Assembly (NCBI GenBank): GCA_003225175.1
Contig: QIBA01000053.1
Location: forward strand, 1-60,960
Length of the DNA: 60,960 nt
Reading direction: 5' to 3'
Source of the DNA: Acidobacteriota bacterium
GTDB taxonomy: Bacteria > Acidobacteriota > Terriglobia > Terriglobales > Acidobacteriaceae
The position numbers were made by a program, and so were the translations under genes. Below the pieces are notes generated by a model. It saw nothing but the letters and a program-made list of their open reading frames with translations. It was not told the origin of the DNA and ran no database searches. Below are positions 1 through 60,960 of this stretch, piece by piece; position 1 is the first letter of the stretch, and each line of letters begins with the position of its first letter.

Positions 1-2
1 CC

Positions 3-827
3 GATTACCTTTACGACGGAGCAGATGCTGTTGAGGAACTAGACGGTGTTGGAACGGTGGTCGCGCGATACTCGCAGGGGTTGAATATTGATGAACCGTT
101 CGGTATGCAGAGGTCGGGGCTCACAAGCTTCTTCAACGGAGATGGTCTTGGTTCCGTCACGTCGCTGACGAACGCCACTGGATCACTAGCGCAGACTTAC
201 ACGTTTGATTCGTTCGGCAAACAAACCGCCTCGGACGGCCTGCTCACTAATCCATTTCGTTTTACGGGACGGGACTTCGATTCAGAAACAGCATTGCTCT
301 ACCTGCGTGCCCGCTATTTAGACTCTGCGAATGGAAGATTCCTGAGAGAAGATCCTGTGTATATCTGGTCGAGAATCCCCAGCGAATTGAATGCCTACAC
401 CTACGCGCGGAATAGGCCTATCTCACTCGTTGACCCATTGGGGCAGGAAACAGGTGCAACGATGGTTCAGCTCTGGGGAACTCCGCCGAAGGTGAATCCT
501 ACCGGCAGCCTGAACCTGTACGGTCATTGGTGTGGTCCAGGTGGCTGGGGCACGGTTGTCGACGAATTAGATGGCTTCTGCAATGAGCACGACAATTGCT
601 ATAAGGTTGCTGGTGTCAGTTGGGAAAACAATGTTGGCAAGCCGCTATCACCCTCGCAAACCTGTGCACTCAAGCAATGTGACGCTGCTTTATGCGGTCA
701 CCTGTTCGCCTACCGGCCTACAACGCGGTACCAGCGCATTCTTGTCCCTGCAATGGAAGTGTTTTTCGAATGTATCCCAGGATACGGTAAACATGAATTC
801 ATCAAACAAATCTTTAGTAGCTTCTAG
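3..827 (+). CDS. RHS polymorphic toxin, C-terminal part, with phospholipase A2-like tip (5' end outside window)
   Basis: The frame is open from the window edge, so only the C-terminal part is present. The first ~145 residues are RHS core: tyrosine-rich repeats, then YLRARYLDSANGRFLREDP and NAYTYARNRP...VDPLG, the hallmark that closes the RHS shell before a variable toxin. The ~126 residues after PLGQ contain YGHWCGPGG followed by VDELDGFCNEHDNCY. This matches the Ca-binding loop (YGCxCGxGG) and the active-site helix (D-x-CC-x-x-HD-x-CY) of secreted phospholipase A2. The presumed catalytic His-Asp pair is encoded at 588-593. Further cysteines (CALKQCDAALC) fit a disulfide-rich PLA2 fold. Expected role, by inference: a delivered toxin that hydrolyses membrane phospholipids of competitors. 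The 3' end overlaps the likely immunity gene. The RHS call is firm; the PLA2 call rests on motifs only. Confidence 0.88.
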   Translation, partial: DYLYDGADAVEELDGVGTVVARYSQGLNIDEPFGMQRSGLTSFFNGDGLGSVTSLTNATGSLAQTYTFDSFGKQTASDGLLTNPFRFTGRDFDSETALLYLRARYLDSANGRFLREDPVYIWSRIPSELNAYTYARNRPISLVDPLGQETGATMVQLWGTPPKVNPTGSLNLYGHWCGPGGWGTVVDELDGFCNEHDNCYKVAGVSWENNVGKPLSPSQTCALKQCDAALCGHLFAYRPTTRYQRILVPAMEVFFECIPGYGKHEFIKQIFSSF

Positions 828-1164
828 CACGATCGCGGTCGGAATAGTTGCGGCGCTCTGGAACTTCAGTCGCATGTTTTCTGCGTGGGTTGTGGCGCCG
901 CAAAAAGAGGTCGTTGGATCTCACATAATGTTCCTTTTCACGGGAGTCGTGCCGATTATTGGCGTAACGGCTGGCATATTCCGAAAACGATGGGGTGCTT
1001 GGACTCTCCTCTTGGCTCCAATATTTTCGTCAGTCGGATTTCTGTTTCTCAAAGATCTCGACACTGGCTTTCTTGTCTACTTTGTTGCGGTCTACTACAT
1101 CCCAATATTATTGTCCGGCTTAGGATTCTTGTACTTAACTCGGAAATCCGCAGTTGCAGCATAA
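793..1164 (+). CDS. Probable membrane immunity protein for the RHS-PLA2 toxin
   Basis: A 123-residue protein starting at ATG 793, inside the last 35 bases of the toxin gene in another frame. A longer reading from 571 is possible, but its extra N-terminus is only the shadow of the toxin. It has four hydrophobic segments (near AVGIVAALWNF, IMFLFTGVVPIIGV, WTLLLAPIFSSVGFLF and LVYFVAVYYIPILLSG) and short charged loops, so it is an integral membrane protein. I do not recognise the family. Immunity is inferred from position: polymorphic toxins normally have the immunity gene immediately downstream, and a membrane-resident partner would suit a toxin that attacks phospholipids. Translational coupling to the toxin is likely from the overlap. 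Confidence 0.7.
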   Translation: MNSSNKSLVASSTIAVGIVAALWNFSRMFSAWVVAPQKEVVGSHIMFLFTGVVPIIGVTAGIFRKRWGAWTLLLAPIFSSVGFLFLKDLDTGFLVYFVAVYYIPILLSGLGFLYLTRKSAVAA

Positions 1165-1204
1165 ATAGAATGCGCGGTCTTTGAAAACGACAAGTGTGCT
1201 GGCG

Positions 1205-1400
1205 CAAACGACACACCGCGGAGGCCGGCGTACTTCGGTAACGGACCAGAATGGGAAGCAGACGACGTATGCTTACGACGACGCTGACCGGCTCACGTCG
1301 GTCACCGACGCGGCCCACCACGTGACCCAGTACGCCTACGACGAGAAAGCAACCTCACTAGCATCACCTTTCCCAACAACCACGCGACCAGAACCGGCTT
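1205..1400 (+). pseudogene. Orphan RHS repeat fragment, frameshifted
   Basis: About 45 residues read as canonical RHS/YD repeats (RRTSVTDQNGKQTTYAYDDADRLTSVTD, then QYAYDE). The frame is then lost: the repeat continues in another frame as ESNLTSITFPNNHAT. There is no start or end of a gene. It lies directly behind the putative immunity gene, where displaced RHS modules usually sit. This is a relic of an older toxin cassette or of recombination between RHS copies, and is not a functional gene. Confidence 0.7.
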
Positions 1401-1494
1401 CGCCCATCGGCTATCTGCGCCGATCAGCCGCAACACTGGCGTCTGCAAATCGCGATTTAACGTCAGATTTCGTTGCGGGAGGGCCAGCTCATGC

Positions 1495-2214
1495 CTATAG
1501 AAGGGGCATAAAGAGGATGGAATTGTGGATGATCCAGACGTGCAGCATGTACTGGAAGGGCAGAAAGATGACCAGATAAGCCATTGTGCCCAGCGTGAGT
1601 CCTACCTTTTGCGGCAGTCGAAAGCCGAATAGGAAGTAGCTGAAGCCCAGAATCAGGGGTAGCAGCGTGATGAAAATGGTCCCGAAATGGAGCATTCCGA
1701 CGGTGTAGCTGGGCAGGTCGTGGGGAAATTTTGCGGCGGCAAAGAGAAAATAAGCGAGCGCTGTGCCCTGAATGATGACCAGAAAGCGCAGTAAATAGAC
1801 GAATGGAAGATGTTCTTCGGAGATTCCGAAGGTGATCCAGAGGACCAATAGCGTCACTGCGGCGGTGGTCCACCAGGTAAGAGCGCCGGGTGCACCGGCG
1901 GAAATCAGCACGGTTGGCACGGAAAAATGAATTGGACCCCAGACCTGAGGGGCGCGTGCAACGGATCCTTCAAGCCCCAAAACGCCGTGCCAAAAACGGA
2001 AAACGTGGAACCAGAGCTCTCCAACGTAGCGTAATGAGCACAACCAGGCGGCGGTAATCGCTAAAACCAACGACGAAATCACGCAAAAATCGCGCGCAGT
2101 GAAGCGCAAACGTGCGAATGCGCGATGCGGAGTAATGATTCCGCCGCGCCAACCGCGCCGTCGAATATCGAAAAGCTGCGCCTCCGTGAGCGCCGAGGAT
2201 GTGGTTGCGCTCAT
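1495..2214 (-). CDS. Multi-pass membrane protein at the end of the polysaccharide operon
   Basis: A 239-residue protein with a ~45-residue hydrophilic N-terminus and about five membrane segments (near CVISSLVLAITAAWL, TAAVTLLVLWITFG, LLRFLVIIQGTALAYF, GTIFITLLPLILGFSYF and TMAYLVIFLPFQYML). It begins two bases before the preceding YaiO-like gene ends (start 2214, stop 2215-2217), so it is the last gene of the minus-strand operon. I do not recognise a family. By context it could be an accessory membrane subunit for polymer synthesis or export. The helix count is by eye. Confidence 0.75.
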   Translation of the reverse strand: MSATTSSALTEAQLFDIRRRGWRGGIITPHRAFARLRFTARDFCVISSLVLAITAAWLCSLRYVGELWFHVFRFWHGVLGLEGSVARAPQVWGPIHFSVPTVLISAGAPGALTWWTTAAVTLLVLWITFGISEEHLPFVYLLRFLVIIQGTALAYFLFAAAKFPHDLPSYTVGMLHFGTIFITLLPLILGFSYFLFGFRLPQKVGLTLGTMAYLVIFLPFQYMLHVWIIHNSILFMPLL

Positions 2215-3063
2215 TTAGAAGTCCACGAAGAGGCCTACGGTGCCTCCGTTGCGGCGGAAGAACGGCGTGTTTTCGTGATTAAAGATGATGTTCACGCCCC
2301 ATCCTGGACCTATCCACTGACGCCAGGAGCCGGAATACTGGCGGAATGCGAAATCCTGGAGCGCGGTTTGTGGGCCTACAATGAGGTATCCTTCGCGTCC
2401 CAATTCGGCACGGACAGTGATGTAGTGCTCTTTTTCGTGTCCTTGAGTGATGGCTAAGTACTCGGAAAAGTCGAGTAAGTTGCCGGGATTCGCCTTAACA
2501 AAGTTCACTCCACCCTGCGCGGTGATCGCCCATTTGGTGTAGTAAGTGAAGGCGGGACCATAACGATAGTCGTGATTTACCTGCTTGGACTTGTCGTACC
2601 CGAACACTCCGGTAAGCACTAGCTGCTTATTACTCAGAAATTTGCGGCTAATGCTGCTGTCTATACGCAGTTTTGGAAGAAAGAATCCGCCTACGCTGGT
2701 GCCGGCATGCACATCTGCGAACCAGTTTTCGGAGATATCGCGCACCAGCCCGGCGCCGTAATACCATCCAGTATCGCCGTAACGATTCAGCCTCGAGGCT
2801 TCGCCGTTCAGCGTGTTCCTGCCTCCGGAAGCGACAATGCGCACATAAGCGTCACGCCAGGGAACATACGGACGGGGATACATGTCGCTGTATCCCCCGC
2901 CAAACTCAATGTAACCGGGTCCATCGAGGGTGGATCGGATGCCTCCCAATCCGGGAACGCTGGCCCCCTGCGCCGCAGGAGTACCCGTATCCTGCGCCAT
3001 GAGTGCCGAAAAAGGAAGCAGGCACAGGCTAATCGTGAGGATAAAGATCGTTTTTACAGTCAT
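2215..3063 (-). CDS. YaiO-like outer membrane beta-barrel protein
   Basis: About 282 residues from ATG 3063; a TTG at 3075 is the alternative start. It has a signal peptide (TIFILTISLCLLPFSALMAQ), a short linker and a C-terminal body of alternating aromatic strands (DTGWYYGAGLVRDI, YDKSKQVNHDYRYGP, ITVRAELGREGYLIV) that ends in the terminal Phe expected of an outer membrane barrel (GLFVDF). The pattern resembles the YaiO family, which is often found beside exopolysaccharide genes. Likely location is the outer membrane, possibly as an export or anchoring partner of the polymer made by the upstream GT2 enzyme. The barrel is clear; the family name is from memory of the motif style. Confidence 0.75.
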   Translation of the reverse strand: MTVKTIFILTISLCLLPFSALMAQDTGTPAAQGASVPGLGGIRSTLDGPGYIEFGGGYSDMYPRPYVPWRDAYVRIVASGGRNTLNGEASRLNRYGDTGWYYGAGLVRDISENWFADVHAGTSVGGFFLPKLRIDSSISRKFLSNKQLVLTGVFGYDKSKQVNHDYRYGPAFTYYTKWAITAQGGVNFVKANPGNLLDFSEYLAITQGHEKEHYITVRAELGREGYLIVGPQTALQDFAFRQYSGSWRQWIGPGWGVNIIFNHENTPFFRRNGGTVGLFVDF

Positions 3064-3078
3064 GCGAAGCCCCAAGTC

Positions 3079-4986
3079 TCAGTATCCCGCCTGAGGATTC
3101 GTATTGCCCGTCTGCCGTTCGCTGATTGAAATGCTTAGATTCCTGCAATTCTTCGCAGCCACGATCCAATAACCATCCTGATCGTGAATGTCTGCTGAGC
3201 CTTTTGTGACGCGTGGCTCGCCGTATGTCGAATCGGGAAAAATCCACGCTTCGTGTTCCAGCGTGCGTGGGTGAGCCGCCGAGAGCACAGAATTCCTGCC
3301 TCGATGCTGGATGGACCACGCAACCTCCTGGCGCTGGTTCAGGAAATTCGCGATCTGCGACATGGTGTACCAGCGAAAGCGTCCGTCGCTCGCGAGCTCG
3401 CGCGTGTGCTGAAACCAGGTTTGCAACGTTTCTATGTAGCGCGTTGCGCCGAGTGGATGTGAGTAAACGAGCCGAACCTCGTGCTCGCGGGAGGTAAAAT
3501 CCGCCACGTTCACCAGCCAATTTTGGACAGCGGCCTCGGAGACCGATCCCATGTGCATCTCCTCCAGGCTGGCTTCAGTTCCAAAATGGAGAATGGGGAA
3601 TGCCCAGATCTTCTCTCCATCGCGTCCGTTATCGCGATAAACCCGGGTTGGACCCATTCCCGAATCGCCGGCAAAGTAATAAGCAACGACGTTGTGCTTC
3701 TCTAACCAGCGCGTAACCCACGCCGGTTGGTTCCCGAGTGGCGCGGAATATTCGTGTACCGCACGCCCAGCGCTCTCTTCAATGGTCTTTTTGTTGAGCT
3801 CCAGATACTGCTCGAATGAGTCCTGGTTGGAATCGGAGAGGTTTCGTCCGAAATAGTTGTGAATCCAACCGCCGTGACTGCCCACTTCATCGCCATGATC
3901 AATCAGGAACTGTACCCATGAGCGTGCTTCTCCATTTGTCTGCAGGTCGAGACCTTTCCCATCATGAAACTCGTCGACATCCGGACCGGCAGTGAAATCG
4001 GCAGAGAATGGCCCATTATCGAAGATTCCGGCCTTGCGCAGCATCGCCAACGGCTTGAGGGCGGAGGCCGCATCGATGTGCCAGTTCATCACAACGCCAC
4101 CAATTCCATCGGGAACGTTCGCCAGGTGCGGCATGTGCAGCATGTCTTCCGCAAAGTAGTGAAGGAACGAATGCAGCAACATTCCGTCTGTGCGCGTGGT
4201 GAGATATCCCAGCGGCAGGTTCACGAAGAGCACTCGTCCGGCGCCATGCTCTTTCTCGCCGGCGACCAGGCCGTTGCTTGTCTGTAACAGCGTCTTACCC
4301 TGATATTCGCCAGCTGTCTGGAAGCTTGGATACTCAAGTTCTCCGTACAGATATCCCACGAGAACCTGGCGATCATCCACCGAATGCGATCCAATGTGCA
4401 TGGCTACGCGCTTTAGAGGCGAAGACTGTCGCCGCTCTTTGAGAGCAGCGTAAGCTCCGGGAGGGATCCCAAGATCTTCCATAGCCTTCGTGCTGCCCCA
4501 CACGTTTCCGGAGACAATGCTGTTAGTGCCAAAACGGTCGTAGAGCGCATAATCAACACCGGCCAGATCTGACAGTCGTGAACTTCGTGTCGAGTAACGG
4601 TCACGCAGATCCCAGGTGCAGGCGTCATACACCAGCATCAGGTCCCCGCCCTTTTCGACATAACTGTGCAGGGCTCCAACCAGCGCATCGTTGGCTTCTC
4701 GATGGATTTGATCGGGAACGATCAACCCGGCGGCTTTCATCTGGAACATCGGATCAAGCAACGCCGAATCCCGCACTACCTGCAGATGAAATCCTTCTTC
4801 CTCGGCAGCATCGAGCCAGACCTGTACCTGAATGTCCCTGTCGTTTACCGAATCGGGAAGCAAAAGAAAAATCGTGTCTGCAGAGCCGGGTGCGACTGCC
4901 TGGTTGCGATACACGACAGCCGCCGTGCACGTGAGGAGCACCATGGCGACTGCGATCGTGAGCTTGGGCTTGAACATGGCCGTCAT
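3079..4986 (-). CDS. Large exported NodB-like polysaccharide deacetylase with N-terminal gatekeeper-like domain
   Basis: A 635-residue protein with an N-terminal membrane anchor or signal (LTIAVAMVLLTCTAAVVY). Residues ~35-270 resemble a Rossmann-like glutamine-amidotransferase/ThuA fold (VDQIHREANDALVGALHSYVEKGGDLMLVYD). Residues ~290-540 look like a NodB deacetylase: GGVVMNWHIDA carries the presumed metal Asp, and EVGSHGGWIHNY the His pair. The C-terminal ~80 residues are beta-rich. The role is probably to trim N-acetyl groups from the extruded polymer in the periplasm, as PelA/PgaB-type enzymes do. The start overlaps the upstream stop by four bases (ATGA). The deacetylase assignment is motif-based; the N-terminal fold is less certain. 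Confidence 0.72.
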   Translation of the reverse strand: MTAMFKPKLTIAVAMVLLTCTAAVVYRNQAVAPGSADTIFLLLPDSVNDRDIQVQVWLDAAEEEGFHLQVVRDSALLDPMFQMKAAGLIVPDQIHREANDALVGALHSYVEKGGDLMLVYDACTWDLRDRYSTRSSRLSDLAGVDYALYDRFGTNSIVSGNVWGSTKAMEDLGIPPGAYAALKERRQSSPLKRVAMHIGSHSVDDRQVLVGYLYGELEYPSFQTAGEYQGKTLLQTSNGLVAGEKEHGAGRVLFVNLPLGYLTTRTDGMLLHSFLHYFAEDMLHMPHLANVPDGIGGVVMNWHIDAASALKPLAMLRKAGIFDNGPFSADFTAGPDVDEFHDGKGLDLQTNGEARSWVQFLIDHGDEVGSHGGWIHNYFGRNLSDSNQDSFEQYLELNKKTIEESAGRAVHEYSAPLGNQPAWVTRWLEKHNVVAYYFAGDSGMGPTRVYRDNGRDGEKIWAFPILHFGTEASLEEMHMGSVSEAAVQNWLVNVADFTSREHEVRLVYSHPLGATRYIETLQTWFQHTRELASDGRFRWYTMSQIANFLNQRQEVAWSIQHRGRNSVLSAAHPRTLEHEAWIFPDSTYGEPRVTKGSADIHDQDGYWIVAAKNCRNLSISISERQTGNTNPQAGY

Positions 4987-5999
4987 GGAGCGCTGGTCAC
5001 CTCAGAACAGGCACTGGGATTTGACTTCTCTGCCTCTTGCAAATGCGCTTGCACGGCCTGGAACGCGGATTCTTCGAGCACGTTCCAATTCGTGCTGTAC
5101 CGCAACGGCTCCGAGCGTGAGAGCCAGCAGGCGGCGCTGGCATCGTCATGAAACTTCAGCGCGGCCATAGCCACCAGCCCCCACGGATGCGGATCAACTT
5201 TCTTGTCGAGCCACTCGCTGGCGTAGCGATTTCTCCATCGATCCCACGCTTCCCGAGATTGCACATCAGACTCCATCGGGAGATCGGCCAGCCAGGGATA
5301 TACCTGGGCGACAACATCCGGATAGAACGCTGATCTGCTCTTCTGGATAGATGGTCGAAACCACTCCGCGTGTTTGTTCCAGAACACCCGCTTGATATTT
5401 AAATTGAGCTTCTCTGCTTCCGCGTGTGTTTTGTCCGCGTCCGCTGCGTTACCGAAGCGTTGCTGCGCCCGCGCGATCGCCCTCAGCGCGGAGTAAACCT
5501 CGATGTTGTCCATGAAGAGAGCTACATGGTTGCTACCGGAGATATGGTAGACGCCGAGGCGGCTATTCCTAAGACGATCCAAACTCTCGCGGGCCTTGCG
5601 AACGCTCTGCTGCCAGTCTGCTGGAATTCCCGAATCCGGAGCGTTCGTATAAAGAAGTTGTAACCAAAGTGAGAGCATGGAGTCGTCGGCATCTGCTGCA
5701 GCGCAGAGCTTCCAATCGCTGCCGGGCTTACGGCAGTAGCGGCCAAAGCCGCCGTGCTTGTCCTGTCGGGGAAGCAGCCACTCGATCCACTGCCGAACCG
5801 GCTGGCGCACATCGAGTTCTGCTTCCTGCGCCAGCAGCAAAGCTTTGGTGGCGAAGTATGGCTCGATGTAGTCGCCATGATGGTGCAGCGAGATTGCACC
5901 ATCCGGCAGCTGATAGCCGTTAGGATTGAACTCTCGCGCCGTGGTGCTTGAGCACAGAGCGAGTGAAGTAACGAACAACAGCAGGATTGTGCCGCGCAT
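4983..5999 (-). CDS. Exported alpha/alpha-toroid protein, glycosidase-like
   Basis: 338 residues with a signal peptide (ILLLFVTSLALCSSTTA). The body is helical hairpins rich in Trp (WIEWLLPRQDKHGGFGRY, ADADDSMLSLWLQLLY, WNKHAEWF, VYPWLADLP, HPWGLVAMAALKF), typical of the six-hairpin glycosidase superfamily. The ADADDSML stretch resembles the acidic site of GH8-like enzymes. It sits directly between the bactofilin-like gene and the deacetylase gene, overlapping the latter, so a role in cutting or editing the nascent polysaccharide in the periplasm is plausible. I cannot name a GH family with confidence, and catalytic competence is unproven. Confidence 0.68.
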   Translation of the reverse strand: MRGTILLLFVTSLALCSSTTAREFNPNGYQLPDGAISLHHHGDYIEPYFATKALLLAQEAELDVRQPVRQWIEWLLPRQDKHGGFGRYCRKPGSDWKLCAAADADDSMLSLWLQLLYTNAPDSGIPADWQQSVRKARESLDRLRNSRLGVYHISGSNHVALFMDNIEVYSALRAIARAQQRFGNAADADKTHAEAEKLNLNIKRVFWNKHAEWFRPSIQKSRSAFYPDVVAQVYPWLADLPMESDVQSREAWDRWRNRYASEWLDKKVDPHPWGLVAMAALKFHDDASAACWLSRSEPLRYSTNWNVLEESAFQAVQAHLQEAEKSNPSACSEVTSAP

Positions 6000-7037
6000 T
6001 CAGTCTCCCACGCGGCCTTCGACTTGTGCCCAAACTGTGCCGTGAAGCACTGCGCCAGGAGCAAGATGAATGACGGGAGCGCTGACTGTCGTGGGCGTTC
6101 CGGGGAGTCCAATCTGTACGCCGGAAGCAATGACTACTTCGCGTTCGGCGATGATTGGTCCTTTCACAAAGCATCCAGTGGAGATGTGAATCCGCTTCGT
6201 GCTCACCACACTGCCGTGGACCTCAGCTCGCCCTTTCAAGATGACTTCGCCGTTGGCTTTGACGCTTCCGAACACAGATGCGCCCTCCTCGACGTCAACG
6301 CTTCCAGTGGCTACGACGTCTCCGCGATGCTGATCAGGGATGTGCATCGCGCCACGAATGCGCGTGCGTCCCAGACCGCTCTGCGCCAGCCTTGCGTATG
6401 CGGCGTATTCTTCTCTCACGCTGAGCGTTGCTGCTTCCTTTGAGCTGTAGATCACTGGAGCGTAAACGCGTTCAAAGCTGCATCCGGGGGAGAGGGTGAG
6501 CGATTTGGTGGAAGATGCGCGCCCATACAATCTGCAGTTTCTGCCGACATGCAGAGCTGATTCAGCATGAATCCAGCGCAGAATCTGCGTCTCATCACCT
6601 AAAACTATTTCGTCGTCGCTAAGTAGAGCGCGAAAGATGCTCCGCGTTCCACCCCGGACGTTTCCACGAGAATAGAAATCCCCGATGGAGTGATATTCAA
6701 GTGGGAGTTCTACAGGTCCAGCACACACGACGGGTGTGGTCGTGTGTTGTGGAGCGGTCCAGCCTCCCGATTTGCCAACTAAAAGCACCTGACCAAATGG
6801 GGAGTCGACAAACTGACTCTTGCCCTGCTGTGCACATTGATCCAGCAGCGCTTGCAGGGGTATACAGCGACTCCGGAGTGATGACGCGAAACTGGAGATC
6901 CTGCCATCGTCTTTGCGGGTGATGAGTGGACCGGCGTCGCGCTTGTGCATCAATTCGCGGAGAGCAGGTGCGAGCGGCACCATGAGCAGGGCGCCGGTGG
7001 AAGTCGCCAGTGCGAGAGGAGCGAGGACCGAAATCAC
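6000..7037 (-). CDS. Bactofilin-like (polymer-forming) protein with N-terminal membrane segment
   Basis: 345 residues. The C-terminal ~120 residues are a run of short right-handed beta-helix turns (DVVATGSVDVEEGASVFGSV, GEVILKGRAEVHGSVVS, TGCFVKGPIIAEREVVI) like bactofilins, cytoskeletal polymers that can scaffold envelope synthesis machines. Unlike ordinary short bactofilins it has a hydrophobic N-terminus (LAPLALATSTGALLMVPLAP) and ~200 extra residues, part of which (SIGDFYSRGNVRGG, VLGDETQILRWIHAESALHV) are also repeat-like. The gene overlaps the GT2 stop (ATGA) and abuts the next gene. Likely a membrane-bound scaffold for the synthase; this role is inferred. Confidence 0.75.
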   Translation of the reverse strand: MISVLAPLALATSTGALLMVPLAPALRELMHKRDAGPLITRKDDGRISSFASSLRSRCIPLQALLDQCAQQGKSQFVDSPFGQVLLVGKSGGWTAPQHTTTPVVCAGPVELPLEYHSIGDFYSRGNVRGGTRSIFRALLSDDEIVLGDETQILRWIHAESALHVGRNCRLYGRASSTKSLTLSPGCSFERVYAPVIYSSKEAATLSVREEYAAYARLAQSGLGRTRIRGAMHIPDQHRGDVVATGSVDVEEGASVFGSVKANGEVILKGRAEVHGSVVSTKRIHISTGCFVKGPIIAEREVVIASGVQIGLPGTPTTVSAPVIHLAPGAVLHGTVWAQVEGRVGD

Positions 7038-8293
7038 GCAGACTTCTCCAATACGACCGGCGCCACACGCGAGCGCTCCGTTTTATGCCATACCATCTCT
7101 TGTCCGCGAATAGAGGCAGCGAATTGCTGCCACGCCGCCCGCGAAACGCAGATTGCGCTTACGGTGAATCCGAGAAAAGTGAGTGGCAATAGCTGAATAC
7201 GCGCTCGTGATCCATCAAGCCGAGCGGCTGCCGCAATCTCGAAGAATGCCGCGAAGTTTCCCAATGTGGTAAATGCTGCCAGACCGAGCACTGCAATGCT
7301 TCCGCCGACTGGAGCGCCCAGATAGAAGAGGACAATTGCCAACAGCCAGCCCAGCAGTAACACTGGAGCCATCATGTACACGCCCAGGAGTAGCAGGCCA
7401 TCAAGTCGTTCCCACCAACTTACGTTACGACTGCGCAGCAAGGCAGCGGAGTAGCCGACCATCGCCTGGTTGTGTCCTTTAGCCCAACGCATGATCTGGC
7501 GCACGCGAACCGGCCATCGTTCCGGCACTTCTTCGTAGCACTCAGCGCGGTTTTCGTAGACCGTTTTCCAACCCGCGAGCAGCATTCGATAGGTGAGATC
7601 GGTGTCTTCGGCGAGGGTGTTCTCATTCCATCCGCCGATCTCATCGAGGGCCGACTTGCGAATGCCTGCCACGGTTCCGCCGTATTGAGGAACGAAGTGC
7701 AGGTTCATGCGCGCCTGTTGATCCACTTGATATCCGCCGGAGCGTTCCAGATCAAGAATTCGCGTCAGCAATTTCTTTCCGACATTCAGCGGCACTACTC
7801 GCCCCATGACGCTTCCCACTTCGGGATCAAAGAAGGGTGCTACCAATTGTCTGATCAGCGCCTTGCCGGGAACGTAGTCGGCGTCGAATACGAGCATGAT
7901 CTCCGTATTTACATACGCCATTGCGTCTTTGAGAGCTGCGGCCTTGCCGGGCTTTCCGCCGCTTCGGTGGAAGGGGGTAATGCGTCCGGGATAGCGGACC
8001 ACGTAGCTGTCGATGATTTCTCGAGTGCCGTCGATGGAACGATCGTTCACCGGCACAATCGCAAGTTTGTCTGCCGGATAATCCACTTCCAGCAGCGCGG
8101 AAAGAATGTCGGCAACGACGGCTTCTTCGTTGTGTGCGGCGATTAATACAGTGACTGGAGGCCAGTCGGCGGTATCAACATCGACATACGGATGACGTTG
8201 TTGACCAATGAGTCGGTTGACCGTAAAGCAGTAGTGCCGGATCGTGTAAATACAGATCAGCACGACAACTGCTGTGAATAGCTCCAGTAACAT
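7034..8293 (-). CDS. Processive family 2 glycosyltransferase (PgaC/hyaluronan-synthase-like)
   Basis: 419 residues from ATG 8293, which has a strong GGAGG just upstream; an in-frame upstream start at 8347 lacks one. Layout: N-terminal membrane helix, cytoplasmic GT-A domain with the nucleotide site VTVLIAAHNEE, DxD-type VFDADYVPG, acceptor or catalytic AEDTDLTYRM and the QxxRW-like QIMRWAKGHNQ, then three C-terminal membrane helices (residues ~305-400). These are the marks of inverting synthases that extrude beta-linked polymers through their own membrane pore. Given WecB upstream, the sugar donor may be UDP-ManNAc or UDP-GlcNAc; this is inference. Confidence 0.9.
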   Translation of the reverse strand: MLLELFTAVVVLICIYTIRHYCFTVNRLIGQQRHPYVDVDTADWPPVTVLIAAHNEEAVVADILSALLEVDYPADKLAIVPVNDRSIDGTREIIDSYVVRYPGRITPFHRSGGKPGKAAALKDAMAYVNTEIMLVFDADYVPGKALIRQLVAPFFDPEVGSVMGRVVPLNVGKKLLTRILDLERSGGYQVDQQARMNLHFVPQYGGTVAGIRKSALDEIGGWNENTLAEDTDLTYRMLLAGWKTVYENRAECYEEVPERWPVRVRQIMRWAKGHNQAMVGYSAALLRSRNVSWWERLDGLLLLGVYMMAPVLLLGWLLAIVLFYLGAPVGGSIAVLGLAAFTTLGNFAAFFEIAAAARLDGSRARIQLLPLTFLGFTVSAICVSRAAWQQFAASIRGQEMVWHKTERSRVAPVVLEKSA

Positions 8294-8430
8294 CTTCCCT
8301 CCCGGGTGGCTCCGTGGACGTCGTGTCAGAAGCCATCGGTCGGGCAAACTTGATGAACGCGCATGCTAAGGCCCATAACCCAATGAGTTCGTCGCTTTGA
8401 TTTTTCTGCTGCTTCAACTTTCGATGCGGC

Positions 8431-9630
8431 TCAACTTGCAACTGTGACGATCTGCTCCCTGATTGCATTTTCAAACTGTTCCGACGCGTCCAGCACCGGC
8501 CTCACTCCATTCAGCCAGCGCGAGAGACTCTGGACGATTCGCGCCGAAGCTCGTCCATCTCCGTATGGATTCTGCCCTTCGGACATCGTGCGATAGACAA
8601 CGCTGCTTCCGAGAATGTCACTGGCTTCTCTCACGATAGCTTCGCGTGATGTGCCGACCAGGCGCGCCAGCCCCATCATGGAGGCTTCCGGTCGCTCCGT
8701 TACTCTTCTGAGGACAAGCACCGGTTTGCCGAAGGTTGGCGCCTCTTCCTGCACGCCTCCGGAGTCAGTCAGCACCATGTAGCAGCGGCGCAGTAACGAT
8801 AAGAATCCGAAATAATCGACCGGGTCGATCAGATGAACACGATCCAGATTTCCCAATCGAGACATCACTGTGTTGCGAACATTGGGATTTAAGTGCACGG
8901 GATAGACCGCACGCACGTCGGGAAAGGCGTCGATCAGATCGCGAATCGCGTCGCAAACGTTTTCGAGTTCCGTCCCCCAGGATTCACGACGATGAGAAGT
9001 GATGAGTAATAAACGGGAGCCGTCATGGGGAACGCCGGCGGGCAGCTCCTGATCTGCCATCTTCATCTCGACCAGCATTTTCACTGCATCGACCACGGTG
9101 TTTCCAGTGGTCACGATCGTCGATGGAGCGACTCCCTCAGCCAGGAGATTGTCGCGTGCGATTGAAGTTGGAGCGAGGTGAAGAGAGGTTACGACGCCAG
9201 CGAGTCGGCGGTTCGATTCCTCGGGAAATGGATTCATCATGTCGCGACTGCGCAAGCCGGCTTCTACATGCGCGACCGGGATTTTGCGATGGAATGCTGC
9301 CAATCCAGCAGCCATCGCGGTTGTCGTATCTCCCTGGACCACGAGGCAGTCAACTGGGTTTACTGCCAGCACAGAATCCATTGCCTGGAGCACGCGACAG
9401 GTAAGGCCATTCAGCGTCTGGTTTGCCTGCATCAGGTCGAGGTCAATGGCCGGCTTGATCCCGAAGACCTGCATCACTTGATCGAGCATGGAGCGATGTT
9501 GCGCCGTGGAAATGAGATAAGGTTTGAATTCTTTAGAATGCCGCTTCAACTCTGCGATGACTGGAGCGAGTTTGATGGCCTCAGGCCGGGTGCCAAATAC
9601 CACTCCCACTTGTAACGGCATGTTAACCAT
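8431..9630 (-). CDS. wecB: Non-hydrolysing UDP-N-acetylglucosamine 2-epimerase
   Basis: 399 residues, the usual length. Family signatures in order: VVFGTRPEAIKLAPV at the N-terminus, VVQGDTTTAMA, VAHVEAGLRSRD, PFPEESNRRL, TSHRRES and TDSGGVQEEAP near the C-terminus. The enzyme interconverts UDP-GlcNAc and UDP-ManNAc in the cytoplasm. It is the first gene of the minus-strand polysaccharide operon, 137 bases ahead of the synthase, and so most likely supplies its donor sugar. Start ATG 9630; an internal ATG four codons in (MPLQVGVVFGTRPE) is equally possible. Confidence 0.95.
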   Translation of the reverse strand: MVNMPLQVGVVFGTRPEAIKLAPVIAELKRHSKEFKPYLISTAQHRSMLDQVMQVFGIKPAIDLDLMQANQTLNGLTCRVLQAMDSVLAVNPVDCLVVQGDTTTAMAAGLAAFHRKIPVAHVEAGLRSRDMMNPFPEESNRRLAGVVTSLHLAPTSIARDNLLAEGVAPSTIVTTGNTVVDAVKMLVEMKMADQELPAGVPHDGSRLLLITSHRRESWGTELENVCDAIRDLIDAFPDVRAVYPVHLNPNVRNTVMSRLGNLDRVHLIDPVDYFGFLSLLRRCYMVLTDSGGVQEEAPTFGKPVLVLRRVTERPEASMMGLARLVGTSREAIVREASDILGSSVVYRTMSEGQNPYGDGRASARIVQSLSRWLNGVRPVLDASEQFENAIREQIVTVAS

Positions 9631-9918
9631 TAGCTAAATAGTCACTCGACTGAGTAGAGTCTGGAGCGGAAGCTCTGGTTGCCCTTCAAATCAGTGCTTC
9701 TACAACACTTAAATTTTGTTCTGCATGAATTCACACGAAAGTCGACACCGCGAGCAACACGGCTCTTAACGAATTCATCACTACCACGGTGAGCTGCACA
9801 AGCAGAGACTCTGCTTCACGATTCAGGAATAAAGAAGAGGAAGAACAGAAACGGATCAAGAGGCCAGGATCGTTTCCGCAGAGTGTGCGACCGAGATGCT
9901 GGCAAAAGTTCAGGAGCT
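9631..9918. promoter_or_regulatory. Divergent intergenic region between wecB operon and tonB-like gene
   Basis: 288 noncoding bases separate two divergent transcription units and must carry promoters for both. I see AT-rich stretches around 9700-9730 and a repeated GAATTCA word (9727 and 9772), but no convincing -35/-10 pair or operator. Confidence 0.4.
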
Positions 9919-11055
9919 ATGTTGAGGCGCACTAACACACAACCTCTTCACGAAGACGCGTCGGATCTCCGCTTCCGGCGTTTAGCAACGCTTCACGAAA
10001 TTCCGCAGACGAGGGCACGAAAGAGCTCGTCCGCTGTCCCAACTTTTACAGAAGTAAGCGCGCCCAGGCAATGGAACCGGTGGGGCGCAAGCAGCCTCAT
10101 TCATTTTGCGGCGCTCATCGTTCTTATTCGGATTGCGGCCTGGCTACCGAAAGAAACCATGAAGCTCATGGCTCCGACTCACGAAAACGTGACGCTGATT
10201 GCTCCCACGCTCGAGAAACCGGAAATCATCAAGCCGGTACCGCCGCCGCCTCCGAAGGTTCTCGCGCAACTACGCGAAGAACCCAAGCTGCCTGCGCCGG
10301 CACCGAAAGAAGTTCCCAAAATGGAAGCGCCGATTGTGAAGCCGATGCCGGCGCCGGAACTACCGAAGGTTGCGGAGAACACACCACCTCCTGTTCTGCC
10401 CAAACCGCCAGTGCCCCAAAAGAAAGTCACGGAAGGGCTGTTCGATTCCGGCAGCTCGGCGAAACCCACTATTAAGGCTGCGGTGCGCGACGTGCAGACC
10501 GGCGGATTTGGCGATCCCAATGGCGTTCCTGGCAAGTCCGACAAGGATCGAAAACTTACGGTCGCGTCGGTCGGGAGCTTCGATCTTCCAACTGGACCCG
10601 GAAACGGAAACGGCGCGGGCGGTGCACACGGGAAGCAAGGCGTGATCGCCAGCGCTGGATTTGGAGACGGAATGGCGGGCGCAGGTTCCGGCGATCGGAA
10701 TCCGCACGGAGCCGTAAACACGGGTGGATTCGGAGATGCCACTACCGCTCAGGCTCCGGCAAAGCGAGCGCCTCGAGCGGTAGACGCGACGCCAGTAGAA
10801 ATTCTTTCGAAACCTCGTCCCCTTTACACCGCCGAAGCGCGGCAACAGCGCATTGAAGGAGAAGTTCTTCTCGACGTAATGTTCGCCGCTTCCGGCGACA
10901 TTCGCGTCTTGCGGGTAGTGCGAGGTCTCGGACATGGCTTGGACGAAGCAGCGCAGCGCGCGGCAACACAGATCCGTTTCAATCCCGCAAAGAAGGATGG
11001 CCGGCCAACTGATTCTGATGCCGTGGTCCACATTGTCTTTGCGTTAGCAGAATGA
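9919..11055 (+). CDS. TonB-like energy transducer
   Basis: About 378 residues from ATG 9919, preceded by AGGAGC; a GTG at 9883 in the same frame is the alternative. It has a cytoplasmic N-terminus, one membrane helix (SLIHFAALIVLIRIAAWL), a long proline- and lysine-rich periplasmic spacer, a glycine-rich part with three copies of a (G/A)GFGD motif, and a C-terminal TonB domain (PVEILSKPRPLYTAEARQQ ... GEVLLDVMFAASGDIRVLRV ... AATQIRFNPA). Role: passes proton-motive force to TonB-dependent outer membrane receptors, such as the one at 32.3-35.3 kb. The stop overlaps a possible upstream start of the next gene, so the two are probably co-transcribed. Confidence 0.88.
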   Translation: MLRRTNTQPLHEDASDLRFRRLATLHEIPQTRARKSSSAVPTFTEVSAPRQWNRWGASSLIHFAALIVLIRIAAWLPKETMKLMAPTHENVTLIAPTLEKPEIIKPVPPPPPKVLAQLREEPKLPAPAPKEVPKMEAPIVKPMPAPELPKVAENTPPPVLPKPPVPQKKVTEGLFDSGSSAKPTIKAAVRDVQTGGFGDPNGVPGKSDKDRKLTVASVGSFDLPTGPGNGNGAGGAHGKQGVIASAGFGDGMAGAGSGDRNPHGAVNTGGFGDATTAQAPAKRAPRAVDATPVEILSKPRPLYTAEARQQRIEGEVLLDVMFAASGDIRVLRVVRGLGHGLDEAAQRAATQIRFNPAKKDGRPTDSDAVVHIVFALAE

Positions 11056-11078
11056 AGTTTCCCATCTGGAGGAGTTAC

Positions 11079-12755
11079 ATGTCGGTCGCACGGAAAGTCT
11101 GGGTTCTCAGCGCAGCAGTGCTGACGGCCTCACTCGCCATGGCAGCGGATAGTTCTACTCCGCAGCCGGCGGCGAACTCACGGCAGCAAGCCGTTATCAA
11201 CAGCATTTTCTACCAGGAAGCAAAACTCGTAGAGAACATGCACAAGTACACGCCGCTGGTGGAGACCTACATCCAGAACATGAAGCCAGACGATGAGTTA
11301 GGCGAGGTGCCGACCAGCGACAAGTACTTCCTCGGCCGTCTGGTCCTCGATAAGCGCGGCATCAATGACCTGAGTTACGACAAGAAGAAAGCCGGGATGT
11401 TCTCGCGGGTGCTCGATCGCCTTGATAGCTTTTACAAGATGACCTATCTGCCTGAAGGATTCATGCAGCTTGTCTTTCTTAGCCATGGATTCACTGCGCA
11501 GAACTATGACCTGAAATATCTGCGGCAGGAATTTCTTGGCGATGTGCGCACGCTCGTCTTCGACGTTGTTCCTCACAAGAAGATCAAGGGAACGCACTTT
11601 GTAGGACGAATCTGGGTCGAAGACCAGCAGCACAACATCGTCCGCATGAACGGAACCTATGAGCCGCAGCGTAGCGGCAACTTTTACTTCCATTTCGATA
11701 GCTGGCGCATGAACATGCAGCCAGGATTATGGCTACCTGCCCTCGTCTACACCGAAGACTCCGATGTGAAATATGACCTCATCCGCAAGATCAGCATGAA
11801 GGGTCAAACGCGACTTTGGGGATACGATCTGAAGCACTCCGGCCGGCAGACTGAATTTACCGATCTGCAGGTAGAAGAGAACGGTCAGGAAGTAAGCGAT
11901 AAGAGTGGCTCCAGCGCGAATGAAATGAGCCCGATTGAGAGTCGCCATAAATGGCAGCGCGAAGCCGAAGACAATGTACTCGATCGCATGGAGCGGGCAG
12001 GCGTATTAGCGCCTCCGGGTGAGGTCACAAAGGTTCTTGAAACGGTGGTCAACAACCTCGAGATCACGAACAACCTCAATATTCAACCCGAGGTTCGATG
12101 CCGAGTTCTGTTGACCACACCGTTGGAATCGTTCACGGTTGGAAACACTATCGTTATGAGTCGCGGTCTGCTCGATGTGCTGCCAGACGAAGCTTCGCTC
12201 GCCATGATGCTTTCGCATGAGCTGGCGCACATCTCGCTTGGCCATTCTGTGAATACGAAATACGCCTTCAGCGATCGCATGATCTTTCCCGACGAGCAGG
12301 TAATGCAGAAGATTGGCATGCGGCGCAACGATTCTGACGAGGATGCCGCCGATAAGAAAGCCGTCGAGCTACTCAAGAGTTCTCCATACCGGGACAAGCT
12401 GTCCAATGCCGGACTGTTTCTCAAGGCGCTGCAGTCGAGATCGCACGAGCTGACTTGGCTGATTAGTCCTAATTTTGGAAACAGGATGGCGAAGGGCAGC
12501 GATATTCTCAGAATGGAGCCGCTCATTCAATCAGCTCCAGAGCTCAAGACAAGCGACGTTCGACAACTCGCTGCGCTCCCACTAGGCAGCCGAATCAAAC
12601 TCGATCCCTGGGATGATCACGTGAACCTGAAGCGCAGCAAGCCCGAGACAGTCTTGTCCGCCCGCGAGAAGTTACCGTTCGAAGTCACACCGATGATTCC
12701 CAATCTGATGCGCGCCGGCGAAGCCAGAGGGAATGAGGTGGCTGAGAAGCGCTGA
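11079..12755 (+). CDS. Exported M48-type metalloprotease
   Basis: About 558 residues from ATG 11079, chosen because GGAGGAGTT lies just upstream. An in-frame ATG at 11052 overlaps the TonB stop but lacks a signal for translation. A signal peptide (VWVLSAAVLTASLAMAA) is followed by ~290 residues without a motif I recognise, then a zinc site SHELAHISLGH (HExxH near residue 380) and a downstream acidic DEDAADKKAVELL that supplies the third ligand in M48 proteases. Position in the periplasm or at the outer membrane is inferred. The long N-terminal beta-rich region may bind substrate. Confidence 0.85.
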   Translation: MSVARKVWVLSAAVLTASLAMAADSSTPQPAANSRQQAVINSIFYQEAKLVENMHKYTPLVETYIQNMKPDDELGEVPTSDKYFLGRLVLDKRGINDLSYDKKKAGMFSRVLDRLDSFYKMTYLPEGFMQLVFLSHGFTAQNYDLKYLRQEFLGDVRTLVFDVVPHKKIKGTHFVGRIWVEDQQHNIVRMNGTYEPQRSGNFYFHFDSWRMNMQPGLWLPALVYTEDSDVKYDLIRKISMKGQTRLWGYDLKHSGRQTEFTDLQVEENGQEVSDKSGSSANEMSPIESRHKWQREAEDNVLDRMERAGVLAPPGEVTKVLETVVNNLEITNNLNIQPEVRCRVLLTTPLESFTVGNTIVMSRGLLDVLPDEASLAMMLSHELAHISLGHSVNTKYAFSDRMIFPDEQVMQKIGMRRNDSDEDAADKKAVELLKSSPYRDKLSNAGLFLKALQSRSHELTWLISPNFGNRMAKGSDILRMEPLIQSAPELKTSDVRQLAALPLGSRIKLDPWDDHVNLKRSKPETVLSAREKLPFEVTPMIPNLMRAGEARGNEVAEKR

Positions 12756-12767
12756 ATTCTCAATGCA

Positions 12768-12801
12768 ACGGAGCGCGCGAATGCCCGGGCGCGCTCCGTT
12801 C
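12768..12801 (+). terminator. Strong hairpin after the M48 gene
   Basis: A perfect 12-bp stem (AACGGAGCGCGC / GCGCGCTCCGTT) with a 10-base loop, 12 bases after the stop codon. There is no T-run behind it, so it is either a weak intrinsic terminator or an mRNA 3'-end stabiliser. Confidence 0.6.
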
Positions 12802-12948
12802 CCTATGAAGAGCAACCGTCGATACAGCTAGAATCCAGCTACTCCGGATTCCTCACGCAGAGACTGAGAGCTGCGCAACTCCGTCCAGTCGTGTCTTCAT
12901 CACAACCTAAACGACGTTTCGATCGGCTACTTCGAGCAAAGGTGATCA

Positions 12949-14367
12949 ATGGTACTGGCTCGTCTGAAAACATTTTGGCATTTTGCCGTAATTACTCTTG
13001 CCTGCTGCTGTCTGGTTGGGTGCTTAGCGCTGGCAGGATCAAAGAGCTCAGGAGGCAATAACACCGGCGGTGGCACTAGCGGCGGTAGTGTTGGAGGCGC
13101 TCCTCCGGTTGCCGGTACGCCCGGTCCGAATAACGGAGCTACCGGCGATCTCAGCGCGATTAACCACATCGTTTTCATGTCCCAGGAGAATCGTTCGTTC
13201 GATTCCTATTTCGGACACATGAACGAATATCGCGCCTCGCTGGGACTTCCTCAAGACGTGGACGGCTTGCCTGCGAACGCCTCAAATCCTGCATTCGATG
13301 GAACGATTATTAACGCTTTTCATCTTCAGACGATGTGCGTGGAGAACACCAGCGCCGACTGGGCTACGAGCCATATCAACTTCAATCGCTTTAACGAAAC
13401 CTCAGACACACCGACCATGGATGGTTTCGTCGTGCAGGCGGGAGCTGCGGCGATGGGGCAGGGAAGCAAGGATACAGTCGGCGTTCGCGCCATGGGGTAT
13501 TACACCTCCGCCGATCTCCCTTATTACTACTTCATGGCCTCGCAGTTTGCGACCTCCGATCGCTGGTTTGCTCCCGCGCCCACCGAGACGGAAGCTAATC
13601 GACTGTACCTGGTGGCCGCAACTTCGGTTGGGCACGTCCACAGGCCGACAATGCAAGTGAGCGCAAAGACGATCTTCGATCTCCTCGATACCAAGAACAT
13701 CTCGTACAAGATCTACTACATGGATCCGCATCTGGATACTGAGCTGGACGACTTCTCCGGTTTCATGGCCACGCACCAAAACAAGTTCGCGCCCTTGTCG
13801 CAGTACTACACCGATTTACAGAACGGAACGTTACCTCAGGTTTCCTATATTGAACCTGGATTTACGGACGGGAATGATGAGCATCCGGGACTCGGCAACG
13901 ATATTCAGATCGGAGCCGCTGAGACGGCGAAGATCATCAGTGCACTGATGGCAAGCAGTGCGTGGAAGGACTCGGCCTTCATTCTCGTCTACGATGAGGG
14001 CGGAGGATTCTATGATCATGTGCCCCCGCCAACTACTGTTCCTTCACCGGACGGCATTCCGCCGCAGGACCTGATTGCGACGAATCCTCCTGACCCAAAG
14101 GGAGATTTCACGCGATACGGTTTCCGAGTCCCAATGATGGTGGTTTCGCCGTTCACGAAGAAGCATTACGTCTCTCATACCGTCACAGACAGTACAGCCG
14201 TTTTGAAGATGATTGAAGCGCGCTTCGGTCTGCCGAATTTGAACAAGCGCGATGCATCGGGAATGGATATGAGCGAATTCTTTGATTTTCAAGGCAAGCC
14301 ATGGACAACTCCGCCAAACCCGCCGGCTCAGCCGACGAATGGGCCTTGCTATGATGCCCTGCCGTGA
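12949..14367 (+). CDS. Phospholipase C / acid phosphatase family phosphoesterase (exported)
   Basis: 472 residues. The N-terminus is a lipoprotein-like signal (LACCCLVGCLALAGS) followed by a Gly/Thr/Ser linker. The catalytic fold carries HIVFMSQENRSFDSYFG, the conserved N-terminal motif of the bacterial phosphoesterase family (phospholipase C, AcpA), then DRWFAPAPTETEANR and DEGGGFYDHVPPP, whose Asp/His residues are metal ligands in the family. It probably hydrolyses phosphomonoesters or phospholipid head groups outside the cytoplasmic membrane. It is monocistronic: a hairpin lies before it and a REP pair after it. Confidence 0.9.
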   Translation: MVLARLKTFWHFAVITLACCCLVGCLALAGSKSSGGNNTGGGTSGGSVGGAPPVAGTPGPNNGATGDLSAINHIVFMSQENRSFDSYFGHMNEYRASLGLPQDVDGLPANASNPAFDGTIINAFHLQTMCVENTSADWATSHINFNRFNETSDTPTMDGFVVQAGAAAMGQGSKDTVGVRAMGYYTSADLPYYYFMASQFATSDRWFAPAPTETEANRLYLVAATSVGHVHRPTMQVSAKTIFDLLDTKNISYKIYYMDPHLDTELDDFSGFMATHQNKFAPLSQYYTDLQNGTLPQVSYIEPGFTDGNDEHPGLGNDIQIGAAETAKIISALMASSAWKDSAFILVYDEGGGFYDHVPPPTTVPSPDGIPPQDLIATNPPDPKGDFTRYGFRVPMMVVSPFTKKHYVSHTVTDSTAVLKMIEARFGLPNLNKRDASGMDMSEFFDFQGKPWTTPPNPPAQPTNGPCYDALP

Positions 14368-14383
14368 GCGGAACGAAAGTAGA

Positions 14384-14477
14384 GACGCAGCATGCTGCGT
14401 CTTCACCATGCTGCGCGGAAAACCCGGCGCGCTTCGTTTTGGATTTGAGATCTCATGCAGACGCAGCATGCCGCGTC
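14384..14477. repeat. Pair of REP-like palindromes
   Basis: GACGCAGCATGCTGCGTC (14384-14401) is a perfect 18-base palindrome. A one-mismatch copy, GACGCAGCATGCCGCGTC, lies at 14460-14477. The flanks GTAGA (before the first) and CTAC (after the second) are also inverted. This is a typical REP doublet between transcription units, downstream of the phosphoesterase. Confidence 0.75.
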
Positions 14478-14518
14478 TACACTAAACGGGTTGCAACTTC
14501 CTGTCGCACGTCATAGCC

Positions 14519-15325
14519 TTGGACGTGCGGCTGCCTCCCGGCAAAATCTTCGCAGTTTTGTTGGTCTGTATTTCACTCACCTTTGTTGGGCTAGTTGTTT
14601 CTCGCCAATGGTGGATGCCCCCGCCTGCTGCCAGCCATGCGCCCGCCCTTGATCGGCTAATTTTGTGGGCATTGATCGATGTGGGTGTCGCATTTGTGTT
14701 AGCGCACCTGCTTCTTGCCCTACTGCTCTGGAAATTTCATGCCAGGTCGACGCAAACGCACCTGACTGGCGCAGCGCGGATCGCCGTCATCGTCAGTGTG
14801 CTCTTTATTTCTCTTGAATTATTCAGCGCAGCCACGCTTGGCCGAAGTGCGTGGGGCAGCATGTTTTCTGAGTCTTCGGGCTCGCATGTTGTTAAAGCCC
14901 AGGTCATGGGGCAACAGTTCGCATATTACTTCCGCTATCCGGGAGCCGACGGGAAGTTCGGTCCAATCCATGTCGACAAGATCGATGCGAGCGTCGGCAA
15001 CTACTTCGGATTAGATCGAAAGAATGACGCGACTTCAAAGGACGACGTGGTAAGCGCGATGCTCATTCTGCCTGTGAATCAGCCAATTGAACTCGTTTTG
15101 AGCTCTCAAGATGTAATTCACAGCTTTTATGTTCGTGAACTCCGGGTTCAGCAGGACATGGTTCCTGGCATGCAGATTGCGATGCGGTTTACTGCGACGA
15201 AAATTGGTAAATACGAAATTGCCTGCACACAACTGTGTGGCCTGGGACATTACCGAATGCGTGCTTATTTGGAAGTGGTCTCGGACCCAGACTTCCAGAA
15301 ATGGATGCAGGTGCACGAACATTGA
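14519..15325 (+). CDS. ctaC: Cytochrome c oxidase subunit II
   Basis: 268 residues from a TTG at 14519, or 266 from GTG 14525. Three hydrophobic segments can be seen (KIFAVLLVCISLTFVGLVV, LWALIDVGVAFVLAHLLL, AARIAVIVSVLFISLEL), one more than the usual two. The periplasmic cupredoxin domain follows, with the CuA ligands: His in VIHSFYVRELR and the loop CTQLCGLGHYRM (C-x3-C-x3-H-x2-M). The usual acidic residue between the two cysteines is Gln here. Role: accepts electrons from cytochrome c and passes them to subunit I. First gene of the ctaCD-x-E operon. Confidence 0.92.
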   Translation: MDVRLPPGKIFAVLLVCISLTFVGLVVSRQWWMPPPAASHAPALDRLILWALIDVGVAFVLAHLLLALLLWKFHARSTQTHLTGAARIAVIVSVLFISLELFSAATLGRSAWGSMFSESSGSHVVKAQVMGQQFAYYFRYPGADGKFGPIHVDKIDASVGNYFGLDRKNDATSKDDVVSAMLILPVNQPIELVLSSQDVIHSFYVRELRVQQDMVPGMQIAMRFTATKIGKYEIACTQLCGLGHYRMRAYLEVVSDPDFQKWMQVHEH

Positions 15326-15357
15326 TAGGTTGACGGGTTGATGGACATCGACGAGCC

Positions 15358-17124
15358 ATGTCATCGCAAATTCAATTACGGTCTGTTGTTGAACCAACGG
15401 GATTCCTCCGTAAATATATCTTCAGCACCAATCACAAAGTTGTCGGGCTTCAATACTTTTCCCTTTCACTCTTCGCTGTGGTCACAGGAATGGCGCTCTC
15501 CTGGCTGATGCGGATCCATGTTGCCTGGAGCGGCGCGCGAATCCTCGGGCTCGAACACATGTCCGCTACCGGCGCTCCAGGCGGAGTCATGACGCCCGAG
15601 TACTACCTGTCACTGATGACCCTGCATGGCACGATCATGATATTTTTCGTGCTCACGCTAGCTCCGCAGAATGCCTTTGGAAATTATTTCCTGCCTCTTC
15701 AGATCGGTGCAGAGGAAACAGCATTCCCATTTGTGAACATGCTGTCATTTTGGACGACGCTCGCTGCTTTTCTGGTTCTTCTCGCGACGTTGTTTGTCAA
15801 AGACGGCCCGCCAATCTCCGGCTGGACTGCATATCCACCGATGAGCGCGGTCGGAAAAGACGCTGGTCCCGGACTGGGAACAGGACAGAACCTTTGGATC
15901 CTTTCCATTGGCATTTTCTGTATCGCTTCCATCGCGAGTTCGGTCAACTTCATGGTTACCTTCATCGACATGCGCTCTAAAGGCATGTGGCTCCTGCGAC
16001 TGCCGCTTACGTGCTGGGCCTGGTTCATAACCGCAATCCTGAGCTTGTTGAGCTTTGCGGTGCTGCTGGCCGCCGTAGTCCTGCTCTTTCTTGATCGCAC
16101 GGCGGGCACAAGTTTCTTCCTGCCTGCCAATCTGCTCGTGAGCGGCAAGATCGAGCCGCACTCCGGCGGATCGCCGTTATTGTGGCAGCACTTGTTCTGG
16201 TTCTTCGGACATCCTGAGGTCTACATCACCATCCTTCCCGGATTCGGCATCGTCTCCCACGTGCTGGCGTGCTTTTCGCGTAAACCGATCCTTGGCTACA
16301 GACTGATCCTGGGATGCATGCTGGCGATTGGGTTCCTAAGTTTCGTCGTTTGGGGTCATCACATGTTCGTGAGTGGGATGAGTCCTTTTTCGGGATTCCT
16401 GTTTTCGATCCCCACAATCATCATCTCCCTGCCGGCCACCATCACGACATTACTGTGGCTGAGCACACTTTGGGGTGGAAAGCTCCAATTCAACACGGCA
16501 ATGATGTTTTGCCTCGGCTTTATCTCAACCTTCGTCGCCGGCGGACTAGGCGGGATTCTACTGGCGCATCCGGCGGTGGATTCCTATCTGCATGCCACGT
16601 ATTTTGTGGTCGGTCATCTACACATGGTCATGGGGGTCTCGGCGATCTTTGCCATCTTTGCTGCGATTTACTTTTGGTACCCGAAGATGTTCGGAAGAAT
16701 GCTGAGCGAGCGGCTGGGTCTGATTCACTTTGGGCTGACCTTCCTAGGTGTCTATTGCATCTTCATGCCAATGCATCTGCTTGGCTTCTCGGGGAACCCG
16801 CGTCGTTACGCAATGCTTAGCGATGACTTCCTGCTTCCGCTGATTCCGTTGCATAAGTTCATCACGGTGGCGGCTCTGATTACGGGAGCAGTCCAGCTTA
16901 TCTTCTTATTCAATCTGTTCTGGAGTATGTATAAGGGAAGACCGGCGTCGGAAAATCCGTGGAACGCGACATCTTTGGAGTGGAGCACGAGTTCTCCGCC
17001 GCCAAATCGCAATTTTGTGGAGCAGCCGATCGTAAATCACGGCGCTTATGAATATGGGCAGACAGGTCTCGTGCGCGATTTTGTTATGCAATCAGATCCG
17101 GAAAACCTGAAGGTGACAGAGTGA
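15358..17124 (+). CDS. ctaD: Cytochrome c oxidase subunit I
   Basis: 588 residues with 12 or more membrane helices. Heme and copper ligands are visible: MTLHGTIMIFF (heme a His), WFFGHPEVYI (CuB His and cross-linked Tyr), WGHHMFVSGM (two CuB His) and YFVVGHLHMVMG (heme a3 and a His). The helix-X motif differs from the common AHFHYVLS, and the D-channel entrance reads IGAEETAFP where IGAPDMAFP is usual. It catalyses O2 reduction coupled to proton pumping in the inner membrane. The stop overlaps the next gene by four bases. Confidence 0.95.
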   Translation: MSSQIQLRSVVEPTGFLRKYIFSTNHKVVGLQYFSLSLFAVVTGMALSWLMRIHVAWSGARILGLEHMSATGAPGGVMTPEYYLSLMTLHGTIMIFFVLTLAPQNAFGNYFLPLQIGAEETAFPFVNMLSFWTTLAAFLVLLATLFVKDGPPISGWTAYPPMSAVGKDAGPGLGTGQNLWILSIGIFCIASIASSVNFMVTFIDMRSKGMWLLRLPLTCWAWFITAILSLLSFAVLLAAVVLLFLDRTAGTSFFLPANLLVSGKIEPHSGGSPLLWQHLFWFFGHPEVYITILPGFGIVSHVLACFSRKPILGYRLILGCMLAIGFLSFVVWGHHMFVSGMSPFSGFLFSIPTIIISLPATITTLLWLSTLWGGKLQFNTAMMFCLGFISTFVAGGLGGILLAHPAVDSYLHATYFVVGHLHMVMGVSAIFAIFAAIYFWYPKMFGRMLSERLGLIHFGLTFLGVYCIFMPMHLLGFSGNPRRYAMLSDDFLLPLIPLHKFITVAALITGAVQLIFLFNLFWSMYKGRPASENPWNATSLEWSTSSPPPNRNFVEQPIVNHGAYEYGQTGLVRDFVMQSDPENLKVTE

Positions 17125-17420
17125 ATTGGTTTTGGAAAATCGTATTCCCGATTGCAGTAGTCTGTGCGTTCTCAGTGATTTGTGTGAATGCGTTCGCGCA
17201 AGGCTGTGCGTCGTGTTACACGACCGCTTCTGCGGGGGGGCCACAGACCGCACGCGCTCTGAGGAGTGGAATTCTCCTACTTCTATTCCCACCAACTTTG
17301 ATCTTTGCCGGAATCGTCATCACGCTTCGAAGATGGAAGACCGGTGATGGAGCGCTCCCGAGACTTAGTGCTCGAGGGCCGGAATTCAAACGCTCTAAAA
17401 ACGATGAGAGGACGAAATGA
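17121..17420 (+). CDS. Small membrane protein in the cytochrome oxidase operon
   Basis: 99 residues, GTG start overlapping the ctaD stop (GTGA); its own stop overlaps the ctaE start (ATGA). It has a signal or first helix (FPIAVVCAFSVICVNAFAQ), a short loop with CASCY, a second helix (ILLLLFPPTLIFAGIVITL) and a basic cytoplasmic tail. The perfect coupling to ctaD and ctaE argues that it is real and works in the oxidase. The role may be structural, assembly or copper handling (two Cys); I do not recognise a family. Confidence 0.8.
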   Translation: MNWFWKIVFPIAVVCAFSVICVNAFAQGCASCYTTASAGGPQTARALRSGILLLLFPPTLIFAGIVITLRRWKTGDGALPRLSARGPEFKRSKNDERTK

Positions 17421-18100
17421 GCGTAGTGTCTCCGGTCTCGCTGGGGGATTCACGGGGTGGTCCTCCGTTAACATTCAATCGCCAAATCGCCTCCGATGAA
17501 GCCGAGTTTCCGCTTCGATTGAGACGATATCGGCTGGGACTCGCGTTGTTCGTCGCGGCAATAGCGATGTTGTTCGTTGGCTACAGCAGCGCTTACGTAG
17601 TTCGCCGAGGAATTCCCACCTTCGATGGTGCGACTGGAACCTATTCGGTCACGTGGGAGCCGCTGCGGCTTCCCATTGCGCTCCTTCTCTTCAATACTTG
17701 CCTTCTGATCTCCGCGAGCGGAGCTATCGAAGCCGTCCGGCGCAGAATGCCTGGTCTGCTGGTTGGGAAGGAACAAATTAAACAGGGCGCTATGCTTTGG
17801 CTGAACTTGTCCCTGCTATCGGGAACCGGGTTTCTCATCGGGCAGGGAATTGCGTGGCACTCATTGAGCTCCAATGCGCAATTCCTGAGTACGGGCGCGC
17901 GTACTGCCTTCTTTTATGTGCTCACGGGCACGCACGCTCTGCACGCGTTGCTCGGTGTGTTGGCTCTTGCGGTTGTAGCAGTTTTCTACGCGCGGATGTC
18001 CACAGTGCGAAAATGCCTTGCAATCGATCTGACCGCTTGGTACATGCACTCTATGACATTCTTCTGGATATATCTGCTTTGCTTCGTTCTGTTTGCTTGA
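17417..18100 (+). CDS. ctaE: Cytochrome c oxidase subunit III
   Basis: 227 residues and five helices, as in short bacterial CoxIII forms (LGLALFVAAIAMLFVGYSSAYVV, LPIALLLFNTCLLISASG, WLNLSLLSGTGFLIGQGIAW, HALHALLGVLALAVVAVF, SMTFFWIYLLCFVLF). Family features include the lipid-binding-side TGTHALHALLG and the C-terminal WYMHSMTFFWIYL. It stabilises subunit I and completes the ctaCD-x-E operon. Confidence 0.92.
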   Translation: MSVVSPVSLGDSRGGPPLTFNRQIASDEAEFPLRLRRYRLGLALFVAAIAMLFVGYSSAYVVRRGIPTFDGATGTYSVTWEPLRLPIALLLFNTCLLISASGAIEAVRRRMPGLLVGKEQIKQGAMLWLNLSLLSGTGFLIGQGIAWHSLSSNAQFLSTGARTAFFYVLTGTHALHALLGVLALAVVAVFYARMSTVRKCLAIDLTAWYMHSMTFFWIYLLCFVLFA

Positions 18101-18324
18101 GGCGTAATGAGTGTCAAAATGGGACGAGAAAATCCCTGAGGATTCCCTGATATTTTTTCGATGAGTCGCGAAATTGAGCTAAGTCTCTGCCGAGCTCTAG
18201 CTTACGGGCAAAATTACAAGACTCTCTGATAATTCCCGGACTTGAGCGAAATTTATGAAATTTGGGTTTCGAAAGACGGCCTGTTATTTCCGCAGTTCTT
18301 CCGCATCCGGCTTCGGCTTTCGAA
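18101..18324. other. Convergent intergenic region
   Basis: 224 bases between the oxidase operon and the minus-strand HD-GYP gene. It is AT-richer than its neighbours. A repeated word (ATCCCTGAGG / ATTCCCTGAT near 18130-18155) is visible, but I find no convincing terminator or gene. Confidence 0.4.
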
Positions 18325-19005
18325 TCAAATGACGGCGGCGATGCTCGTTCCAGTGGCTGCGAATACACCAGCTACCTCTAGCTCGGCAATTTCGAGGAAG
18401 CACTTTAGTACATGAGGATCAAATTGGGTGCCACTGCCGGCATTCAGGCGCCGGATCGCCTCCGCATGATCCAGGCCTTTGCGGTAACAACGGTTAGAGA
18501 TCATCGCATCGAAGGCGTCGACGATGGAAACAATGCGCGAGCCGAGGGGAATCTCGTCTGCTTGCAAGCCTCCCGGGTATCCGCTGCCGTCATACGATTC
18601 GTGATGATGAAGCGCGAACAGGCTGGCCTCTTCCAATCCGGGAAACAGTCTCAGAATCGACCAACTGTATTCGGGATGCTTGTTCATGATCGCGCGCTCT
18701 TCGTCGGTGAGTTTGCTCGGCTTCTTCAAAATTGCGTCGGGCACGCCAATCTTGCCGATGTCGTGCAACAGAGCGGCAACTTCATATTGGTACAAGTTCT
18801 CTTCTTCAATTCCCAATCTGCGCGCAACTCTCACGGCCCACTCTGCCAAACGAGTGCTGTGCACGCCAGTGTTGAGGTCTTTTAAGTCGAGCAACTGATT
18901 CAAAGCGCAGATTGTGGCAGTGCGCATGGTCACCTGCTGTTCTTCGAGTTCTTTCACTCGAAGAAACAGCGGTGACCAGGAATCAAATGTCTGATGCAGG
19001 CTCAT
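18325..19005 (-). CDS. HD-GYP domain phosphodiesterase
   Basis: 226 residues, essentially a bare catalytic domain after a ~40-residue helical lead. Visible motifs: HSTRLAEWA, LLHDIGKIG (HD at residues 81-82), HHHESYDGSGYPGGL (GYP at 142-144) and VDAFDAMISNR. HD-GYP enzymes hydrolyse cyclic di-GMP in the cytoplasm. No receiver or sensory domain is attached. It begins 21 bases after the subtilisin gene on the same strand, so it may be the last gene of the sigma/CHAT operon. The strength of its own ribosome site is poor. Confidence 0.92.
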   Translation of the reverse strand: MSLHQTFDSWSPLFLRVKELEEQQVTMRTATICALNQLLDLKDLNTGVHSTRLAEWAVRVARRLGIEEENLYQYEVAALLHDIGKIGVPDAILKKPSKLTDEERAIMNKHPEYSWSILRLFPGLEEASLFALHHHESYDGSGYPGGLQADEIPLGSRIVSIVDAFDAMISNRCYRKGLDHAEAIRRLNAGSGTQFDPHVLKCFLEIAELEVAGVFAATGTSIAAVI

Positions 19006-19026
19006 GTGGGTGGTCCAGGCGGGTTA

Positions 19027-20454
19027 CTACCAAATCCCGAGCGCATTTCTCCAGGCGCGCACGGCCTGATAGGTATCGAGCACGCCGTATCCATACTGCG
19101 AGTAGGAAATTTGCTGTGCGTGCGACAGAGCCTTAGCCGCCTGCTGCTTTGTCAGCAGGAGAGAATTCACATCGGCCATGAGAGCTACTGTGCCGGAGAC
19201 CAGCGGAGCGCTGAACGAAGTACCCCACCCTACTGCATAAGTGTTGAACGGGTAAGTCGTCATCACAGCTTCACCAGGGGCCGACAACCACACCGGCGGC
19301 GCACCATAGTTCGAGAACGCCGAAGGAGTATTGTTGTTCGAGGTTGAAGCGACGTCGATGACGTTAGGCAGTGCCGCCGGATATACGGTAGCCATTTGCC
19401 CATCATTCCCGGCGGACGCAACACAGATCACTCCGCGCATCGTCGCGTAATTGACCGCCGTCGCCAACTCCTGCGAGTAGGTAGTGAAATCGAAGCTCAT
19501 GCTGATGACCTTGGCTCCGTGGTTCACTCCGTAGTAAATAGCGCGCAAAACATCGGATGCGTATCCGGCGCCACTGGCATTAAATGCCTTCAAAGGCATG
19601 ATCTTGGCGTTGGGAGCAACCAGGTGCACGATGCCCGCGGTCATAGTCCCATGCCCAAATGCGGAATATTTCGTCTGGTCGACTACGCCAACAGTAGACT
19701 GATCGACAACGCCAACCGTGGACTGGTTGAGCTGCGCGGGTTGCGCTGAGCCATCAACCACTCCCACGGTCGACTGATTTATGTCTCCCATTTCCGACCC
19801 ACCCGATTGATTTCGCGTGAAGTCGTAACCGTACACCAGTCGACTCTTAAGGATGGCATTGTTCGGATCAACGCCGGTATCGATAATTGCTACGGTAACG
19901 CCACTTCCATTCACCGCATAAGAAGATTGCGTTGTGCTGGTTCTGACAATTTGGTTCGGAGTTTGTAGAACGTAGCCTTCCCAAACAGTTGCACCGTAGT
20001 ACGAGACCGGAGTTCTGTCGTTCAGGTAGTCAGGTGTGGCCCCGATCGAGGTTCCTTGTGTGGCTACAGCCTGGTCCTGTTCCACATTGGTAATGCCGCC
20101 GCCAGATAAGAGCTGCGTGATGACAACTACTGGGCTGAGAAGACTGGAAGTTGTTACAACGAAGAGTTGTCCATCAGGATCACCGATGCCTTCCAGCACC
20201 TTGCAGCCGAAAAGCAAGCAAGTCAGGTTCAAGCCGAGCAGGCCTTTAGTGTCGCGCACGATATAGCGATTAGTCGCGAGCAGTCCGCCCCCACCGAGCA
20301 ATCCGCCTAGCAGCTGTGCGTTGGTTTTCGCAGGAGCCGCTGTAATGGCAAATGTTGGCTGGACGTATACGGCGAACAACGCCAGGATTAAAGTTGCGCA
20401 GACCCCCGCCTTCGCTCGGCTGCATTTTTCGACAAAAGTCTTGTGGCTAGTCAT
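19027..20454 (-). CDS. Secreted subtilisin-like serine protease (S8)
   Basis: 475 residues: signal peptide (~10-37), a pro-region up to ~170, then an S8 catalytic domain with Asp192 (VAIIDTGVD), His268 (FGHGTMTAG), the oxyanion Asn in ASAGND and Ser413 (WGTSFSAPLVSG). All triad residues are present. Between Asp and His there is an insert with three copies of the octapeptide QSTVGVVD (residues 227-234, 244-251, 252-259). It lies in the minus-strand gene row behind an ECF sigma factor, a CHAT protease and a zinc-finger protein, 114 bases after the latter. It probably acts in the periplasm or outside the cell. Confidence 0.93.
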   Translation of the reverse strand: MTSHKTFVEKCSRAKAGVCATLILALFAVYVQPTFAITAAPAKTNAQLLGGLLGGGGLLATNRYIVRDTKGLLGLNLTCLLFGCKVLEGIGDPDGQLFVVTTSSLLSPVVVITQLLSGGGITNVEQDQAVATQGTSIGATPDYLNDRTPVSYYGATVWEGYVLQTPNQIVRTSTTQSSYAVNGSGVTVAIIDTGVDPNNAILKSRLVYGYDFTRNQSGGSEMGDINQSTVGVVDGSAQPAQLNQSTVGVVDQSTVGVVDQTKYSAFGHGTMTAGIVHLVAPNAKIMPLKAFNASGAGYASDVLRAIYYGVNHGAKVISMSFDFTTYSQELATAVNYATMRGVICVASAGNDGQMATVYPAALPNVIDVASTSNNNTPSAFSNYGAPPVWLSAPGEAVMTTYPFNTYAVGWGTSFSAPLVSGTVALMADVNSLLLTKQQAAKALSHAQQISYSQYGYGVLDTYQAVRAWRNALGIW

Positions 20455-20568
20455 CGGATCTCCAGTGACTCTCGTATTGCCTCTGAAATGAGAAGGGGGA
20501 CTACAGCGGGGGATTTCCAGTCTATCCAGCGCCTGACTCTATGGCCAGTTACGCTCGTAACCTTAATT

Positions 20569-21213
20569 TCAATTTGGTCCTCGACTAGCGCCACCCGGCC
20601 GCCGGCGTTCTTCTACTCCTGTTATCGGAAGGTAAACGGGAGCTCCGTCACCGACCGTGACCGAAAGGCGCAAGTTGTTCTTTAAAAGGAACTCAATCTG
20701 AAATTCACCGTTATTGTTACTAATGGCGCTGGCCACGTTCTTGCGGCCATCCAGAAGGACCACTGGTACCCCCGATACGGGATGACCAGGCCGGGCGCTG
20801 TCCAGCATCTGACCAACCAAGGCAGCGCGTTCGGAATTGACCTCAGAATCAACGCGCATATCTACGTAGACGGTTCCAACGCGGTACAACAACTGACGGG
20901 CCGAAGCCACGGAGGCCCTCGCTCCGGCCATCGCAGGTTGCCCAAAGCTGTCGAAGAGCAGTTCGAAGAAGCGTTTCGTGCGCGCGGTTCCCGGATGCTG
21001 CGTTCCGAAATATGCGTTCACTATGCGGACGGTTCCCGGCGGGGGCTCATAGGCCGTCTCGTTAGCGCCAACCCGCATGACTTCGCGGAAAAGCCCAATA
21101 AGATCCGAGCACTCGCGGCATTCCGCCACGTGCTCTCGAACTTGACTGGCCTCGGTTGGGGATAGAGTCTGCCGAATATATTCAGCCACCGATTCTTGAG
21201 GGATGTGCCGCAT
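20569..21213 (-). CDS. Zinc-finger (anti-sigma-like) protein with carboxypeptidase regulatory-like domain
   Basis: 214 residues. The N-terminus has His28-x3-Cys32-x2-Cys35 (REHVAECRECSDLIGL), the zinc motif of anti-sigma factors. The C-terminal ~80 residues (GVPVVLLDGRKNVASAISNNNGEFQIEF) form a beta-sandwich of the CarboxypepD regulatory type. No membrane helix is present, so it would be a soluble anti-sigma-like protein. Start ATG 21213, behind GGAGAA. It follows the CHAT gene by 109 bases. Regulation of the sigma factor at 24.2-24.8 kb is inferred from the motif and the neighbourhood. Confidence 0.78.
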   Translation of the reverse strand: MRHIPQESVAEYIRQTLSPTEASQVREHVAECRECSDLIGLFREVMRVGANETAYEPPPGTVRIVNAYFGTQHPGTARTKRFFELLFDSFGQPAMAGARASVASARQLLYRVGTVYVDMRVDSEVNSERAALVGQMLDSARPGHPVSGVPVVLLDGRKNVASAISNNNGEFQIEFLLKNNLRLSVTVGDGAPVYLPITGVEERRRPGGASRGPN

Positions 21214-21322
21214 CAGTTCTCCAAAAGGCGCTCAGTCCTCAGCGCCGGTCTATGCTTTTCCACGACTGACCATAAGTGCATGCGGCAGCCGGAAAAATAT
21301 AGGCCGAAGCTTAAAAAATTGC

Positions 21323-24205
21323 TCATGCTGGACTACCCGTGTATTTGCCCATCAGCACGAACGGAGCCCATTGACAGGGATGGGGATAGCGTTCGCGCAA
21401 CTGAAGCATCGCCTGGCGCAGCGAGTTCGCCTTGTCTTTGCCTTGTGTCAGCTGTTGGTAGAAGGCAGCCATGAAATCGGCCGTGCTCTGATCGTGGACA
21501 TCCCACAAGCTCAACAGTAAGGATTGCGCGCCTGCCTGAAACAACCCGCGAGCCAGGCCGATCAACTCATCTCCCGCTGCCACTACATTCAGGCCTGTGG
21601 CACAACCGCTGAGGGTCACCAGCTCCACTGGCAGGTGCAACTGATACAAGTCGTAAAGGCTCAAATAGGAACTGCCCATACGAATAGACGAGAACATTGG
21701 ACTGTCCTGACGAAAATAGCCGTGTGTTGCAATGTGGATCAGCCGTGCGCTTTGCGCGACGCTTTTGAGGATGTATTCACTGGCGAATCTACCAACGAAC
21801 ATCTTGGGCTGCGGCAGGATCTGGCACAGAGAACGCAATTCCGCAAGTATTGACGGTGCATTCTGATCTGGGACGCCCATTAACAACGCTGCTCCAGACT
21901 TGTTCACCACCTTCTTTGTACAGACGGCGTAGATGCTTGCGCTTGGCGCATAAGAGACTGTGTGGTCATCAATTAAATACCTGGCTCCATCGAACAACGC
22001 GTGAAAGGGAACGTAGTGCAGCGATCCGTGCGGCACAAAGAGGAGATGTCTCGCATCCATGCGGTCACGAATCGGCGCCAGGAGTTCGTCATATAAGGTT
22101 TTCAAATGCGCGTTCGTAGAGTGGATCAGCGAATCGCGAAATGCCGATGCGTATTCAGTTCCGAGCCGGAACTTTGAGAGTTGAAATTGCAGTAAACGCA
22201 ATGCGTTTCCGATTCGGGATGCCACCGTCACAGGAAGGATTTGGAGTCGCTCGCGCCCAAGCAGGCAGGCGAGAATGCGATCGCCTGTCTGGAAGTACTC
22301 GACGATAAGAGTGTCCGGAGTGATGGCCGCGCGCACTTCATCAATCGATACATTCTTGGTCGCTCGCATTTCCGGATTTTCAATTCCGGAAAGATTCGAT
22401 TCCTGCAGGACGCGTATTAAATCTGTTTCTCGCGCCCGTACCTGTTCCTCCAATCGCTTGATGTGTTCTGGAGACCGCTGCTCCGGGCGAAGCTGTTCGA
22501 GTTCGATCAGGCTGTAATACCAGTTCAACTCGTCCCGCAGCCCGCGCATTCGACGCACCAGATCGCTTTGACCGCTCTCGTCTGTGCTGGAGTACACCGG
22601 TTGCAGCATCTGATCCATCAGAGTGCGCGACTTGGCCTCTTCGATGTATGCGAATGCCTCGTCAAGCGAGTTGCCGCCATATTGCATGGAGAGGCATGAG
22701 TCCACCAGCAACTCATAGACTTCGAGCCGGTTCTTCAGAAAGGCTAACTTGAGCTCCTGGCCGCGCAGATTGCTGCGCAACATCTCCAGCGATTCGCGGG
22801 AAGTCCGAAAGCATTCGTACGCTTCCTTCTTGTTTCCCGAAAGAGAATGCATTTGCCCCATCAGCAGATACGCCTGATGACGCAACATCGGAGCCTGCAT
22901 GTCTTTCAGTCTCCCGATTGCAGTGCTGCATTCTTTGTGCGCGGCTGCAAGATCGTTCGTCCGTTGGGCGATGCGCGCGAGCAATAGCCGGCATAACACG
23001 GCTTTTCCCTGCAGCAGGGAGGAATCAAAGAACTCCAGAGCCGCCTTGGCCAGTCGACGAGCCTCGAAGTGTCTGCCCTCGTTAAACAACACGAGAGCCT
23101 GATACAGATCAATCAGCGAAGGCCAGATCTGATTGTTTTCCTTTGCGAACATCTCTCGAGAACGGGCAAAGACCTTCAAGCTCTGGAAGGCCTGGCCCTG
23201 CTGGCCCATAGCGATGGCTTCGAAGGCCAGGCACTTGGCGGATTCATAACCCATCTGGAGAGCCTCGAATTCAGCAAAGCCAAGCCGCGAAAGCTCGGCC
23301 GCTTCGGCGCTCAGATTGAGTTCCAGATAGAGTTCCGCGAGATCAAGGTTACAGAGACCGTAATGGTATCGATCGCCAATCTGATTGCAGCGCAGTCGTG
23401 TGGAGCGCAGCATGTCAATTGCGCGGCTATACTCACCGCGCAGAAAGTAGAGATAGGCGATGTTGTAATCTGCCTGCGCGACGAGCAGCGGCATGCCGTT
23501 CTTCTCGCAATGCTCGCGCGCATGCTGATGGGTCTCAAGCGCTTCGTGAAAATGCCCGAGACTGATGAGGCAAACCGAAAGATTGCTGAGCACCGCCGCG
23601 ATGCCTTCGCTGTTTCGGTGCTTGATCACGCCATCGTAAGCACGGCGGTAACATGCCAGCGCATCTGCGAACCGGTCCTGACGATAGAACACATTCCCAG
23701 TATTGATCTCGAGACGCGACAGCCGCAGTTCGTCGCCAAGTTGCATGAAGATAACCCGCGCGCGCTCGGCGGCTGAGAAGGCGGCCTCATAGTCACCGCA
23801 CAAGTTCAAAGAAAGCATGCTGGCGCTTAGAGTTCTTCCAACCTCCGCCACGTCTCCTGCTGAATCAAATAATTGGACCGCCTCCTTGTGGAGTTCAACT
23901 GCCGACGAATATTGGCCGAGCGCGTGTAGCGCGTTGGCCTTGATTCGGATGGCGTGGGCGGTTGCCGCTTTATCTCCTATCACTTTAGCGATCTCGATCG
24001 CCAGCTCTCCGAGATTGAGAGACCGGCGCGCGTCTATCCGCAAAAATTCTCGGGCGTGATTTGCGAGATCTACGATCGTATTGAGGTTCCACTGATCCTT
24101 TCGGGCCGCAACGAACGCGCTGCGAGCCTGCGGGTCAGAAATTGCCTCCAGCTCCTGCAGAACGAATTTTGTCGCCTCAATGGAAGCGCTTGCGCTCATT
24201 TCCAT
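21323..24205 (-). CDS. TPR-repeat protein with C-terminal CHAT (caspase-like) protease domain
   Basis: 960 residues. About residues 35-500 are consecutive tetratricopeptide helices (ALGQYSSAVELHKEAVQLF, VLSNLSVCLISLGHFHEALE). Then comes a helical linker, and from ~690 a CHAT domain: LLFVPHGSLHYVPFHALFD, the catalytic IHIATHGYF (His828), VTLSGCATG (Cys868) and LLLSLWDVHDQ. The His-Cys dyad is intact, so the enzyme should be a working cysteine protease of the caspase/separase group, probably switched by binding to the TPR part. The start lies inside the sigma gene (10-base overlap), so the two are translated together. Likely cytoplasmic. Confidence 0.93.
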   Translation of the reverse strand: MEMSASASIEATKFVLQELEAISDPQARSAFVAARKDQWNLNTIVDLANHAREFLRIDARRSLNLGELAIEIAKVIGDKAATAHAIRIKANALHALGQYSSAVELHKEAVQLFDSAGDVAEVGRTLSASMLSLNLCGDYEAAFSAAERARVIFMQLGDELRLSRLEINTGNVFYRQDRFADALACYRRAYDGVIKHRNSEGIAAVLSNLSVCLISLGHFHEALETHQHAREHCEKNGMPLLVAQADYNIAYLYFLRGEYSRAIDMLRSTRLRCNQIGDRYHYGLCNLDLAELYLELNLSAEAAELSRLGFAEFEALQMGYESAKCLAFEAIAMGQQGQAFQSLKVFARSREMFAKENNQIWPSLIDLYQALVLFNEGRHFEARRLAKAALEFFDSSLLQGKAVLCRLLLARIAQRTNDLAAAHKECSTAIGRLKDMQAPMLRHQAYLLMGQMHSLSGNKKEAYECFRTSRESLEMLRSNLRGQELKLAFLKNRLEVYELLVDSCLSMQYGGNSLDEAFAYIEEAKSRTLMDQMLQPVYSSTDESGQSDLVRRMRGLRDELNWYYSLIELEQLRPEQRSPEHIKRLEEQVRARETDLIRVLQESNLSGIENPEMRATKNVSIDEVRAAITPDTLIVEYFQTGDRILACLLGRERLQILPVTVASRIGNALRLLQFQLSKFRLGTEYASAFRDSLIHSTNAHLKTLYDELLAPIRDRMDARHLLFVPHGSLHYVPFHALFDGARYLIDDHTVSYAPSASIYAVCTKKVVNKSGAALLMGVPDQNAPSILAELRSLCQILPQPKMFVGRFASEYILKSVAQSARLIHIATHGYFRQDSPMFSSIRMGSSYLSLYDLYQLHLPVELVTLSGCATGLNVVAAGDELIGLARGLFQAGAQSLLLSLWDVHDQSTADFMAAFYQQLTQGKDKANSLRQAMLQLRERYPHPCQWAPFVLMGKYTGSPA

Positions 24206-24780
24206 CCTTTCAACACAAGCTGTTTCTTCAGGCGATCGAGGCAGCGCCCACGTATGAACCCGATAGATCCGGTAGCGAGCCCCAGTTTGCGCGCGATCTG
24301 CTCGTACGGCAGTGCGGGAACATCGAAGAAGAGCATTTGGATCATTTCGGCGCAGCGTCCGGATACGGCCGCAATTGCCTCGCGCAACATTTGCTCGCGC
24401 TGTACTTCCTCAATGATCGTGCCGGCGGTAACATTGGTTAATGCAAGATCTTCCGAAATTTCCTGGTCCGAAACCCGGCTCTGTTGCTGGCGCCATCGCG
24501 AGCATTTGTGCACGGTTGTCTGAATGAGCCACTTCGGCAGAGCTCGCGGTTCGCGTAAACGAGATAACTGCGAGTAGAGATCGACGCACACTGACTGAAA
24601 AATATCGTTGGCATCCTCTCGAGGGAGCTGCCACTTCACTGGAATCGAGTAGATCAGCTTCTTGTATTTTTCGATCAGCACGGACCATGCGTCCTGATTG
24701 CCGCGAATGCATTCTTCTACGAGACGCTCATCAGACCAGATGGTCGTAGACTCTTTCGCAAGTTTGGCGGTTGCGCTCAC
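24196..24780 (-). CDS. ECF-type RNA polymerase sigma factor
   Basis: 194 residues. Region 2 is DAWSVLIEKYKKLIYSIPVK ... DANDIFQSVCVDLYSQL; region 4 is ALPYEQIARKLGLATGSIGFIR, with its HTH. The start is GTG 24780, sharing GTGA with the stop of the substrate-binding protein gene; an AGGAG lies 13 bases upstream, a little far. The 3' end overlaps the CHAT gene. It therefore sits exactly between a peptide importer and a protease, coupled to both. It likely directs transcription of this operon or of stress genes; the target promoters are unknown. Confidence 0.92.
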   Translation of the reverse strand: MSATAKLAKESTTIWSDERLVEECIRGNQDAWSVLIEKYKKLIYSIPVKWQLPREDANDIFQSVCVDLYSQLSRLREPRALPKWLIQTTVHKCSRWRQQQSRVSDQEISEDLALTNVTAGTIIEEVQREQMLREAIAAVSGRCAEMIQMLFFDVPALPYEQIARKLGLATGSIGFIRGRCLDRLKKQLVLKGWK

Positions 24781-26546
24781 TTTGCTGCAGTGACTCCTTG
24801 TTGGCGGAAATAGAGTTCATCGGCATTCCACAAGGCGTATGGTTCGAGTGAGGCTGGGCGAAAATTTGCCACTTGCTTAGTAGCGCCTACCAGCACGTCG
24901 GGACTAGCTAAAAAAATAAACGGCAAATTGCTGGCAATAATGGCCTGAACTTCGTCGTAAATTCGTTTGCGCTTCTTGTAATCCATGGTGACCAATTGCT
25001 GATTCAGAAGCTCGTCAAGCTTCGCTTCCCATGGGGTTGCCGGCTTACTCTCATGCATGTTCCAAATATGCGTGCTGCCATTCGACATCCAAACGTTCAT
25101 GTCGCCATTGGGATCGGCATCGCCACCGCCGAGTCCAAGCACGCATGCCTCGTAGTCGTTCGATTGAAAAACGCGATCCACCACGGCGCGAAACTCAAGA
25201 GGCACAACGTGCACATTCATTCCAAGTTGGGCGAGATCATCGGCAATAATCGTCGCCATTTTCAGGCGCTGCGTATTCGAAGAACTCGTGATAATCGTGA
25301 ATTCGACCGGTTTCTTCTTAGCATCAACAAGTTTTCCATCCTGGCCCCAAGAAAATCCCGCAGACATCAATAGCTCCTTCGCCTGTGGAATTGAGCGTTC
25401 GGGATGCCGCAGCTCTCGATTGATCCACAGTTTGTTCCCTGGAGTCACGTTTCCCCAAATAGCCGCTCCGCGTCCGCCGTAAGCCAGCTTTACGATGCTC
25501 TGGCGATCTATGGCGAGGGAGACAGCCTCGCGAAACTTCAGGTCACGAAACCAAACCTGCTCTTGAGAGATCTGGGAGAATTTGTTGGGCGGCAGTTCAT
25601 TCAGATTGAAAAACAGGAAGTTGTATTCAAGGCTCGGGCCGAGATCAACCAGATCGTAGCCACGACTCTGCTGCTCGCGTGCCATTGAGGAATAATTTTC
25701 CGGGCTAAAGCGGCTGATGACGCTGGTTTCCCCGGACTGGAATCTTAGAATCTGCGCATCTTCGTTGCCGACGAAGAGAAACGTAATCTCGTCAAGGTAG
25801 GGTAGACGATTACCATTTCGGTCGGCCTTCCAGTAGTACGGATTTCGCTCTAAGACTAGTCTTTGGCCAGGCACATACTGCTTCAGCCGAAACGGCCCCA
25901 ATCCAACTACGGCTTCAGGAGCAGCGTTGAGTGTCAGCGCCTGATTGAACGATCCCTGCTCGTAGGTCTTCAACAACACATGTTCAGGAAGGATTGCCAC
26001 GCTGTCGAAAATGCGCTCAGCCGCAGCGTAGGGCCGGGACATGTCGAAGCGAACCGTGTGATCGTCGATCTTGACCGCAACGATTGGCTTGCCGCCAATT
26101 GTCAGAAGGTCGCGATTAGGAGAAAGGACCTTTTCATCGAGATACACCCGAAAGCTGAAGACTACGTCATCCGCACTGAAGGGCCGGCCGTCCGAAAAAC
26201 GTAGGCCGCGGCGAAGCTTGACGGTGAAGCTGCGACCATCCTTGGATAACTTCCACGAACTTGCGAGTGCAGGCTCTGTCTGCTGAGTTACACGATTGAT
26301 GTGCACAAGATCGGCCATCATTCGGCCGATCACCTCGCGTGCTGGCCCGTCAGTGGCTGTCACTGGATTGAGCGTTTTCGGCTCCGCCCGTTGTCCGACG
26401 ACCAGCGTGCCTCCATACTGGCCAACATCGGCTGAGCTGATTTGGAGCTCCTCGCCCTTCTGAATTCGCTCGGGTGCCGGGGCCGATGATGCATAAGCGG
26501 CACCCCCAACGATCGCGGCAAAGATGAGAAGAGCGAGCTTACGCAT
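24777..26546 (-). CDS. Peptide ABC transporter, periplasmic substrate-binding protein
   Basis: About 589 residues from ATG 26546, which starts right at a signal peptide (LALLIFAAIVGGAAYASSA); a start at 26603 would add a non-signal leader. It belongs to the family-5 (Dpp/Opp/YejA) solute-binding proteins: GGTLVVGQRAEPKTLNPV, ALASSWKLSKDGRSFTVKLR, RFSDGRPFSADDVVFSF, FRLKQYVPGQRLVLERNPYY and FREAVSLAIDRQSIV. It captures oligopeptides or a peptide-like compound in the periplasm. It overlaps permease 2 by eight bases and the sigma gene by three. Confidence 0.92.
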   Translation of the reverse strand: MRKLALLIFAAIVGGAAYASSAPAPERIQKGEELQISSADVGQYGGTLVVGQRAEPKTLNPVTATDGPAREVIGRMMADLVHINRVTQQTEPALASSWKLSKDGRSFTVKLRRGLRFSDGRPFSADDVVFSFRVYLDEKVLSPNRDLLTIGGKPIVAVKIDDHTVRFDMSRPYAAAERIFDSVAILPEHVLLKTYEQGSFNQALTLNAAPEAVVGLGPFRLKQYVPGQRLVLERNPYYWKADRNGNRLPYLDEITFLFVGNEDAQILRFQSGETSVISRFSPENYSSMAREQQSRGYDLVDLGPSLEYNFLFFNLNELPPNKFSQISQEQVWFRDLKFREAVSLAIDRQSIVKLAYGGRGAAIWGNVTPGNKLWINRELRHPERSIPQAKELLMSAGFSWGQDGKLVDAKKKPVEFTIITSSSNTQRLKMATIIADDLAQLGMNVHVVPLEFRAVVDRVFQSNDYEACVLGLGGGDADPNGDMNVWMSNGSTHIWNMHESKPATPWEAKLDELLNQQLVTMDYKKRKRIYDEVQAIIASNLPFIFLASPDVLVGATKQVANFRPASLEPYALWNADELYFRQQGVTAAK

Positions 26547-27558
26547 AGCTTCGTCCTGAGTTGATCCTGGCTCCAGCCTGGTGCAGTGCATCAGCGAGGA
26601 CAAAGTATGTGGTTGATACTGTGACCAGGGCCACCAGCGGAGCCGCCATCCACCAATAAGAGCTCACAGTTTGGAACTGCTGAAATGCCGAGAGCATGTT
26701 TCCCCAGCTGGGAATGGGCTCCCCAATCCCGAGTCCAAGAAAAGACAGCGTGGCTTCTGCTGCAATGAATTGTGGAATTAGAACCACGGCTTGTGTAGTG
26801 ATGATGCCCAGTGTCTGAGGAAGCACATGACACCGCAATAGATACCACTCCGATGCTCCGAATCCTCGAGCTGCTGCAACGAAGGGCCTCTCTCTAGCAC
26901 TGAGCACCACGCCACGAATCAGTCGCGCAGGACGTGCCCATCCCATTGCGCCGACCACAACAGATAAAAGGATCAAAGTTTTCGTTGGATCTACGTGCAA
27001 AGGAAGAGACGCGCGGAGCGCGAGCAATAAATAAATCCAGGGCAAGGCCAGAATGAGTTCTGAGCCGCGCATGACTAGCGTATCTGACAGTCCGCCAAAC
27101 TGTCCGGCGACGCCGCCAAGCACAACTCCGATCAGCAGCGACAACACAGTTGCCACGCTCGCGGCTAATAGCGACACACGTCCGCCAAACAAGACACGCG
27201 AAAAAATGTCTCTTCCATAGCCATCGGTTCCGAATAGAAACAAATGGGCCGGAGCATCCACAGATAGAAGATGCGTTCCATCTGAATTACGACTAAAGAG
27301 GCGAATGGGGTACGTGGAAGTGGGATCCTCACGGTATTGGAACCCGTCTCCTTCCACAGGAACTGAGGGGTAAACAAACGGACGAATATGTACATGGCCC
27401 GCGACATCTACGAAATGCAACTTAGTGGGCGCAGCGTAGGCATATTCCCTGTGCTGTGTTGCCGGCGTATAGGGAGCAAAGAACCCTGCGAACAAGATTC
27501 CACAATGGGCCGCCGCGAAGGCAGTTACGATGATGAACATCTTCCGACGGCTCAGCAT
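26539..27558 (-). CDS. Peptide ABC transporter permease (DppC/YejE-like)
   Basis: 339 residues. One N-terminal helix is followed by a periplasmic insert of ~90 residues that carries LFLFGTDGYGRDIFSRVLFG, typical of DppC/OppC/YejE. Then come the helices of the BPD_transp_1 domain with the coupling EAA loop AARGFGASEWYLLRCHVLPQ. The start overlaps the stop of permease 1. It forms the inner membrane channel with permease 1. Confidence 0.93.
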   Translation of the reverse strand: MLSRRKMFIIVTAFAAAHCGILFAGFFAPYTPATQHREYAYAAPTKLHFVDVAGHVHIRPFVYPSVPVEGDGFQYREDPTSTYPIRLFSRNSDGTHLLSVDAPAHLFLFGTDGYGRDIFSRVLFGGRVSLLAASVATVLSLLIGVVLGGVAGQFGGLSDTLVMRGSELILALPWIYLLLALRASLPLHVDPTKTLILLSVVVGAMGWARPARLIRGVVLSARERPFVAAARGFGASEWYLLRCHVLPQTLGIITTQAVVLIPQFIAAEATLSFLGLGIGEPIPSWGNMLSAFQQFQTVSSYWWMAAPLVALVTVSTTYFVLADALHQAGARINSGRSYA

Positions 27559-28523
27559 TCAGCCCTCACGCGCGGATCCAGCGCGTACAAAAACAAGTCG
27601 CTGGCAAGGTTCGCGAAGACCAGCAAAACGGAAAACAACATGACGACGGCCATCACGATGTGAAGATCGCGAGCGAAAACAGCATTAATAAAGAGAGGTC
27701 CCAATCCCGGCCATCCGGTGATGATTTCAATCAGGAATGATCCGCTTAGTAATCCGGCCAGGGATAGCCCAAAAAGCGAGATGAGTGGATTTGCGGCGGC
27801 CGGTAGGGCGTATTGCATGAGCAGGCGTTTATTTCCAATCCCGTGTCCCTTAGCGGCGTTAACAAATGGGGAGTTCCACGCTTCCAGCATGGCTGAGCGA
27901 ACATGACGAAACAGGATAGGCGACGCAGTCAGGGCAAGAGCCACTGCCGGAATTAGTAGATGACGAATCATGTCAGGAACAGCGAACCAGGCTGCACCTT
28001 CGGTGGGCAGTGAGCTCATTCCGCCAGTCGGCAACATTGCAAAGTGGGCTGCAGTGAACATCAAGAACATTGCTAGCGCCAGTTCGGGAGTACCGAGAAG
28101 AAGTGTTGATACTGCTGAATTGACACGATCGATCCAGCTCTGAGATCGGAACGCGGACCAAATTCCCAAAGGCAATGCCAGCGTCCACCCGATGAGCATG
28201 GCCGTCGTTCCCAGCAGAAGAGTGTTTCCCAGTCTGGTCCACAGAAGCTTGCTGACGGGCATGTTGTACGCCAATGAATAGCCAAAGCCACCCGTAGCTG
28301 CAGATGCAATCCACCGAAGGTAGCGGACCGGTAGAGGTTGATCGAGCCCGTACTGCATGCGAATGGCATTGATCGTTTGAGCGGAAATTTGCGGATTTAC
28401 ACGCATCTCGTCCAAGAATGTGCCCGGAGCGAGTTGCGCGATTCCAAATGTGAGCACCGAGATCGTCGCAAGCAATAGCACGGAGTGCACCAGGCGGCGT
28501 TTCAGGAAGCGAAGAGCGTTCAT
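27552..28523 (-). CDS. Peptide ABC transporter permease (DppB/YejB-like)
   Basis: 323 residues from ATG 28523, chosen because it overlaps the ATPase stop (ATGA) and has GGAGGTGAA upstream; the longer frame to 28601 is not needed. It has an N-terminal helix (FLKRRLVHSVLLLATISVLTF), the conserved RMQYGLDQPLPVRYLRWI, and a permease core with the EAA loop (AKGHGIGNKRLLMQYALPAA). It pairs with the second permease. Confidence 0.93.
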   Translation of the reverse strand: MNALRFLKRRLVHSVLLLATISVLTFGIAQLAPGTFLDEMRVNPQISAQTINAIRMQYGLDQPLPVRYLRWIASAATGGFGYSLAYNMPVSKLLWTRLGNTLLLGTTAMLIGWTLALPLGIWSAFRSQSWIDRVNSAVSTLLLGTPELALAMFLMFTAAHFAMLPTGGMSSLPTEGAAWFAVPDMIRHLLIPAVALALTASPILFRHVRSAMLEAWNSPFVNAAKGHGIGNKRLLMQYALPAAANPLISLFGLSLAGLLSGSFLIEIITGWPGLGPLFINAVFARDLHIVMAVVMLFSVLLVFANLASDLFLYALDPRVRAEC

Positions 28524-30160
28524 TTCACCTCCGAAAGTGCGAGTGATTGCCTCGTTTGAGCATCCACGAAGTGCTCCGTTGCGCGGGCGTTCATGTTGCA
28601 AATTTCAGCCGCTTCGTGTTCTTCCACGATGTTACCGGCTCGCATGATCAGGACACGCTCGGCGACCTTCGAGACAAGCTCCATGTCATGAGAGATGAGT
28701 AGCTGCGTAATTCCGAGTTTCCGTCGGAGACTTAGCAGTAACCCAAGTATCTCCTCTTGAGTTTGAGGGTCAAGACCTGAGAGGGACTCGTCGAAGATCA
28801 GCAGGCTGGGTTCAAGCACCAGGGCTCGCGCGATAACTAACCGTTGCTTTTGGCCGCCGCTGAATTCATGGCAGGATCGATCTGCGAACGAAGGGTCTAG
28901 TCCTGTTTGCTCCATCAATAATTCGGCCCGTCTCCTTCTGTCGGAACGACTACTGCGATTTTGAATTACGAGCGGCTCGGCTATAACTTCTGCAGCCGAC
29001 ATCCGTGGGTTCAGGGCCGCTGCTGGATCCTGAGAAACGTATTGCAGGCGCGGGCGAAACGCACGCAGCTGTTGCAATGGTAAGCAAAGGAGGTTTTTAT
29101 CCTCGAAAACAATCTCTCCCGCATCGGCTTCTTCCAGCAATGCCATGCAACGGGCTAGTGTTGATTTTCCCGAAGCAGAGGGGCCCACCAGGGCGGTCAA
29201 TGATCCTCGCGGGATGCTTAAGTTCACGGAATGAAGTGCCTGCTTGGAGGCGCTCCTTGTTTGAAACAATCCACGAGGCTGATAGCACTTACTCAGATTC
29301 CGCACCGCAATGAGAGGTGTTGCTTGCGGCGGCGAGAAGCCTTGCTTTGCCGCGGCCGGCACGCTGATGGACATCCCAGTTTCATTACCATTACTGAAAG
29401 GTAAACTGATTGTCCGATCCGCCAGCCTGTCTGTGACAGCGCGATCATGACTAATCACCAGGAACGCCGCTCCAGTCTCGCGTCTCAGAATCGCAATAAG
29501 GTCCAGAATTTCGTTTTTTAACGAAACGTCGAGACCCGTTGTCGGTTCATCGGCAATTACGAGCGCTGGGCGGCATATCAACGCTTGGGCCAGCACGACG
29601 CGATGACATTCGCCCCCGCTCAACTCGTGCGGATATGCCCGATAGTGACGATCTGCACCAAGTTTGACTTGGTTCAAAACCTGCCGTGCTTGCTGCTGGC
29701 ACCCTTGCCAATCCAGTGCGCTATGAGCTCGAAGCACCTTAGCGATCTGATCGCCTACGCGCATTACCGGACTTAACGCAAGAGCGGGCTCTTGATAGAT
29801 AATTGAAGCTTCCCGCCCACGGATTTTGCGGAGCTCAGACTCCTTAAGCTTTAGCAAGTCGTTTCCGCGAAAGAGCACCTCGCCGCGCGCAATCGCGCCA
29901 TACGGAAGGAGTCCCAAAATAGCCAATGCGGCTGATGTCTTGCCGCACCCGGACCGTCCTTGCAGCCCCACGACTTCGCCACTGTGGACCTCGCAGTTGA
30001 GGGCTTCCAGGATGACACGAGTTCCACCCCGCGTCGCATAGGAGACAGAGAGGTCGCGTACCTCAAGCAGGGTGCGTGATGGCGAACAAACGGGCAACAG
30101 ATACACTCCGTCCGCGAGCGCAGCCAAGGCGCCTGAATCGAGCAAGATAAGTATTTCCAA
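28520..30160 (-). CDS. Fused double ATPase of a peptide ABC transporter (YejF/OppDF-like)
   Basis: 546 residues from a TTG at 30160, or from GTG 30106, which has a weak GGA signal. It is two ABC domains in one chain. Domain 1: GRSGCGKTSAAL Walker A, ELSGGECHRVVLAQAL signature and LVIADEPTTGLD Walker B. Domain 2: GPSASGKSTLARC, FSGGQKQRLVIARAL and LLIFDESLSGLD (Ser in place of the usual Pro). This fusion is the arrangement of YejF. It energises import of peptides through the two permeases. First gene of the long minus-strand row. Confidence 0.92.
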   Translation of the reverse strand: MEILILLDSGALAALADGVYLLPVCSPSRTLLEVRDLSVSYATRGGTRVILEALNCEVHSGEVVGLQGRSGCGKTSAALAILGLLPYGAIARGEVLFRGNDLLKLKESELRKIRGREASIIYQEPALALSPVMRVGDQIAKVLRAHSALDWQGCQQQARQVLNQVKLGADRHYRAYPHELSGGECHRVVLAQALICRPALVIADEPTTGLDVSLKNEILDLIAILRRETGAAFLVISHDRAVTDRLADRTISLPFSNGNETGMSISVPAAAKQGFSPPQATPLIAVRNLSKCYQPRGLFQTRSASKQALHSVNLSIPRGSLTALVGPSASGKSTLARCMALLEEADAGEIVFEDKNLLCLPLQQLRAFRPRLQYVSQDPAAALNPRMSAAEVIAEPLVIQNRSSRSDRRRRAELLMEQTGLDPSFADRSCHEFSGGQKQRLVIARALVLEPSLLIFDESLSGLDPQTQEEILGLLLSLRRKLGITQLLISHDMELVSKVAERVLIMRAGNIVEEHEAAEICNMNARATEHFVDAQTRQSLALSEVK

Positions 30161-30203
30161 TGCAGGAAGTCATAGCTCTAGCGAACTCATTGGGCAGGAT
30201 CAC

Positions 30204-30250
30204 TTTGGTAACCAAATTGGAAGCGTTGAACTGTGACCGTTTAGAACGGT
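30204..30250. promoter_or_regulatory. Two perfect inverted repeats upstream of the peptide transporter/sigma/CHAT operon
   Basis: TTTGGT-A-ACCAAA at 30204-30216 and ACCGTT-TAG-AACGGT at 30236-30250, 20 bases apart, 44 to 90 bases upstream of the ATPase start and in front of a divergent gene at 30447. They are candidate operators or short hairpins in a 286-base divergent region. A T-rich block further on (TTATATAGAC near 30371) could be a -10 for the plus strand. Confidence 0.45.
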
Positions 30251-30446
30251 AAGGGACCACCGACAGTTGGCGGTACGCATTGGTTTCAGGTGACCGCAAT
30301 CGGACACTCCGGTCGCGCTTCGGTCGGCTCGGTTCTCCTGCCGTCGCCTGCGTCGTCAGGAACAAAAGGACTTATATAGACATTCGACTGGAGAGAAGAT
30401 TGCTCGGCCTTAAGAGAAATCATTCTAATTAGAGGAGACATCGTAC

Positions 30447-31340
30447 GTGATCCCTCGCGCACGAGGCTTGGCCGTCGCAGTTATTTCTTCCTCCATCTTT
30501 GCATTGAGCAGCTTGTGCTGCGCCTCGGATATCGTGGCCCACCCTGAGATGCTGGTTTCAACCGCGTGGTTGGCTGATCACCTGAACGATGCAAACGTGG
30601 TTGTTCTTCAGGTTGGACACGACCGCAGCGCTTATCAGAAAGAACACATCCCAACGGCCCGCTTCCTGAGTACGAACGATTTCACCACTGGGCATACCGG
30701 GCTGATGGTTGAATTGCCAACGGTTGAGAAGCTCAGGCAATCCTTCGAGGAATTGGGAATTAACGACGACACTCGCGTTGTAGTCTATACGACAGACTGG
30801 TATCCAGTAGCCTCGCGAGCATTCTTCACGCTCGACTACTTCGGACACACAAATACTGCGTTACTGGATGGAAGTCTTGCGCAATGGAAGGCGGAGAACC
30901 GTCCGGTGACGGCGGACGAACCTAGAATAATCAAGGGAAGAGTCACTCCGCACGTAAATGAGTCGGAGCTCGCTTTACTCACGGATGCGAAGGTCGCTTC
31001 GCAACCCCCCTCACAAGTGATCCTTGTGGATTCGCGTCCCCAAAAGCGTTATACGGCGGGACATCTTCCAGGAGCCGCCAATATCTTTTGGGAAGACACC
31101 GTTGCGAGTTCGAACAAACCGATTTTTCTGACCCCCAATAATTTGCGCCGATTGTTTGCTTCGAGAGGCATTGCAACAGGGCATAAGCTAATAACTTATT
31201 GTGAAATCGGCTTGCAGGCCTCGCATATGTATTTTGTGGCGAAATATCTCGGCTACGACGTCTCCATGTTCGATGGCTCGTTCTATCAGTGGGACGACGT
31301 CGAACACTTGGCGTCAGTTAAGGGGAACTCTCCGCGTTGA
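30447..31340 (+). CDS. Exported rhodanese-type sulfurtransferase (first of a pair)
   Basis: 297 residues from GTG 30447, with AGAGGAG 8 bases upstream. A signal peptide (AVAVISSSIFALSSLCCAS) is followed by two rhodanese domains, as in SseA-type thiosulfate/mercaptopyruvate sulfurtransferases. The inactive N-terminal domain carries HIPTARFLSTNDF, and the C-terminal one GHLPGAANIFWED and the catalytic loop TYCEIGLQAS with the persulfide Cys. Most SseA enzymes are cytoplasmic, so the export signal is a difference. It shares TTGA with the next gene. Confidence 0.88.
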   Translation: MIPRARGLAVAVISSSIFALSSLCCASDIVAHPEMLVSTAWLADHLNDANVVVLQVGHDRSAYQKEHIPTARFLSTNDFTTGHTGLMVELPTVEKLRQSFEELGINDDTRVVVYTTDWYPVASRAFFTLDYFGHTNTALLDGSLAQWKAENRPVTADEPRIIKGRVTPHVNESELALLTDAKVASQPPSQVILVDSRPQKRYTAGHLPGAANIFWEDTVASSNKPIFLTPNNLRRLFASRGIATGHKLITYCEIGLQASHMYFVAKYLGYDVSMFDGSFYQWDDVEHLASVKGNSPR

Positions 31341-32266
31341 ATCTGCCGGAAAGAGTTAAACAGACCTGTTGGAAATTCCTTGGCTTACTCCTGCTGACGA
31401 GTACTCTCAGTCTGTCGATTCATGCAGCAGAATCGAGGAATCCCATCAGAAGCGACATGTTAGTAACTACGGAATGGTTGGCTCATCATCTGCACGATTC
31501 CAATGTGGTTATTTTGTGCATCGTGGAGAGTGAGCAGTTTTATTCGTCCGGTCACATTCCTGGCTCTCGCATTGTTCAGCTAACAGAAATCGTGACCACC
31601 CGGGACGGCATTCCGAACGAACTGGCTGAGGTGAGCGCTCTCCAGCGTGTTTTTGAACGCGCCGGAATCAGTAATGAGTCGCGCATCATTCTTTATGGGG
31701 AACACGCGGGAATGCTGGCTGCTCGCGCCTATCTTACTTTGGACTATCTAGGGCTTGCTGATCGAGCGGCACTCTTGGACGGCGGTCTTGAAAAATGGCG
31801 AGCCGAACACCGTGTGGAATCAATGTCTGCTCCCCCGGTAGGAGTTAGTCATCTAGAGACTCACTCGCACCCTGAGATTCTTGTCAGCCTTGCGGAAATG
31901 ACTGAGTACTCACGATCGAAGAAGAAGGAAGCAGTACTGATAGATGCCCGTCCGAACGACGAATATACAGGCGCGAAGTTCTCAAGGGACGTGTCGAAGG
32001 CCGGGCATATTCCCAACTCTGTGGGCATTTATTGGCAAAATCTTCTACTAAACAACTCCATTCCCGAACTGAAATCAGCAGACGAGCTGCGGGAGCTATT
32101 CCGCGCGTCAGGAGCCTCTGCAGGCAAAGAAGTCATTACCTATTGCCGGACCGGTATGCAGTCTTCTTTCAGCTACTTCGTAGCGAAATATTTGGGATAT
32201 AAGTCCCGTATGTACGATGGCTCCTTCTATGAATGGAGTCGCTCGCCCCTTCCCGTTGAACACTGA
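31337..32266 (+). CDS. Exported rhodanese-type sulfurtransferase (second of a pair)
   Basis: 309 residues, TTG start inside the previous stop. It has the same plan as its neighbour: signal peptide (FLGLLLLTSTLSLSIHAAES), an N-terminal rhodanese domain (SSGHIPGSRIVQLTEIV) and a C-terminal domain with VLIDARPNDEYTG, AGHIPNSVGIYW and the active loop TYCRTGMQSSFSYF. Both copies end in MYDGSFYEW or MFDGSFYQW, so they are a tandem duplication that has diverged. Likely periplasmic sulfur transfer; substrate unknown. Confidence 0.88.
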   Translation: MNLPERVKQTCWKFLGLLLLTSTLSLSIHAAESRNPIRSDMLVTTEWLAHHLHDSNVVILCIVESEQFYSSGHIPGSRIVQLTEIVTTRDGIPNELAEVSALQRVFERAGISNESRIILYGEHAGMLAARAYLTLDYLGLADRAALLDGGLEKWRAEHRVESMSAPPVGVSHLETHSHPEILVSLAEMTEYSRSKKKEAVLIDARPNDEYTGAKFSRDVSKAGHIPNSVGIYWQNLLLNNSIPELKSADELRELFRASGASAGKEVITYCRTGMQSSFSYFVAKYLGYKSRMYDGSFYEWSRSPLPVEH

Positions 32267-32322
32267 AGTTCCCTACGAGCCTTGGTAGTAAGCAAGGGTC
32301 GCTTGTACGCTCTGGACTGAAC

Positions 32323-35307
32323 ATGTTCCAGATGAGAAAAATCTTCTCAATCTTTATTACGATCTCCGCGTTTCTTCTCCGTCCGGCACCCAGTATCGCG
32401 CAGACACCAGATACCGCGACCATTGTGGGACAGGTTGTGGATTCAACGCACGCTGTAGTCACCGCTGTTCGCGTAACGGCTACCAATAACGTGACCGGAC
32501 TCCGGCGGAGCGTAGAAACTAATAGCCTGGGCAAGTTTTCTCTTGGCGCCCTGCCAGTAACGGGCAGTTACACAATTACGGCCGGCAAGACCGGCTTTGC
32601 CGATGCGCGAGTTGAAAACCTGACTCTCGGGGGCGGACGCACGGCTGAGATGAATCTGCAGCTGAGTGCATCGGCCGGGTCAACTGTTATCGAAGTGACC
32701 GGAATAGTCGGTGATGTTCTAACCGATGAGCCTCAACTCGGTGAGCGCGTCGATGCGAAGCAGACGCGAGAGACGCCTCTTCTGAATCGCCGAATCACGT
32801 ACCTTCCTTTGCTGAACGCCGCGAATCGTCCAGCGCTTAATCAAGGCGACGTGTTCATGAACCAGAACCTGTTCACAACCAATGGTTCAGGCAGAAGGCA
32901 AACATCTTTTGAAGTCGATGGCAGTTCGGGTAACGATAGTTGGGGCAGACAAACCGTGTTTACGAACCTTCCGCTCGCAAGTGTGCAAGAGATGACCGTT
33001 CTCGAAAACGCATTCTCTGCGGAATATGGCGCGACGACCGGCGGAGTAGTGAACATTGTCACAAAAACTGGAAGCAGCGACTTTCATGGTGAAGCTCTCG
33101 AATTGTTTCGTCCATCCGATACGCAGGCCAAACTCTCGGGATTTACGCCTGCGAACGCTCCCAATGGCAATGCCATTACTGACGATTCCCTTATGCAGAC
33201 TTCAGCCTCTCTCGGCGGCCCGATTGGTTCGAGCGGGCGCACTCATTTTTTCATTTCCGGGGAATACACCTGGCAAAACCGTACCTCGCCGGTGATCTCG
33301 CCGGTCGCACCGGGGCCATTCGAGGGGCATTACCGCGGATGGCTCGCATTCGCGCGTGTCGATCACCAGATTAATGAGCGCAACAGCCTCTTCTTCCGCA
33401 GCAGCGCTGACAGTTTTCATGACACGAACCCGAATGGTGCGGTTGGAGGCAATAGTCTGCCGACGGTCGATCGCATTTTTAAGCGACGAACTTATTCCGA
33501 AGAATTAGGTGAAACTGCGGTGCTGAAGTCTTCGCTCATCAACAATGTGCGTTTGCAATTCCAATTGGCATCGCCGATTACAGAGTTTGATCCTTTCATC
33601 TTCAGCACACAGTACATCGTGCCGATCACAGGCCTAGGCAATTTCGTGAGCGGAACGTCGCAATCCGCGCAGCTGCAGAATCGTCAGTACGAGTTCAGCG
33701 ATACGCTGTCGGTTTCCAAGGGACGTCACGAGTTGCGATTTGGGGCTGACGTGATCCACGCGCACAATGGCGGTAATGGAAAGGAATTCGGAGGGCCAAG
33801 CTTTCTGGGGGCCTTTACATATAAAGCGTGCGGCCTGGGAGTCACAGCCTGCGAGAGCCAGGCATACATCGGCGACATCGCGAATGTGAGCAGCTATACG
33901 CAAAGCTACGGCAACGCTACCTATACCGTTAATGACACCCTTTGGGCGCTGTTCGCGCAGGATAATTTCCGAATTTTCCCGAATCTCACGTTGAATCTGG
34001 GATTGCGCTACGAGCAGCAAACGTTCACTGACGCTCGCAAGGGTTTTGCTCCACGAATCGGATTTGCCCACAACCTTCGAGGACAAGGCAAAACAGTGTT
34101 GCGGGGCGGGTTCGGAATTTATTACTCGCAAGTTATCAACAATTCCCAAGCAAACTATGCGCTGTCAGGGCCAGCCGGGTTCTTCAACTTCACTGCCGGC
34201 GCAGGGCAGGTAGGTTTTCCAGGCAGCGTATCCGCGGCACCGCTGTCCGCATTCCCATCGGGCGCGCAGATGCCGGTTCGCAACCTTTATATTCGTCCCG
34301 GCAGAGCTTCGTACTATAGCCAGTTCTTTCCAGTATCGACGTTGGTCGCATATCCCAATGCCCTGCTGAACCCTTATTCCGAGCAATGGACTTTGGGAGT
34401 TCAACGTCAGCTCGCACCCAACTGGCTGCTATCCGTCGACTACGTAGGCTCGCACACGCTCAAAATTGTTCGTCCCTTGGACGTGGATTCTCCGACTTCG
34501 TTCGTCCGGACCAGTACAAGTGCTGGAACGCAGTCTGTGCGCACTGCACAGGCTGCTAACTGCACTCGTCCACTGTGGATTGCGTTCTACAACCAACTTG
34601 GTACGCAATGCAATCCAATTCGAGCCACCAACCCACAACCTGCATACGCACAGATTCTAAGCGATGTGAACAACGGATTTGCCTTCTATCAGGCGGTGAA
34701 CATTAACCTCAATCATCGCTTCACGAATCGCTTCCTCATGCTCGCGAGCTACACCTGGTCGCACTCAACGGATAACGTCGATCCCGATGTGCCTGGACAG
34801 AACCCGAACGATCCGAATATCACTGGCTATGCGGAGTACGGGAACGCCATCTTCGATCAGCGCCACCGTTTTGTGCTGAGCGGGTTCTATGTAGGTCCGC
34901 TGAAGATTACCATTGGCGGCGTCGCCACGCTGGCGTCGGGCCTTCCCTACAACCTCACAACTGGAGCAAATAACTTCGGCGATCCCGGCGCGACAGCTGA
35001 CCGTCCCCTGATTAATGGAGTGATTGTCGGCAGAAATGCAGGGCGGGGAAGTGCCATCTACGATGTCTCGCCGATGATTGAGCGGCCATTTGCATTAGGC
35101 CCTGAGCGCGTGCAACTAACATTGCGCGCTGAAGCATTCAATATCTTTAATCATCCCAACTTTGTGGGATTCAATGGCGCATTTGGAAATGGCGCGACTC
35201 CCCCGCTCGGAGCGAATGGTCAGAGTGTAATAGGTGAGCCGTTGGTTGGAATCACGAATCAGTTACCGGCTCGTTCGCTGCAGTTTCAAGCAAGACTCAA
35301 CTTCTAG
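32323..35307 (+). CDS. Oar-like TonB-dependent outer membrane receptor with carboxypeptidase regulatory domain
   Basis: 994 residues. Signal peptide (IFSIFITISAFLLRPAPSIAQ), then an N-terminal CarboxypepD regulatory-like domain at ~30-105 (IVGQVVDSTHAVVTAVRVTA), a plug (ENAFSAEYGATTGGVVNIVT) and a C-terminal barrel ending in SLQFQARLNF. This is the class of very large, Oar-like receptors expanded in Acidobacteriota. The ligand is unknown. No partner gene for a specific nutrient lies next to it; the sulfurtransferases upstream are 56 bases away and co-directional. Confidence 0.9.
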   Translation: MFQMRKIFSIFITISAFLLRPAPSIAQTPDTATIVGQVVDSTHAVVTAVRVTATNNVTGLRRSVETNSLGKFSLGALPVTGSYTITAGKTGFADARVENLTLGGGRTAEMNLQLSASAGSTVIEVTGIVGDVLTDEPQLGERVDAKQTRETPLLNRRITYLPLLNAANRPALNQGDVFMNQNLFTTNGSGRRQTSFEVDGSSGNDSWGRQTVFTNLPLASVQEMTVLENAFSAEYGATTGGVVNIVTKTGSSDFHGEALELFRPSDTQAKLSGFTPANAPNGNAITDDSLMQTSASLGGPIGSSGRTHFFISGEYTWQNRTSPVISPVAPGPFEGHYRGWLAFARVDHQINERNSLFFRSSADSFHDTNPNGAVGGNSLPTVDRIFKRRTYSEELGETAVLKSSLINNVRLQFQLASPITEFDPFIFSTQYIVPITGLGNFVSGTSQSAQLQNRQYEFSDTLSVSKGRHELRFGADVIHAHNGGNGKEFGGPSFLGAFTYKACGLGVTACESQAYIGDIANVSSYTQSYGNATYTVNDTLWALFAQDNFRIFPNLTLNLGLRYEQQTFTDARKGFAPRIGFAHNLRGQGKTVLRGGFGIYYSQVINNSQANYALSGPAGFFNFTAGAGQVGFPGSVSAAPLSAFPSGAQMPVRNLYIRPGRASYYSQFFPVSTLVAYPNALLNPYSEQWTLGVQRQLAPNWLLSVDYVGSHTLKIVRPLDVDSPTSFVRTSTSAGTQSVRTAQAANCTRPLWIAFYNQLGTQCNPIRATNPQPAYAQILSDVNNGFAFYQAVNINLNHRFTNRFLMLASYTWSHSTDNVDPDVPGQNPNDPNITGYAEYGNAIFDQRHRFVLSGFYVGPLKITIGGVATLASGLPYNLTTGANNFGDPGATADRPLINGVIVGRNAGRGSAIYDVSPMIERPFALGPERVQLTLRAEAFNIFNHPNFVGFNGAFGNGATPPLGANGQSVIGEPLVGITNQLPARSLQFQARLNF

Positions 35308-35353
35308 CTGTTTTCCGCGCTCCGGTCTTATACTGACGCGAACGGAGAAAACA

Positions 35354-35779
35354 ATGTGGCTTAAGCGGAAGTTTGGCGCGCCGCAAGCACTAGTAGAGCA
35401 GCTGGGCGCTCTGGAATCGGAGTTGATGGAGCGAATTTGGGCTCGCGGCGAGACCAGTGTTCGCGACCTTCACAATGAGATCGCGCCGCGATTGGCGTAC
35501 ACAACGGTGATGACGACGCTCGATCGTCTCTTCAAGAAAGGTCTTCTGGATCGACGTGCCTTGGGTCGTGCCTTTTATTACACGCCGACAGTAAGCAAGC
35601 GTGACTACAACCAACAACTTGCTCAACATTTGTTCGGCATCGCGGTCGAGGAGAGTGGCAGCAAGCAGGCGCTGTTGTCTTGCTTCGTCGATTACGTGAC
35701 CGATGCCGACCGAAAGCTGCTCGACGACCTTGATGAGTTGGTCAAAGCGAAGAAGCGCACTTTACGGCTCTCTAAATGA
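35354..35779 (+). CDS. BlaI/MecI-family repressor
   Basis: About 141 residues from ATG 35354; a longer frame from 35234 only overlaps the receptor gene. Winged-helix DNA-binding domain: LGALESELMERIWARGETSVRDL, AYTTVMTTLDRLFKKGLLDRR and GRAFYYTPTVSKRDY, followed by a helical dimerisation tail. The stop overlaps the M56 gene start (ATGA). BlaI-type repressors are usually inactivated by cleavage through the neighbouring membrane protease. A possible -10 (TATACT, 35330-35335) precedes it. Confidence 0.93.
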   Translation: MWLKRKFGAPQALVEQLGALESELMERIWARGETSVRDLHNEIAPRLAYTTVMTTLDRLFKKGLLDRRALGRAFYYTPTVSKRDYNQQLAQHLFGIAVEESGSKQALLSCFVDYVTDADRKLLDDLDELVKAKKRTLRLSK

Positions 35780-36753
35780 ATGCATTTTGGTTATTGTGCG
35801 TGGTTCTTTCCCTGGCGGTGTTCTTCATCACTATTGCTACGGGTTCTCTTGTCGCTAACGCGGCTGCGTGGCTAATCTGGCGATTTACGGACAAAGCTCA
35901 ACTTCTTTACTGGCCTGGACTGTTATTTTCAATCCGGGTATTTCCGGTCGCCTTAGGATTGGCTACAACCCTCGGGCTGGCTCTGCCGTCATTCCTGTTA
36001 CTCGAACCGAAGCGATCAGTAGAGGCGCCGGAGCCGTACTTGATTGTTCTTGCCAGCCTTGCACTAGCAATTCTCGTTTTTCTCAGCATGCGCTGCGCAA
36101 AATTTCTTTTCCGTTCCAGGAAGACCGTAAAGAAGTGGATGCAGACGTCTGAGCGGCTGCCGATTTCTGCTTCGGTCCCCGTATACCAGCTTCAGACCCC
36201 GGATTCAATCATTGCAGTTGCAGGCATTCTGCGTCCAAAAGTCTTTGCCGGAAAAGCAGCGCTTGCCACCCTAACGGCGGAAGAATTGCTTGCGGCGATC
36301 GCTCACGAGTTGGGGCACATGCATTCGTTGGATAACCTTAAGCAATTTGTTTTGAAGTTCACGAGGCTGCCATCCTTCTTCGTGTCTTTAGGCAAAATAG
36401 ACGCCGCCTGGTCAGCCGCCGCCGAGTTGGTTGCGGATGCAAACGCGTTGCGCTACGGAACTTCGCCGCTTGAACTCAGCTCAGCCATCGTGAAGGTGGG
36501 TAGATTGAAAGCGGTTCCAATCGACGCCTTTTCCGTCGCCGCCTGCCATCTGATTCCGCCTGCCGACGGTTCCTCCACGCTGGCAGTTCGGATACAGCAT
36601 CTACAAGAAGCATTGGAAGTACCTTCGCGGTCCAGAATGCAGGCGAAGTACGGTTCGAGTGCCACTCTTCTCGTCGCAGTGGCCGTGTACGTCGCGGCCC
36701 TGCCAAGTTTGCTTCCAGTCGTTCACCGATGGATGGAGTGGTTGGTCCGGTAA
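35776..36753 (+). CDS. M56-family (BlaR1-like) membrane metalloprotease
   Basis: 325 residues with four or so membrane segments and the zinc motif AHELGHMHSLDN (His177-His181). There is no C-terminal penicillin-binding sensor domain, so it is the short BlaR1-like type common in Acidobacteriota. It sits in an operon with the BlaI-type repressor and is expected to cleave it; the signal is unknown. It may regulate the adjacent TonB receptor or a distant gene. Confidence 0.9.
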   Translation: MNAFWLLCVVLSLAVFFITIATGSLVANAAAWLIWRFTDKAQLLYWPGLLFSIRVFPVALGLATTLGLALPSFLLLEPKRSVEAPEPYLIVLASLALAILVFLSMRCAKFLFRSRKTVKKWMQTSERLPISASVPVYQLQTPDSIIAVAGILRPKVFAGKAALATLTAEELLAAIAHELGHMHSLDNLKQFVLKFTRLPSFFVSLGKIDAAWSAAAELVADANALRYGTSPLELSSAIVKVGRLKAVPIDAFSVAACHLIPPADGSSTLAVRIQHLQEALEVPSRSRMQAKYGSSATLLVAVAVYVAALPSLLPVVHRWMEWLVR

Positions 36754-36917
36754 ACGAGACAGAGACTCATGGTCCGGCTACGTACAGTGATCTCCAACTC
36801 CTGACTTTTGCTATCTTCCGCACATCTGGCCTAACTTGTCGCACAGTTCATTGAAGCCAGAAACGGGAAACAATTACGGAAAACGGAAATTTCGGTTCAG
36901 GCAAGGTCTTGGAGGAA

Positions 36918-36933
36918 TAGTACTTCCGTACTA
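36918..36933. promoter_or_regulatory. Inverted repeat TAGTAC-N4-GTACTA upstream of the HTH regulator
   Basis: TAGTAC-TTCC-GTACTA lies 24 bases before the ATG at 36958. The half-site is identical to that of the 18-base palindrome at 39943-39960. Probable operator, perhaps for autoregulation by the adjacent HTH protein. Confidence 0.55.
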
Positions 36934-36957
36934 CAATCGGTCCCCTACCTGACTTTC

Positions 36958-37770
36958 ATGTCTATTGACGCCGGCAATAAACTGCGACATCTTCGTGAAA
37001 GTCTTGGGCTCACATTGCGTGACGTAGAAGCCGGAAGCTCAGAGATAGCGGCTCGCCACGGCAATCAGGAGTTTTTCATCCCATTCAGCCGGCTATCAGA
37101 GATTGAAACCAAGGGCACTTTGCCGAGCATTTACAGGATGTATACCCTTGCAGCGATCTATCAGTGCGATTACCGGACACTATGCGACTGGTATGGCGTA
37201 ACGCTCGATGCGATTGCCGAAGATAGTAATGTGACGGCGATTCCTCGCACGCATCGTTTCACTTCAGTGCCCCGGCCCGATTCGTTGATGTTGCCGGTTG
37301 CAGTTGATCCGGGGTTTGACGTTCGGCGAACGATGAATCTGGCACGGATGATCCAGCAGTGGGGAACGGTTCCCCTGCAGTTCATGCCGCGCTTTACGCG
37401 TGGATCTCACACCTATGCTTTTCTTGGCACGGAGGACTTTACGATGTACCCGCTGCTCATGCCGGGTACATTCCTGCAGGTGGATGAAGGCCGCACCGAG
37501 ATCCTCAACGAGGGCTGGCGTTCGGAATACGAACGGCCGATCTATTTTGTCGAGACGCGGGAAGAGTTTCTGTGCTCGTGGTGCAACATCACGGATTCCG
37601 ATCAGCTAGTGATTCAGCCACATCCTCTGTCGCCGGTGGCACCGCGTGTGTTCCGACACCCTCAGGACGCCGAAGTGATTGGACAAGTTGTAGGTGTCGC
37701 TATGCGGCTGAATGATTGGAAGCGCGCTGATGTTCGCAGACCAGACGTACCGCGAGCGCGATTGAATTGA
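36958..37770 (+). CDS. XRE-type HTH regulator with S24-like C-terminal part
   Basis: 270 residues. HTH_3-like DNA-binding domain at ~5-75 (NKLRHLRESLGLTLRDVE ... FIPFSRLSEIETKGTLPSIY). The C-terminal half (MYPLLMPGTFLQVDEGRTEI) resembles the beta-rich S24 peptidase fold, but I see no Ser-Lys dyad. It opens the peptide/7TM locus, and a candidate operator lies directly upstream. Likely a transcription regulator of this locus, by inference. Confidence 0.82.
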   Translation: MSIDAGNKLRHLRESLGLTLRDVEAGSSEIAARHGNQEFFIPFSRLSEIETKGTLPSIYRMYTLAAIYQCDYRTLCDWYGVTLDAIAEDSNVTAIPRTHRFTSVPRPDSLMLPVAVDPGFDVRRTMNLARMIQQWGTVPLQFMPRFTRGSHTYAFLGTEDFTMYPLLMPGTFLQVDEGRTEILNEGWRSEYERPIYFVETREEFLCSWCNITDSDQLVIQPHPLSPVAPRVFRHPQDAEVIGQVVGVAMRLNDWKRADVRRPDVPRARLN

Positions 37771-38176
37771 AGTGACGCGGCGAGCCGCCTTCGAGATTTT
37801 TGGGAATCATCCGCTCTCGGCTTGCGACGATGTTCCGAAATATTTCTTTCTGGTCGTTCCCGCCTGAATTCTCGATTTCCTCAACCAGCTCCCGAATCGG
37901 ACTGCGTAGCAGGGCAATGTAAAGTTCAGAGTGCGCCCTCGCCAAAGCGGCCTGGCTGCGTGCCTCTCCGTACACGTGGCTGTGGCCCCAATGGCAGTAC
38001 GTCCCATCAGAGGACCGAAGCTCTGCCATATACAGCAGCTTCGTCCAGAGTCCGGACAGGGCGGACAACGTGCGTTCCCGAAAATCTTCAAAAGGGGAAA
38101 GCCGCGCTCCTCGAGTTACAAGTTCCGTAATCGGCAAAGACTTCCAACCCTCGCCTAAGCTCAACGATTTACTCAC
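37700..38176 (-). CDS. Small conserved-looking protein of unknown function
   Basis: 158 residues on the minus strand, GTG start, overlapping the end of the HTH gene by ~70 bases. The middle part (GTYCHWGHSHVYGEARSQAA, then ARAHSELYIALLRSPIRELV) reads as a real soluble helical protein and resembles a recurring acidobacterial type that I remember only by style. It has no motif of known function, no signal and no membrane segment. Overlap of two convergent genes is unusual, so one end may be misjudged. Confidence 0.55.
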   Translation of the reverse strand: MSKSLSLGEGWKSLPITELVTRGARLSPFEDFRERTLSALSGLWTKLLYMAELRSSDGTYCHWGHSHVYGEARSQAALARAHSELYIALLRSPIRELVEEIENSGGNDQKEIFRNIVASRERMIPKNLEGGSPRHFNSIALAVRLVCEHQRASNHSAA

Positions 38177-38211
38177 ATCCTGTGACGCAAATCCACTTAA
38201 GGAGTTGCGTC

Positions 38212-38334
38212 TTGCGAAAACTAGTTCAAATTGCTGCCACCATTCTCCTACTTACAGCTACTCTGTCAACCGCCTCTTTTGCCGATGGAGGCAGTCCGCC
38301 CCCATATTGTCCTAGCTGCGATGTCGGTGGATAG
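38212..38334 (+). CDS. 40-residue secreted peptide precursor
   Basis: TTG start at 38212 with GGAG at 38201-38204, seven bases upstream; the stop codon is at 38332. The protein has Lys/Arg at the N-terminus, then a hydrophobic core (LVQIAATILLLTATLSTA), a signal cleavage site near SFA-DGG and a mature tail of about 15 residues (DGGSPPPYCPSCDVGG) with two cysteines three apart and a PPP motif. It has all the parts of a secreted peptide but no relative that I recognise. It lies between the HTH gene and the 7TM gene, on the same strand as both. Confidence 0.6.
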   Translation: MRKLVQIAATILLLTATLSTASFADGGSPPPYCPSCDVGG

Positions 38335-38364
38335 AAGTTCTTCCCAATAGCGCGAGTCCAATGT

Positions 38365-39147
38365 ATGGTTCTTGCGTTGATTGCCATGCATTGGACTTTG
38401 CAGGGAATGGTTTGGCTAGTGGGGTTTCTTTTGGAACTGATCCTCGCTATCGCCATCTTTAGATTCCGCCTGCACAAAGAGTTTCCACTGTTTTCTTGCT
38501 ATCTTGTGCTGGAGCTGGTCAGGTCGATCATGCTGGCCGCGATCGGTCCTCACCATCCACCTTATTTTTATGCGTACTGGATTACCGAGTGCTTTGTTTC
38601 TATTTTTGGATTTTTCGTTGTCGAGGAGGTATTCAGGAAGGCATTCGAGAGACGGCTTGGACTGCAAAAGTTGGGTACTGTCCTCTTTCGCTATTCGCTT
38701 TTGGCACTCGTGGTGGCGTCTGTGGCGGTCGCCGCAATGGCGCCGGGAGGCGACGCAGACAAGCTGGTTGCTGCCATTCTCGTGCTGAAACGTGCGCAGT
38801 CCTTTGTACGGATGGGCCTGGTCTTCTGTCTTTTCATTTTTGTCTTCTTGCTCGGGCTGCCCTGGGGAAACCACGTCATCGGCATCGCGATTGGCTTTAC
38901 AGTTTACGGGGCAGTCGAACTAGCCGCGACAGCAGCTCGTTCCTACTACGGCTCGGTGGCTAACGGCACGGTAGTCTGGAGCATAATGAGTGTCGATCTC
39001 TGTCAGAAATTGATTTGGATCGCTTATTTTATACGGAAGCCAGGCCCTCGATCAGTTGAATCGGTTCATGAGAAGGATCATTTTCCGGTAGTCGCCGCCG
39101 AAGTCAGCAAGATGAACCAGGCGGTCGAGTCTTTTCTGGGACGCTGA
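38365..39147 (+). CDS. Seven-helix membrane protein of unknown function
   Basis: 260 residues with seven hydrophobic helices (VWLVGFLLELILAIAIF, CYLVLELVRSIMLAAI, YWITECFVSIFGFFVVEEVF, SLLALVVASVAVAAMA, MGLVFCLFIFVFLLGL, VIGIAIGFTVYGAVELAA, SVDLCQKLIWIAYFI) and a C-terminal cytoplasmic tail of ~40 residues. The pattern of YW-x-x-E and EIF-like turns between helices resembles an acidobacterial family seen in several paralogues. It overlaps the next gene (TGATG). Receptor-like topology; function unknown. Confidence 0.75.
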   Translation: MVLALIAMHWTLQGMVWLVGFLLELILAIAIFRFRLHKEFPLFSCYLVLELVRSIMLAAIGPHHPPYFYAYWITECFVSIFGFFVVEEVFRKAFERRLGLQKLGTVLFRYSLLALVVASVAVAAMAPGGDADKLVAAILVLKRAQSFVRMGLVFCLFIFVFLLGLPWGNHVIGIAIGFTVYGAVELAATAARSYYGSVANGTVVWSIMSVDLCQKLIWIAYFIRKPGPRSVESVHEKDHFPVVAAEVSKMNQAVESFLGR

Positions 39148-39683
39148 TGCTATTAGTCATACTAAGCGCCGGTGTGTTGGCAGGTCTGCTGCTCGTAATA
39201 TGGATCGTTCGAGGAGGCTCGAAACCTCTCTCAGGCGAGCACACTGGACCTACGTTTTACTTCGTCGACAGCGCCGCGTTTCGCAATCTCCTTTCGCGTG
39301 AAGAAAAAGATTTTCTGCGCGGTGCCCTTCGAAGAAGTCACTACCTTAAGGTACGACGCGCGCGGCTGAGAGCTATGCAGGAATATCTGCTGTGGATCGC
39401 GGCCAACTGTGCAACATTGATTGCTTTGTTGCGGCTGAGGATAGCTGATCCTGAGAGGGCTTCTGCGCCTGAAACCCAGGGACTTGTGCAAAACGCGCTC
39501 AGATTGCGAATGATCAGCCTGGGCCTCTGGTTGCTCTTATGGCTCGAGTTCTTATTTCCTGGTGTCGAAATACGCCCGGTTGCAGCCGCCAGGCGATACG
39601 AGGAAGTATGGCGATCCGCAGAAAGCTACTTCCGTACGCATCTTTCCGAGCCGGCCATGTTTGTCCGTGAAGCTGCGAACTAG
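39147..39683 (+). CDS. Small membrane protein, partner of the 7TM protein
   Basis: 178 residues: an N-terminal helix (LVILSAGVLAGLLLVIWIV), a basic loop (KVRRARLRAMQEY), two more helices (WIAANCATLIALLRL, MISLGLWLLLWLEFLF) and a tail. It is coupled to the 7TM gene by TGATG. Probably a complex partner or the intracellular side of the same system. No known family. Confidence 0.75.
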   Translation: MLLVILSAGVLAGLLLVIWIVRGGSKPLSGEHTGPTFYFVDSAAFRNLLSREEKDFLRGALRRSHYLKVRRARLRAMQEYLLWIAANCATLIALLRLRIADPERASAPETQGLVQNALRLRMISLGLWLLLWLEFLFPGVEIRPVAAARRYEEVWRSAESYFRTHLSEPAMFVREAAN

Positions 39684-39695
39684 GGGCACTACTGT

Positions 39696-39899
39696 TTAGC
39701 GGCGCTTGCGTACTGCCCAACGCTTCTTTTGCGCCATCGAAATGCGGCGCTTTGCTTCCGCGCTCATTGGTCTTCTCTTTCTACGCGCGCCCATAATGGT
39801 ACGGCTTCGGAAACCATTGTTGCCGGAGAGAATTTGTCTAGCTCGCTGCAGGCGTTCGATTTCCGCGTCGATGAGCGTCAGGACGTTCTGCTTGTTCAT
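39696..39899 (-). CDS. Small very basic protein, probably DNA-binding
   Basis: 67 residues, start ATG 39899 with AAGGA six bases upstream. It has an N-terminal helix (NVLTLIDAEIERLQRARQIL), then a strongly basic C-terminus (RKRRPMSAEAKRRISMAQKK). The MSAEAKRRISMAQKKRW motif is a recurrent acidobacterial small-protein style resembling NUMOD/AT-hook-like DNA-binding helices. It is divergent from the LuxR-type gene; the palindrome at 39943-39960 lies in the shared upstream region. Confidence 0.7.
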   Translation of the reverse strand: MNKQNVLTLIDAEIERLQRARQILSGNNGFRSRTIMGARRKRRPMSAEAKRRISMAQKKRWAVRKRR

Positions 39900-39942
39900 G
39901 GATATTCCTTGGAATTCAAAGTAAGAAGCGACTGGATAACGC

Positions 39943-39960
39943 CTAGTACTATAGTACTAG
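39943..39960. promoter_or_regulatory. Perfect 18-base palindrome CTAGTACTATAGTACTAG
   Basis: It lies 43 bases before the start of the small basic gene (minus strand) and ~130 bases before the LuxR-type gene (plus strand). The half-site TAGTAC recurs in the inverted repeat at 36918-36933. Candidate operator, perhaps shared by both promoters. Confidence 0.6.
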
Positions 39961-40089
39961 CTGCAGAATTTGGCATCCATTGCTTATGCCATCAACTGTT
40001 CTCGGTGGTTCTCAGCCTTGCATGTTCGGAATTCGTAAATTTTTGGTCGAGTTTCCGGTCCACGCCGCGATTGGGGATAAGTTGCATCT

Positions 40090-40326
40090 ATGCAAGCTCT
40101 TTCCCAGCGCGAATATCAAGTTGCGCAATTAGTCGCGAGCGGACACTCCAATCGACAAATCGCTGAACGATTGGTGATATCGGAGCAGACGGTCAAGAAC
40201 CATGTGCAATCAATCTTCCGCAAATTGGCCATCAGCAATAGAGTCGAACTCACGATCCGCTTCCAGCGCGTGAAATCCGGAAGACGGAGAACGATAGATC
40301 GGAATGGTCGACTTAAGCGGACATGA
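40090..40326 (+). CDS. Stand-alone LuxR-type HTH protein
   Basis: 78 residues: only the GerE/LuxR domain (LSQREYQVAQLVASGHSNRQ, then RLVISEQTVKNHVQSIFRKL), with no receiver or ligand domain. The tail is basic (RRRTIDRNGRLKR). A cytoplasmic DNA-binding protein, probably acting as an output or accessory regulator of the peptide/7TM region. Start ATG 40090; the ribosome site is weak. Confidence 0.85.
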   Translation: MQALSQREYQVAQLVASGHSNRQIAERLVISEQTVKNHVQSIFRKLAISNRVELTIRFQRVKSGRRRTIDRNGRLKRT

Positions 40327-40356
40327 ATGACGAGCCGTGCAGAACAGTCATTTCTG

Positions 40357-41907
40357 TCAAGCAGCGAATTCTTCTATCTCGCGGGACTGAGAATTTCGGA
40401 TTCCAGCCGTATCGATCTGATCCCGATCCGCTAACTCCACTAGCTGTGCGATCTTTTTCGAAAGGTCGCTGGTCAGCGCCTTTTTCTCTACGCGCCACGC
40501 CCAATTGTTTTCGGGACGCGAGGGTACGTTCATGCGGCAATCCCCATCAAGCCCCAGCCAGTCCTGCATAGGGACTACGCAGAGATCGGCGACCGACGTA
40601 ACTGCAGCTCGAACAAAAGCCCAGTGAATTCCATCAGAATTCGGCGGCATGTAACATTCTACTGCGCGCTTTTCTTCGCTGCTGGCTCCAGTCTTCCACC
40701 AACCAACAGTGGTGTCGTTGTCATGCGTACCCGTGTAGACGACCGTATTCGATTCGAAGCGATGCGGCAGATAGATATGCGCTCCAGGATTCCCAAAACC
40801 GAACTGTAGAATACGCATTCCCGGCATGGCAAAAGCTCGGCGCAACTGTTCCACTTCCGCAGTGATAGTGCCAAGATCCTCTGCAATGAAAGGAAGATCA
40901 CCCAGCGCCTGATGCAGAGCATGGAAGAGGTCATGATTCGGTCCCTGCGCCCAACGACCATTGACCGCCGTCTCCTCATTCGCAGGAATTTCCCAATATG
41001 CTTCGAATCCGCGGAAATGATCGAGACGGATAATGTCGCACTGCTGCAGCGCCCACTTTACGCGCTGAATCCACCAGTCGTAGCCGCGCTGACGAAGAAT
41101 GTCCCATCGATAGAGAGGATTTCCCCAGCGCTGGCCCGTCTTGCTGAAGAAATCCGGTGGCACCCCCGAAACAAAAATCGGGTTCAGATCTTCGTCAAGC
41201 TGGAAAATCTCAGGATGGTTCCAGACGTCTGCGCTATCAAGGTTCACAAAAATTGCAATGTCGCCAATCAGTTTTATTCCCTTCGAGGCACAGTACTGAT
41301 GCATGGCGCGCCATTGTTCAGAAAAGAAGAACTGGATTGTGCGCGCGAGCATGAGGTCGCGGGAATCATCGCGCTTTACGTGCTCAATTGCTGCAGGATC
41401 TCGGCGGCGGTACTTTTCCGGCCATTCCGTCCAGCTCTTCTGTTCGTGACGATTACGCAGAACTTCGAATAGAACGTAGTCCTCAAGCCACCAGCCATTA
41501 AGCCAACAGAAAGTTTCGAAACGCTTGCGCGAGATTCCTTCGGCTCGGTCTAGAAAACCCTCTGCAGCCTTTCGCAGCAACGGCAGCTTTGTCTTTTGTG
41601 TGAGAGTGAAATCAACCTTACAATCAGGGACCGCAAGATTCTTAGCATCCCCCTTAGTTAACCAGCCGTGTTCCGCAAGACGTTCAAGGCTGATAAACAG
41701 CGGATTACCGGCAAAAGCTGAAGTCGCTGAATATGGGGAGTTGCCGGTGGCGGGAGGACTGGTCGGCAGTACTTGCCAAAGCCGTTGGCGCGATGCCGCC
41801 AGGAAGTCAACAAAGTGGTACGCGTCCTCGCCCAAGTCGCCGATACCGCCGCGCGAGGGCAGCGAGGTTATGTGCAGCAGCGTTCCGCAGGCTCGTGGAA
41901 ATGACAT
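40357..41907 (-). CDS. malQ: 4-alpha-glucanotransferase (amylomaltase)
   Basis: 516 residues, the usual length of the GH77 family. It begins FPRACGTLLHITSLPSRGGI, continues with FVNLDSADVWNHPEIF and DHFRGFEAYWEIP, then the catalytic-loop region FIAEDLGTITAEVEQLRRA and YTGTHDNDTTVGWW. It moves maltose units between glucans in glycogen/starch metabolism. No other glycogen genes are adjacent. Confidence 0.95.
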   Translation of the reverse strand: MSFPRACGTLLHITSLPSRGGIGDLGEDAYHFVDFLAASRQRLWQVLPTSPPATGNSPYSATSAFAGNPLFISLERLAEHGWLTKGDAKNLAVPDCKVDFTLTQKTKLPLLRKAAEGFLDRAEGISRKRFETFCWLNGWWLEDYVLFEVLRNRHEQKSWTEWPEKYRRRDPAAIEHVKRDDSRDLMLARTIQFFFSEQWRAMHQYCASKGIKLIGDIAIFVNLDSADVWNHPEIFQLDEDLNPIFVSGVPPDFFSKTGQRWGNPLYRWDILRQRGYDWWIQRVKWALQQCDIIRLDHFRGFEAYWEIPANEETAVNGRWAQGPNHDLFHALHQALGDLPFIAEDLGTITAEVEQLRRAFAMPGMRILQFGFGNPGAHIYLPHRFESNTVVYTGTHDNDTTVGWWKTGASSEEKRAVECYMPPNSDGIHWAFVRAAVTSVADLCVVPMQDWLGLDGDCRMNVPSRPENNWAWRVEKKALTSDLSKKIAQLVELADRDQIDTAGIRNSQSREIEEFAA

Positions 41908-41933
41908 AGTGGAGATGAGTTTGCGTAAAACAA

Positions 41934-41960
41934 AAGCTGCCCAGTGCGACTGGGCAGCTT
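41934..41960 (-). terminator. Rho-independent terminator of the foldase gene
   Basis: A perfect 12-bp stem (AAGCTGCCCAGT / ACTGGGCAGCTT) with loop GCG. Read on the minus strand, it is followed by TTTGTTTTA, so it ends transcription of the gene at 41980-43938, 20 bases after its stop. Confidence 0.85.
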
Positions 41961-41979
41961 CGATCAGTAATTTGTCTAG

Positions 41980-43938
41980 TTAGCTACCCGCCGGTAAACG
42001 TCCAGATTGCTGCTCTTCTTTGTTGTACTTGATGCGTCCATCCTTCTCCATGGTTTGAATCAAATTTGACGCATAAAGCTGGAAGTTCTGACCGCGCTTC
42101 TGTTCCAATGTGCGCTCGCGCGCGACATCTTTATTCTTAGCGAACTCTTCCGCTGAAGGCTCCTGAAGATCGAGCACTTGAAGCACTACGCCATTGCGGC
42201 CAGTGGAGACTGGTCCGCTGATTTGATTTTTTCCCAAAGTGAAAGCCACAGATGCCGGCCCATTCATCGGTCCAATGTCGGGAACCTGACTTTGCTGCGT
42301 CACAAGATCGCTTGTCTTAAGCTGTGCGTCTTGTTCACTGGCTGCTTTCTTCAGATCGTGAAGCACTTTCGCGCGTTCCGAGAGTTCCTGCGTCTTGCGA
42401 TCAAGCATCGACTGTGCCTGCTCATTGCGGAACTCCTTCTCAACGCGTTCCTTTGCCTCCTCGAATGTCGGCGTCTTAGCTGGCTGTGAGTCAACGATCT
42501 CGAATACTGCATAACCATTCGTGGTTCTCGCAAGCTGCGGCGGAGATTTCGGCTTTGCAGAAAAGGCCGCCTGCATGAAGTCTGGCGCCTGACCTAAGCC
42601 GGGAAGGGAGTCGGTGTTGGAGAAGTAATCGGAGGTCTGGACTTGCAGATTGCGCGCTGCCGCAGCCTTATCCAATCCCTGCGTCTTCGCTTGCGCTTCC
42701 AGAGTGCGTGCCAGCTCGTCAGCGGCCTTTGACCCCTTCTGCTGCTTCACGATCGGGTTGATATCAGCTTTCACTTCGTCGAGCGATTTCGTGTGCGCCG
42801 CCTGCTTATCGATCAACTGGATGATGTGATATCCGAATTGGCTCTTCACCAATCCGCTGAGCTGTCCTTTGTTCTGCAGGGCAAATGCCGCCTGTTCGAA
42901 CTCAGGAACCATGGCGCCGTGTTGAAAGGACGGTAGTTCTCCACCTTTTGCGGCACTTCCCGGATCGTCAGAGTTCTTCTTCGCGAGTTCCTCGAAATTG
43001 CCGCCCGTCTGCAGTTGCTGCAACAATCCCTCAGCTTTGGCTTTCGCTGCGTCGACAGCCTTCTGATCTACCTTGGCGCCCGCTCCAGGCGTTGGAGTTT
43101 TCACAAGAATGTGACGCACATGCACGCGCTCTGGGATTTTGTACTGATCGGCGTGCTGGTTGTAGTACTGCCGGATATCGTCATCGCTGACATTCACGCC
43201 GGGAATATTCAATGCGCTGATTGCGATGTAGCGCGCCTTCCGCTTCTCCGGAATTGAATTTACGTACTCCTTCTTGTGTTTGTCATAGAAGGCCTTCAGT
43301 TCGGTGTCGGTGACCTTCACCTGCTTCATCATTTCCTCGGTGGTGAGGACCGCATACGCGAACTTCACTTTAAGATTCTGCTTGAGATAGTCCTCCTTCA
43401 CTGCGGATTCCGGCACCGTGACGTTGCCTTGCACCATCGCGATCAGTTTGGAGATCAGCAGCTGTTCTTTCACCAGGTCCTCGAACTGCGCGATGCCCAT
43501 ACTGAAGTTCTCTTGGACAAAGTTCTCGTAATTTGCCTGTCCAACGAATTCGCCTTTTGGGAACAGTGCCTCAGCGAACTGTCCTTGATGCAGGAAGTTA
43601 CGAACTTCTTCGTCCGTTGCCTGCAGGCGCAACCGGCGCGCTTCAGCGATGAGCGCGTACTTGGTCACAAGCTGATTCGCGGCCTGCGGGCGAACAAACG
43701 AAACGAATTCCGCAGGCAGGCGTTGCTGACGCGCCATTTGCTGCGCCGTGCGATCAACGTCAGCCGTGGTCACATCGTGCCCGCCAACACGCGCATAAAC
43801 CCCGCGACCGGCGGTATTCGTAAGGCTGTCGAAGATGCCGGGAATCAGCGTGATGACCATCATCACGGCGACCACGACCAACAAGCCTCCCAAAACGAAT
43901 TTCTTCGCCCGAGTGGGCGTTTGCAGAAACTTAATCAT
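41980..43938 (-). CDS. PpiD/SurA-like peptidyl-prolyl isomerase foldase
   Basis: 652 residues. N-terminal anchor (KFVLGGLLVVVAVMMVITLI), then a SurA_N-like helical domain with VGGHDVTTADVDRTAQQMA, then a parvulin domain (ERVHVRHILVKTPTPGAG ... GGELPSFQHGAMVPEFEQAA ... KSQFGYHIIQLIDK) and a second, incomplete one. This is the PpiD plan: a periplasmic chaperone held in the inner membrane. It is expressed alone. Confidence 0.92.
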   Translation of the reverse strand: MIKFLQTPTRAKKFVLGGLLVVVAVMMVITLIPGIFDSLTNTAGRGVYARVGGHDVTTADVDRTAQQMARQQRLPAEFVSFVRPQAANQLVTKYALIAEARRLRLQATDEEVRNFLHQGQFAEALFPKGEFVGQANYENFVQENFSMGIAQFEDLVKEQLLISKLIAMVQGNVTVPESAVKEDYLKQNLKVKFAYAVLTTEEMMKQVKVTDTELKAFYDKHKKEYVNSIPEKRKARYIAISALNIPGVNVSDDDIRQYYNQHADQYKIPERVHVRHILVKTPTPGAGAKVDQKAVDAAKAKAEGLLQQLQTGGNFEELAKKNSDDPGSAAKGGELPSFQHGAMVPEFEQAAFALQNKGQLSGLVKSQFGYHIIQLIDKQAAHTKSLDEVKADINPIVKQQKGSKAADELARTLEAQAKTQGLDKAAAARNLQVQTSDYFSNTDSLPGLGQAPDFMQAAFSAKPKSPPQLARTTNGYAVFEIVDSQPAKTPTFEEAKERVEKEFRNEQAQSMLDRKTQELSERAKVLHDLKKAASEQDAQLKTSDLVTQQSQVPDIGPMNGPASVAFTLGKNQISGPVSTGRNGVVLQVLDLQEPSAEEFAKNKDVARERTLEQKRGQNFQLYASNLIQTMEKDGRIKYNKEEQQSGRLPAGS

Positions 43939-43984
43939 TGCTTATGGATGCACTCCGGGCAGGATTGCCGAATATTTGATTATA

Positions 43985-44010
43985 GAGGAAACGCGTAGCG
44001 TTTCTACCTC
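43985..44010. repeat. REP-like hairpin
   Basis: AAACGC-GTA-GCGTTT with outer GAGG/CCTC pairs and a small bulge, between two minus-strand genes. It resembles the REP elements elsewhere in the window in size only. Confidence 0.55.
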
Positions 44011-44049
44011 TGCGCAGCATCGATAGCGAAACAGAGCCTTATGTGTGCA

Positions 44050-45039
44050 TCAAGCACCCGAAATCGACGCCAACTGCGGCAATTGCGCTCGTTCAAATGA
44101 ATGAAAACGGTCCATATCGACGCCCAAAATATGTCCATCGTGATCATATTTATAGACATTAACGAACTTAGCGCCCCAAATCACCTCATCCGCGCGGTAT
44201 GAGGTGCGCGCATGGACGGTCTGCGAGAAGGTTTCGTCAGTTCCGGTCAGCAGGATCAGGAACTCTGCATCGTTGACTATCAGATCTTCCCGCGACAATC
44301 CATACATCGGACTATTCTCGTCAATCGGATGAACGATCGTCCAAGTCAAAGGAAAGAAAACTACTTTCTCGCGCTCCAGCTGCAACGGATGGTATTTGCG
44401 AATCCTATTTCCGTCAGCATTCTCGAATTTCGACAGCAAAACGCGCGCCCCAAGCTCGATAATCTGATTATTTCTGGCGTTGATAATGCGAAATTCGAAG
44501 GCGCTGGCGCCGTTGTAAGGAGCGATAACCGCGTTCTCGCTGAACAGAACCTTGGCCGTAGGACGCGAGAATCGCGCAAACAAGAGACCGGTAGCAAGAG
44601 CGAATCCCAGCAGCCCGCAAAACGCCTCCAGGCAGACTACTGCGTTTGCAACCCGCCCAACCGGCACGATGTTGCCGTATCCAATGGTCGAGAATGTGTC
44701 GATACTGAAGAAAAATGCTCGCAAAAAGCGCGGAGAAAGCTCCGGAGGCGTCGCGGTTTGCAGCGCAGCCGGACCTAATAAGAGGTAGATAAGCGCAAAT
44801 ATTCCGTTTAACAACGCATAACAAGTGGCCAGTAAGCCGATAAAAGCCGGCCACGACATCGTAAGCAGGGAGTGATACGAGAGCCAATCGAACCAACTAT
44901 GCTTACGCGTGACGTTAAAACTGCCATCGCGATTGAGCAATCGGATATGCCGCTGCTGCGAAACCAGCGACCCAAATCCCAGATCACGGTCGCGTTCTTC
45001 CCGGCTTTGAAGGTCGATAAATGGAGCTCGAATCGCCAT
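44050..45039 (-). CDS. Inward-rectifier (KirBac-type) potassium channel
   Basis: 329 residues: slide/first helix (LLTMSWPAFIGLLATCYALL), pore helix and selectivity filter SIDTFSTIGYGNIVPVGRV (TIGYG filter), second helix (NAVVCLEAFCGLLGFALATG), then the large cytoplasmic beta-sandwich domain (RIINARNNQIIELGARVLLS ... ADEVIWGAKFVNVYKYD). This is the Kir layout, not that of voltage-gated channels. Monocistronic. Confidence 0.94.
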   Translation of the reverse strand: MAIRAPFIDLQSREERDRDLGFGSLVSQQRHIRLLNRDGSFNVTRKHSWFDWLSYHSLLTMSWPAFIGLLATCYALLNGIFALIYLLLGPAALQTATPPELSPRFLRAFFFSIDTFSTIGYGNIVPVGRVANAVVCLEAFCGLLGFALATGLLFARFSRPTAKVLFSENAVIAPYNGASAFEFRIINARNNQIIELGARVLLSKFENADGNRIRKYHPLQLEREKVVFFPLTWTIVHPIDENSPMYGLSREDLIVNDAEFLILLTGTDETFSQTVHARTSYRADEVIWGAKFVNVYKYDHDGHILGVDMDRFHSFERAQLPQLASISGA

Positions 45040-45183
45040 AAATACACTGATTCAACGTCCTTAGGACGCGATTCAGAGTCATCTTAACCGTTTTTGAAGC
45101 ACACAATATTCACTGAAAAAGACTGATTAACCGCTCTATGACGCGCTACAGCACGTCTCCAAGCCCCTTCCAGTTACGAAGGA

Positions 45184-46227
45184 GTGAGCTTTCGGATGCC
45201 GCCCAGCCGTTGCCGGCGCCGCAAAAGATATAATCCGCCCAAGTTCAAAGCCTGCGTGAGCCCATTTCTCTCCACTAATTTCGGCGCAATCGCCACGTTT
45301 CTCTTCGGATTAGTCTTCGGAAGCTTCCTTAATGTCGTTATATATCGCGTTCCCCGCCGTCAATCGGTCGTCAAACCGCGCTCTGCGTGCCCGAATTGCG
45401 GCGCTCAAATACGCGCTTTCGACAATATCCCGGTGCTTAGCTGGATCTTCCTGCGCGGAAAATGTCGCCATTGCGCCCATCCCATCAGCTCCAGATACGC
45501 CATAGTCGAGCTTCTGTGCGGATTTTTGTTCGTATCCGCGTACTTTTACGCCGCTCCAGTCATCACGATTGGCGCTGGATCGATGCCTATCTGGATCCTT
45601 ATTAAAGCCTATGCGCCCGTTATCAAGCTCTGCGTCTTCTTCTTTCTGCTTATTCCGCTCATCTTTATTGACTACGAACACCATCTTTTGCCCGACGTAC
45701 TCACCATTCCAGGCCTTATTCTCGGCCTGATATTCAGTCTTGTAGTGCCTGTGGGCGGCATGCCGGTGTTCGCAATACGCAAAATGCTGGCCTTACGCTG
45801 GCCAATAAGCGCAATTTCCGCCCTCGACGCGCTCGCTGGAGCGCTTATCGGAGCCCTCTTTATTTATGTTGTGGGCGAAATTTACTTCCGTGTGCGCCAC
45901 ATTGAAGGCATGGGATTCGGCGATGTAAAGCTTATGGCCACGGTTGGAGCCTTCTTAGGCGCAAGATTAGCGCTGTTTGTGATCTTCACCGGAGCCATTC
46001 TGGGCACGATTTTCGGCCTCATAACCACCGTTGCAGTCTGGCAAAAGCGCATGCAAAGGCGGCAAAAGCGCCGGGAAATCCACGTTCTAAGCCGCTCCTG
46101 GCGCTCTGCCCGCCTTATGTTGCGCTACTACGAAGTGCCTTTTGGCGTCTTTCTGGGCAGTATGGCGATTCTCTCGGCTTTCGTCGGTAACCGCATGGTG
46201 AACTGGTACTTAGGTCTCTATCACTGA
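45184..46227 (+). CDS. pilD: Type IV prepilin peptidase / methyltransferase
   Basis: 347 residues from GTG 45184, or about 323 from GTG 45256, which starts right before the first helix and may be the true start. Motifs: VFGSFLNVVIYRVPR, the zinc tetrad CPNCG ... CRHC, and the two catalytic aspartates in FIDYEHHLLPDVLTIPG and GMGFGDVKLMATVG. Eight or so helices. It processes type IV pilins or type II secretion pseudopilins. A basic N-terminal extension before the first helix is odd. Confidence 0.93.
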   Translation: MSFRMPPSRCRRRKRYNPPKFKACVSPFLSTNFGAIATFLFGLVFGSFLNVVIYRVPRRQSVVKPRSACPNCGAQIRAFDNIPVLSWIFLRGKCRHCAHPISSRYAIVELLCGFLFVSAYFYAAPVITIGAGSMPIWILIKAYAPVIKLCVFFFLLIPLIFIDYEHHLLPDVLTIPGLILGLIFSLVVPVGGMPVFAIRKMLALRWPISAISALDALAGALIGALFIYVVGEIYFRVRHIEGMGFGDVKLMATVGAFLGARLALFVIFTGAILGTIFGLITTVAVWQKRMQRRQKRREIHVLSRSWRSARLMLRYYEVPFGVFLGSMAILSAFVGNRMVNWYLGLYH

Positions 46228-46556
46228 CCATCGGCAGGACGTGCACTTATGGCTTCCCAGCACCGAAAATCCTCCATAAAACACACAATTTGACGCACTG
46301 TGAGCGTTAAAATTGCACCAATTTGAGTCCCGAAAGTTGCACCAGATTCGTAGCAGTCCCGGCTAGTCCGGTGACCGTTTGCTTTTGTGGGTTAGGGAAG
46401 GGCAGGACTTTAGTCGTGCCGGTAAGAAGGAGCCCTTCTGCGTTTTATTTTTTTCAGCGGCTTCAGCCGCGGAAACGACGTGATGCGAGTCCCATTTTGG
46501 CACGCGATCGAAATCAAATCATGAACCTGCAACCGGCAGAGCGTTTGAGGCACACC
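46228..46556. other. Intergenic region with palindromic hairpin
   Basis: 329 bases between the prepilin peptidase gene and the next coding start. It holds a hairpin GCGGCT-TC-AGCCGC (46457-46470) preceded by a T-run, an orientation that suits termination on the minus strand or a REP element. A promoter for 46557 must be here, but I cannot place it. Confidence 0.45.
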
Positions 46557-47105
46557 ATGAAGCAATTTTTCGCTTATGCGGCGGTATTTCTCGCGTTGGG
46601 ATGCAGCTTAGCGGCGGCCCAGGGATCGCTTGGCGACGTAGCCCGCGAAGCCCGCAGGAACAAGCCCGCCGAACCCACCACCCGGGTAGTCACCAACGAC
46701 GACTTCGGCGCCCCCTGGGTCCCACAAAAAACCGAAAGCCCGGCCACCTCCGGCGAAGCCGCCAAGTCCGACGCCGGCAAAAATAAAGCCCAACCGAAAA
46801 AGAAGAGCTCAGCCGAAGAACAAGCCGAACTCGACAAGCAGTGGAGAGAAAAGATCTCCGCGCAAAACGAAAAGATCGCCCTCCTGGAACGGGAACTCGA
46901 CGTGCTCCAGCGCGAAGGCCGCATGCGCTCCTCCAATTACTACGGGGACGCCGGCAACCGCCTCCGCAACCCGCAAAAGTACGCCGAAGACGACCGCAAA
47001 TCCCGCGACGACATGGCCGCCAAACAAAAAGCCATCGATGAGGCCAAAACGGAACTGGAGAACATGAGGGAAGAAGCCCGCAAGGCGGGAGCGTCGGCCG
47101 GCTGA
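46557..47105 (+). CDS. Exported coiled-coil protein of unknown function
   Basis: 182 residues from ATG 46557, chosen for GAGG seven bases upstream; a longer frame exists but starts before any ribosome site. Signal peptide (FAYAAVFLALGCSLAAAQ), then a lysine- and alanine-rich, highly charged coiled coil (EEQAELDKQWREKISAQNEK, KIALLERELDVLQREGRMRS, AIDEAKTELENMREEARK). GC-rich, with charge repeats throughout. Likely a periplasmic structural or spacer protein; no family recognised. Confidence 0.78.
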   Translation: MKQFFAYAAVFLALGCSLAAAQGSLGDVAREARRNKPAEPTTRVVTNDDFGAPWVPQKTESPATSGEAAKSDAGKNKAQPKKKSSAEEQAELDKQWREKISAQNEKIALLERELDVLQREGRMRSSNYYGDAGNRLRNPQKYAEDDRKSRDDMAAKQKAIDEAKTELENMREEARKAGASAG

Positions 47106-47147
47106 GCTTTCTCCCATATTGGGAAGTCCGCAGCATGATTCAGGACT

Positions 47148-47603
47148 GTGGCACAGCCGCCCTCCGACACTCTTGCCGGTGATATGCTCCCTCGATGGCA
47201 AAGGCGAAACGGCACGCAGGCAGCCACCCGCCCGAAGCTGCGCAAGTCAACAACAGTGCTTCTGGTCGGCAACATCGAACCGACAATGCAGTGGTACAAA
47301 CAACTCGGGTTCGAATCCGAGTACTATCCACCGGGCTTTGCCATACTGCGCCGCGATGACATCGAAATATTTCTTCAGCAACAATCGGGCTATGTAGCGC
47401 CGGATGATCCGGGAAGGTGGAAGCGTCACGCGTGGAACGTGTACATCGTTACCGACAACGTGAAGGCGCTCTACGCAGAGTACTCAGAGCTGCCGCGAGT
47501 GAAGATCTCGCGTCCCCTTTGTCCACAGGATTACGGCATGATGGAGTTCGACGTGATGGATCTGAACGGACATCGGTTGGTGTTCGCGCAACCGATTCGA
47601 TGA
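47148..47603 (+). CDS. VOC (glyoxalase/bleomycin-resistance) superfamily protein
   Basis: 151 residues from GTG 47148; ATG 47184 is an alternative. The beta-alpha-beta module shows STTVLLVGNIEPTMQWYKQL, EYYPPGFAILRRDDIEIFLQ and the closing MMEFDVMDLNGHRLVFAQ. This is the common VOC fold with a single His/Glu metal site. Substrate unknown; soluble. Confidence 0.85.
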   Translation: MAQPPSDTLAGDMLPRWQRRNGTQAATRPKLRKSTTVLLVGNIEPTMQWYKQLGFESEYYPPGFAILRRDDIEIFLQQQSGYVAPDDPGRWKRHAWNVYIVTDNVKALYAEYSELPRVKISRPLCPQDYGMMEFDVMDLNGHRLVFAQPIR

Positions 47604-47727
47604 CTACCCAATCACCTGACATTCGTGCCGCATCTCGCGGCACGATGCGATATGAGCCCGGCACTCGGTGCCAGGGGAGTATTTAAAAACCAGAGCCCCG
47701 GAGGGGCGGCACTTCTTATGCCGCGCG

Positions 47728-47830
47728 CAGAAATTCTCGTGAATCGTATTTCTTCGGTTGTTCGTGGAGAAGACGATGTGGAGGAAGACACACATGTGAG
47801 TGTGGCGCATACAGGCACGGCATTCTAAAC
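47728..47830 (-). pseudogene. 5' remnant of a REP-associated (IS200-like) transposase gene
   Basis: On the minus strand the sequence reads MRHTHMCVFLHIVFSTNN, the N-terminus of RAYT/IS200-type tyrosine transposases (MxHTxxxxxxHIVFSTK). It then fades into a noncoding, GC-rich REP-like stretch and has no catalytic HUH or Tyr region. Same start remnant as at 59698-59800. The surrounding 47606-47965 has GC-rich palindromes (GCGGCACTT near 47707) and no other gene. Confidence 0.6.
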
Positions 47831-47965
47831 CACCTGCCAAGTGCCGCCGATGTTGGAATAACTCTTGCTTTCCCTATTTGGGACAGGAGTCGAAACACGA
47901 TTCAAGAAAGGAGCACGAACAAGAGCGTGGGCTACTCCCGACGGCAGAAAGCGGCATTCAAATGC

Positions 47966-48766
47966 CTAGCCAGCGTCTAACGATATGGCTCGGAGAGTTG
48001 GATCGATCCGTGCGGCCATTTCGGGCGTGATGCTTACGTTGGAGATCGTCGACGCTCCCAGTCGAACCATTGCCTTCATCTTTTTGCTCATGAACTTCTC
48101 GCCTTCAGGCGTAATGGTTACCTGGTTTCGTGGCACGAACGCCAATTGTTCGAGCTTTGTGGAGCCAAGCTGCGATTTGTAGCTCGCTACGTACATATCC
48201 TCGACCGGCTTCAACCGATATCGCTTAGTCCCTTGTAGGAAGCCGGCGTTGGCATCGAATTCCACTAGATCGAGGCTCTGCGCCGGCTTTGCCCTTCTCA
48301 GCTCATCCACGTAGCCGCGTACCTGCTCGATCGTAAAGTCGTCTGCCCGCTCGCGGAGAGCTTTGTATGCGGCATAAGTCTTCCATGTGCTGTAGGCCGC
48401 GATGATTTGAACAATCGCCCAGAACAGAGTTCTGCCGCCGAATACGAGGCGTGTCTTCCCCATAGCAGACATCAGAACGAGACTGAAGTTCCACAACGCC
48501 AGCACGCCCAACGTAGCGGCAGCTATGATGATGACTCTCGGGTGCCGAACCTTCTTTTCGTACAGACCGGCCACCAGCAGTCCGAATCCCAGCACCAGAC
48601 TCACGGCTCCCCACGGATCATGCGCGGAGACCAACAGCGCTCCGATCAGCAGGTTGAGCGCGCCCCAGAACATGCTGGAGTTGCCACTCGAAGAGGGATT
48701 CTTATCGAACATGCAAAAATCTGCCGCGGTCGTCAGCCGTTCTATTCTCTGCTCATCGATGGCCAT
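47966..48766 (-). CDS. Membrane protein with C-terminal soluble domain
   Basis: About 266 residues from ATG 48766; longer reading frames upstream run into a repeat. Four hydrophobic segments (MFWGALNLLIGALLVSA, AVSLVLGFGLLVAGLYE, VIIIAAATLGVLALWNFSL, LFWAIVQIIAAYSTW) are followed by ~120 soluble residues (VRGYVDELRRAKPAQSLDLV). I do not recognise the family. It lies next to repeat copy A, which begins 29 bases upstream of its start. Confidence 0.72.
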   Translation of the reverse strand: MAIDEQRIERLTTAADFCMFDKNPSSSGNSSMFWGALNLLIGALLVSAHDPWGAVSLVLGFGLLVAGLYEKKVRHPRVIIIAAATLGVLALWNFSLVLMSAMGKTRLVFGGRTLFWAIVQIIAAYSTWKTYAAYKALRERADDFTIEQVRGYVDELRRAKPAQSLDLVEFDANAGFLQGTKRYRLKPVEDMYVASYKSQLGSTKLEQLAFVPRNQVTITPEGEKFMSKKMKAMVRLGASTISNVSITPEMAARIDPTLRAISLDAG

Positions 48767-48795
48767 CAAATACCTCGTATTCACGATATTGGGCG

Positions 48796-49123
48796 GGGTG
48801 GCCCGGTCTTTCCCGTATTGGTCTCTTGCATGCGACTTCCATGTAAAGGGTGCCCCACTCTCGCGTGCTGTTCGCGAGGGTGGGATTCGAGGATGTGTGC
48901 AACTCCGCTTTTGACTTTGTCTTCTTCGGGAAACAGGCGAGGGCAAGAAACGCAAAGTTCATGGGCACAGAATAAGCGCAATTCAGAAACGATTCAAAGG
49001 AGAGAACCAAAACCGGGACTGGTCAACATTCATCTAGTCCCACCCTCGCGAAAATCACGCGAGAGTGGGGCACCCGAATCATGGTGGTTCCATAATGAAA
49101 CCGAGCTTAAAAGGCTGGGCCAC
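48796..49123. repeat. ~330-bp interspersed repeat, copy A (interrupted at its end by an IS)
   Basis: Begins GGGTGGCCCGG and ends ...AAAAGGCTGGGCCAC. Within it are two REP-like hairpins in opposite order: CCCACTCTCGCG / CGCGAGGGTGGG near the start, CCCACCCTCGCG / CGCGAGAGTGGG near the end. It matches copies B and C almost base for base. The last bases expected (CCGTCC) are missing here and reappear after the IS, at 50651. Confidence 0.88.
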
Positions 49124-49201
49124 GCAATATAAAAGGGCGCCCTTTGAGAGTAGTCTGCAGTGATCTTCAAGCACTCAGCTACTCAGCAAAGGAGCACCCT
49201 C

Positions 49202-50269
49202 ATGAGTGACGTTAAGTTTATTGGTCTGGATGTACACAAGACAAGTATCTCGGCGGCAGTACTGAACGAGAGCGGCCAGCAAGTGATGAAGGCCGTGTTC
49301 ATGACCAACGCTGCCGCGGTGCTGGCATTTGTGCGCGGTGTGTCAGGCACACTGCGAGTGACCTTCGAAGAAGGCACGCATGCCGCCTGGCTACATAGCC
49401 TGCTGCAGTCGCAGGTAGGGGAAGTGCTGGTGTGCAACCCGCGCAAGAACGCTCTGCTGAAGAGCGGCAACAAGAGCGACCAGATCGACGCGCGCAAGCT
49501 GGCCGATCTGCTGCGCAGCAATCTGCTGACTCCGGTCTTTCACGACGACAGCCGCACCCTGACGCTGAAAGAACTCGGTCGCACTTACCGCGCAGTAACC
49601 GACGACACTACGCGCGTGATGCGCCGACTCAAAGCGCTCTATCGCAGTCAAGCCATCGATTGCAACGGCAAGAAGCTGTACACGCGAGGCCGTCGGGAAC
49701 AGTGGTTAAACCAACTCCTTCAGGCTGGCCAACGATATCGCGCCCAGCGCATGTTCGAGCAGTTTGACAGCTTGCAGACCATGCGTCGGCAGATCCGCAG
49801 CGATCTGATCCAGGAAGGTCATAAACATGCGGCCACGGCGATCCTGAGCAGCATTCCCTTTGTGGGACCGATTCGTTCTGCCTTGCTGATCGCGCGCGTG
49901 CAGACTCCGTTCCGTTTTCGCAGCAAGCGTCAGTTCTGGGCCTACTGCGGACTGGCGCTGGAAACGCGCAGCAGCGCCGACCACCAGATGATCGACGGTG
50001 AGCTGAGACGCAAGAGCAAGCCGGTCTTCATCCGCGGATTGAACCTGAATCACAATCCCGATCTGAAGAACATTTTTAAATCGGCGGCTACTACGGCCAG
50101 CGCTTGCCCCGGACCGTTTCGTGACTTCTACGAAAACCTTCTGGGGAAGGGGATGAAGCCGGAGATGGCCAGGCTAACCCTGGCGCGCAAGATCGCCGCC
50201 ATCAGTTTGAGTGTCTGGAAGAAAGGAGAACGCTTCGATCCAGAGCAACTAAAAACACAAGCAGCTTGA
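49202..50269 (+). CDS. IS110-family transposase (DEDD)
   Basis: 355 residues from ATG 49202, with AGGAG upstream. N-terminal RuvC-like DEDD domain: FIGLDVHKTSISAAVL, VTFEEGTHAAW and KSDQIDARKLADLLR. C-terminal transposase_20 domain: LSSIPFVGPIRSALLIARVQ, QFWAYCGLALETR and ACPGPFRDFYENLLGKG. It has no frameshift and looks functional. These enzymes recombine an excised circle into a target, in characterised cases guided by a structured bridge RNA. Confidence 0.95.
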   Translation: MSDVKFIGLDVHKTSISAAVLNESGQQVMKAVFMTNAAAVLAFVRGVSGTLRVTFEEGTHAAWLHSLLQSQVGEVLVCNPRKNALLKSGNKSDQIDARKLADLLRSNLLTPVFHDDSRTLTLKELGRTYRAVTDDTTRVMRRLKALYRSQAIDCNGKKLYTRGRREQWLNQLLQAGQRYRAQRMFEQFDSLQTMRRQIRSDLIQEGHKHAATAILSSIPFVGPIRSALLIARVQTPFRFRSKRQFWAYCGLALETRSSADHQMIDGELRRKSKPVFIRGLNLNHNPDLKNIFKSAATTASACPGPFRDFYENLLGKGMKPEMARLTLARKIAAISLSVWKKGERFDPEQLKTQAA

Positions 50270-50650
50270 GCGCGCAGCGACACCGAGGCGATTCACGCAT
50301 CGCAGGTCAGTCGCGAGTGCTCGGGTTCGAGGGTGAGTATCCTGGCCGGGTTAGGCTGTGTGCTTCGGCACTAAGTCTCACGGGCCACCATATGCCCCCT
50401 CGGACAACCCAATCCAGCTATAGGCCATTGAGTCTCAGATAGAACCATGGTTGCCACACAACCCACGCAGCTTGTGTAGCCTCAGGATCTGATCAAAGTT
50501 AGTCGATGCAATACCAGAACGGGAATCAAGAAAGCCTCGAACCACGCTCGAACCGGCAGCATGGACATCCCCACCAGGGCTCGATGCCGAGCACTCAGTT
50601 CCGCCCGGCTCAGGAGGGGTGTTTCCTCTTGACATCGCCTTTTATAGAAC
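50270..50650 (+). ncRNA. Candidate bridge-RNA region in the right noncoding end of the IS
   Basis: Noncoding ~380 bases between transposase stop and right end, much longer than the left noncoding end. Members of this family encode a bridge RNA in one noncoding end; in IS1111-like elements it is the right one. I have not folded the sequence, so position and loops are inference. The solo IS end at 54038-54070 shares only the last ~33 bases. Confidence 0.4.
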
Positions 50651-51039
50651 CCGTCCTGCGGAGCAGCAGCAACTCTGGTTCCAGTTTTGGGAAGTGTCTG
50701 AAAGTGGCAGATGAAAGTGCGAAATGGCGTGCGTCTCAGAGCGGCCGCTATTGCCAACTTAACTAACAGCAAGCACACACATGTTCACATCCTTGTGAAT
50801 GGGGTCATGGGTATGAGGCTGCCATAAAAGTGGAATCGGAATACCTACGATTGGCATCCAACATCGCTGTATAAAAAATTCACAAACGCTCACTGGTGGT
50901 CCAGAGAGCCGCCGAAGAGCGCAATTCCTGATTTGGAATCGCAAATTTAGGCGCACGACCACTTGTAAGTTGTTGATTGTTTGTTGACGAAAATCTATCC
51001 GTGAGACAAAGCTCCAGAACTGTGCCGGTAGTTGGGCAA
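50651..51039. other. Intergenic region
   Basis: About 390 bases between the IS and the beta-propeller gene (minus strand, whose 3' end faces it). The first bases (CCGTCC) belong to the split end of repeat copy A. I see no gene; the small open frames here have no ribosome sites and mix composition. Confidence 0.5.
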
Positions 51040-52290
51040 TCAGTGAACGCCGACAATTAAATATGGCGTACCGCCGACAGTGAGCGGTGAGCCTGGAACC
51101 GGTGTTAGTGAGCCGTTCGTCTCGAGGTGGTAGCCGGATACATCGCCGCTCTCTTGGTTAGCGGAGTAAATAAAACTGCCCGCTTGCGCCAGCTGCGTGG
51201 GGTCGGCCCCAGAGCCGAAGGGTGAGCCCGGAACCTCAGTCAGCGCCCCGCTGGTCTCCATCTTATAAACGGAAATGTTTTTGGAGATCACATTTGTGAC
51301 CAACACGAAGCTTCCACTGCGGTCAAACGTTACCATGGCAGGCTGAGCGCCGGCTGATGACTCCGAGATGAAGGTCAAATTCCCACCCGAATTGGTGTAC
51401 ACAAGAACGCCAGACGGGAATGGAGCCGGCTCTTGACTTGTATCGCCGGTTGCATCGACGACAAAATTCCCACCGGGATCCACACTGAATCCAGGTCCTA
51501 CCTTGTAATCGGCTGTATATCTGGCGCTACCTGATCGTGCGATCAGAGCGCCATTAGAGTCGCGGTCGAATACCTCGACCCGCAGGCCGCCACGGAAAGG
51601 GGCAACCGAGACCCACATATAAGCGCCGCTCGGATGTACCGCCCCAAAAATTGGTGCCGGTGCCATCTCGGACGGTGGTGTGAAGTTAGGATCAGTGGGG
51701 AACGGCGATCCAGCAATGTCAGTGAGAGCGCCGGAGGAGGAATCGATACGGAAGCCGGAAATTGCACCACGAGGAACGGCGAGTGCATACAGGAAATTTT
51801 GCGATCGGTCGAGGACGAACTGACCTCCACCATTGTTTGGCGTTGATCGACTACCCGCTGCGGTAAGCGATCCGTCGGAATCTATCCTAAAAATGAACAG
51901 GCTACTGTGCGTAGTGACGTAGAGGAACTTACCCTGGACTGCAATCATGCCGAGCGGCGGCTCTGTCAGGGCAAAGGGGGATCCCGGAGCCGCTTTTAGC
52001 GAGCCGTCGGAATTGACAGCAAACCCCAGAATAGCCGACGAGCCATTCGCGACGTAAATGAAGGAGGATGAGCTGCTGCCGCTTCCGGAGCTGCCTCCAC
52101 CGCTACCGCCGGTGGACGGGCCATTACCTCCGCCACTGCTGCTAGGAGGGGGAGCAGCAGCGCCAGGAGTAGCAGAGGCTGACCCGGGATTAGGACCTCC
52201 GCCACATCCGGCGGCAAACAGTAGCAACGCGATTAAAGGAATCAACAAAACAATGGGGAGGATGAAAGAACGCTTATTGCCGTGCGGCAT
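51040..52290 (-). CDS. Lipoprotein with beta-propeller (lactonase-type) repeats
   Basis: 416 residues. Lipoprotein signal (LLIPLIALLLFAAGC, lipobox AAGC), a long Gly/Ser/Pro linker (residues ~35-75), then repeated propeller blades with the YVTN/6-phosphogluconolactonase style: FIYVANGSSAILGFAVNSD, FLYVTTHSSLFIFRIDSDG, FIYSANQESGDVSGYHLETN. Likely an outer-surface or periplasmic protein. Enzymatic activity is not implied by the fold. Confidence 0.88.
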   Translation of the reverse strand: MPHGNKRSFILPIVLLIPLIALLLFAAGCGGGPNPGSASATPGAAAPPPSSSGGGNGPSTGGSGGGSSGSGSSSSSFIYVANGSSAILGFAVNSDGSLKAAPGSPFALTEPPLGMIAVQGKFLYVTTHSSLFIFRIDSDGSLTAAGSRSTPNNGGGQFVLDRSQNFLYALAVPRGAISGFRIDSSSGALTDIAGSPFPTDPNFTPPSEMAPAPIFGAVHPSGAYMWVSVAPFRGGLRVEVFDRDSNGALIARSGSARYTADYKVGPGFSVDPGGNFVVDATGDTSQEPAPFPSGVLVYTNSGGNLTFISESSAGAQPAMVTFDRSGSFVLVTNVISKNISVYKMETSGALTEVPGSPFGSGADPTQLAQAGSFIYSANQESGDVSGYHLETNGSLTPVPGSPLTVGGTPYLIVGVH

Positions 52291-52454
52291 TGGAACTCTC
52301 CTTGGTGCCAGGGGAACCAGAGGACGTTAGTTGCTGAATTAGAGTTACTAAATGGTAACTGGGTGGCCTGCTACAGGACGGTTCTGCGCTTTCTACTCGG
52401 CCCCTCAGATTTTCTGTCGAAGAGAGGCACGGTGGAACTAATGCACTGTCACGG

Positions 52455-52523
52455 GGACGGGTGGCGCACCTTTGCTCTTATCTGGGTTTCTGTTTGGGAC
52501 TTCTCGATGTGGGTGCTGCATCC
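52455..52523. repeat. Left half of a MITE-like repeat
   Basis: GGACGGGTGGCGCACCTTTGC followed by ~45 bases that match the left half of the 137-bp element at 60421-60557 (TTTCTGTTTGGGACTTCTC, then ATGTGGGTGC). The right half is missing where the IS481-like element begins. Confidence 0.75.
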
Positions 52524-52544
52524 TTCGCGGCTTTTTGTTCAGTT

Positions 52545-53261
52545 TCATGACATCCTTTCCACTTTGTTCCGAGACATCCTTTACACTCCCGCGCGAGCGA
52601 AGCGAGCGTGGGAGCGAACCAACGGATGCCTTTCAGAACCATGGACGTTCGAGAACAAAGAGTGCAGTTTGTGGTAGCGGCGATACGCAAAGAGAAGCCG
52701 TTTCGGACACTATGCAAGGAGTTTGGAGTTTCTACGCCAACCGGCCGCCTGTGGTTGAGGCGTTACCGGGCCCAAGGAATCGAGGGGATTGCGGAGCGAA
52801 GCCGGCGACCGCATCACAGCCCGCGAAAGACCAGCACTGGCATCGAAGAGCGCGTGGTGGAGATACGCCGACGCTATCCCGATTGGGGAGCTCGCAAGCT
52901 GGCCTACGAACTGCAACGCAGCGGGATGAAGCTGACGGTGAGCACGGTGCATCGCATTCTGCTGCGCTATGGCCTGGTTCGTGAGCAGGACCGTCACCCA
53001 AGTGCGCCGCAACGGTTTGAACGCGAAGCGCCCAACGAGCTGTGGCAAATGGACTTTAAGAGTCCGATCCGCTGGGGAACTCCGGTCGGGCCGCTGTCGG
53101 TGTTGGACGACCACAGCCGTTATGTGATCGTGCTCCATGCCATTGGCCAGGCTCGTAGCGATTTGGTGCGGGCGCAACTGCAGGCGGCGTTTTCCGAATG
53201 TGGCCTGCCGCAAGGCATGTTGATGGATCATGGCACTCCATGGTGGAGCAGCATGGCGGCG
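52545..53261 (+). mobile_element. IS481-like element, truncated on the right
   Basis: The left end carries two copies of a terminal-type word (GACATCCTTTCCAC and GACATCCTTTACAC near 52548-52587), as in IS481 members. The transposase gene follows, then the element stops at repeat copy B. No right end is visible. Confidence 0.65.
52626..53261 (+). pseudogene. IS481-family transposase gene, 3' end lost
   Basis: About 212 residues from ATG 52626. HTH N-terminus (FRTLCKEFGVSTPTGRLWLR, RRYPDWGARKLAYELQRSGM), then the rve catalytic core with its first two acidic residues (WQMDFKSPIRWG and MLMDHGTPWWSS). The third, Glu, and the rest are missing: from 53262 the frame continues into repeat copy B. The transposase is therefore inactive. 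Confidence 0.85.
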
Positions 53262-53597
53262 GGGTGGCCCGGTCTTTCCCGTATTGGTCTCTTGCATGCG
53301 ACTTCCATGTAAAGGGTGCCCCACTCTCGCGTGCTGTTCGCGAGGGTGGGATTCTGAGGATGTGTGCAACTCCGCTTTTGACTTTGTCTTCTTCGGGAAA
53401 CACGCGAGGGCAAGAAACGCAAAGTTCATGGGCACAGAATAAGCGCAATTCGGAAACGATGCAAAGAAGAGAACCAAAACCGGGACTGGTCAACATTCAT
53501 CTAATCCCACCCTCGCGAAAATCACCGCGAGAGTGGGGCACCCGAATCATGGTGGTTCCATAATGAAACCGAGCTTAAAAGGCTGAGCCACCCGTCC
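53262..53597. repeat. ~330-bp interspersed repeat, copy B
   Basis: Begins GGGTGGCCCGG and ends GGCTGAGCCACCCGTCC, with both internal hairpins. It abuts the truncated IS481-like transposase gene. One internal base differs (ATCACCGCGAG against ATCACGCGAG). A complete copy of the repeat, intact at its GCCACCCGTCC end. Confidence 0.88.
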
Positions 53598-53615
53598 AAG
53601 GCCTAAAGCTGTGAG

Positions 53616-53978
53616 CTACCCCCCGCCTCTAGGCGGTCTTCGCGTGATTCGCCTTTGAAGAATCCAAGAAATCAGACCAGCATGAGCAGCGAGAAGAAAG
53701 ACTATGTTGAGCGCGAGGTTAAAAAAGATTCCTCCGATAGACGTTAGTTCGGATGTATTCGTCTCTTTGAGTGCTCTCACGAAGTCGATCCAACTTACAA
53801 CCGCTACAATCCATGGGTATCTGAAATAGAAAGAAAAGGAAATGACCATCGCAACCCAAATCAAAGCCCCAGAAATCGGTACGCGTGAAGATAAGCGCAA
53901 GAATGCTAAACCCACACTGTACGCGCATCCGACAACGAGGAGCACCACGAAACAAAGCACGGACACTACCTTAAGCAT
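53616..53978 (-). CDS. Small membrane protein of unknown function
   Basis: About 120 residues from ATG 53978; a longer frame upstream only reads through the solo IS end. Hydrophobic segments (VVSVLCFVVLLVVGCAYSV, ALIWVAMVISFSFYF, IFFNLALNIVFLLAAHAGLI) and a basic C-terminus (QRRITRRPPRGGG). There is no family I know and no strong ribosome site. It sits between repeat copy B and the IS relic, so a doubtful but possible gene. Confidence 0.45.
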   Translation of the reverse strand: MLKVVSVLCFVVLLVVGCAYSVGLAFLRLSSRVPISGALIWVAMVISFSFYFRYPWIVAVVSWIDFVRALKETNTSELTSIGGIFFNLALNIVFLLAAHAGLISWILQRRITRRPPRGGG

Positions 53979-54037
53979 GCATGGGCCTAGTCCGAGGTTT
54001 CCGCCCCCAGGTTTCCGTACCGATCTGATCGGGAGAA

Positions 54038-54070
54038 GTGTTTGCTCTTGACATCGCCTTATATAGAACC
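54038..54070 (+). mobile_element. Solo right end of an IS110/IS1111-like element
   Basis: The segment GTGTTTGCTCTTGACATCGC continues to TATAGAAC and differs in only three bases from the right end of the complete element (50619-50650). It is followed directly by CCGTCCTG, as in the complete copy. No transposase precedes it, so this is a decayed copy. Confidence 0.7.
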
Positions 54071-54137
54071 CGTCCTGACCTGAAGAGAAAAGCCGGTTAA
54101 TTACTACTGGCAAATCGAGGCAGTGCGGCCTGGTCTT

Positions 54138-56897
54138 TTACTCCTCGCGCAGCGCTTTCAAAGGCGAAATCAGACTTGCTCGAAGCGCTGGAATTAACGA
54201 CGCAGCGAGCGTGGAAAATCCCAGCACCCCAACGGCGGTTAGGATTAATAGGGGGTTGTATGGGTTCGTGCCATAGAGCTGATTCGCAAGGAATCGGCTT
54301 ACGCCAACGGTGAGTGGCAAGCCTATAAGTAGTCCCAAAAGAATCAGCCGGAATGCGCTTCGCACCACGAGCCGGACAATTTGGCTGCGATCCGCGCCCA
54401 AAGCCATGCGTACCCCGATCTCGTTCGTGCGGCGGCCCACATTGTAAGCAGTAACACCATATAGTCCAATCGAAGCCAACAAAAGAGAGAGAACTCCAAA
54501 AAGTGAAGTGAGGCGGGCTATGAGTCGCTGCTGAGTGAACTGAAGTGCAACCTGTTCCTTCAGAGTGCGAATCGCGGTTATTGGCATATCAGGATCGACA
54601 GAAGCAATCGCTTCCCGCATGGATGCAAAAGAGACGTTAGCGCCCGGCCGTTCCAGAATGACAATGTCGTGCAAAAACAGGGAACCAAGATTCATCTGTG
54701 TGTAATCGGCTTGTGCTTCTGGCAAGAAGTATACGGGGCTGTTCAGTTGATCGAGAACATGCGGGAAGTACCGCGCATCCTTAGCTACGCCGACGATCTC
54801 AAATTCGTGGCCGTTTTCTGCCTTGCCGCCGAAGTATTTTCCAATTGGATCGTCGTTTCCGAAAAACTTACGCACGAACGCTTGGCTGACGACCGCCACT
54901 CTTTGCGCTGTGGCGGTATCCTGTTCGGTGATGCCACGTCCTCTGACGATAGGAGTGCCAACCACCTGAAAGTAGCTCGGCGTAACTCGATTCCATGAAG
55001 ATGAATTGTCGTCCTTTGGGCCTGGAGCGGGACGACCGTCGATCCAGACTCCGGCACCCCAACCTCCTTTCGGTGGTGAGTAGAGGCAGAGGGCCACAGA
55101 AGATACGCCCGGAATGGTTGCAATCGAGTCGTGGATACGCTTGTACAGCAGCGAGAGTTGAGGTGCCTGGTAACCAGCAAGCCTCGGATTGAAGCTCACC
55201 ACAACGCGGTAGTCCTGTTCGAATCCAAAATCCTGATGCTCAAGACCGCGGAGAGCTGTTGTAAGCAGTCCCGCAGCAGAGAGCAACACCAGCGAGAGTG
55301 CCGCCTGCAAAATCACGAGGGCCTTTCTCGAGAGTGAGCCCGTGCGAACCATAGAGCGAACTGAACAACGCAATGCCTCAATCGGATCTACTCGTATTGA
55401 CATCCACGCAGGAGCGATCGAGAAGCAAAGTCCTGTAGCAATGGACGTAGCTAGGGCGAAAAGCAAGACCGGAACAGAAGGCGATGCTTCGATAGGAACA
55501 GCAGCAACTCCTTGCAATGAAGGAAATGCGAACCGCCAAATCAGGCTTGTACTCGCAAACGCAATGGCGAGGCCCGCGCCGCCGCCGGCTAACCCGAGCA
55601 GAATGCTTTCGAGGAGAGGTTGGCTAATCACACGGTACGCAGGGGCGCCCAGCGCCATACTCACCGATGTCTGCTGCCGTCGCTCCATCGAGCGAATCAG
55701 CATAAGGTTGGCGACATTCGCGCAAACGATGAGCAGAACGAACCCGGTAACTGCCATGAGGATCAGGAGCCAATCCTCATATCGCTGGCGCATGCTTGTT
55801 ATTCCCGCTCCACCAGGGCTCAGAAATAATGTTTGCTCAGGAAATTTCGCGCGATCACTTGCGCTCATTTCGCTCCAGTGCATTACCAACCATTGCTTGA
55901 GTTCGACCCTCATCTGAGCCTCAATCGATGTCGGCGAGACGCCTGGCTCGATTCGGCCGATCAGGTTCAACCAGTGGATGTTGTACTTCTTGAGATCAGA
56001 ATCGCTCTCGACCACCGGCTCTGTGTTCAGTGGTAAGAAAATTTCAGTTGCAGCATTGCTAAGGGTATCGCCAAAGAAGCCGGGCGGAGCAACGCCGACG
56101 ACTGTAACCGGCTTTTGATCCACATCGAACGTGCTTCCGATGACCGATGGATCAGCGCCATATCTTTGCTCCCACAAGCGATAACTTATGACTGCTACCG
56201 GCGGAGCGCCAGCTTGATCGTCGGCATCGGTAAACGTCCGCCCAGCATATGGTCTGATACCGAACATTCTGAAGTAGTTTCCCGAAACGAACTCGCCGGG
56301 ATAGCTTTGGGCAGCATCCGAGGTATTCGACCGCCGCACTCCAAAGGACCCTTGTGACGGGAAAGCGGCCAGTTCAGAAAAGCCTCTGGTGTTGTCCTTC
56401 AAATATCGATACAAATCGTATGAGACGATCGAGAACTCTTTCTCTTGGCTGTAGCCACCCAGATAGCAACAGTGGGCTTCTCTTCCAAGTCGGTACAATT
56501 CGCCGGGATTCGCAACGGGCAGCGCCTTTAGCAAAATCGCATTCACTAAAGTGAAAATCGAAGTTGTCGCGCCGATACCCAAAGCCAGAGTCAAGACCGT
56601 TGCCACGGTGAATGCTGGCGCCATTCGCAAGCGTCGCAGTGCATGACGCGCATCTTGGATCAACGTTTCCATAAACGGTAAGCCTCTTTGCTCTCGATAG
56701 CTTTCCTTAACTGCTTCCACCGCTCCGAACTTCAGCACCGCACGGCGTCGCGCTTCAGCGGGCGGCATGCCAGCGCGAATGTTCTCGGCTGTCTGGAGCG
56801 CGAGATGTTCCTCAATCTCCTCTCGTAGCCGTTCTTCATCCGGTTTCTTGGTCCCCAACGAACGCACACGGCTGAGGAATCGCCTAAATGTCTTCAC
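54138..56897 (-). CDS. ADOP-type ABC transporter permease (MacB-like, duplicated FtsX)
   Basis: 919 residues from GTG 56897, which shares GTGA with the PadR stop; a longer frame from 56957 lies in the PadR gene. A ~70-residue helical N-terminus (DEERLREEIEEHLALQTAEN, AEARRRAVLKFGAVEAV) precedes two MacB_PCD/FtsX units with eight membrane helices. Unit ends: AVTGFVLLIVCANVANLMLI and SLFGVLSLLLASIGLYGVTA. This architecture is the acidobacterial duplicated orphan permease. It lacks its own ATPase here. The PadR-like gene upstream is its likely regulator. Confidence 0.93.
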   Translation of the reverse strand: MKTFRRFLSRVRSLGTKKPDEERLREEIEEHLALQTAENIRAGMPPAEARRRAVLKFGAVEAVKESYREQRGLPFMETLIQDARHALRRLRMAPAFTVATVLTLALGIGATTSIFTLVNAILLKALPVANPGELYRLGREAHCCYLGGYSQEKEFSIVSYDLYRYLKDNTRGFSELAAFPSQGSFGVRRSNTSDAAQSYPGEFVSGNYFRMFGIRPYAGRTFTDADDQAGAPPVAVISYRLWEQRYGADPSVIGSTFDVDQKPVTVVGVAPPGFFGDTLSNAATEIFLPLNTEPVVESDSDLKKYNIHWLNLIGRIEPGVSPTSIEAQMRVELKQWLVMHWSEMSASDRAKFPEQTLFLSPGGAGITSMRQRYEDWLLILMAVTGFVLLIVCANVANLMLIRSMERRQQTSVSMALGAPAYRVISQPLLESILLGLAGGGAGLAIAFASTSLIWRFAFPSLQGVAAVPIEASPSVPVLLFALATSIATGLCFSIAPAWMSIRVDPIEALRCSVRSMVRTGSLSRKALVILQAALSLVLLSAAGLLTTALRGLEHQDFGFEQDYRVVVSFNPRLAGYQAPQLSLLYKRIHDSIATIPGVSSVALCLYSPPKGGWGAGVWIDGRPAPGPKDDNSSSWNRVTPSYFQVVGTPIVRGRGITEQDTATAQRVAVVSQAFVRKFFGNDDPIGKYFGGKAENGHEFEIVGVAKDARYFPHVLDQLNSPVYFLPEAQADYTQMNLGSLFLHDIVILERPGANVSFASMREAIASVDPDMPITAIRTLKEQVALQFTQQRLIARLTSLFGVLSLLLASIGLYGVTAYNVGRRTNEIGVRMALGADRSQIVRLVVRSAFRLILLGLLIGLPLTVGVSRFLANQLYGTNPYNPLLILTAVGVLGFSTLAASLIPALRASLISPLKALREE

Positions 56898-57241
56898 TGG
56901 AGATCCTCGGCTTTTACCGCAAAGAAGCGGGCGATGATAGTTGCTGTCTGTTCCCAATCCTGAGTCTCGATGCGCAATTGTTTGCGACCGCTGCGCGTCA
57001 ATCGGTAGAAGCGAGCCCGGCGATTATTCTCAGAGGTTCCCCACTCAGAGGCGATAGAACCTTCCTGCTCAAGCTTCAGCAAGACGGGATAAAGCGTGCC
57101 TTGATTCACGCTAAGCAGGTCTCCACTGATTTGTTCGATACGTTTTGCGACTCCGTAGCCATGCAGTGGGCCGAGTACGTCTAGCGTCTTAAGCACCATC
57201 AACGCTAATGTGCCCTGCGGGACTTCGGTCTTCGCTTTCAT
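56894..57241 (-). CDS. PadR-family transcription regulator
   Basis: 115 residues. Winged-helix PadR motif: QGTLALMVLKTLDVLGPLHG (start), then GYGVAKRIEQISGDLLSVNQ, GTLYPVLLKLEQEGSIASEW and RRARFYRLTRSGRKQL. The family represses genes for drug or stress transporters. The operon partner is the ADOP permease, coupled by a shared GTGA. Two palindromes at 57251-57299 are the likely operator. Confidence 0.95.
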   Translation of the reverse strand: MKAKTEVPQGTLALMVLKTLDVLGPLHGYGVAKRIEQISGDLLSVNQGTLYPVLLKLEQEGSIASEWGTSENNRRARFYRLTRSGRKQLRIETQDWEQTATIIARFFAVKAEDLQ

Positions 57242-57250
57242 CGTCGTCTA

Positions 57251-57299
57251 TTGGGTTCCCAACATGAGGGAAAAACAATCATACCATTGGGGAACCCAA
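57251..57299. promoter_or_regulatory. Double palindromic operator upstream of padR
   Basis: TTGGGTTCCCAA (57251-57262) and TTGGGGAACCCAA (57287-57299), 24 bases apart and 10 and 46 bases before the PadR start. Two near-identical palindromes are what a dimeric autoregulator would bind. Confidence 0.6.
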
Positions 57300-57363
57300 A
57301 TGAACATCCAATTCCAGAACCGGATGGGGAGTCAGCAGAGACTTACCTACCGTCTTTGAGCCG

Positions 57364-57697
57364 GGGTGGCCCGGTCTTTCCCGTGTTGGTCTCTTGCATG
57401 CGACTTCCATGTAAAGGGTGCCCCACTCTCGCGTGCTGTTCGCGAGGGTGGGATTCGAGGATGTGTGCAATTCCGCTTTTGACTTTGTCTTCTTCGGGAA
57501 ACACGCGAGGGCAAGAAACGCAAAGTTCCTGGGCACAGAATAAGCGGAATTCACAAACGATTCAAAGAAGAGAACCAAAACCGGGACTGATCAACATTCA
57601 TCTAATCCCACCCTCGCGAAAATCACGCGAGAGTGGGGCACCCGAATCATGGTGGTTCCATAATGAAACCGAGCTTAAAAGGCTGAGCCACCCGTCC
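57364..57697. repeat. ~330-bp interspersed repeat, copy C
   Basis: Intact: starts GGGTGGCCCGG and ends GGCTGAGCCACCCGTCC. Hairpins at 57422-57452 (12-bp stem CCCACTCTCGCG / CGCGAGGGTGGG) and 57607-57636. Same orientation as copies A and B. Confidence 0.88.
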
Positions 57698-57698
57698 A

Positions 57699-57846
57699 CC
57701 CACATTTTAGGAGTTGCACGCAAAAATCAAAATGAAATCAAGTCAGAACGAAAGGGTGCGCCACCCGTCCGCTTGATGTTTTCTGGAGATCTTCGAGGAG
57801 GAATCAAAATGAAATCAAGTCAGAACGAAAGGCTGCGCCACCCGTC
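57699..57846. repeat. Two right-half copies of the MITE-like repeat in tandem
   Basis: AATCAAAATGAAATCAAGTC followed by AGAACGAAAGGNTGCGCCAC and CCGTC occurs at ~57726-57770 and again at 57801-57846. It matches the right half of the element at 60421-60557. The first is preceded by the same CCACATTTTAGGAGTTGCACG as there. Follows copy C directly. Confidence 0.8.
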
Positions 57847-57955
57847 TTCACTTGGGGTGGAGACTTCCGCTTCAGAGTCGATCCAAACCATTTTCAACTA
57901 GCTCCGGCTGGTACCAAACCCAGTCCATCAATGGTGAAGTCGTGCGAGGAAGCCA

Positions 57956-58525
57956 ATGCTAAGCGGTAACTTCTTGCAGCTTACTGTTTGTTTGCTTCTC
58001 ACTTCAGTTAATAATCCTGCATCAGTCAAGAGTGTTCGACAATCAATGTACCTGCTGGAAGATGTGCAAGGTCAGCGATGGTGCGCCTATCGTAGCCAGG
58101 CTGCTTGGAAGTCGGCAGTCGACTCGTTGCAGGCGCTCGGTGTCGCCACGGTAGAGTACCGGAATGAGCATTCTTCCGCAGTCAACTTCACGCAACAAGA
58201 TGAGGCAGGAGACTGGATCGTTTACGACCGGTACTCGTCAGGAGAAAACGGGAGACTTAATCAACTCCGAAGAAAGATCAACATCATTCCAGGAGATGTG
58301 AGCGGGGAGCAAGTTTTTGAAATAAATGACGAAAGCGCCAATAAAATCAGTACAGTCCGTCGAAAACTGAGTACCAGAAAAATAGACGGAAACCCGAGGG
58401 ACGTTTGGCTGCCCGACTTACCAGTCATTACGACCCTCCAAGCGTTTCCATTCTCCTCGTTGTTAAACAAGCGTAGTGCCGTACTGTCCAAAGGCAAGGA
58501 TTGCGAGCCTATCCCTCCTCAATGA
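57956..58525 (+). CDS. Exported protein of unknown function
   Basis: 189 residues with a possible signal peptide (LQLTVCLLLTSVNNPAS). The body mentions no known domain; it has pattern WCAYRSQAAWKSAVDSLQAL and QDEAGDWIVYDRYSSG. Codon usage is less GC-biased than in the core genes, in keeping with an accessory zone. It lies between the repeats and the toxin-antitoxin pair. Confidence 0.6.
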   Translation: MLSGNFLQLTVCLLLTSVNNPASVKSVRQSMYLLEDVQGQRWCAYRSQAAWKSAVDSLQALGVATVEYRNEHSSAVNFTQQDEAGDWIVYDRYSSGENGRLNQLRRKINIIPGDVSGEQVFEINDESANKISTVRRKLSTRKIDGNPRDVWLPDLPVITTLQAFPFSSLLNKRSAVLSKGKDCEPIPPQ

Positions 58526-58976
58526 GCGTCGCTTTCCCAGCACTTCCAGTATGTGGCACTCTGGCCTGGAAGACAAAGGGGACAACTGGATCCCATTCTG
58601 ATCAACTGAACTGCTCTTGCGGAATCGTGATGCTCGGCGCGCGAGCGAGTTGGTGTCAGGGTGGGAGCCGCCGGATTTATCCGGGGGCAATGCTTCAGCG
58701 TTGCAAGAGCGCAATCGCCTAATAATGTTTCGGCTTTAGCCCCGGGACTTCCCAAGCTGAAACCCACGACTACAGCCGGGGAACAACAAAGATGCGCGCA
58801 TTGCGAGGCTCGAAAGCCTCTCCCCACGCATGAATGCGAGGGCTCCCACCCAAAAGCCAAAAACGGGGGCTCCCACTTGAAACCGAAATGCGAAGGCGGC
58901 CACCTCAATGGCGCGTGGTCCCACCTTTCCCATGTCGGTTCTTGTGTACCATTGCCGCGAATCGCTTCCAGCGGGA
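58526..58976. other. Noncoding region with palindromic repeat relics
   Basis: 451 bases holding short GC-rich palindromic words (CTTCAGCGTTGCAAG at 58692, CGGCTTTAGCCCC near 58732, CTCCCAC/GTGGGAG repeats from ~58850) like the REP units nearby. No gene with a start and ribosome site is seen. Confidence 0.5.
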
Positions 58977-59372
58977 TTATGGAAGTTTGAAAGCAGGAAG
59001 CCGGGCAGCCTTGTGGTCAAACGTAAGGGTATGCACGCAGCCCGCGCTGGCGCCAAGTTCCGCGATTAGAGCATCGGCGAATGAGCCCTGACCCTGCTTA
59101 AGCGCGACCATCGCCGCGAAAACCTCCTGCTCCTTCTCGATAACCAGGACTTCAACCTGAAGCATGCGCTCGACTGCAGCGGCGATGTCCGGAGCAGCCA
59201 GGCCATAGGCGCGATGCAAAACCCATACAATTTCGACCATCGCCACTATGCTTACAAAGCCAGGCCTCGGTTCCGTTAGCCGGCGTTCGATGATTTCCGT
59301 TGCTTTTGGCGATTGAATCGGGTCGTCCTGAGTGAGGTAGCGGACAAGGATGTTGGTATCGAGACCGATCAT
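58977..59372 (-). CDS. VapC-type PIN-domain toxin
   Basis: 131 residues. The PIN fold starts with MIGLDTNILVRYLTQDDP (first acid) and has SIVAMVEIVWVLHRAYGL (Glu) and the C-terminal GSFADALIAELGASAGC (Asp), i.e. the acidic site of a ribonuclease. It overlaps the antitoxin stop by four bases (ATGA). Expected action: RNA cleavage in the cytoplasm when free of antitoxin. Confidence 0.93.
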   Translation of the reverse strand: MIGLDTNILVRYLTQDDPIQSPKATEIIERRLTEPRPGFVSIVAMVEIVWVLHRAYGLAAPDIAAAVERMLQVEVLVIEKEQEVFAAMVALKQGQGSFADALIAELGASAGCVHTLTFDHKAARLPAFKLP

Positions 59373-59626
59373 CTGCGCTTTGGGCGCGGCGTACTACTTG
59401 AGGCGCCCTCGGCAACAGCCCTGGTCATTCCAGCAAGGCTCACGGGTCTCCGAGAATGGGATTTCACGATGCCGCGTAACGCCGCAGCAGGAAGTTTCGG
59501 AAGAAGAACCACGCTGCCATCGGGATGCACAAGGAATTTGACCCGGTCCCCCGGCTTCAACCGGAGATGCTCACGAATCGCTTTCGGGATGGTAGCTTGA
59601 CCCTTCTGGGTAATCGCAGATTCCAT
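59369..59626 (-). CDS. AbrB-type antitoxin (VapB)
   Basis: 85 residues. AbrB/SpoVT swapped-hairpin domain: ITQKGQATIPKAIREHLRLK, PGDRVKFLVHPDGSVVLLP. A C-terminal tail (REMTRAVAEGASSS-like) is likely the toxin-binding part. An inverted word ATTAC/GTAAT (59639-59660) lies upstream and may be the operator. Confidence 0.92.
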   Translation of the reverse strand: MESAITQKGQATIPKAIREHLRLKPGDRVKFLVHPDGSVVLLPKLPAAALRGIVKSHSRRPVSLAGMTRAVAEGASSSTPRPKRR

Positions 59627-59697
59627 AATCCGTACTCCATTACATTATTGCAAAAGTAATACCATAGCGGGTGGCCGCGGTCAATCTGATTACATTG

Positions 59698-59800
59698 GGG
59701 GAAGCCGCTTCGTGGAGAAGACGACGTGAAGGAAGACACATGAGTGTGGCGCATACGGGTACGGCATTCTAAACCACCTGCCGAGTGCCGCCCCTCCGGG
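59698..59800 (-). pseudogene. 5' remnant of a REP-associated (IS200-like) transposase gene
   Basis: Matches the remnant at 47728-47830: start MRHTH, then by a frameshift CVFLHVVFSTKRLPP, and the same noncoding lead (GGTGGTTTAGAATGCCGT). The 59800-59880 stretch that follows is GC-rich and palindromic (CGGCATGGGATGCCG). It encodes nothing more. Confidence 0.55.
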
Positions 59801-59906
59801 GCTCGGAGTTCGGGACGCTCACCCGGCATGGGATGCCGGGCTCACCTCACATCGTACCGCGAGACGCGGCACGAACAATAGTTCCTCATGATCGCGTAGG
59901 GAGGCG

Positions 59907-60230
59907 GCGTGGCCCAGCCTGTTTTCTGTTTCAGTGTGGAACTTAAGAAGTAGGGTGCCCCATCCTCGCGCGATGTTCGCGAGGGTGGGATACGATGAAC
60001 GTGATCAGCCCAGGTTGTTTGTTGTTCTTGCGCTTCTTCCATTGGCCTATTCTGTTTCGGGAATCTAATTCGGCTGTGATTAGTGCGTCCGTGCTAAGGA
60101 TAAAATGAAAAACGGAGTTCCGCACATTCTCGAATCCCACCCTCGCAAACAGCGCGCGAGGATGGGGCACTCTTTGCAATGGGATTCTGACGCAAATACG
60201 AAAACGGGAAGGCCTGGCCACCCCGCCCCC
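59907..60230. repeat. Diverged fourth copy of the ~330-bp repeat
   Basis: Has the same hairpins in the same order (CCCCATCCTCGCG / CGCGAGGGTGGGA near 59957; TCCCACCCTCGCA / GCGCGAGGATGGGG near 60126) and the same edge words (GTGGCCCAGCC ... GGCCTGGCCACCCCG), but the inner sequence differs. It marks a subfamily or an older copy. Confidence 0.7.
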
Positions 60231-60420
60231 GGTTAATTTTCTGTCGTGCGAATCGAAGTTCGTCCTATGACGCGAATGACAATTTGTCGCCCCGGGAGAC
60301 TCACGCGATGGCGAGAGTCTCCGCGAGAGACGCTGGGTTCGCGGCAAAAGAATGTAAAGATTTGCTGCAAGCGAGTTAACTCCCGTGTGGTCCCGGGAAG
60401 GACGCCTTCGGGCTCACGCT

Positions 60421-60557
60421 GGACGGGTGGCGCACCTTTGCTTTTATCTGGTTTCTGTTTGGGACTTCTCAATGTGGGTGCGGCATCCACATTTTAGGAG
60501 TTGCACGCAAAAATCAAAATGAAATCAAGTCAGAACGAAAGGGTGCGCCGCCCGTCC
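60421..60557. repeat. MITE-like 137-bp element
   Basis: Terminal inverted repeats GGACGGGTGGCGCACC and GGTGCGCCGCCCGTCC (one mismatch), no coding capacity. Left and right halves occur separately at 52455-52523 and 57699-57846. It ends next to the promoter of the gene at 60628. Confidence 0.8.
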
Positions 60558-60565
60558 CGCGGCAC

Positions 60566-60596
60566 TTGACTGTTGTCTCGTCTTTGTTGTACAAAG
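60566..60596 (+). promoter_or_regulatory. Promoter with inverted repeat upstream of the last gene
   Basis: TTGACT (60566-60571) and TACAAA (60590-60595) are 18 bases apart and resemble -35/-10 boxes. The inverted repeat CTTTGT-TGT-ACAAAG (60582-60596) overlaps the -10, so a repressor could block it. Confidence 0.5.
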
Positions 60597-60627
60597 TAAT
60601 TTGCATAAGACAGAGAGGAGCATCCTA

Positions 60628-60918
60628 ATGAATGGCGCATTGCTAAAGCGGCCTAGTGCTCTCATTCCGATCTCAATGTCGATAGCCGCTCTCGCTGTGG
60701 TGCTCGGCTACGCTGCCATGTTCGGCCTAGCACGTCAACCCGACGAGGGAACCGCTGCCCACCTATGGCAATTACTGATGGCTGGACAGGTGCCGGTGGT
60801 GGCGTTCTTCGCCATTAAGTGGCTTCCGACCAATTTGAGACAAGGACTGCTTGTTCTGGCGTTGCAATTGGGCGCAGCACTCTCAGCCGCATTCCCGGTC
60901 TGGTGGTTGCACTGGTGA
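60628..60918 (+). CDS. Small membrane protein of unknown function
   Basis: 96 residues from ATG 60628, with AGAGGAG seven bases upstream; a longer frame from TTG 60601 is less likely. Three membrane segments (LIPISMSIAALAVVLGYAAM, VPVVAFFAIKWLP, GLLVLALQLGAALSAAFPVW). No family recognised. Directly behind a MITE-like repeat and a promoter with an inverted repeat; the following gene is outside the window. Confidence 0.7.
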   Translation: MNGALLKRPSALIPISMSIAALAVVLGYAAMFGLARQPDEGTAAHLWQLLMAGQVPVVAFFAIKWLPTNLRQGLLVLALQLGAALSAAFPVWWLHW

Positions 60919-60960
60919 GCACGTCGGCTGGGCTGCCGTCTATCGGCGCCGCGGCGCTGA

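Follow-up and report, generated by a model that had tools for sequence, protein, structure and literature searches.

Introduction

In yeast, several copies of the alpha-factor peptide reside in a secreted precursor that is cut by Kex2, a subtilisin-type enzyme. In Bacillota, the RRNPPA systems (Rap/Rgg/NprR/PlcR/PrgX/AimR) use a short secreted peptide that sometimes comes from a multi-copy precursor, is matured by extracellular proteases, is imported by Opp, and is read by a cytoplasmic TPR protein, as outlined in excerpts of two papers (PMC9765709, PMC11343458), the latter covering tandem pheromone propeptides, their maturation by extracellular proteases, and Opp import. A TPR-CHAT protease, Csx29, belongs to the type III-E CRISPR system Craspase (Csx29, Csx30, CASP-sigma), for which an excerpt of one study reports that Csx29 cuts a sigma inhibitor (PMC10028731). 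In pairs of an ECF sigma factor and a zinc anti-sigma (ZAS), SigR-RsrA and RpoE-ChrR among them, the sigma factor is encoded with a small soluble protein bearing a His/Cys zinc motif. Here, we describe a gene cluster that resembles each of these systems in part and that looks like an undescribed mode of sending and sensing a peptide signal. It belongs to the phylum Acidobacteriota, for which our searches of the open-licence PMC literature found no description of peptide signaling.

Gene content of the locus

The window, which is the whole stretch of 60,960 nucleotides that was analyzed, contains nine genes named in the original prediction, and domain matches and coordinates confirmed every one of them in place and on the minus strand. 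Four genes make up a complete Opp/Dpp importer set of ATPases, two permeases, and a family 5 binding protein. The ATPase has two fused ATP-binding domains (28520..30160, the longest ORF, with a TTG start) and shows two ABC_tran stretches; its best NCBIfam models are of the YejF/NikE/OppF type, with scores below the equivalog cut-offs except for NikE. The permeases are of the OppB/DppB type (27552..28601, BPD_transp_1 and its N domain) and the OppC/DppC type (26539..27558, BPD_transp_1). The solute-binding protein (SBP) is of the oligopeptide/dipeptide type (24777..26603, SBP_bac_5, E 2e-83), has AppA, DppA, and OppA as its PDB relatives, and has a start that, judged by eye, is signal-peptide-like. 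Family 5 binding proteins also take ligands other than peptides.

The importer is followed by an ECF-type sigma factor (24196..24780, Sigma70_r2, with TIGR02937 sigma70-ECF above its cut-off), a TPR-CHAT protein (21323..24205, CHAT E 4e-64 and TPR repeats), a probable anti-sigma protein of the zf-HC2 family (20569..21213, E 2e-6), a secreted S8 subtilisin (19027..20454, Peptidase_S8 E 4e-35), and an HD-GYP-type protein (18325..19005, HD_5). From the ATPase to the HD-GYP gene, the gaps between neighbors are -82, -7, -65, -4, -10, +109, +114, and +21 bases. Given longest-ORF starts, the genes from the ATPase through CHAT therefore all overlap, as had been described; with putative later starts (P2 Met27, SBP Met20), the first overlap is gone and the third is smaller.

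Distribution of the cluster

The core of sigma factor, zinc-finger, CHAT, and S8 genes recurs throughout the phylum Acidobacteriota, and its gene order is kept across CHAT identities of 38-88%, which argues that the cluster is more than a chance arrangement. The original prediction would have been refuted by transporter genes that are not conserved next to the sigma gene, and the loci did not refute it. In the host family, 34 of 36 well-covered loci have importer genes together with the sigma factor, TPR-CHAT, zinc-finger, and S8 genes. Elsewhere in the phylum, they stand beside the core in 9 of 25 well-covered loci, sometimes rearranged, and are absent from 16. The importer occurs beside the sigma/CHAT/S8 genes in several arrangements, and a genome holds only 2-13 SBP genes (20 genomes). 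HD-GYP, which had been counted as a member of the set, is linked in 19 of the 36 host-family loci and in 1 of the 25 outside it; it is an accessory gene outside the core. The cluster census was confined to Acidobacteriota genomes; beyond the phylum the search covered CHAT on plasmids, where 32 of 72,556 records matched, none covering 80% of the query.

CHAT and S8 proteins are known in defense systems, and the cluster could be a CHAT-based defense or cell-death module to which the importer is merely adjacent and unrelated. We consider this very unlikely, as loci keep the importer or gain it anew next to the cluster, scans of the nine genes identified no toxin, nuclease, or CRISPR gene, and the concerted evolution of the peptide described below would be left unexplained. 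The link to defense in the original prediction also fared poorly with PADLOC, which was applied to five of the nine proteins and returned only generic matches (subtilase, IetS, BovA, TPR) for the S8 and CHAT proteins and none for the other three.

TPR-CHAT, sigma factor, and zinc-finger proteins

The catalytic residues that had been reported as intact are conserved across relatives. His828 of the CHAT dyad is present in 92 of 94 clusters and Cys868 in 93 of 94, and the S8 triad Asp192/His268/Ser413 together with Asn350 is found in 77 of 77 proteins. The PDB relatives of the CHAT domain are Csx29/TPR-CHAT chains, and the domain also matches NF041237, far below the 300-bit cut-off. The locus thus resembles Craspase in that a TPR-CHAT protease with its catalytic His and Cys is encoded with a sigma factor and a putative inhibitor. 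It differs in that a family-model scan of the nine cluster proteins detected no Cas7-11 or CRISPR effector among them, the inhibitor is a zinc-finger protein rather than Csx30, and an S8 protease and a peptide importer are added. No HTH or Rap-family match above threshold was obtained for the TPR-CHAT protein with Pfam and NCBIfam, and its NCBIfam matches were AfsR and others, with no RRNPPA model.

The zinc-finger protein consists of an N-terminal motif (His3, His28, Cys32, Cys35) and a C-terminal beta domain. It matches anti-sigma models at E values of 2e-5 and 2.5e-4, the latter for the RsrA-type model, both below cut-off, and these matches suggest that it is probably an anti-sigma factor. 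The motif H/C - H-x3-4-C-x2-C is present in the window protein and in 70 of 85 relatives and is missing in 15, after removal of L114 and L130, where the best ORF is not the gene. This relaxed form was used because many relatives have one extra residue between His and Cys, and strict spacing was found in 26 of 87; the spacing resembles that of ChrR. As in the ZAS pairs, an ECF sigma factor and a small soluble zinc-motif protein are clustered; unlike in those pairs, the CHAT gene lies between or beside the two, and the C-terminal domain of the putative anti-sigma is also found, with no zinc finger, beside orphan S8 genes. A single PDB match to the zinc-finger N-terminus was spurious. Structure models of the zinc-finger and S8 proteins, each from an alignment of three sequences (window, L081, L082), had mean pLDDT values of 35.3 and 30.9, respectively, and were unusable.

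Octapeptide repeats in the S8 protein

The S8 subtilisin of the window, which has a signal peptide as judged by eye, carries the octapeptide QSTVGVVD three times, at residues 227-234 (19753..19776), 244-251 (19702..19725), and 252-259 (19678..19701), all on the minus strand. The original prediction makes no mention of this repeat, which in our view is the most telling feature of the locus. The repeats are located between the prodomain and the catalytic domain and in the loop preceding the catalytic His. At least two motif copies occur in 66 of 87 S8 proteins, with 29 peptide forms among those 66. This count omits some degenerate internal copies. A repeated 8-mer is present in 70 of 83 S8 proteins vs 28 of 793 other ORFs of at least 300 residues, which rules out chance repeats; the comparison with unlinked S8 genes had little material, with one complete ORF from five loci. 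Exact octapeptide patterns searched in 12 genomes gave 38 matches, all in S8 genes, and reversed controls gave 0. The same search detected no small separate propeptide gene.

Concerted evolution of the octapeptide

The counted copies are all identical within 55 of 62 proteins. Among copy pairs within proteins, 290 of 321 are identical, with a pS of 0.691 and a pN of 0.034 (0.661 and 0.043 when the 16-copy protein is removed), while between proteins 120 of 2145 pairs are identical, with a pS of 0.739 and a pN of 0.267. These data bear on the view that the repeats have no peptide function and are kept alike at the DNA level by gene conversion or recent duplication. Duplication does create repeats, and one S8 protein (L076) has tandem arrays; however, synonymous divergence within proteins (0.69) is near the between-protein level (0.74) although the amino acids match, and 12 proteins have both TCN and AGY serine codons at a single position of the repeat. 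Gene conversion or duplication is thereby refuted as the full explanation, and we regard an origin of this kind as scarcely credible.

The code is also shared between genes. In 16 genomes, 9 of 9 resolved extra S8 genes share their octapeptide with a cluster of their own genome, and they include paralogues that split earlier than the species. In an S8 tree built without the repeats, two paralogue clades (96/88; 100/97) shift code in parallel within one genus, and an orphan clade (97/86) follows the code of its own genome. Gene conversion fails to explain this sharing, and a shared recognizer acting in trans does explain it. We propose that the copies and the extra S8 genes change in concert because all of them must fit one receptor. 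Whatever the function, identical copies, saturated synonymous change, and paralogue sharing within genomes leave a strong, unusual signature of co-recognition.

The recognizer could instead be a protease. The octapeptides would then be sites at which the S8 protein itself or its siblings cut during maturation, and the copies would match because they track the cleft of the enzyme that processes them. The importer would serve feeding only, and the sigma factor and CHAT protein would control a protein-scavenging regulon. Subtilisins mature by self-cleavage, the position of the repeats, after the prodomain and in a loop ahead of the catalytic His, suits such sites, and an importer with a secreted protease also suits scavenging. 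Pure self-recognition nevertheless leaves one changing code in core-diverged paralogues unexplained, and cross-processing is therefore needed. Moreover, co-change with the peptide was not enriched among the S8 core columns, at low power, and up to 16 tandem copies, as in L076, exceed what maturation needs. We consider this explanation unlikely. An amyloid-type pairing, in which the octapeptides are stacking beta strands through which the S8 proteins of one genome co-assemble and whose copies must be identical to pair, appears less probable still. It is favored by the beta-prone residues, by the agreement of copies both inside one S8 protein and across those of a genome, and by a degenerate related strand that frequently lies between copies, but the exact motif forms are found in no other gene of the 12 genomes, leaving no non-S8 partner, and the importer would have no reason to be there.

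A proposed peptide-signaling circuit

Our preferred reading, to which we give an about even chance, is an Acidobacteriota signaling circuit that leads from a peptide within the S8 protein, through uptake by the importer and sensing by TPR-CHAT, to a freed sigma factor. The secreted subtilisin would be both the precursor of the signal and a protease able to mature it, and the repeats between prodomain and catalytic His would be excised extracellularly or in the envelope. The adjoining Opp-type importer may take in the octapeptide, and the TPR-CHAT protein may bind it through its TPR region inside the cell. The activated CHAT protease would then inactivate the zinc-finger anti-sigma by cleavage, and the freed ECF sigma factor would activate its targets, probably its own cluster among them. 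Each cluster would hold its own peptide code. The original prediction, which joined peptides, importer, protease switch, and sigma factor in a single circuit, is supported in outline by the importer linkage and by a candidate peptide inside the S8 protein; the inclusion of HD-GYP in the core is not supported.

A co-change analysis on the tree covered 2328 columns in eight proteins, with peptide changes on 25 of 94 branches. The best p value was 4.5e-4, for one CHAT and one SBP column; no column survived multiple testing, and therefore no receptor is named. A shared promoter was not apparent: when the upstream sequence of the window was compared with that of two close relatives, the alignment was confined to the vicinity of the ORF start, and no motif in common with the orphan pair on C40 was recognized by eye.

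By analogy, the circuit would resemble RRNPPA signaling in its short multi-copy peptide, its Opp-type importer, and its TPR protein, import and binding being predicted here. It differs in that the repeats are embedded in an intact subtilisin and not in a small propeptide, its TPR protein carries a CHAT protease domain with no HTH or Rap-family match above threshold, an ECF sigma factor would form the output, and the host phylum is Acidobacteriota. A multi-copy peptide in a secreted precursor is also the arrangement of alpha-factor and Kex2, except that precursor and subtilisin are one polypeptide here. It is possible, and we put this forward tentatively, that the cluster is a new type of pheromone system outside Bacillota, with a multi-copy pheromone inside its releasing protease, a lineage-specific code, and proteolytic reception, in which the imported octapeptide activates the caspase-like TPR-CHAT protease and thereby frees an ECF sigma factor. 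If this reading holds, CHAT-regulated proteolysis, so far known for CRISPR, would be joined to cell-cell signaling, the exact signal of each strain would be readable from its sequence (QSTVGVVD for the window), and the code would serve kin recognition among the Acidobacteriota, which are abundant in soil.

Variant loci and S8 proteins

In genome G063, a complete importer adjoins an extra S8 gene in a 15.8-kb stretch with no sigma, zinc-finger, or CHAT match, and both clusters of this genome are without an importer match, an arrangement that speaks for the circuit. Against it speak both clusters of genome G005, which lack an SBP match, as well as the relatives without a zinc finger and the loci outside the family without an importer. 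The repeat region varies as well. L076 has 16 copies. Seven to nine S8 relatives are without the repeat, which also counts against the circuit: L117, L135, L136, L137, L148, L149, and L150 have no repeated 6-mer, and L139 and L142 have no repeat before the catalytic His. One S8 family shows a 6-residue period instead of the octapeptide.

Conservation and organization of the CHAT gene cluster

All nine genes of the original prediction (a fused ATPase, two permeases and a family 5 solute-binding protein, SBP, which make up an importer, followed by an ECF sigma factor, a TPR-CHAT protein, a zinc-finger protein, an S8 subtilisin and an HD-GYP protein) were found where they had been placed, on the minus strand. 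As claimed, the longest ORFs overlap from the ATPase through the CHAT gene, while gaps of 109, 114 and 21 bases precede the zinc-finger, S8 and HD-GYP genes, respectively. The window is an entire contig (C53, 60,960 bases) of a 5.73 Mb draft genome in 268 contigs (G000), and, among named relatives, the nearest that were found are Acidobacteriota assembled from metagenomes, one with the label gp1.

Full-length CHAT relatives occur in 6/6 genomes of the genus and, at E ≤ 1e-40, in 59 of 398 family genomes and 51 of 396 genomes of a phylum sample, where some are weak (<200 bits). We fetched 54 loci of the family and 40 from outside it; the resulting 94 clusters comprise 53 family loci and the window, in which the CHAT gene was located by HMM search, plus the loci outside the family. 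A locus counted as well covered if it reached 6.5 kb or more upstream and 5.5 kb or more downstream (36 family, 25 outside). Here the sigma and zinc-finger genes were each present in 35/36 family and 24/25 outside loci, and the S8 gene in 34/36 and 22/25. The synteny holds for these three genes beside CHAT; HD-GYP is accessory (19/36 and 1/25). The proposed linkage to the importer was borne out, with at least one SBP or permease gene in 34/36 family loci and 9/25 outside. The chance probability of the latter is about 6e-11 to 2e-6, given background rates of 1.5-5% that we assumed as our own estimate and set beside the 2-13 SBP genes per genome (20 genomes). The family order is importer-sigma-CHAT-zinc finger-S8, and the order outside is mostly sigma-zinc finger-CHAT-S8. 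The importer may lie upstream in line, be divergent (loci L114, L129) or be reordered (L125), and in L051 the S8 block is inverted.

A repeated octapeptide in the S8 proteins

The S8 protein of the window contains the octapeptide QSTVGVVD three times, starting at residues 227, 244 and 252, all in the loop from the catalytic Asp to the His. At least two motif copies lie ahead of the His in 66 of 87 S8 proteins (210 copies, 29 forms, including QRTVAVLD, QSTTSILD, QSTAGILE, QSTSTVLE, QRSQAFID and QKGAAFVD), and, in S8 proteins other than that of the window, the copies occupy the Asp-His loop, the propeptide end, or both sites. In L129, the copies fall between a prodomain match (residues 28-102) and an S8 match from residue 154. 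The S8 proteins of L120 and L121 carry DPRTIVFI and DPRTFVFI, each twice, and five others have a 6-residue period (GRSWAI and similar). No repeated 6-mer was found in the S8 proteins of L117, L135, L136, L137, L148, L149 and L150, and no repeat ahead of the His in those of L139 and L142.

Within proteins, 290 of 321 copy pairs are identical, with differing fractions of 0.691 at synonymous sites (pS) and 0.034 at nonsynonymous sites (pN; 62 proteins, four extra loci left out). Without L076, the source of 120 pairs, the values are 185 of 201, pS 0.661 and pN 0.043. For pairs drawn from different proteins, 120 of 2145 match exactly (pS 0.739, pN 0.267). Every counted copy is identical in 55/62 proteins, and two of the seven exceptions are due to a chance motif match. 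In 12 proteins, serine at one motif position is encoded by TCN in some copies and by AGY in others. The high pS and low pN within proteins indicate old copies at the DNA level that are nonetheless alike in peptide sequence: their concerted evolution acts at the protein level. Degenerate copies fall outside the motif count, such as a NASTVAIL-type strand between true copies in several proteins, which indicates that not every related strand is bound to the code, that is, the form carried by the S8 protein(s).

L076:10075-11976 encodes an S8 protein with about 16 octapeptide copies, in arrays interrupted by a longer unit, DGATRKQFGSARGIHRN. The S8 proteins encoded at L120:13303-14928 and L121:1887-3689, on the strand opposite to sigma/CHAT, combine the DPRT(I/F)VFI repeat with low-complexity tracts rich in D and N. 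In family f22 (L140, L143, L144, L145, L146, L147), a 6-residue tandem repeat at the propeptide end (GRSWAI, GLSWAA, GRSWSI and similar) replaces the octapeptide, and the zinc-finger-protein relative has no zinc finger.

Code sharing within genomes

Nine extra S8 genes were resolved in 16 genomes, with two more weak matches (79-80 bits) outside the count. They are tandem partners in G055, G110, G155, G184 and G197, and lie away from a CHAT cluster in G000 (contig C40), G001 (C138), G005 (C27) and G063 (C60). All nine carry an octapeptide identical to that of a cluster S8 of their own genome, although they are not independent, the G063 pair being sisters in a tree from which the repeats were left out. 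Two genomes, G005 and G063, contain two clusters each with differing codes, and the extra S8 fits one of the two. In the repeat-free tree, the tandem paralogues form two clades (support 96/88 and 100/97), both with parallel code changes in G055, G197 and the trio G110/G155/G184. The orphans of G000 and G001 (both QSTVGVVD) and of G005 (QSTAGVID) form another clade (97/86), and each has the code of a cluster in its own genome. Three parallel code shifts were counted. Contig C298 of G001 (QSTAGILD) encodes an S8 protein, a zinc-finger protein, a sigma factor and half of an ATPase; since the remaining half of that ATPase gene lies at the end of contig C93, the two contigs are probably one second cluster.

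Exact back-translated patterns of four forms were searched in 12 genomes. QSTVGVVD gave 5 matches in G000, QSTTSILD 7 each in G110, G155 and G184, and QSTAGILE 8 in G055; QSTAGVID matched 4 times in G005, with no match in the five congeners of that genome. All 38 fall within S8 genes, the reversed control patterns gave zero matches, and no second protein with any of these four exact forms was found in the 12 genomes.

Away from any CHAT cluster, orphan pairs of an S8 gene and a zinc-finger-protein C-terminal domain without the zinc finger lie at L088:8411-10450 (G000, C40), L183:8666-10694 and L184:7518-9777; the orphan pairs of G000, G001 and G005 are of this kind.

Putative peptide import and sigma switch

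Because the copies match while drifting together across loops, genes and contigs, one partner that reads all of them is required. A co-change test did not reveal this partner, and rival explanations are that the octapeptides are self- or cross-processing sites or strands for homotypic assembly. We favor import, which is the simplest link to a cytoplasmic TPR-CHAT protein given that a peptide importer is kept beside the S8 gene. In G063, a full importer (ATPase, two permeases, SBP) adjoins a divergent S8 gene with QSSAAILD, in a 15.8-kb stretch with no match to sigma, zinc-finger or CHAT, which links importer and S8 directly; the fetched stretches of both CHAT clusters of G063 had no importer match. 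The peptide would pass via the importer to TPR-CHAT, its presumed receptor.

The zinc-finger protein has His3, His28, Cys32 and Cys35, and a zinc motif of this kind is kept in 70/85 relatives. Such an arrangement is typical of zinc anti-sigma factors, models of which match the protein below cut-off, and its spacing resembles that of ChrR. PDB relatives of the CHAT domain are Csx29-type chains. Csx29 is described as cutting Csx30, which inhibits a sigma factor of the ECF type (PMC10028731). By analogy, we infer that CHAT would act on the zinc-finger protein. Since the zinc finger is missing in f22 loci and some others, the switch may differ there.

PMC11343458 and PMC9765709 describe Bacillota propeptides that can contain one to four pheromone copies, maturation by extracellular proteases (e.g., WprA) and import by Opp. 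The likeness lies in several peptide copies per precursor and a peptide importer; new here are the protease itself as precursor, a CHAT protease as presumed receptor and a sigma factor as output. Searches among open-licence PMC papers listed none that, judged by title and start of abstract, describes this system.

Flanking genes

Cytochrome oxidase genes, recognized by eye at window:14519-18100, also lie beside HD-GYP in four genus relatives (L047, L048, L049, L050). Two neighboring genes for rhodanese-like proteins (by eye, window:30447-32266) are divergent from the importer and are kept in L047 and L048.
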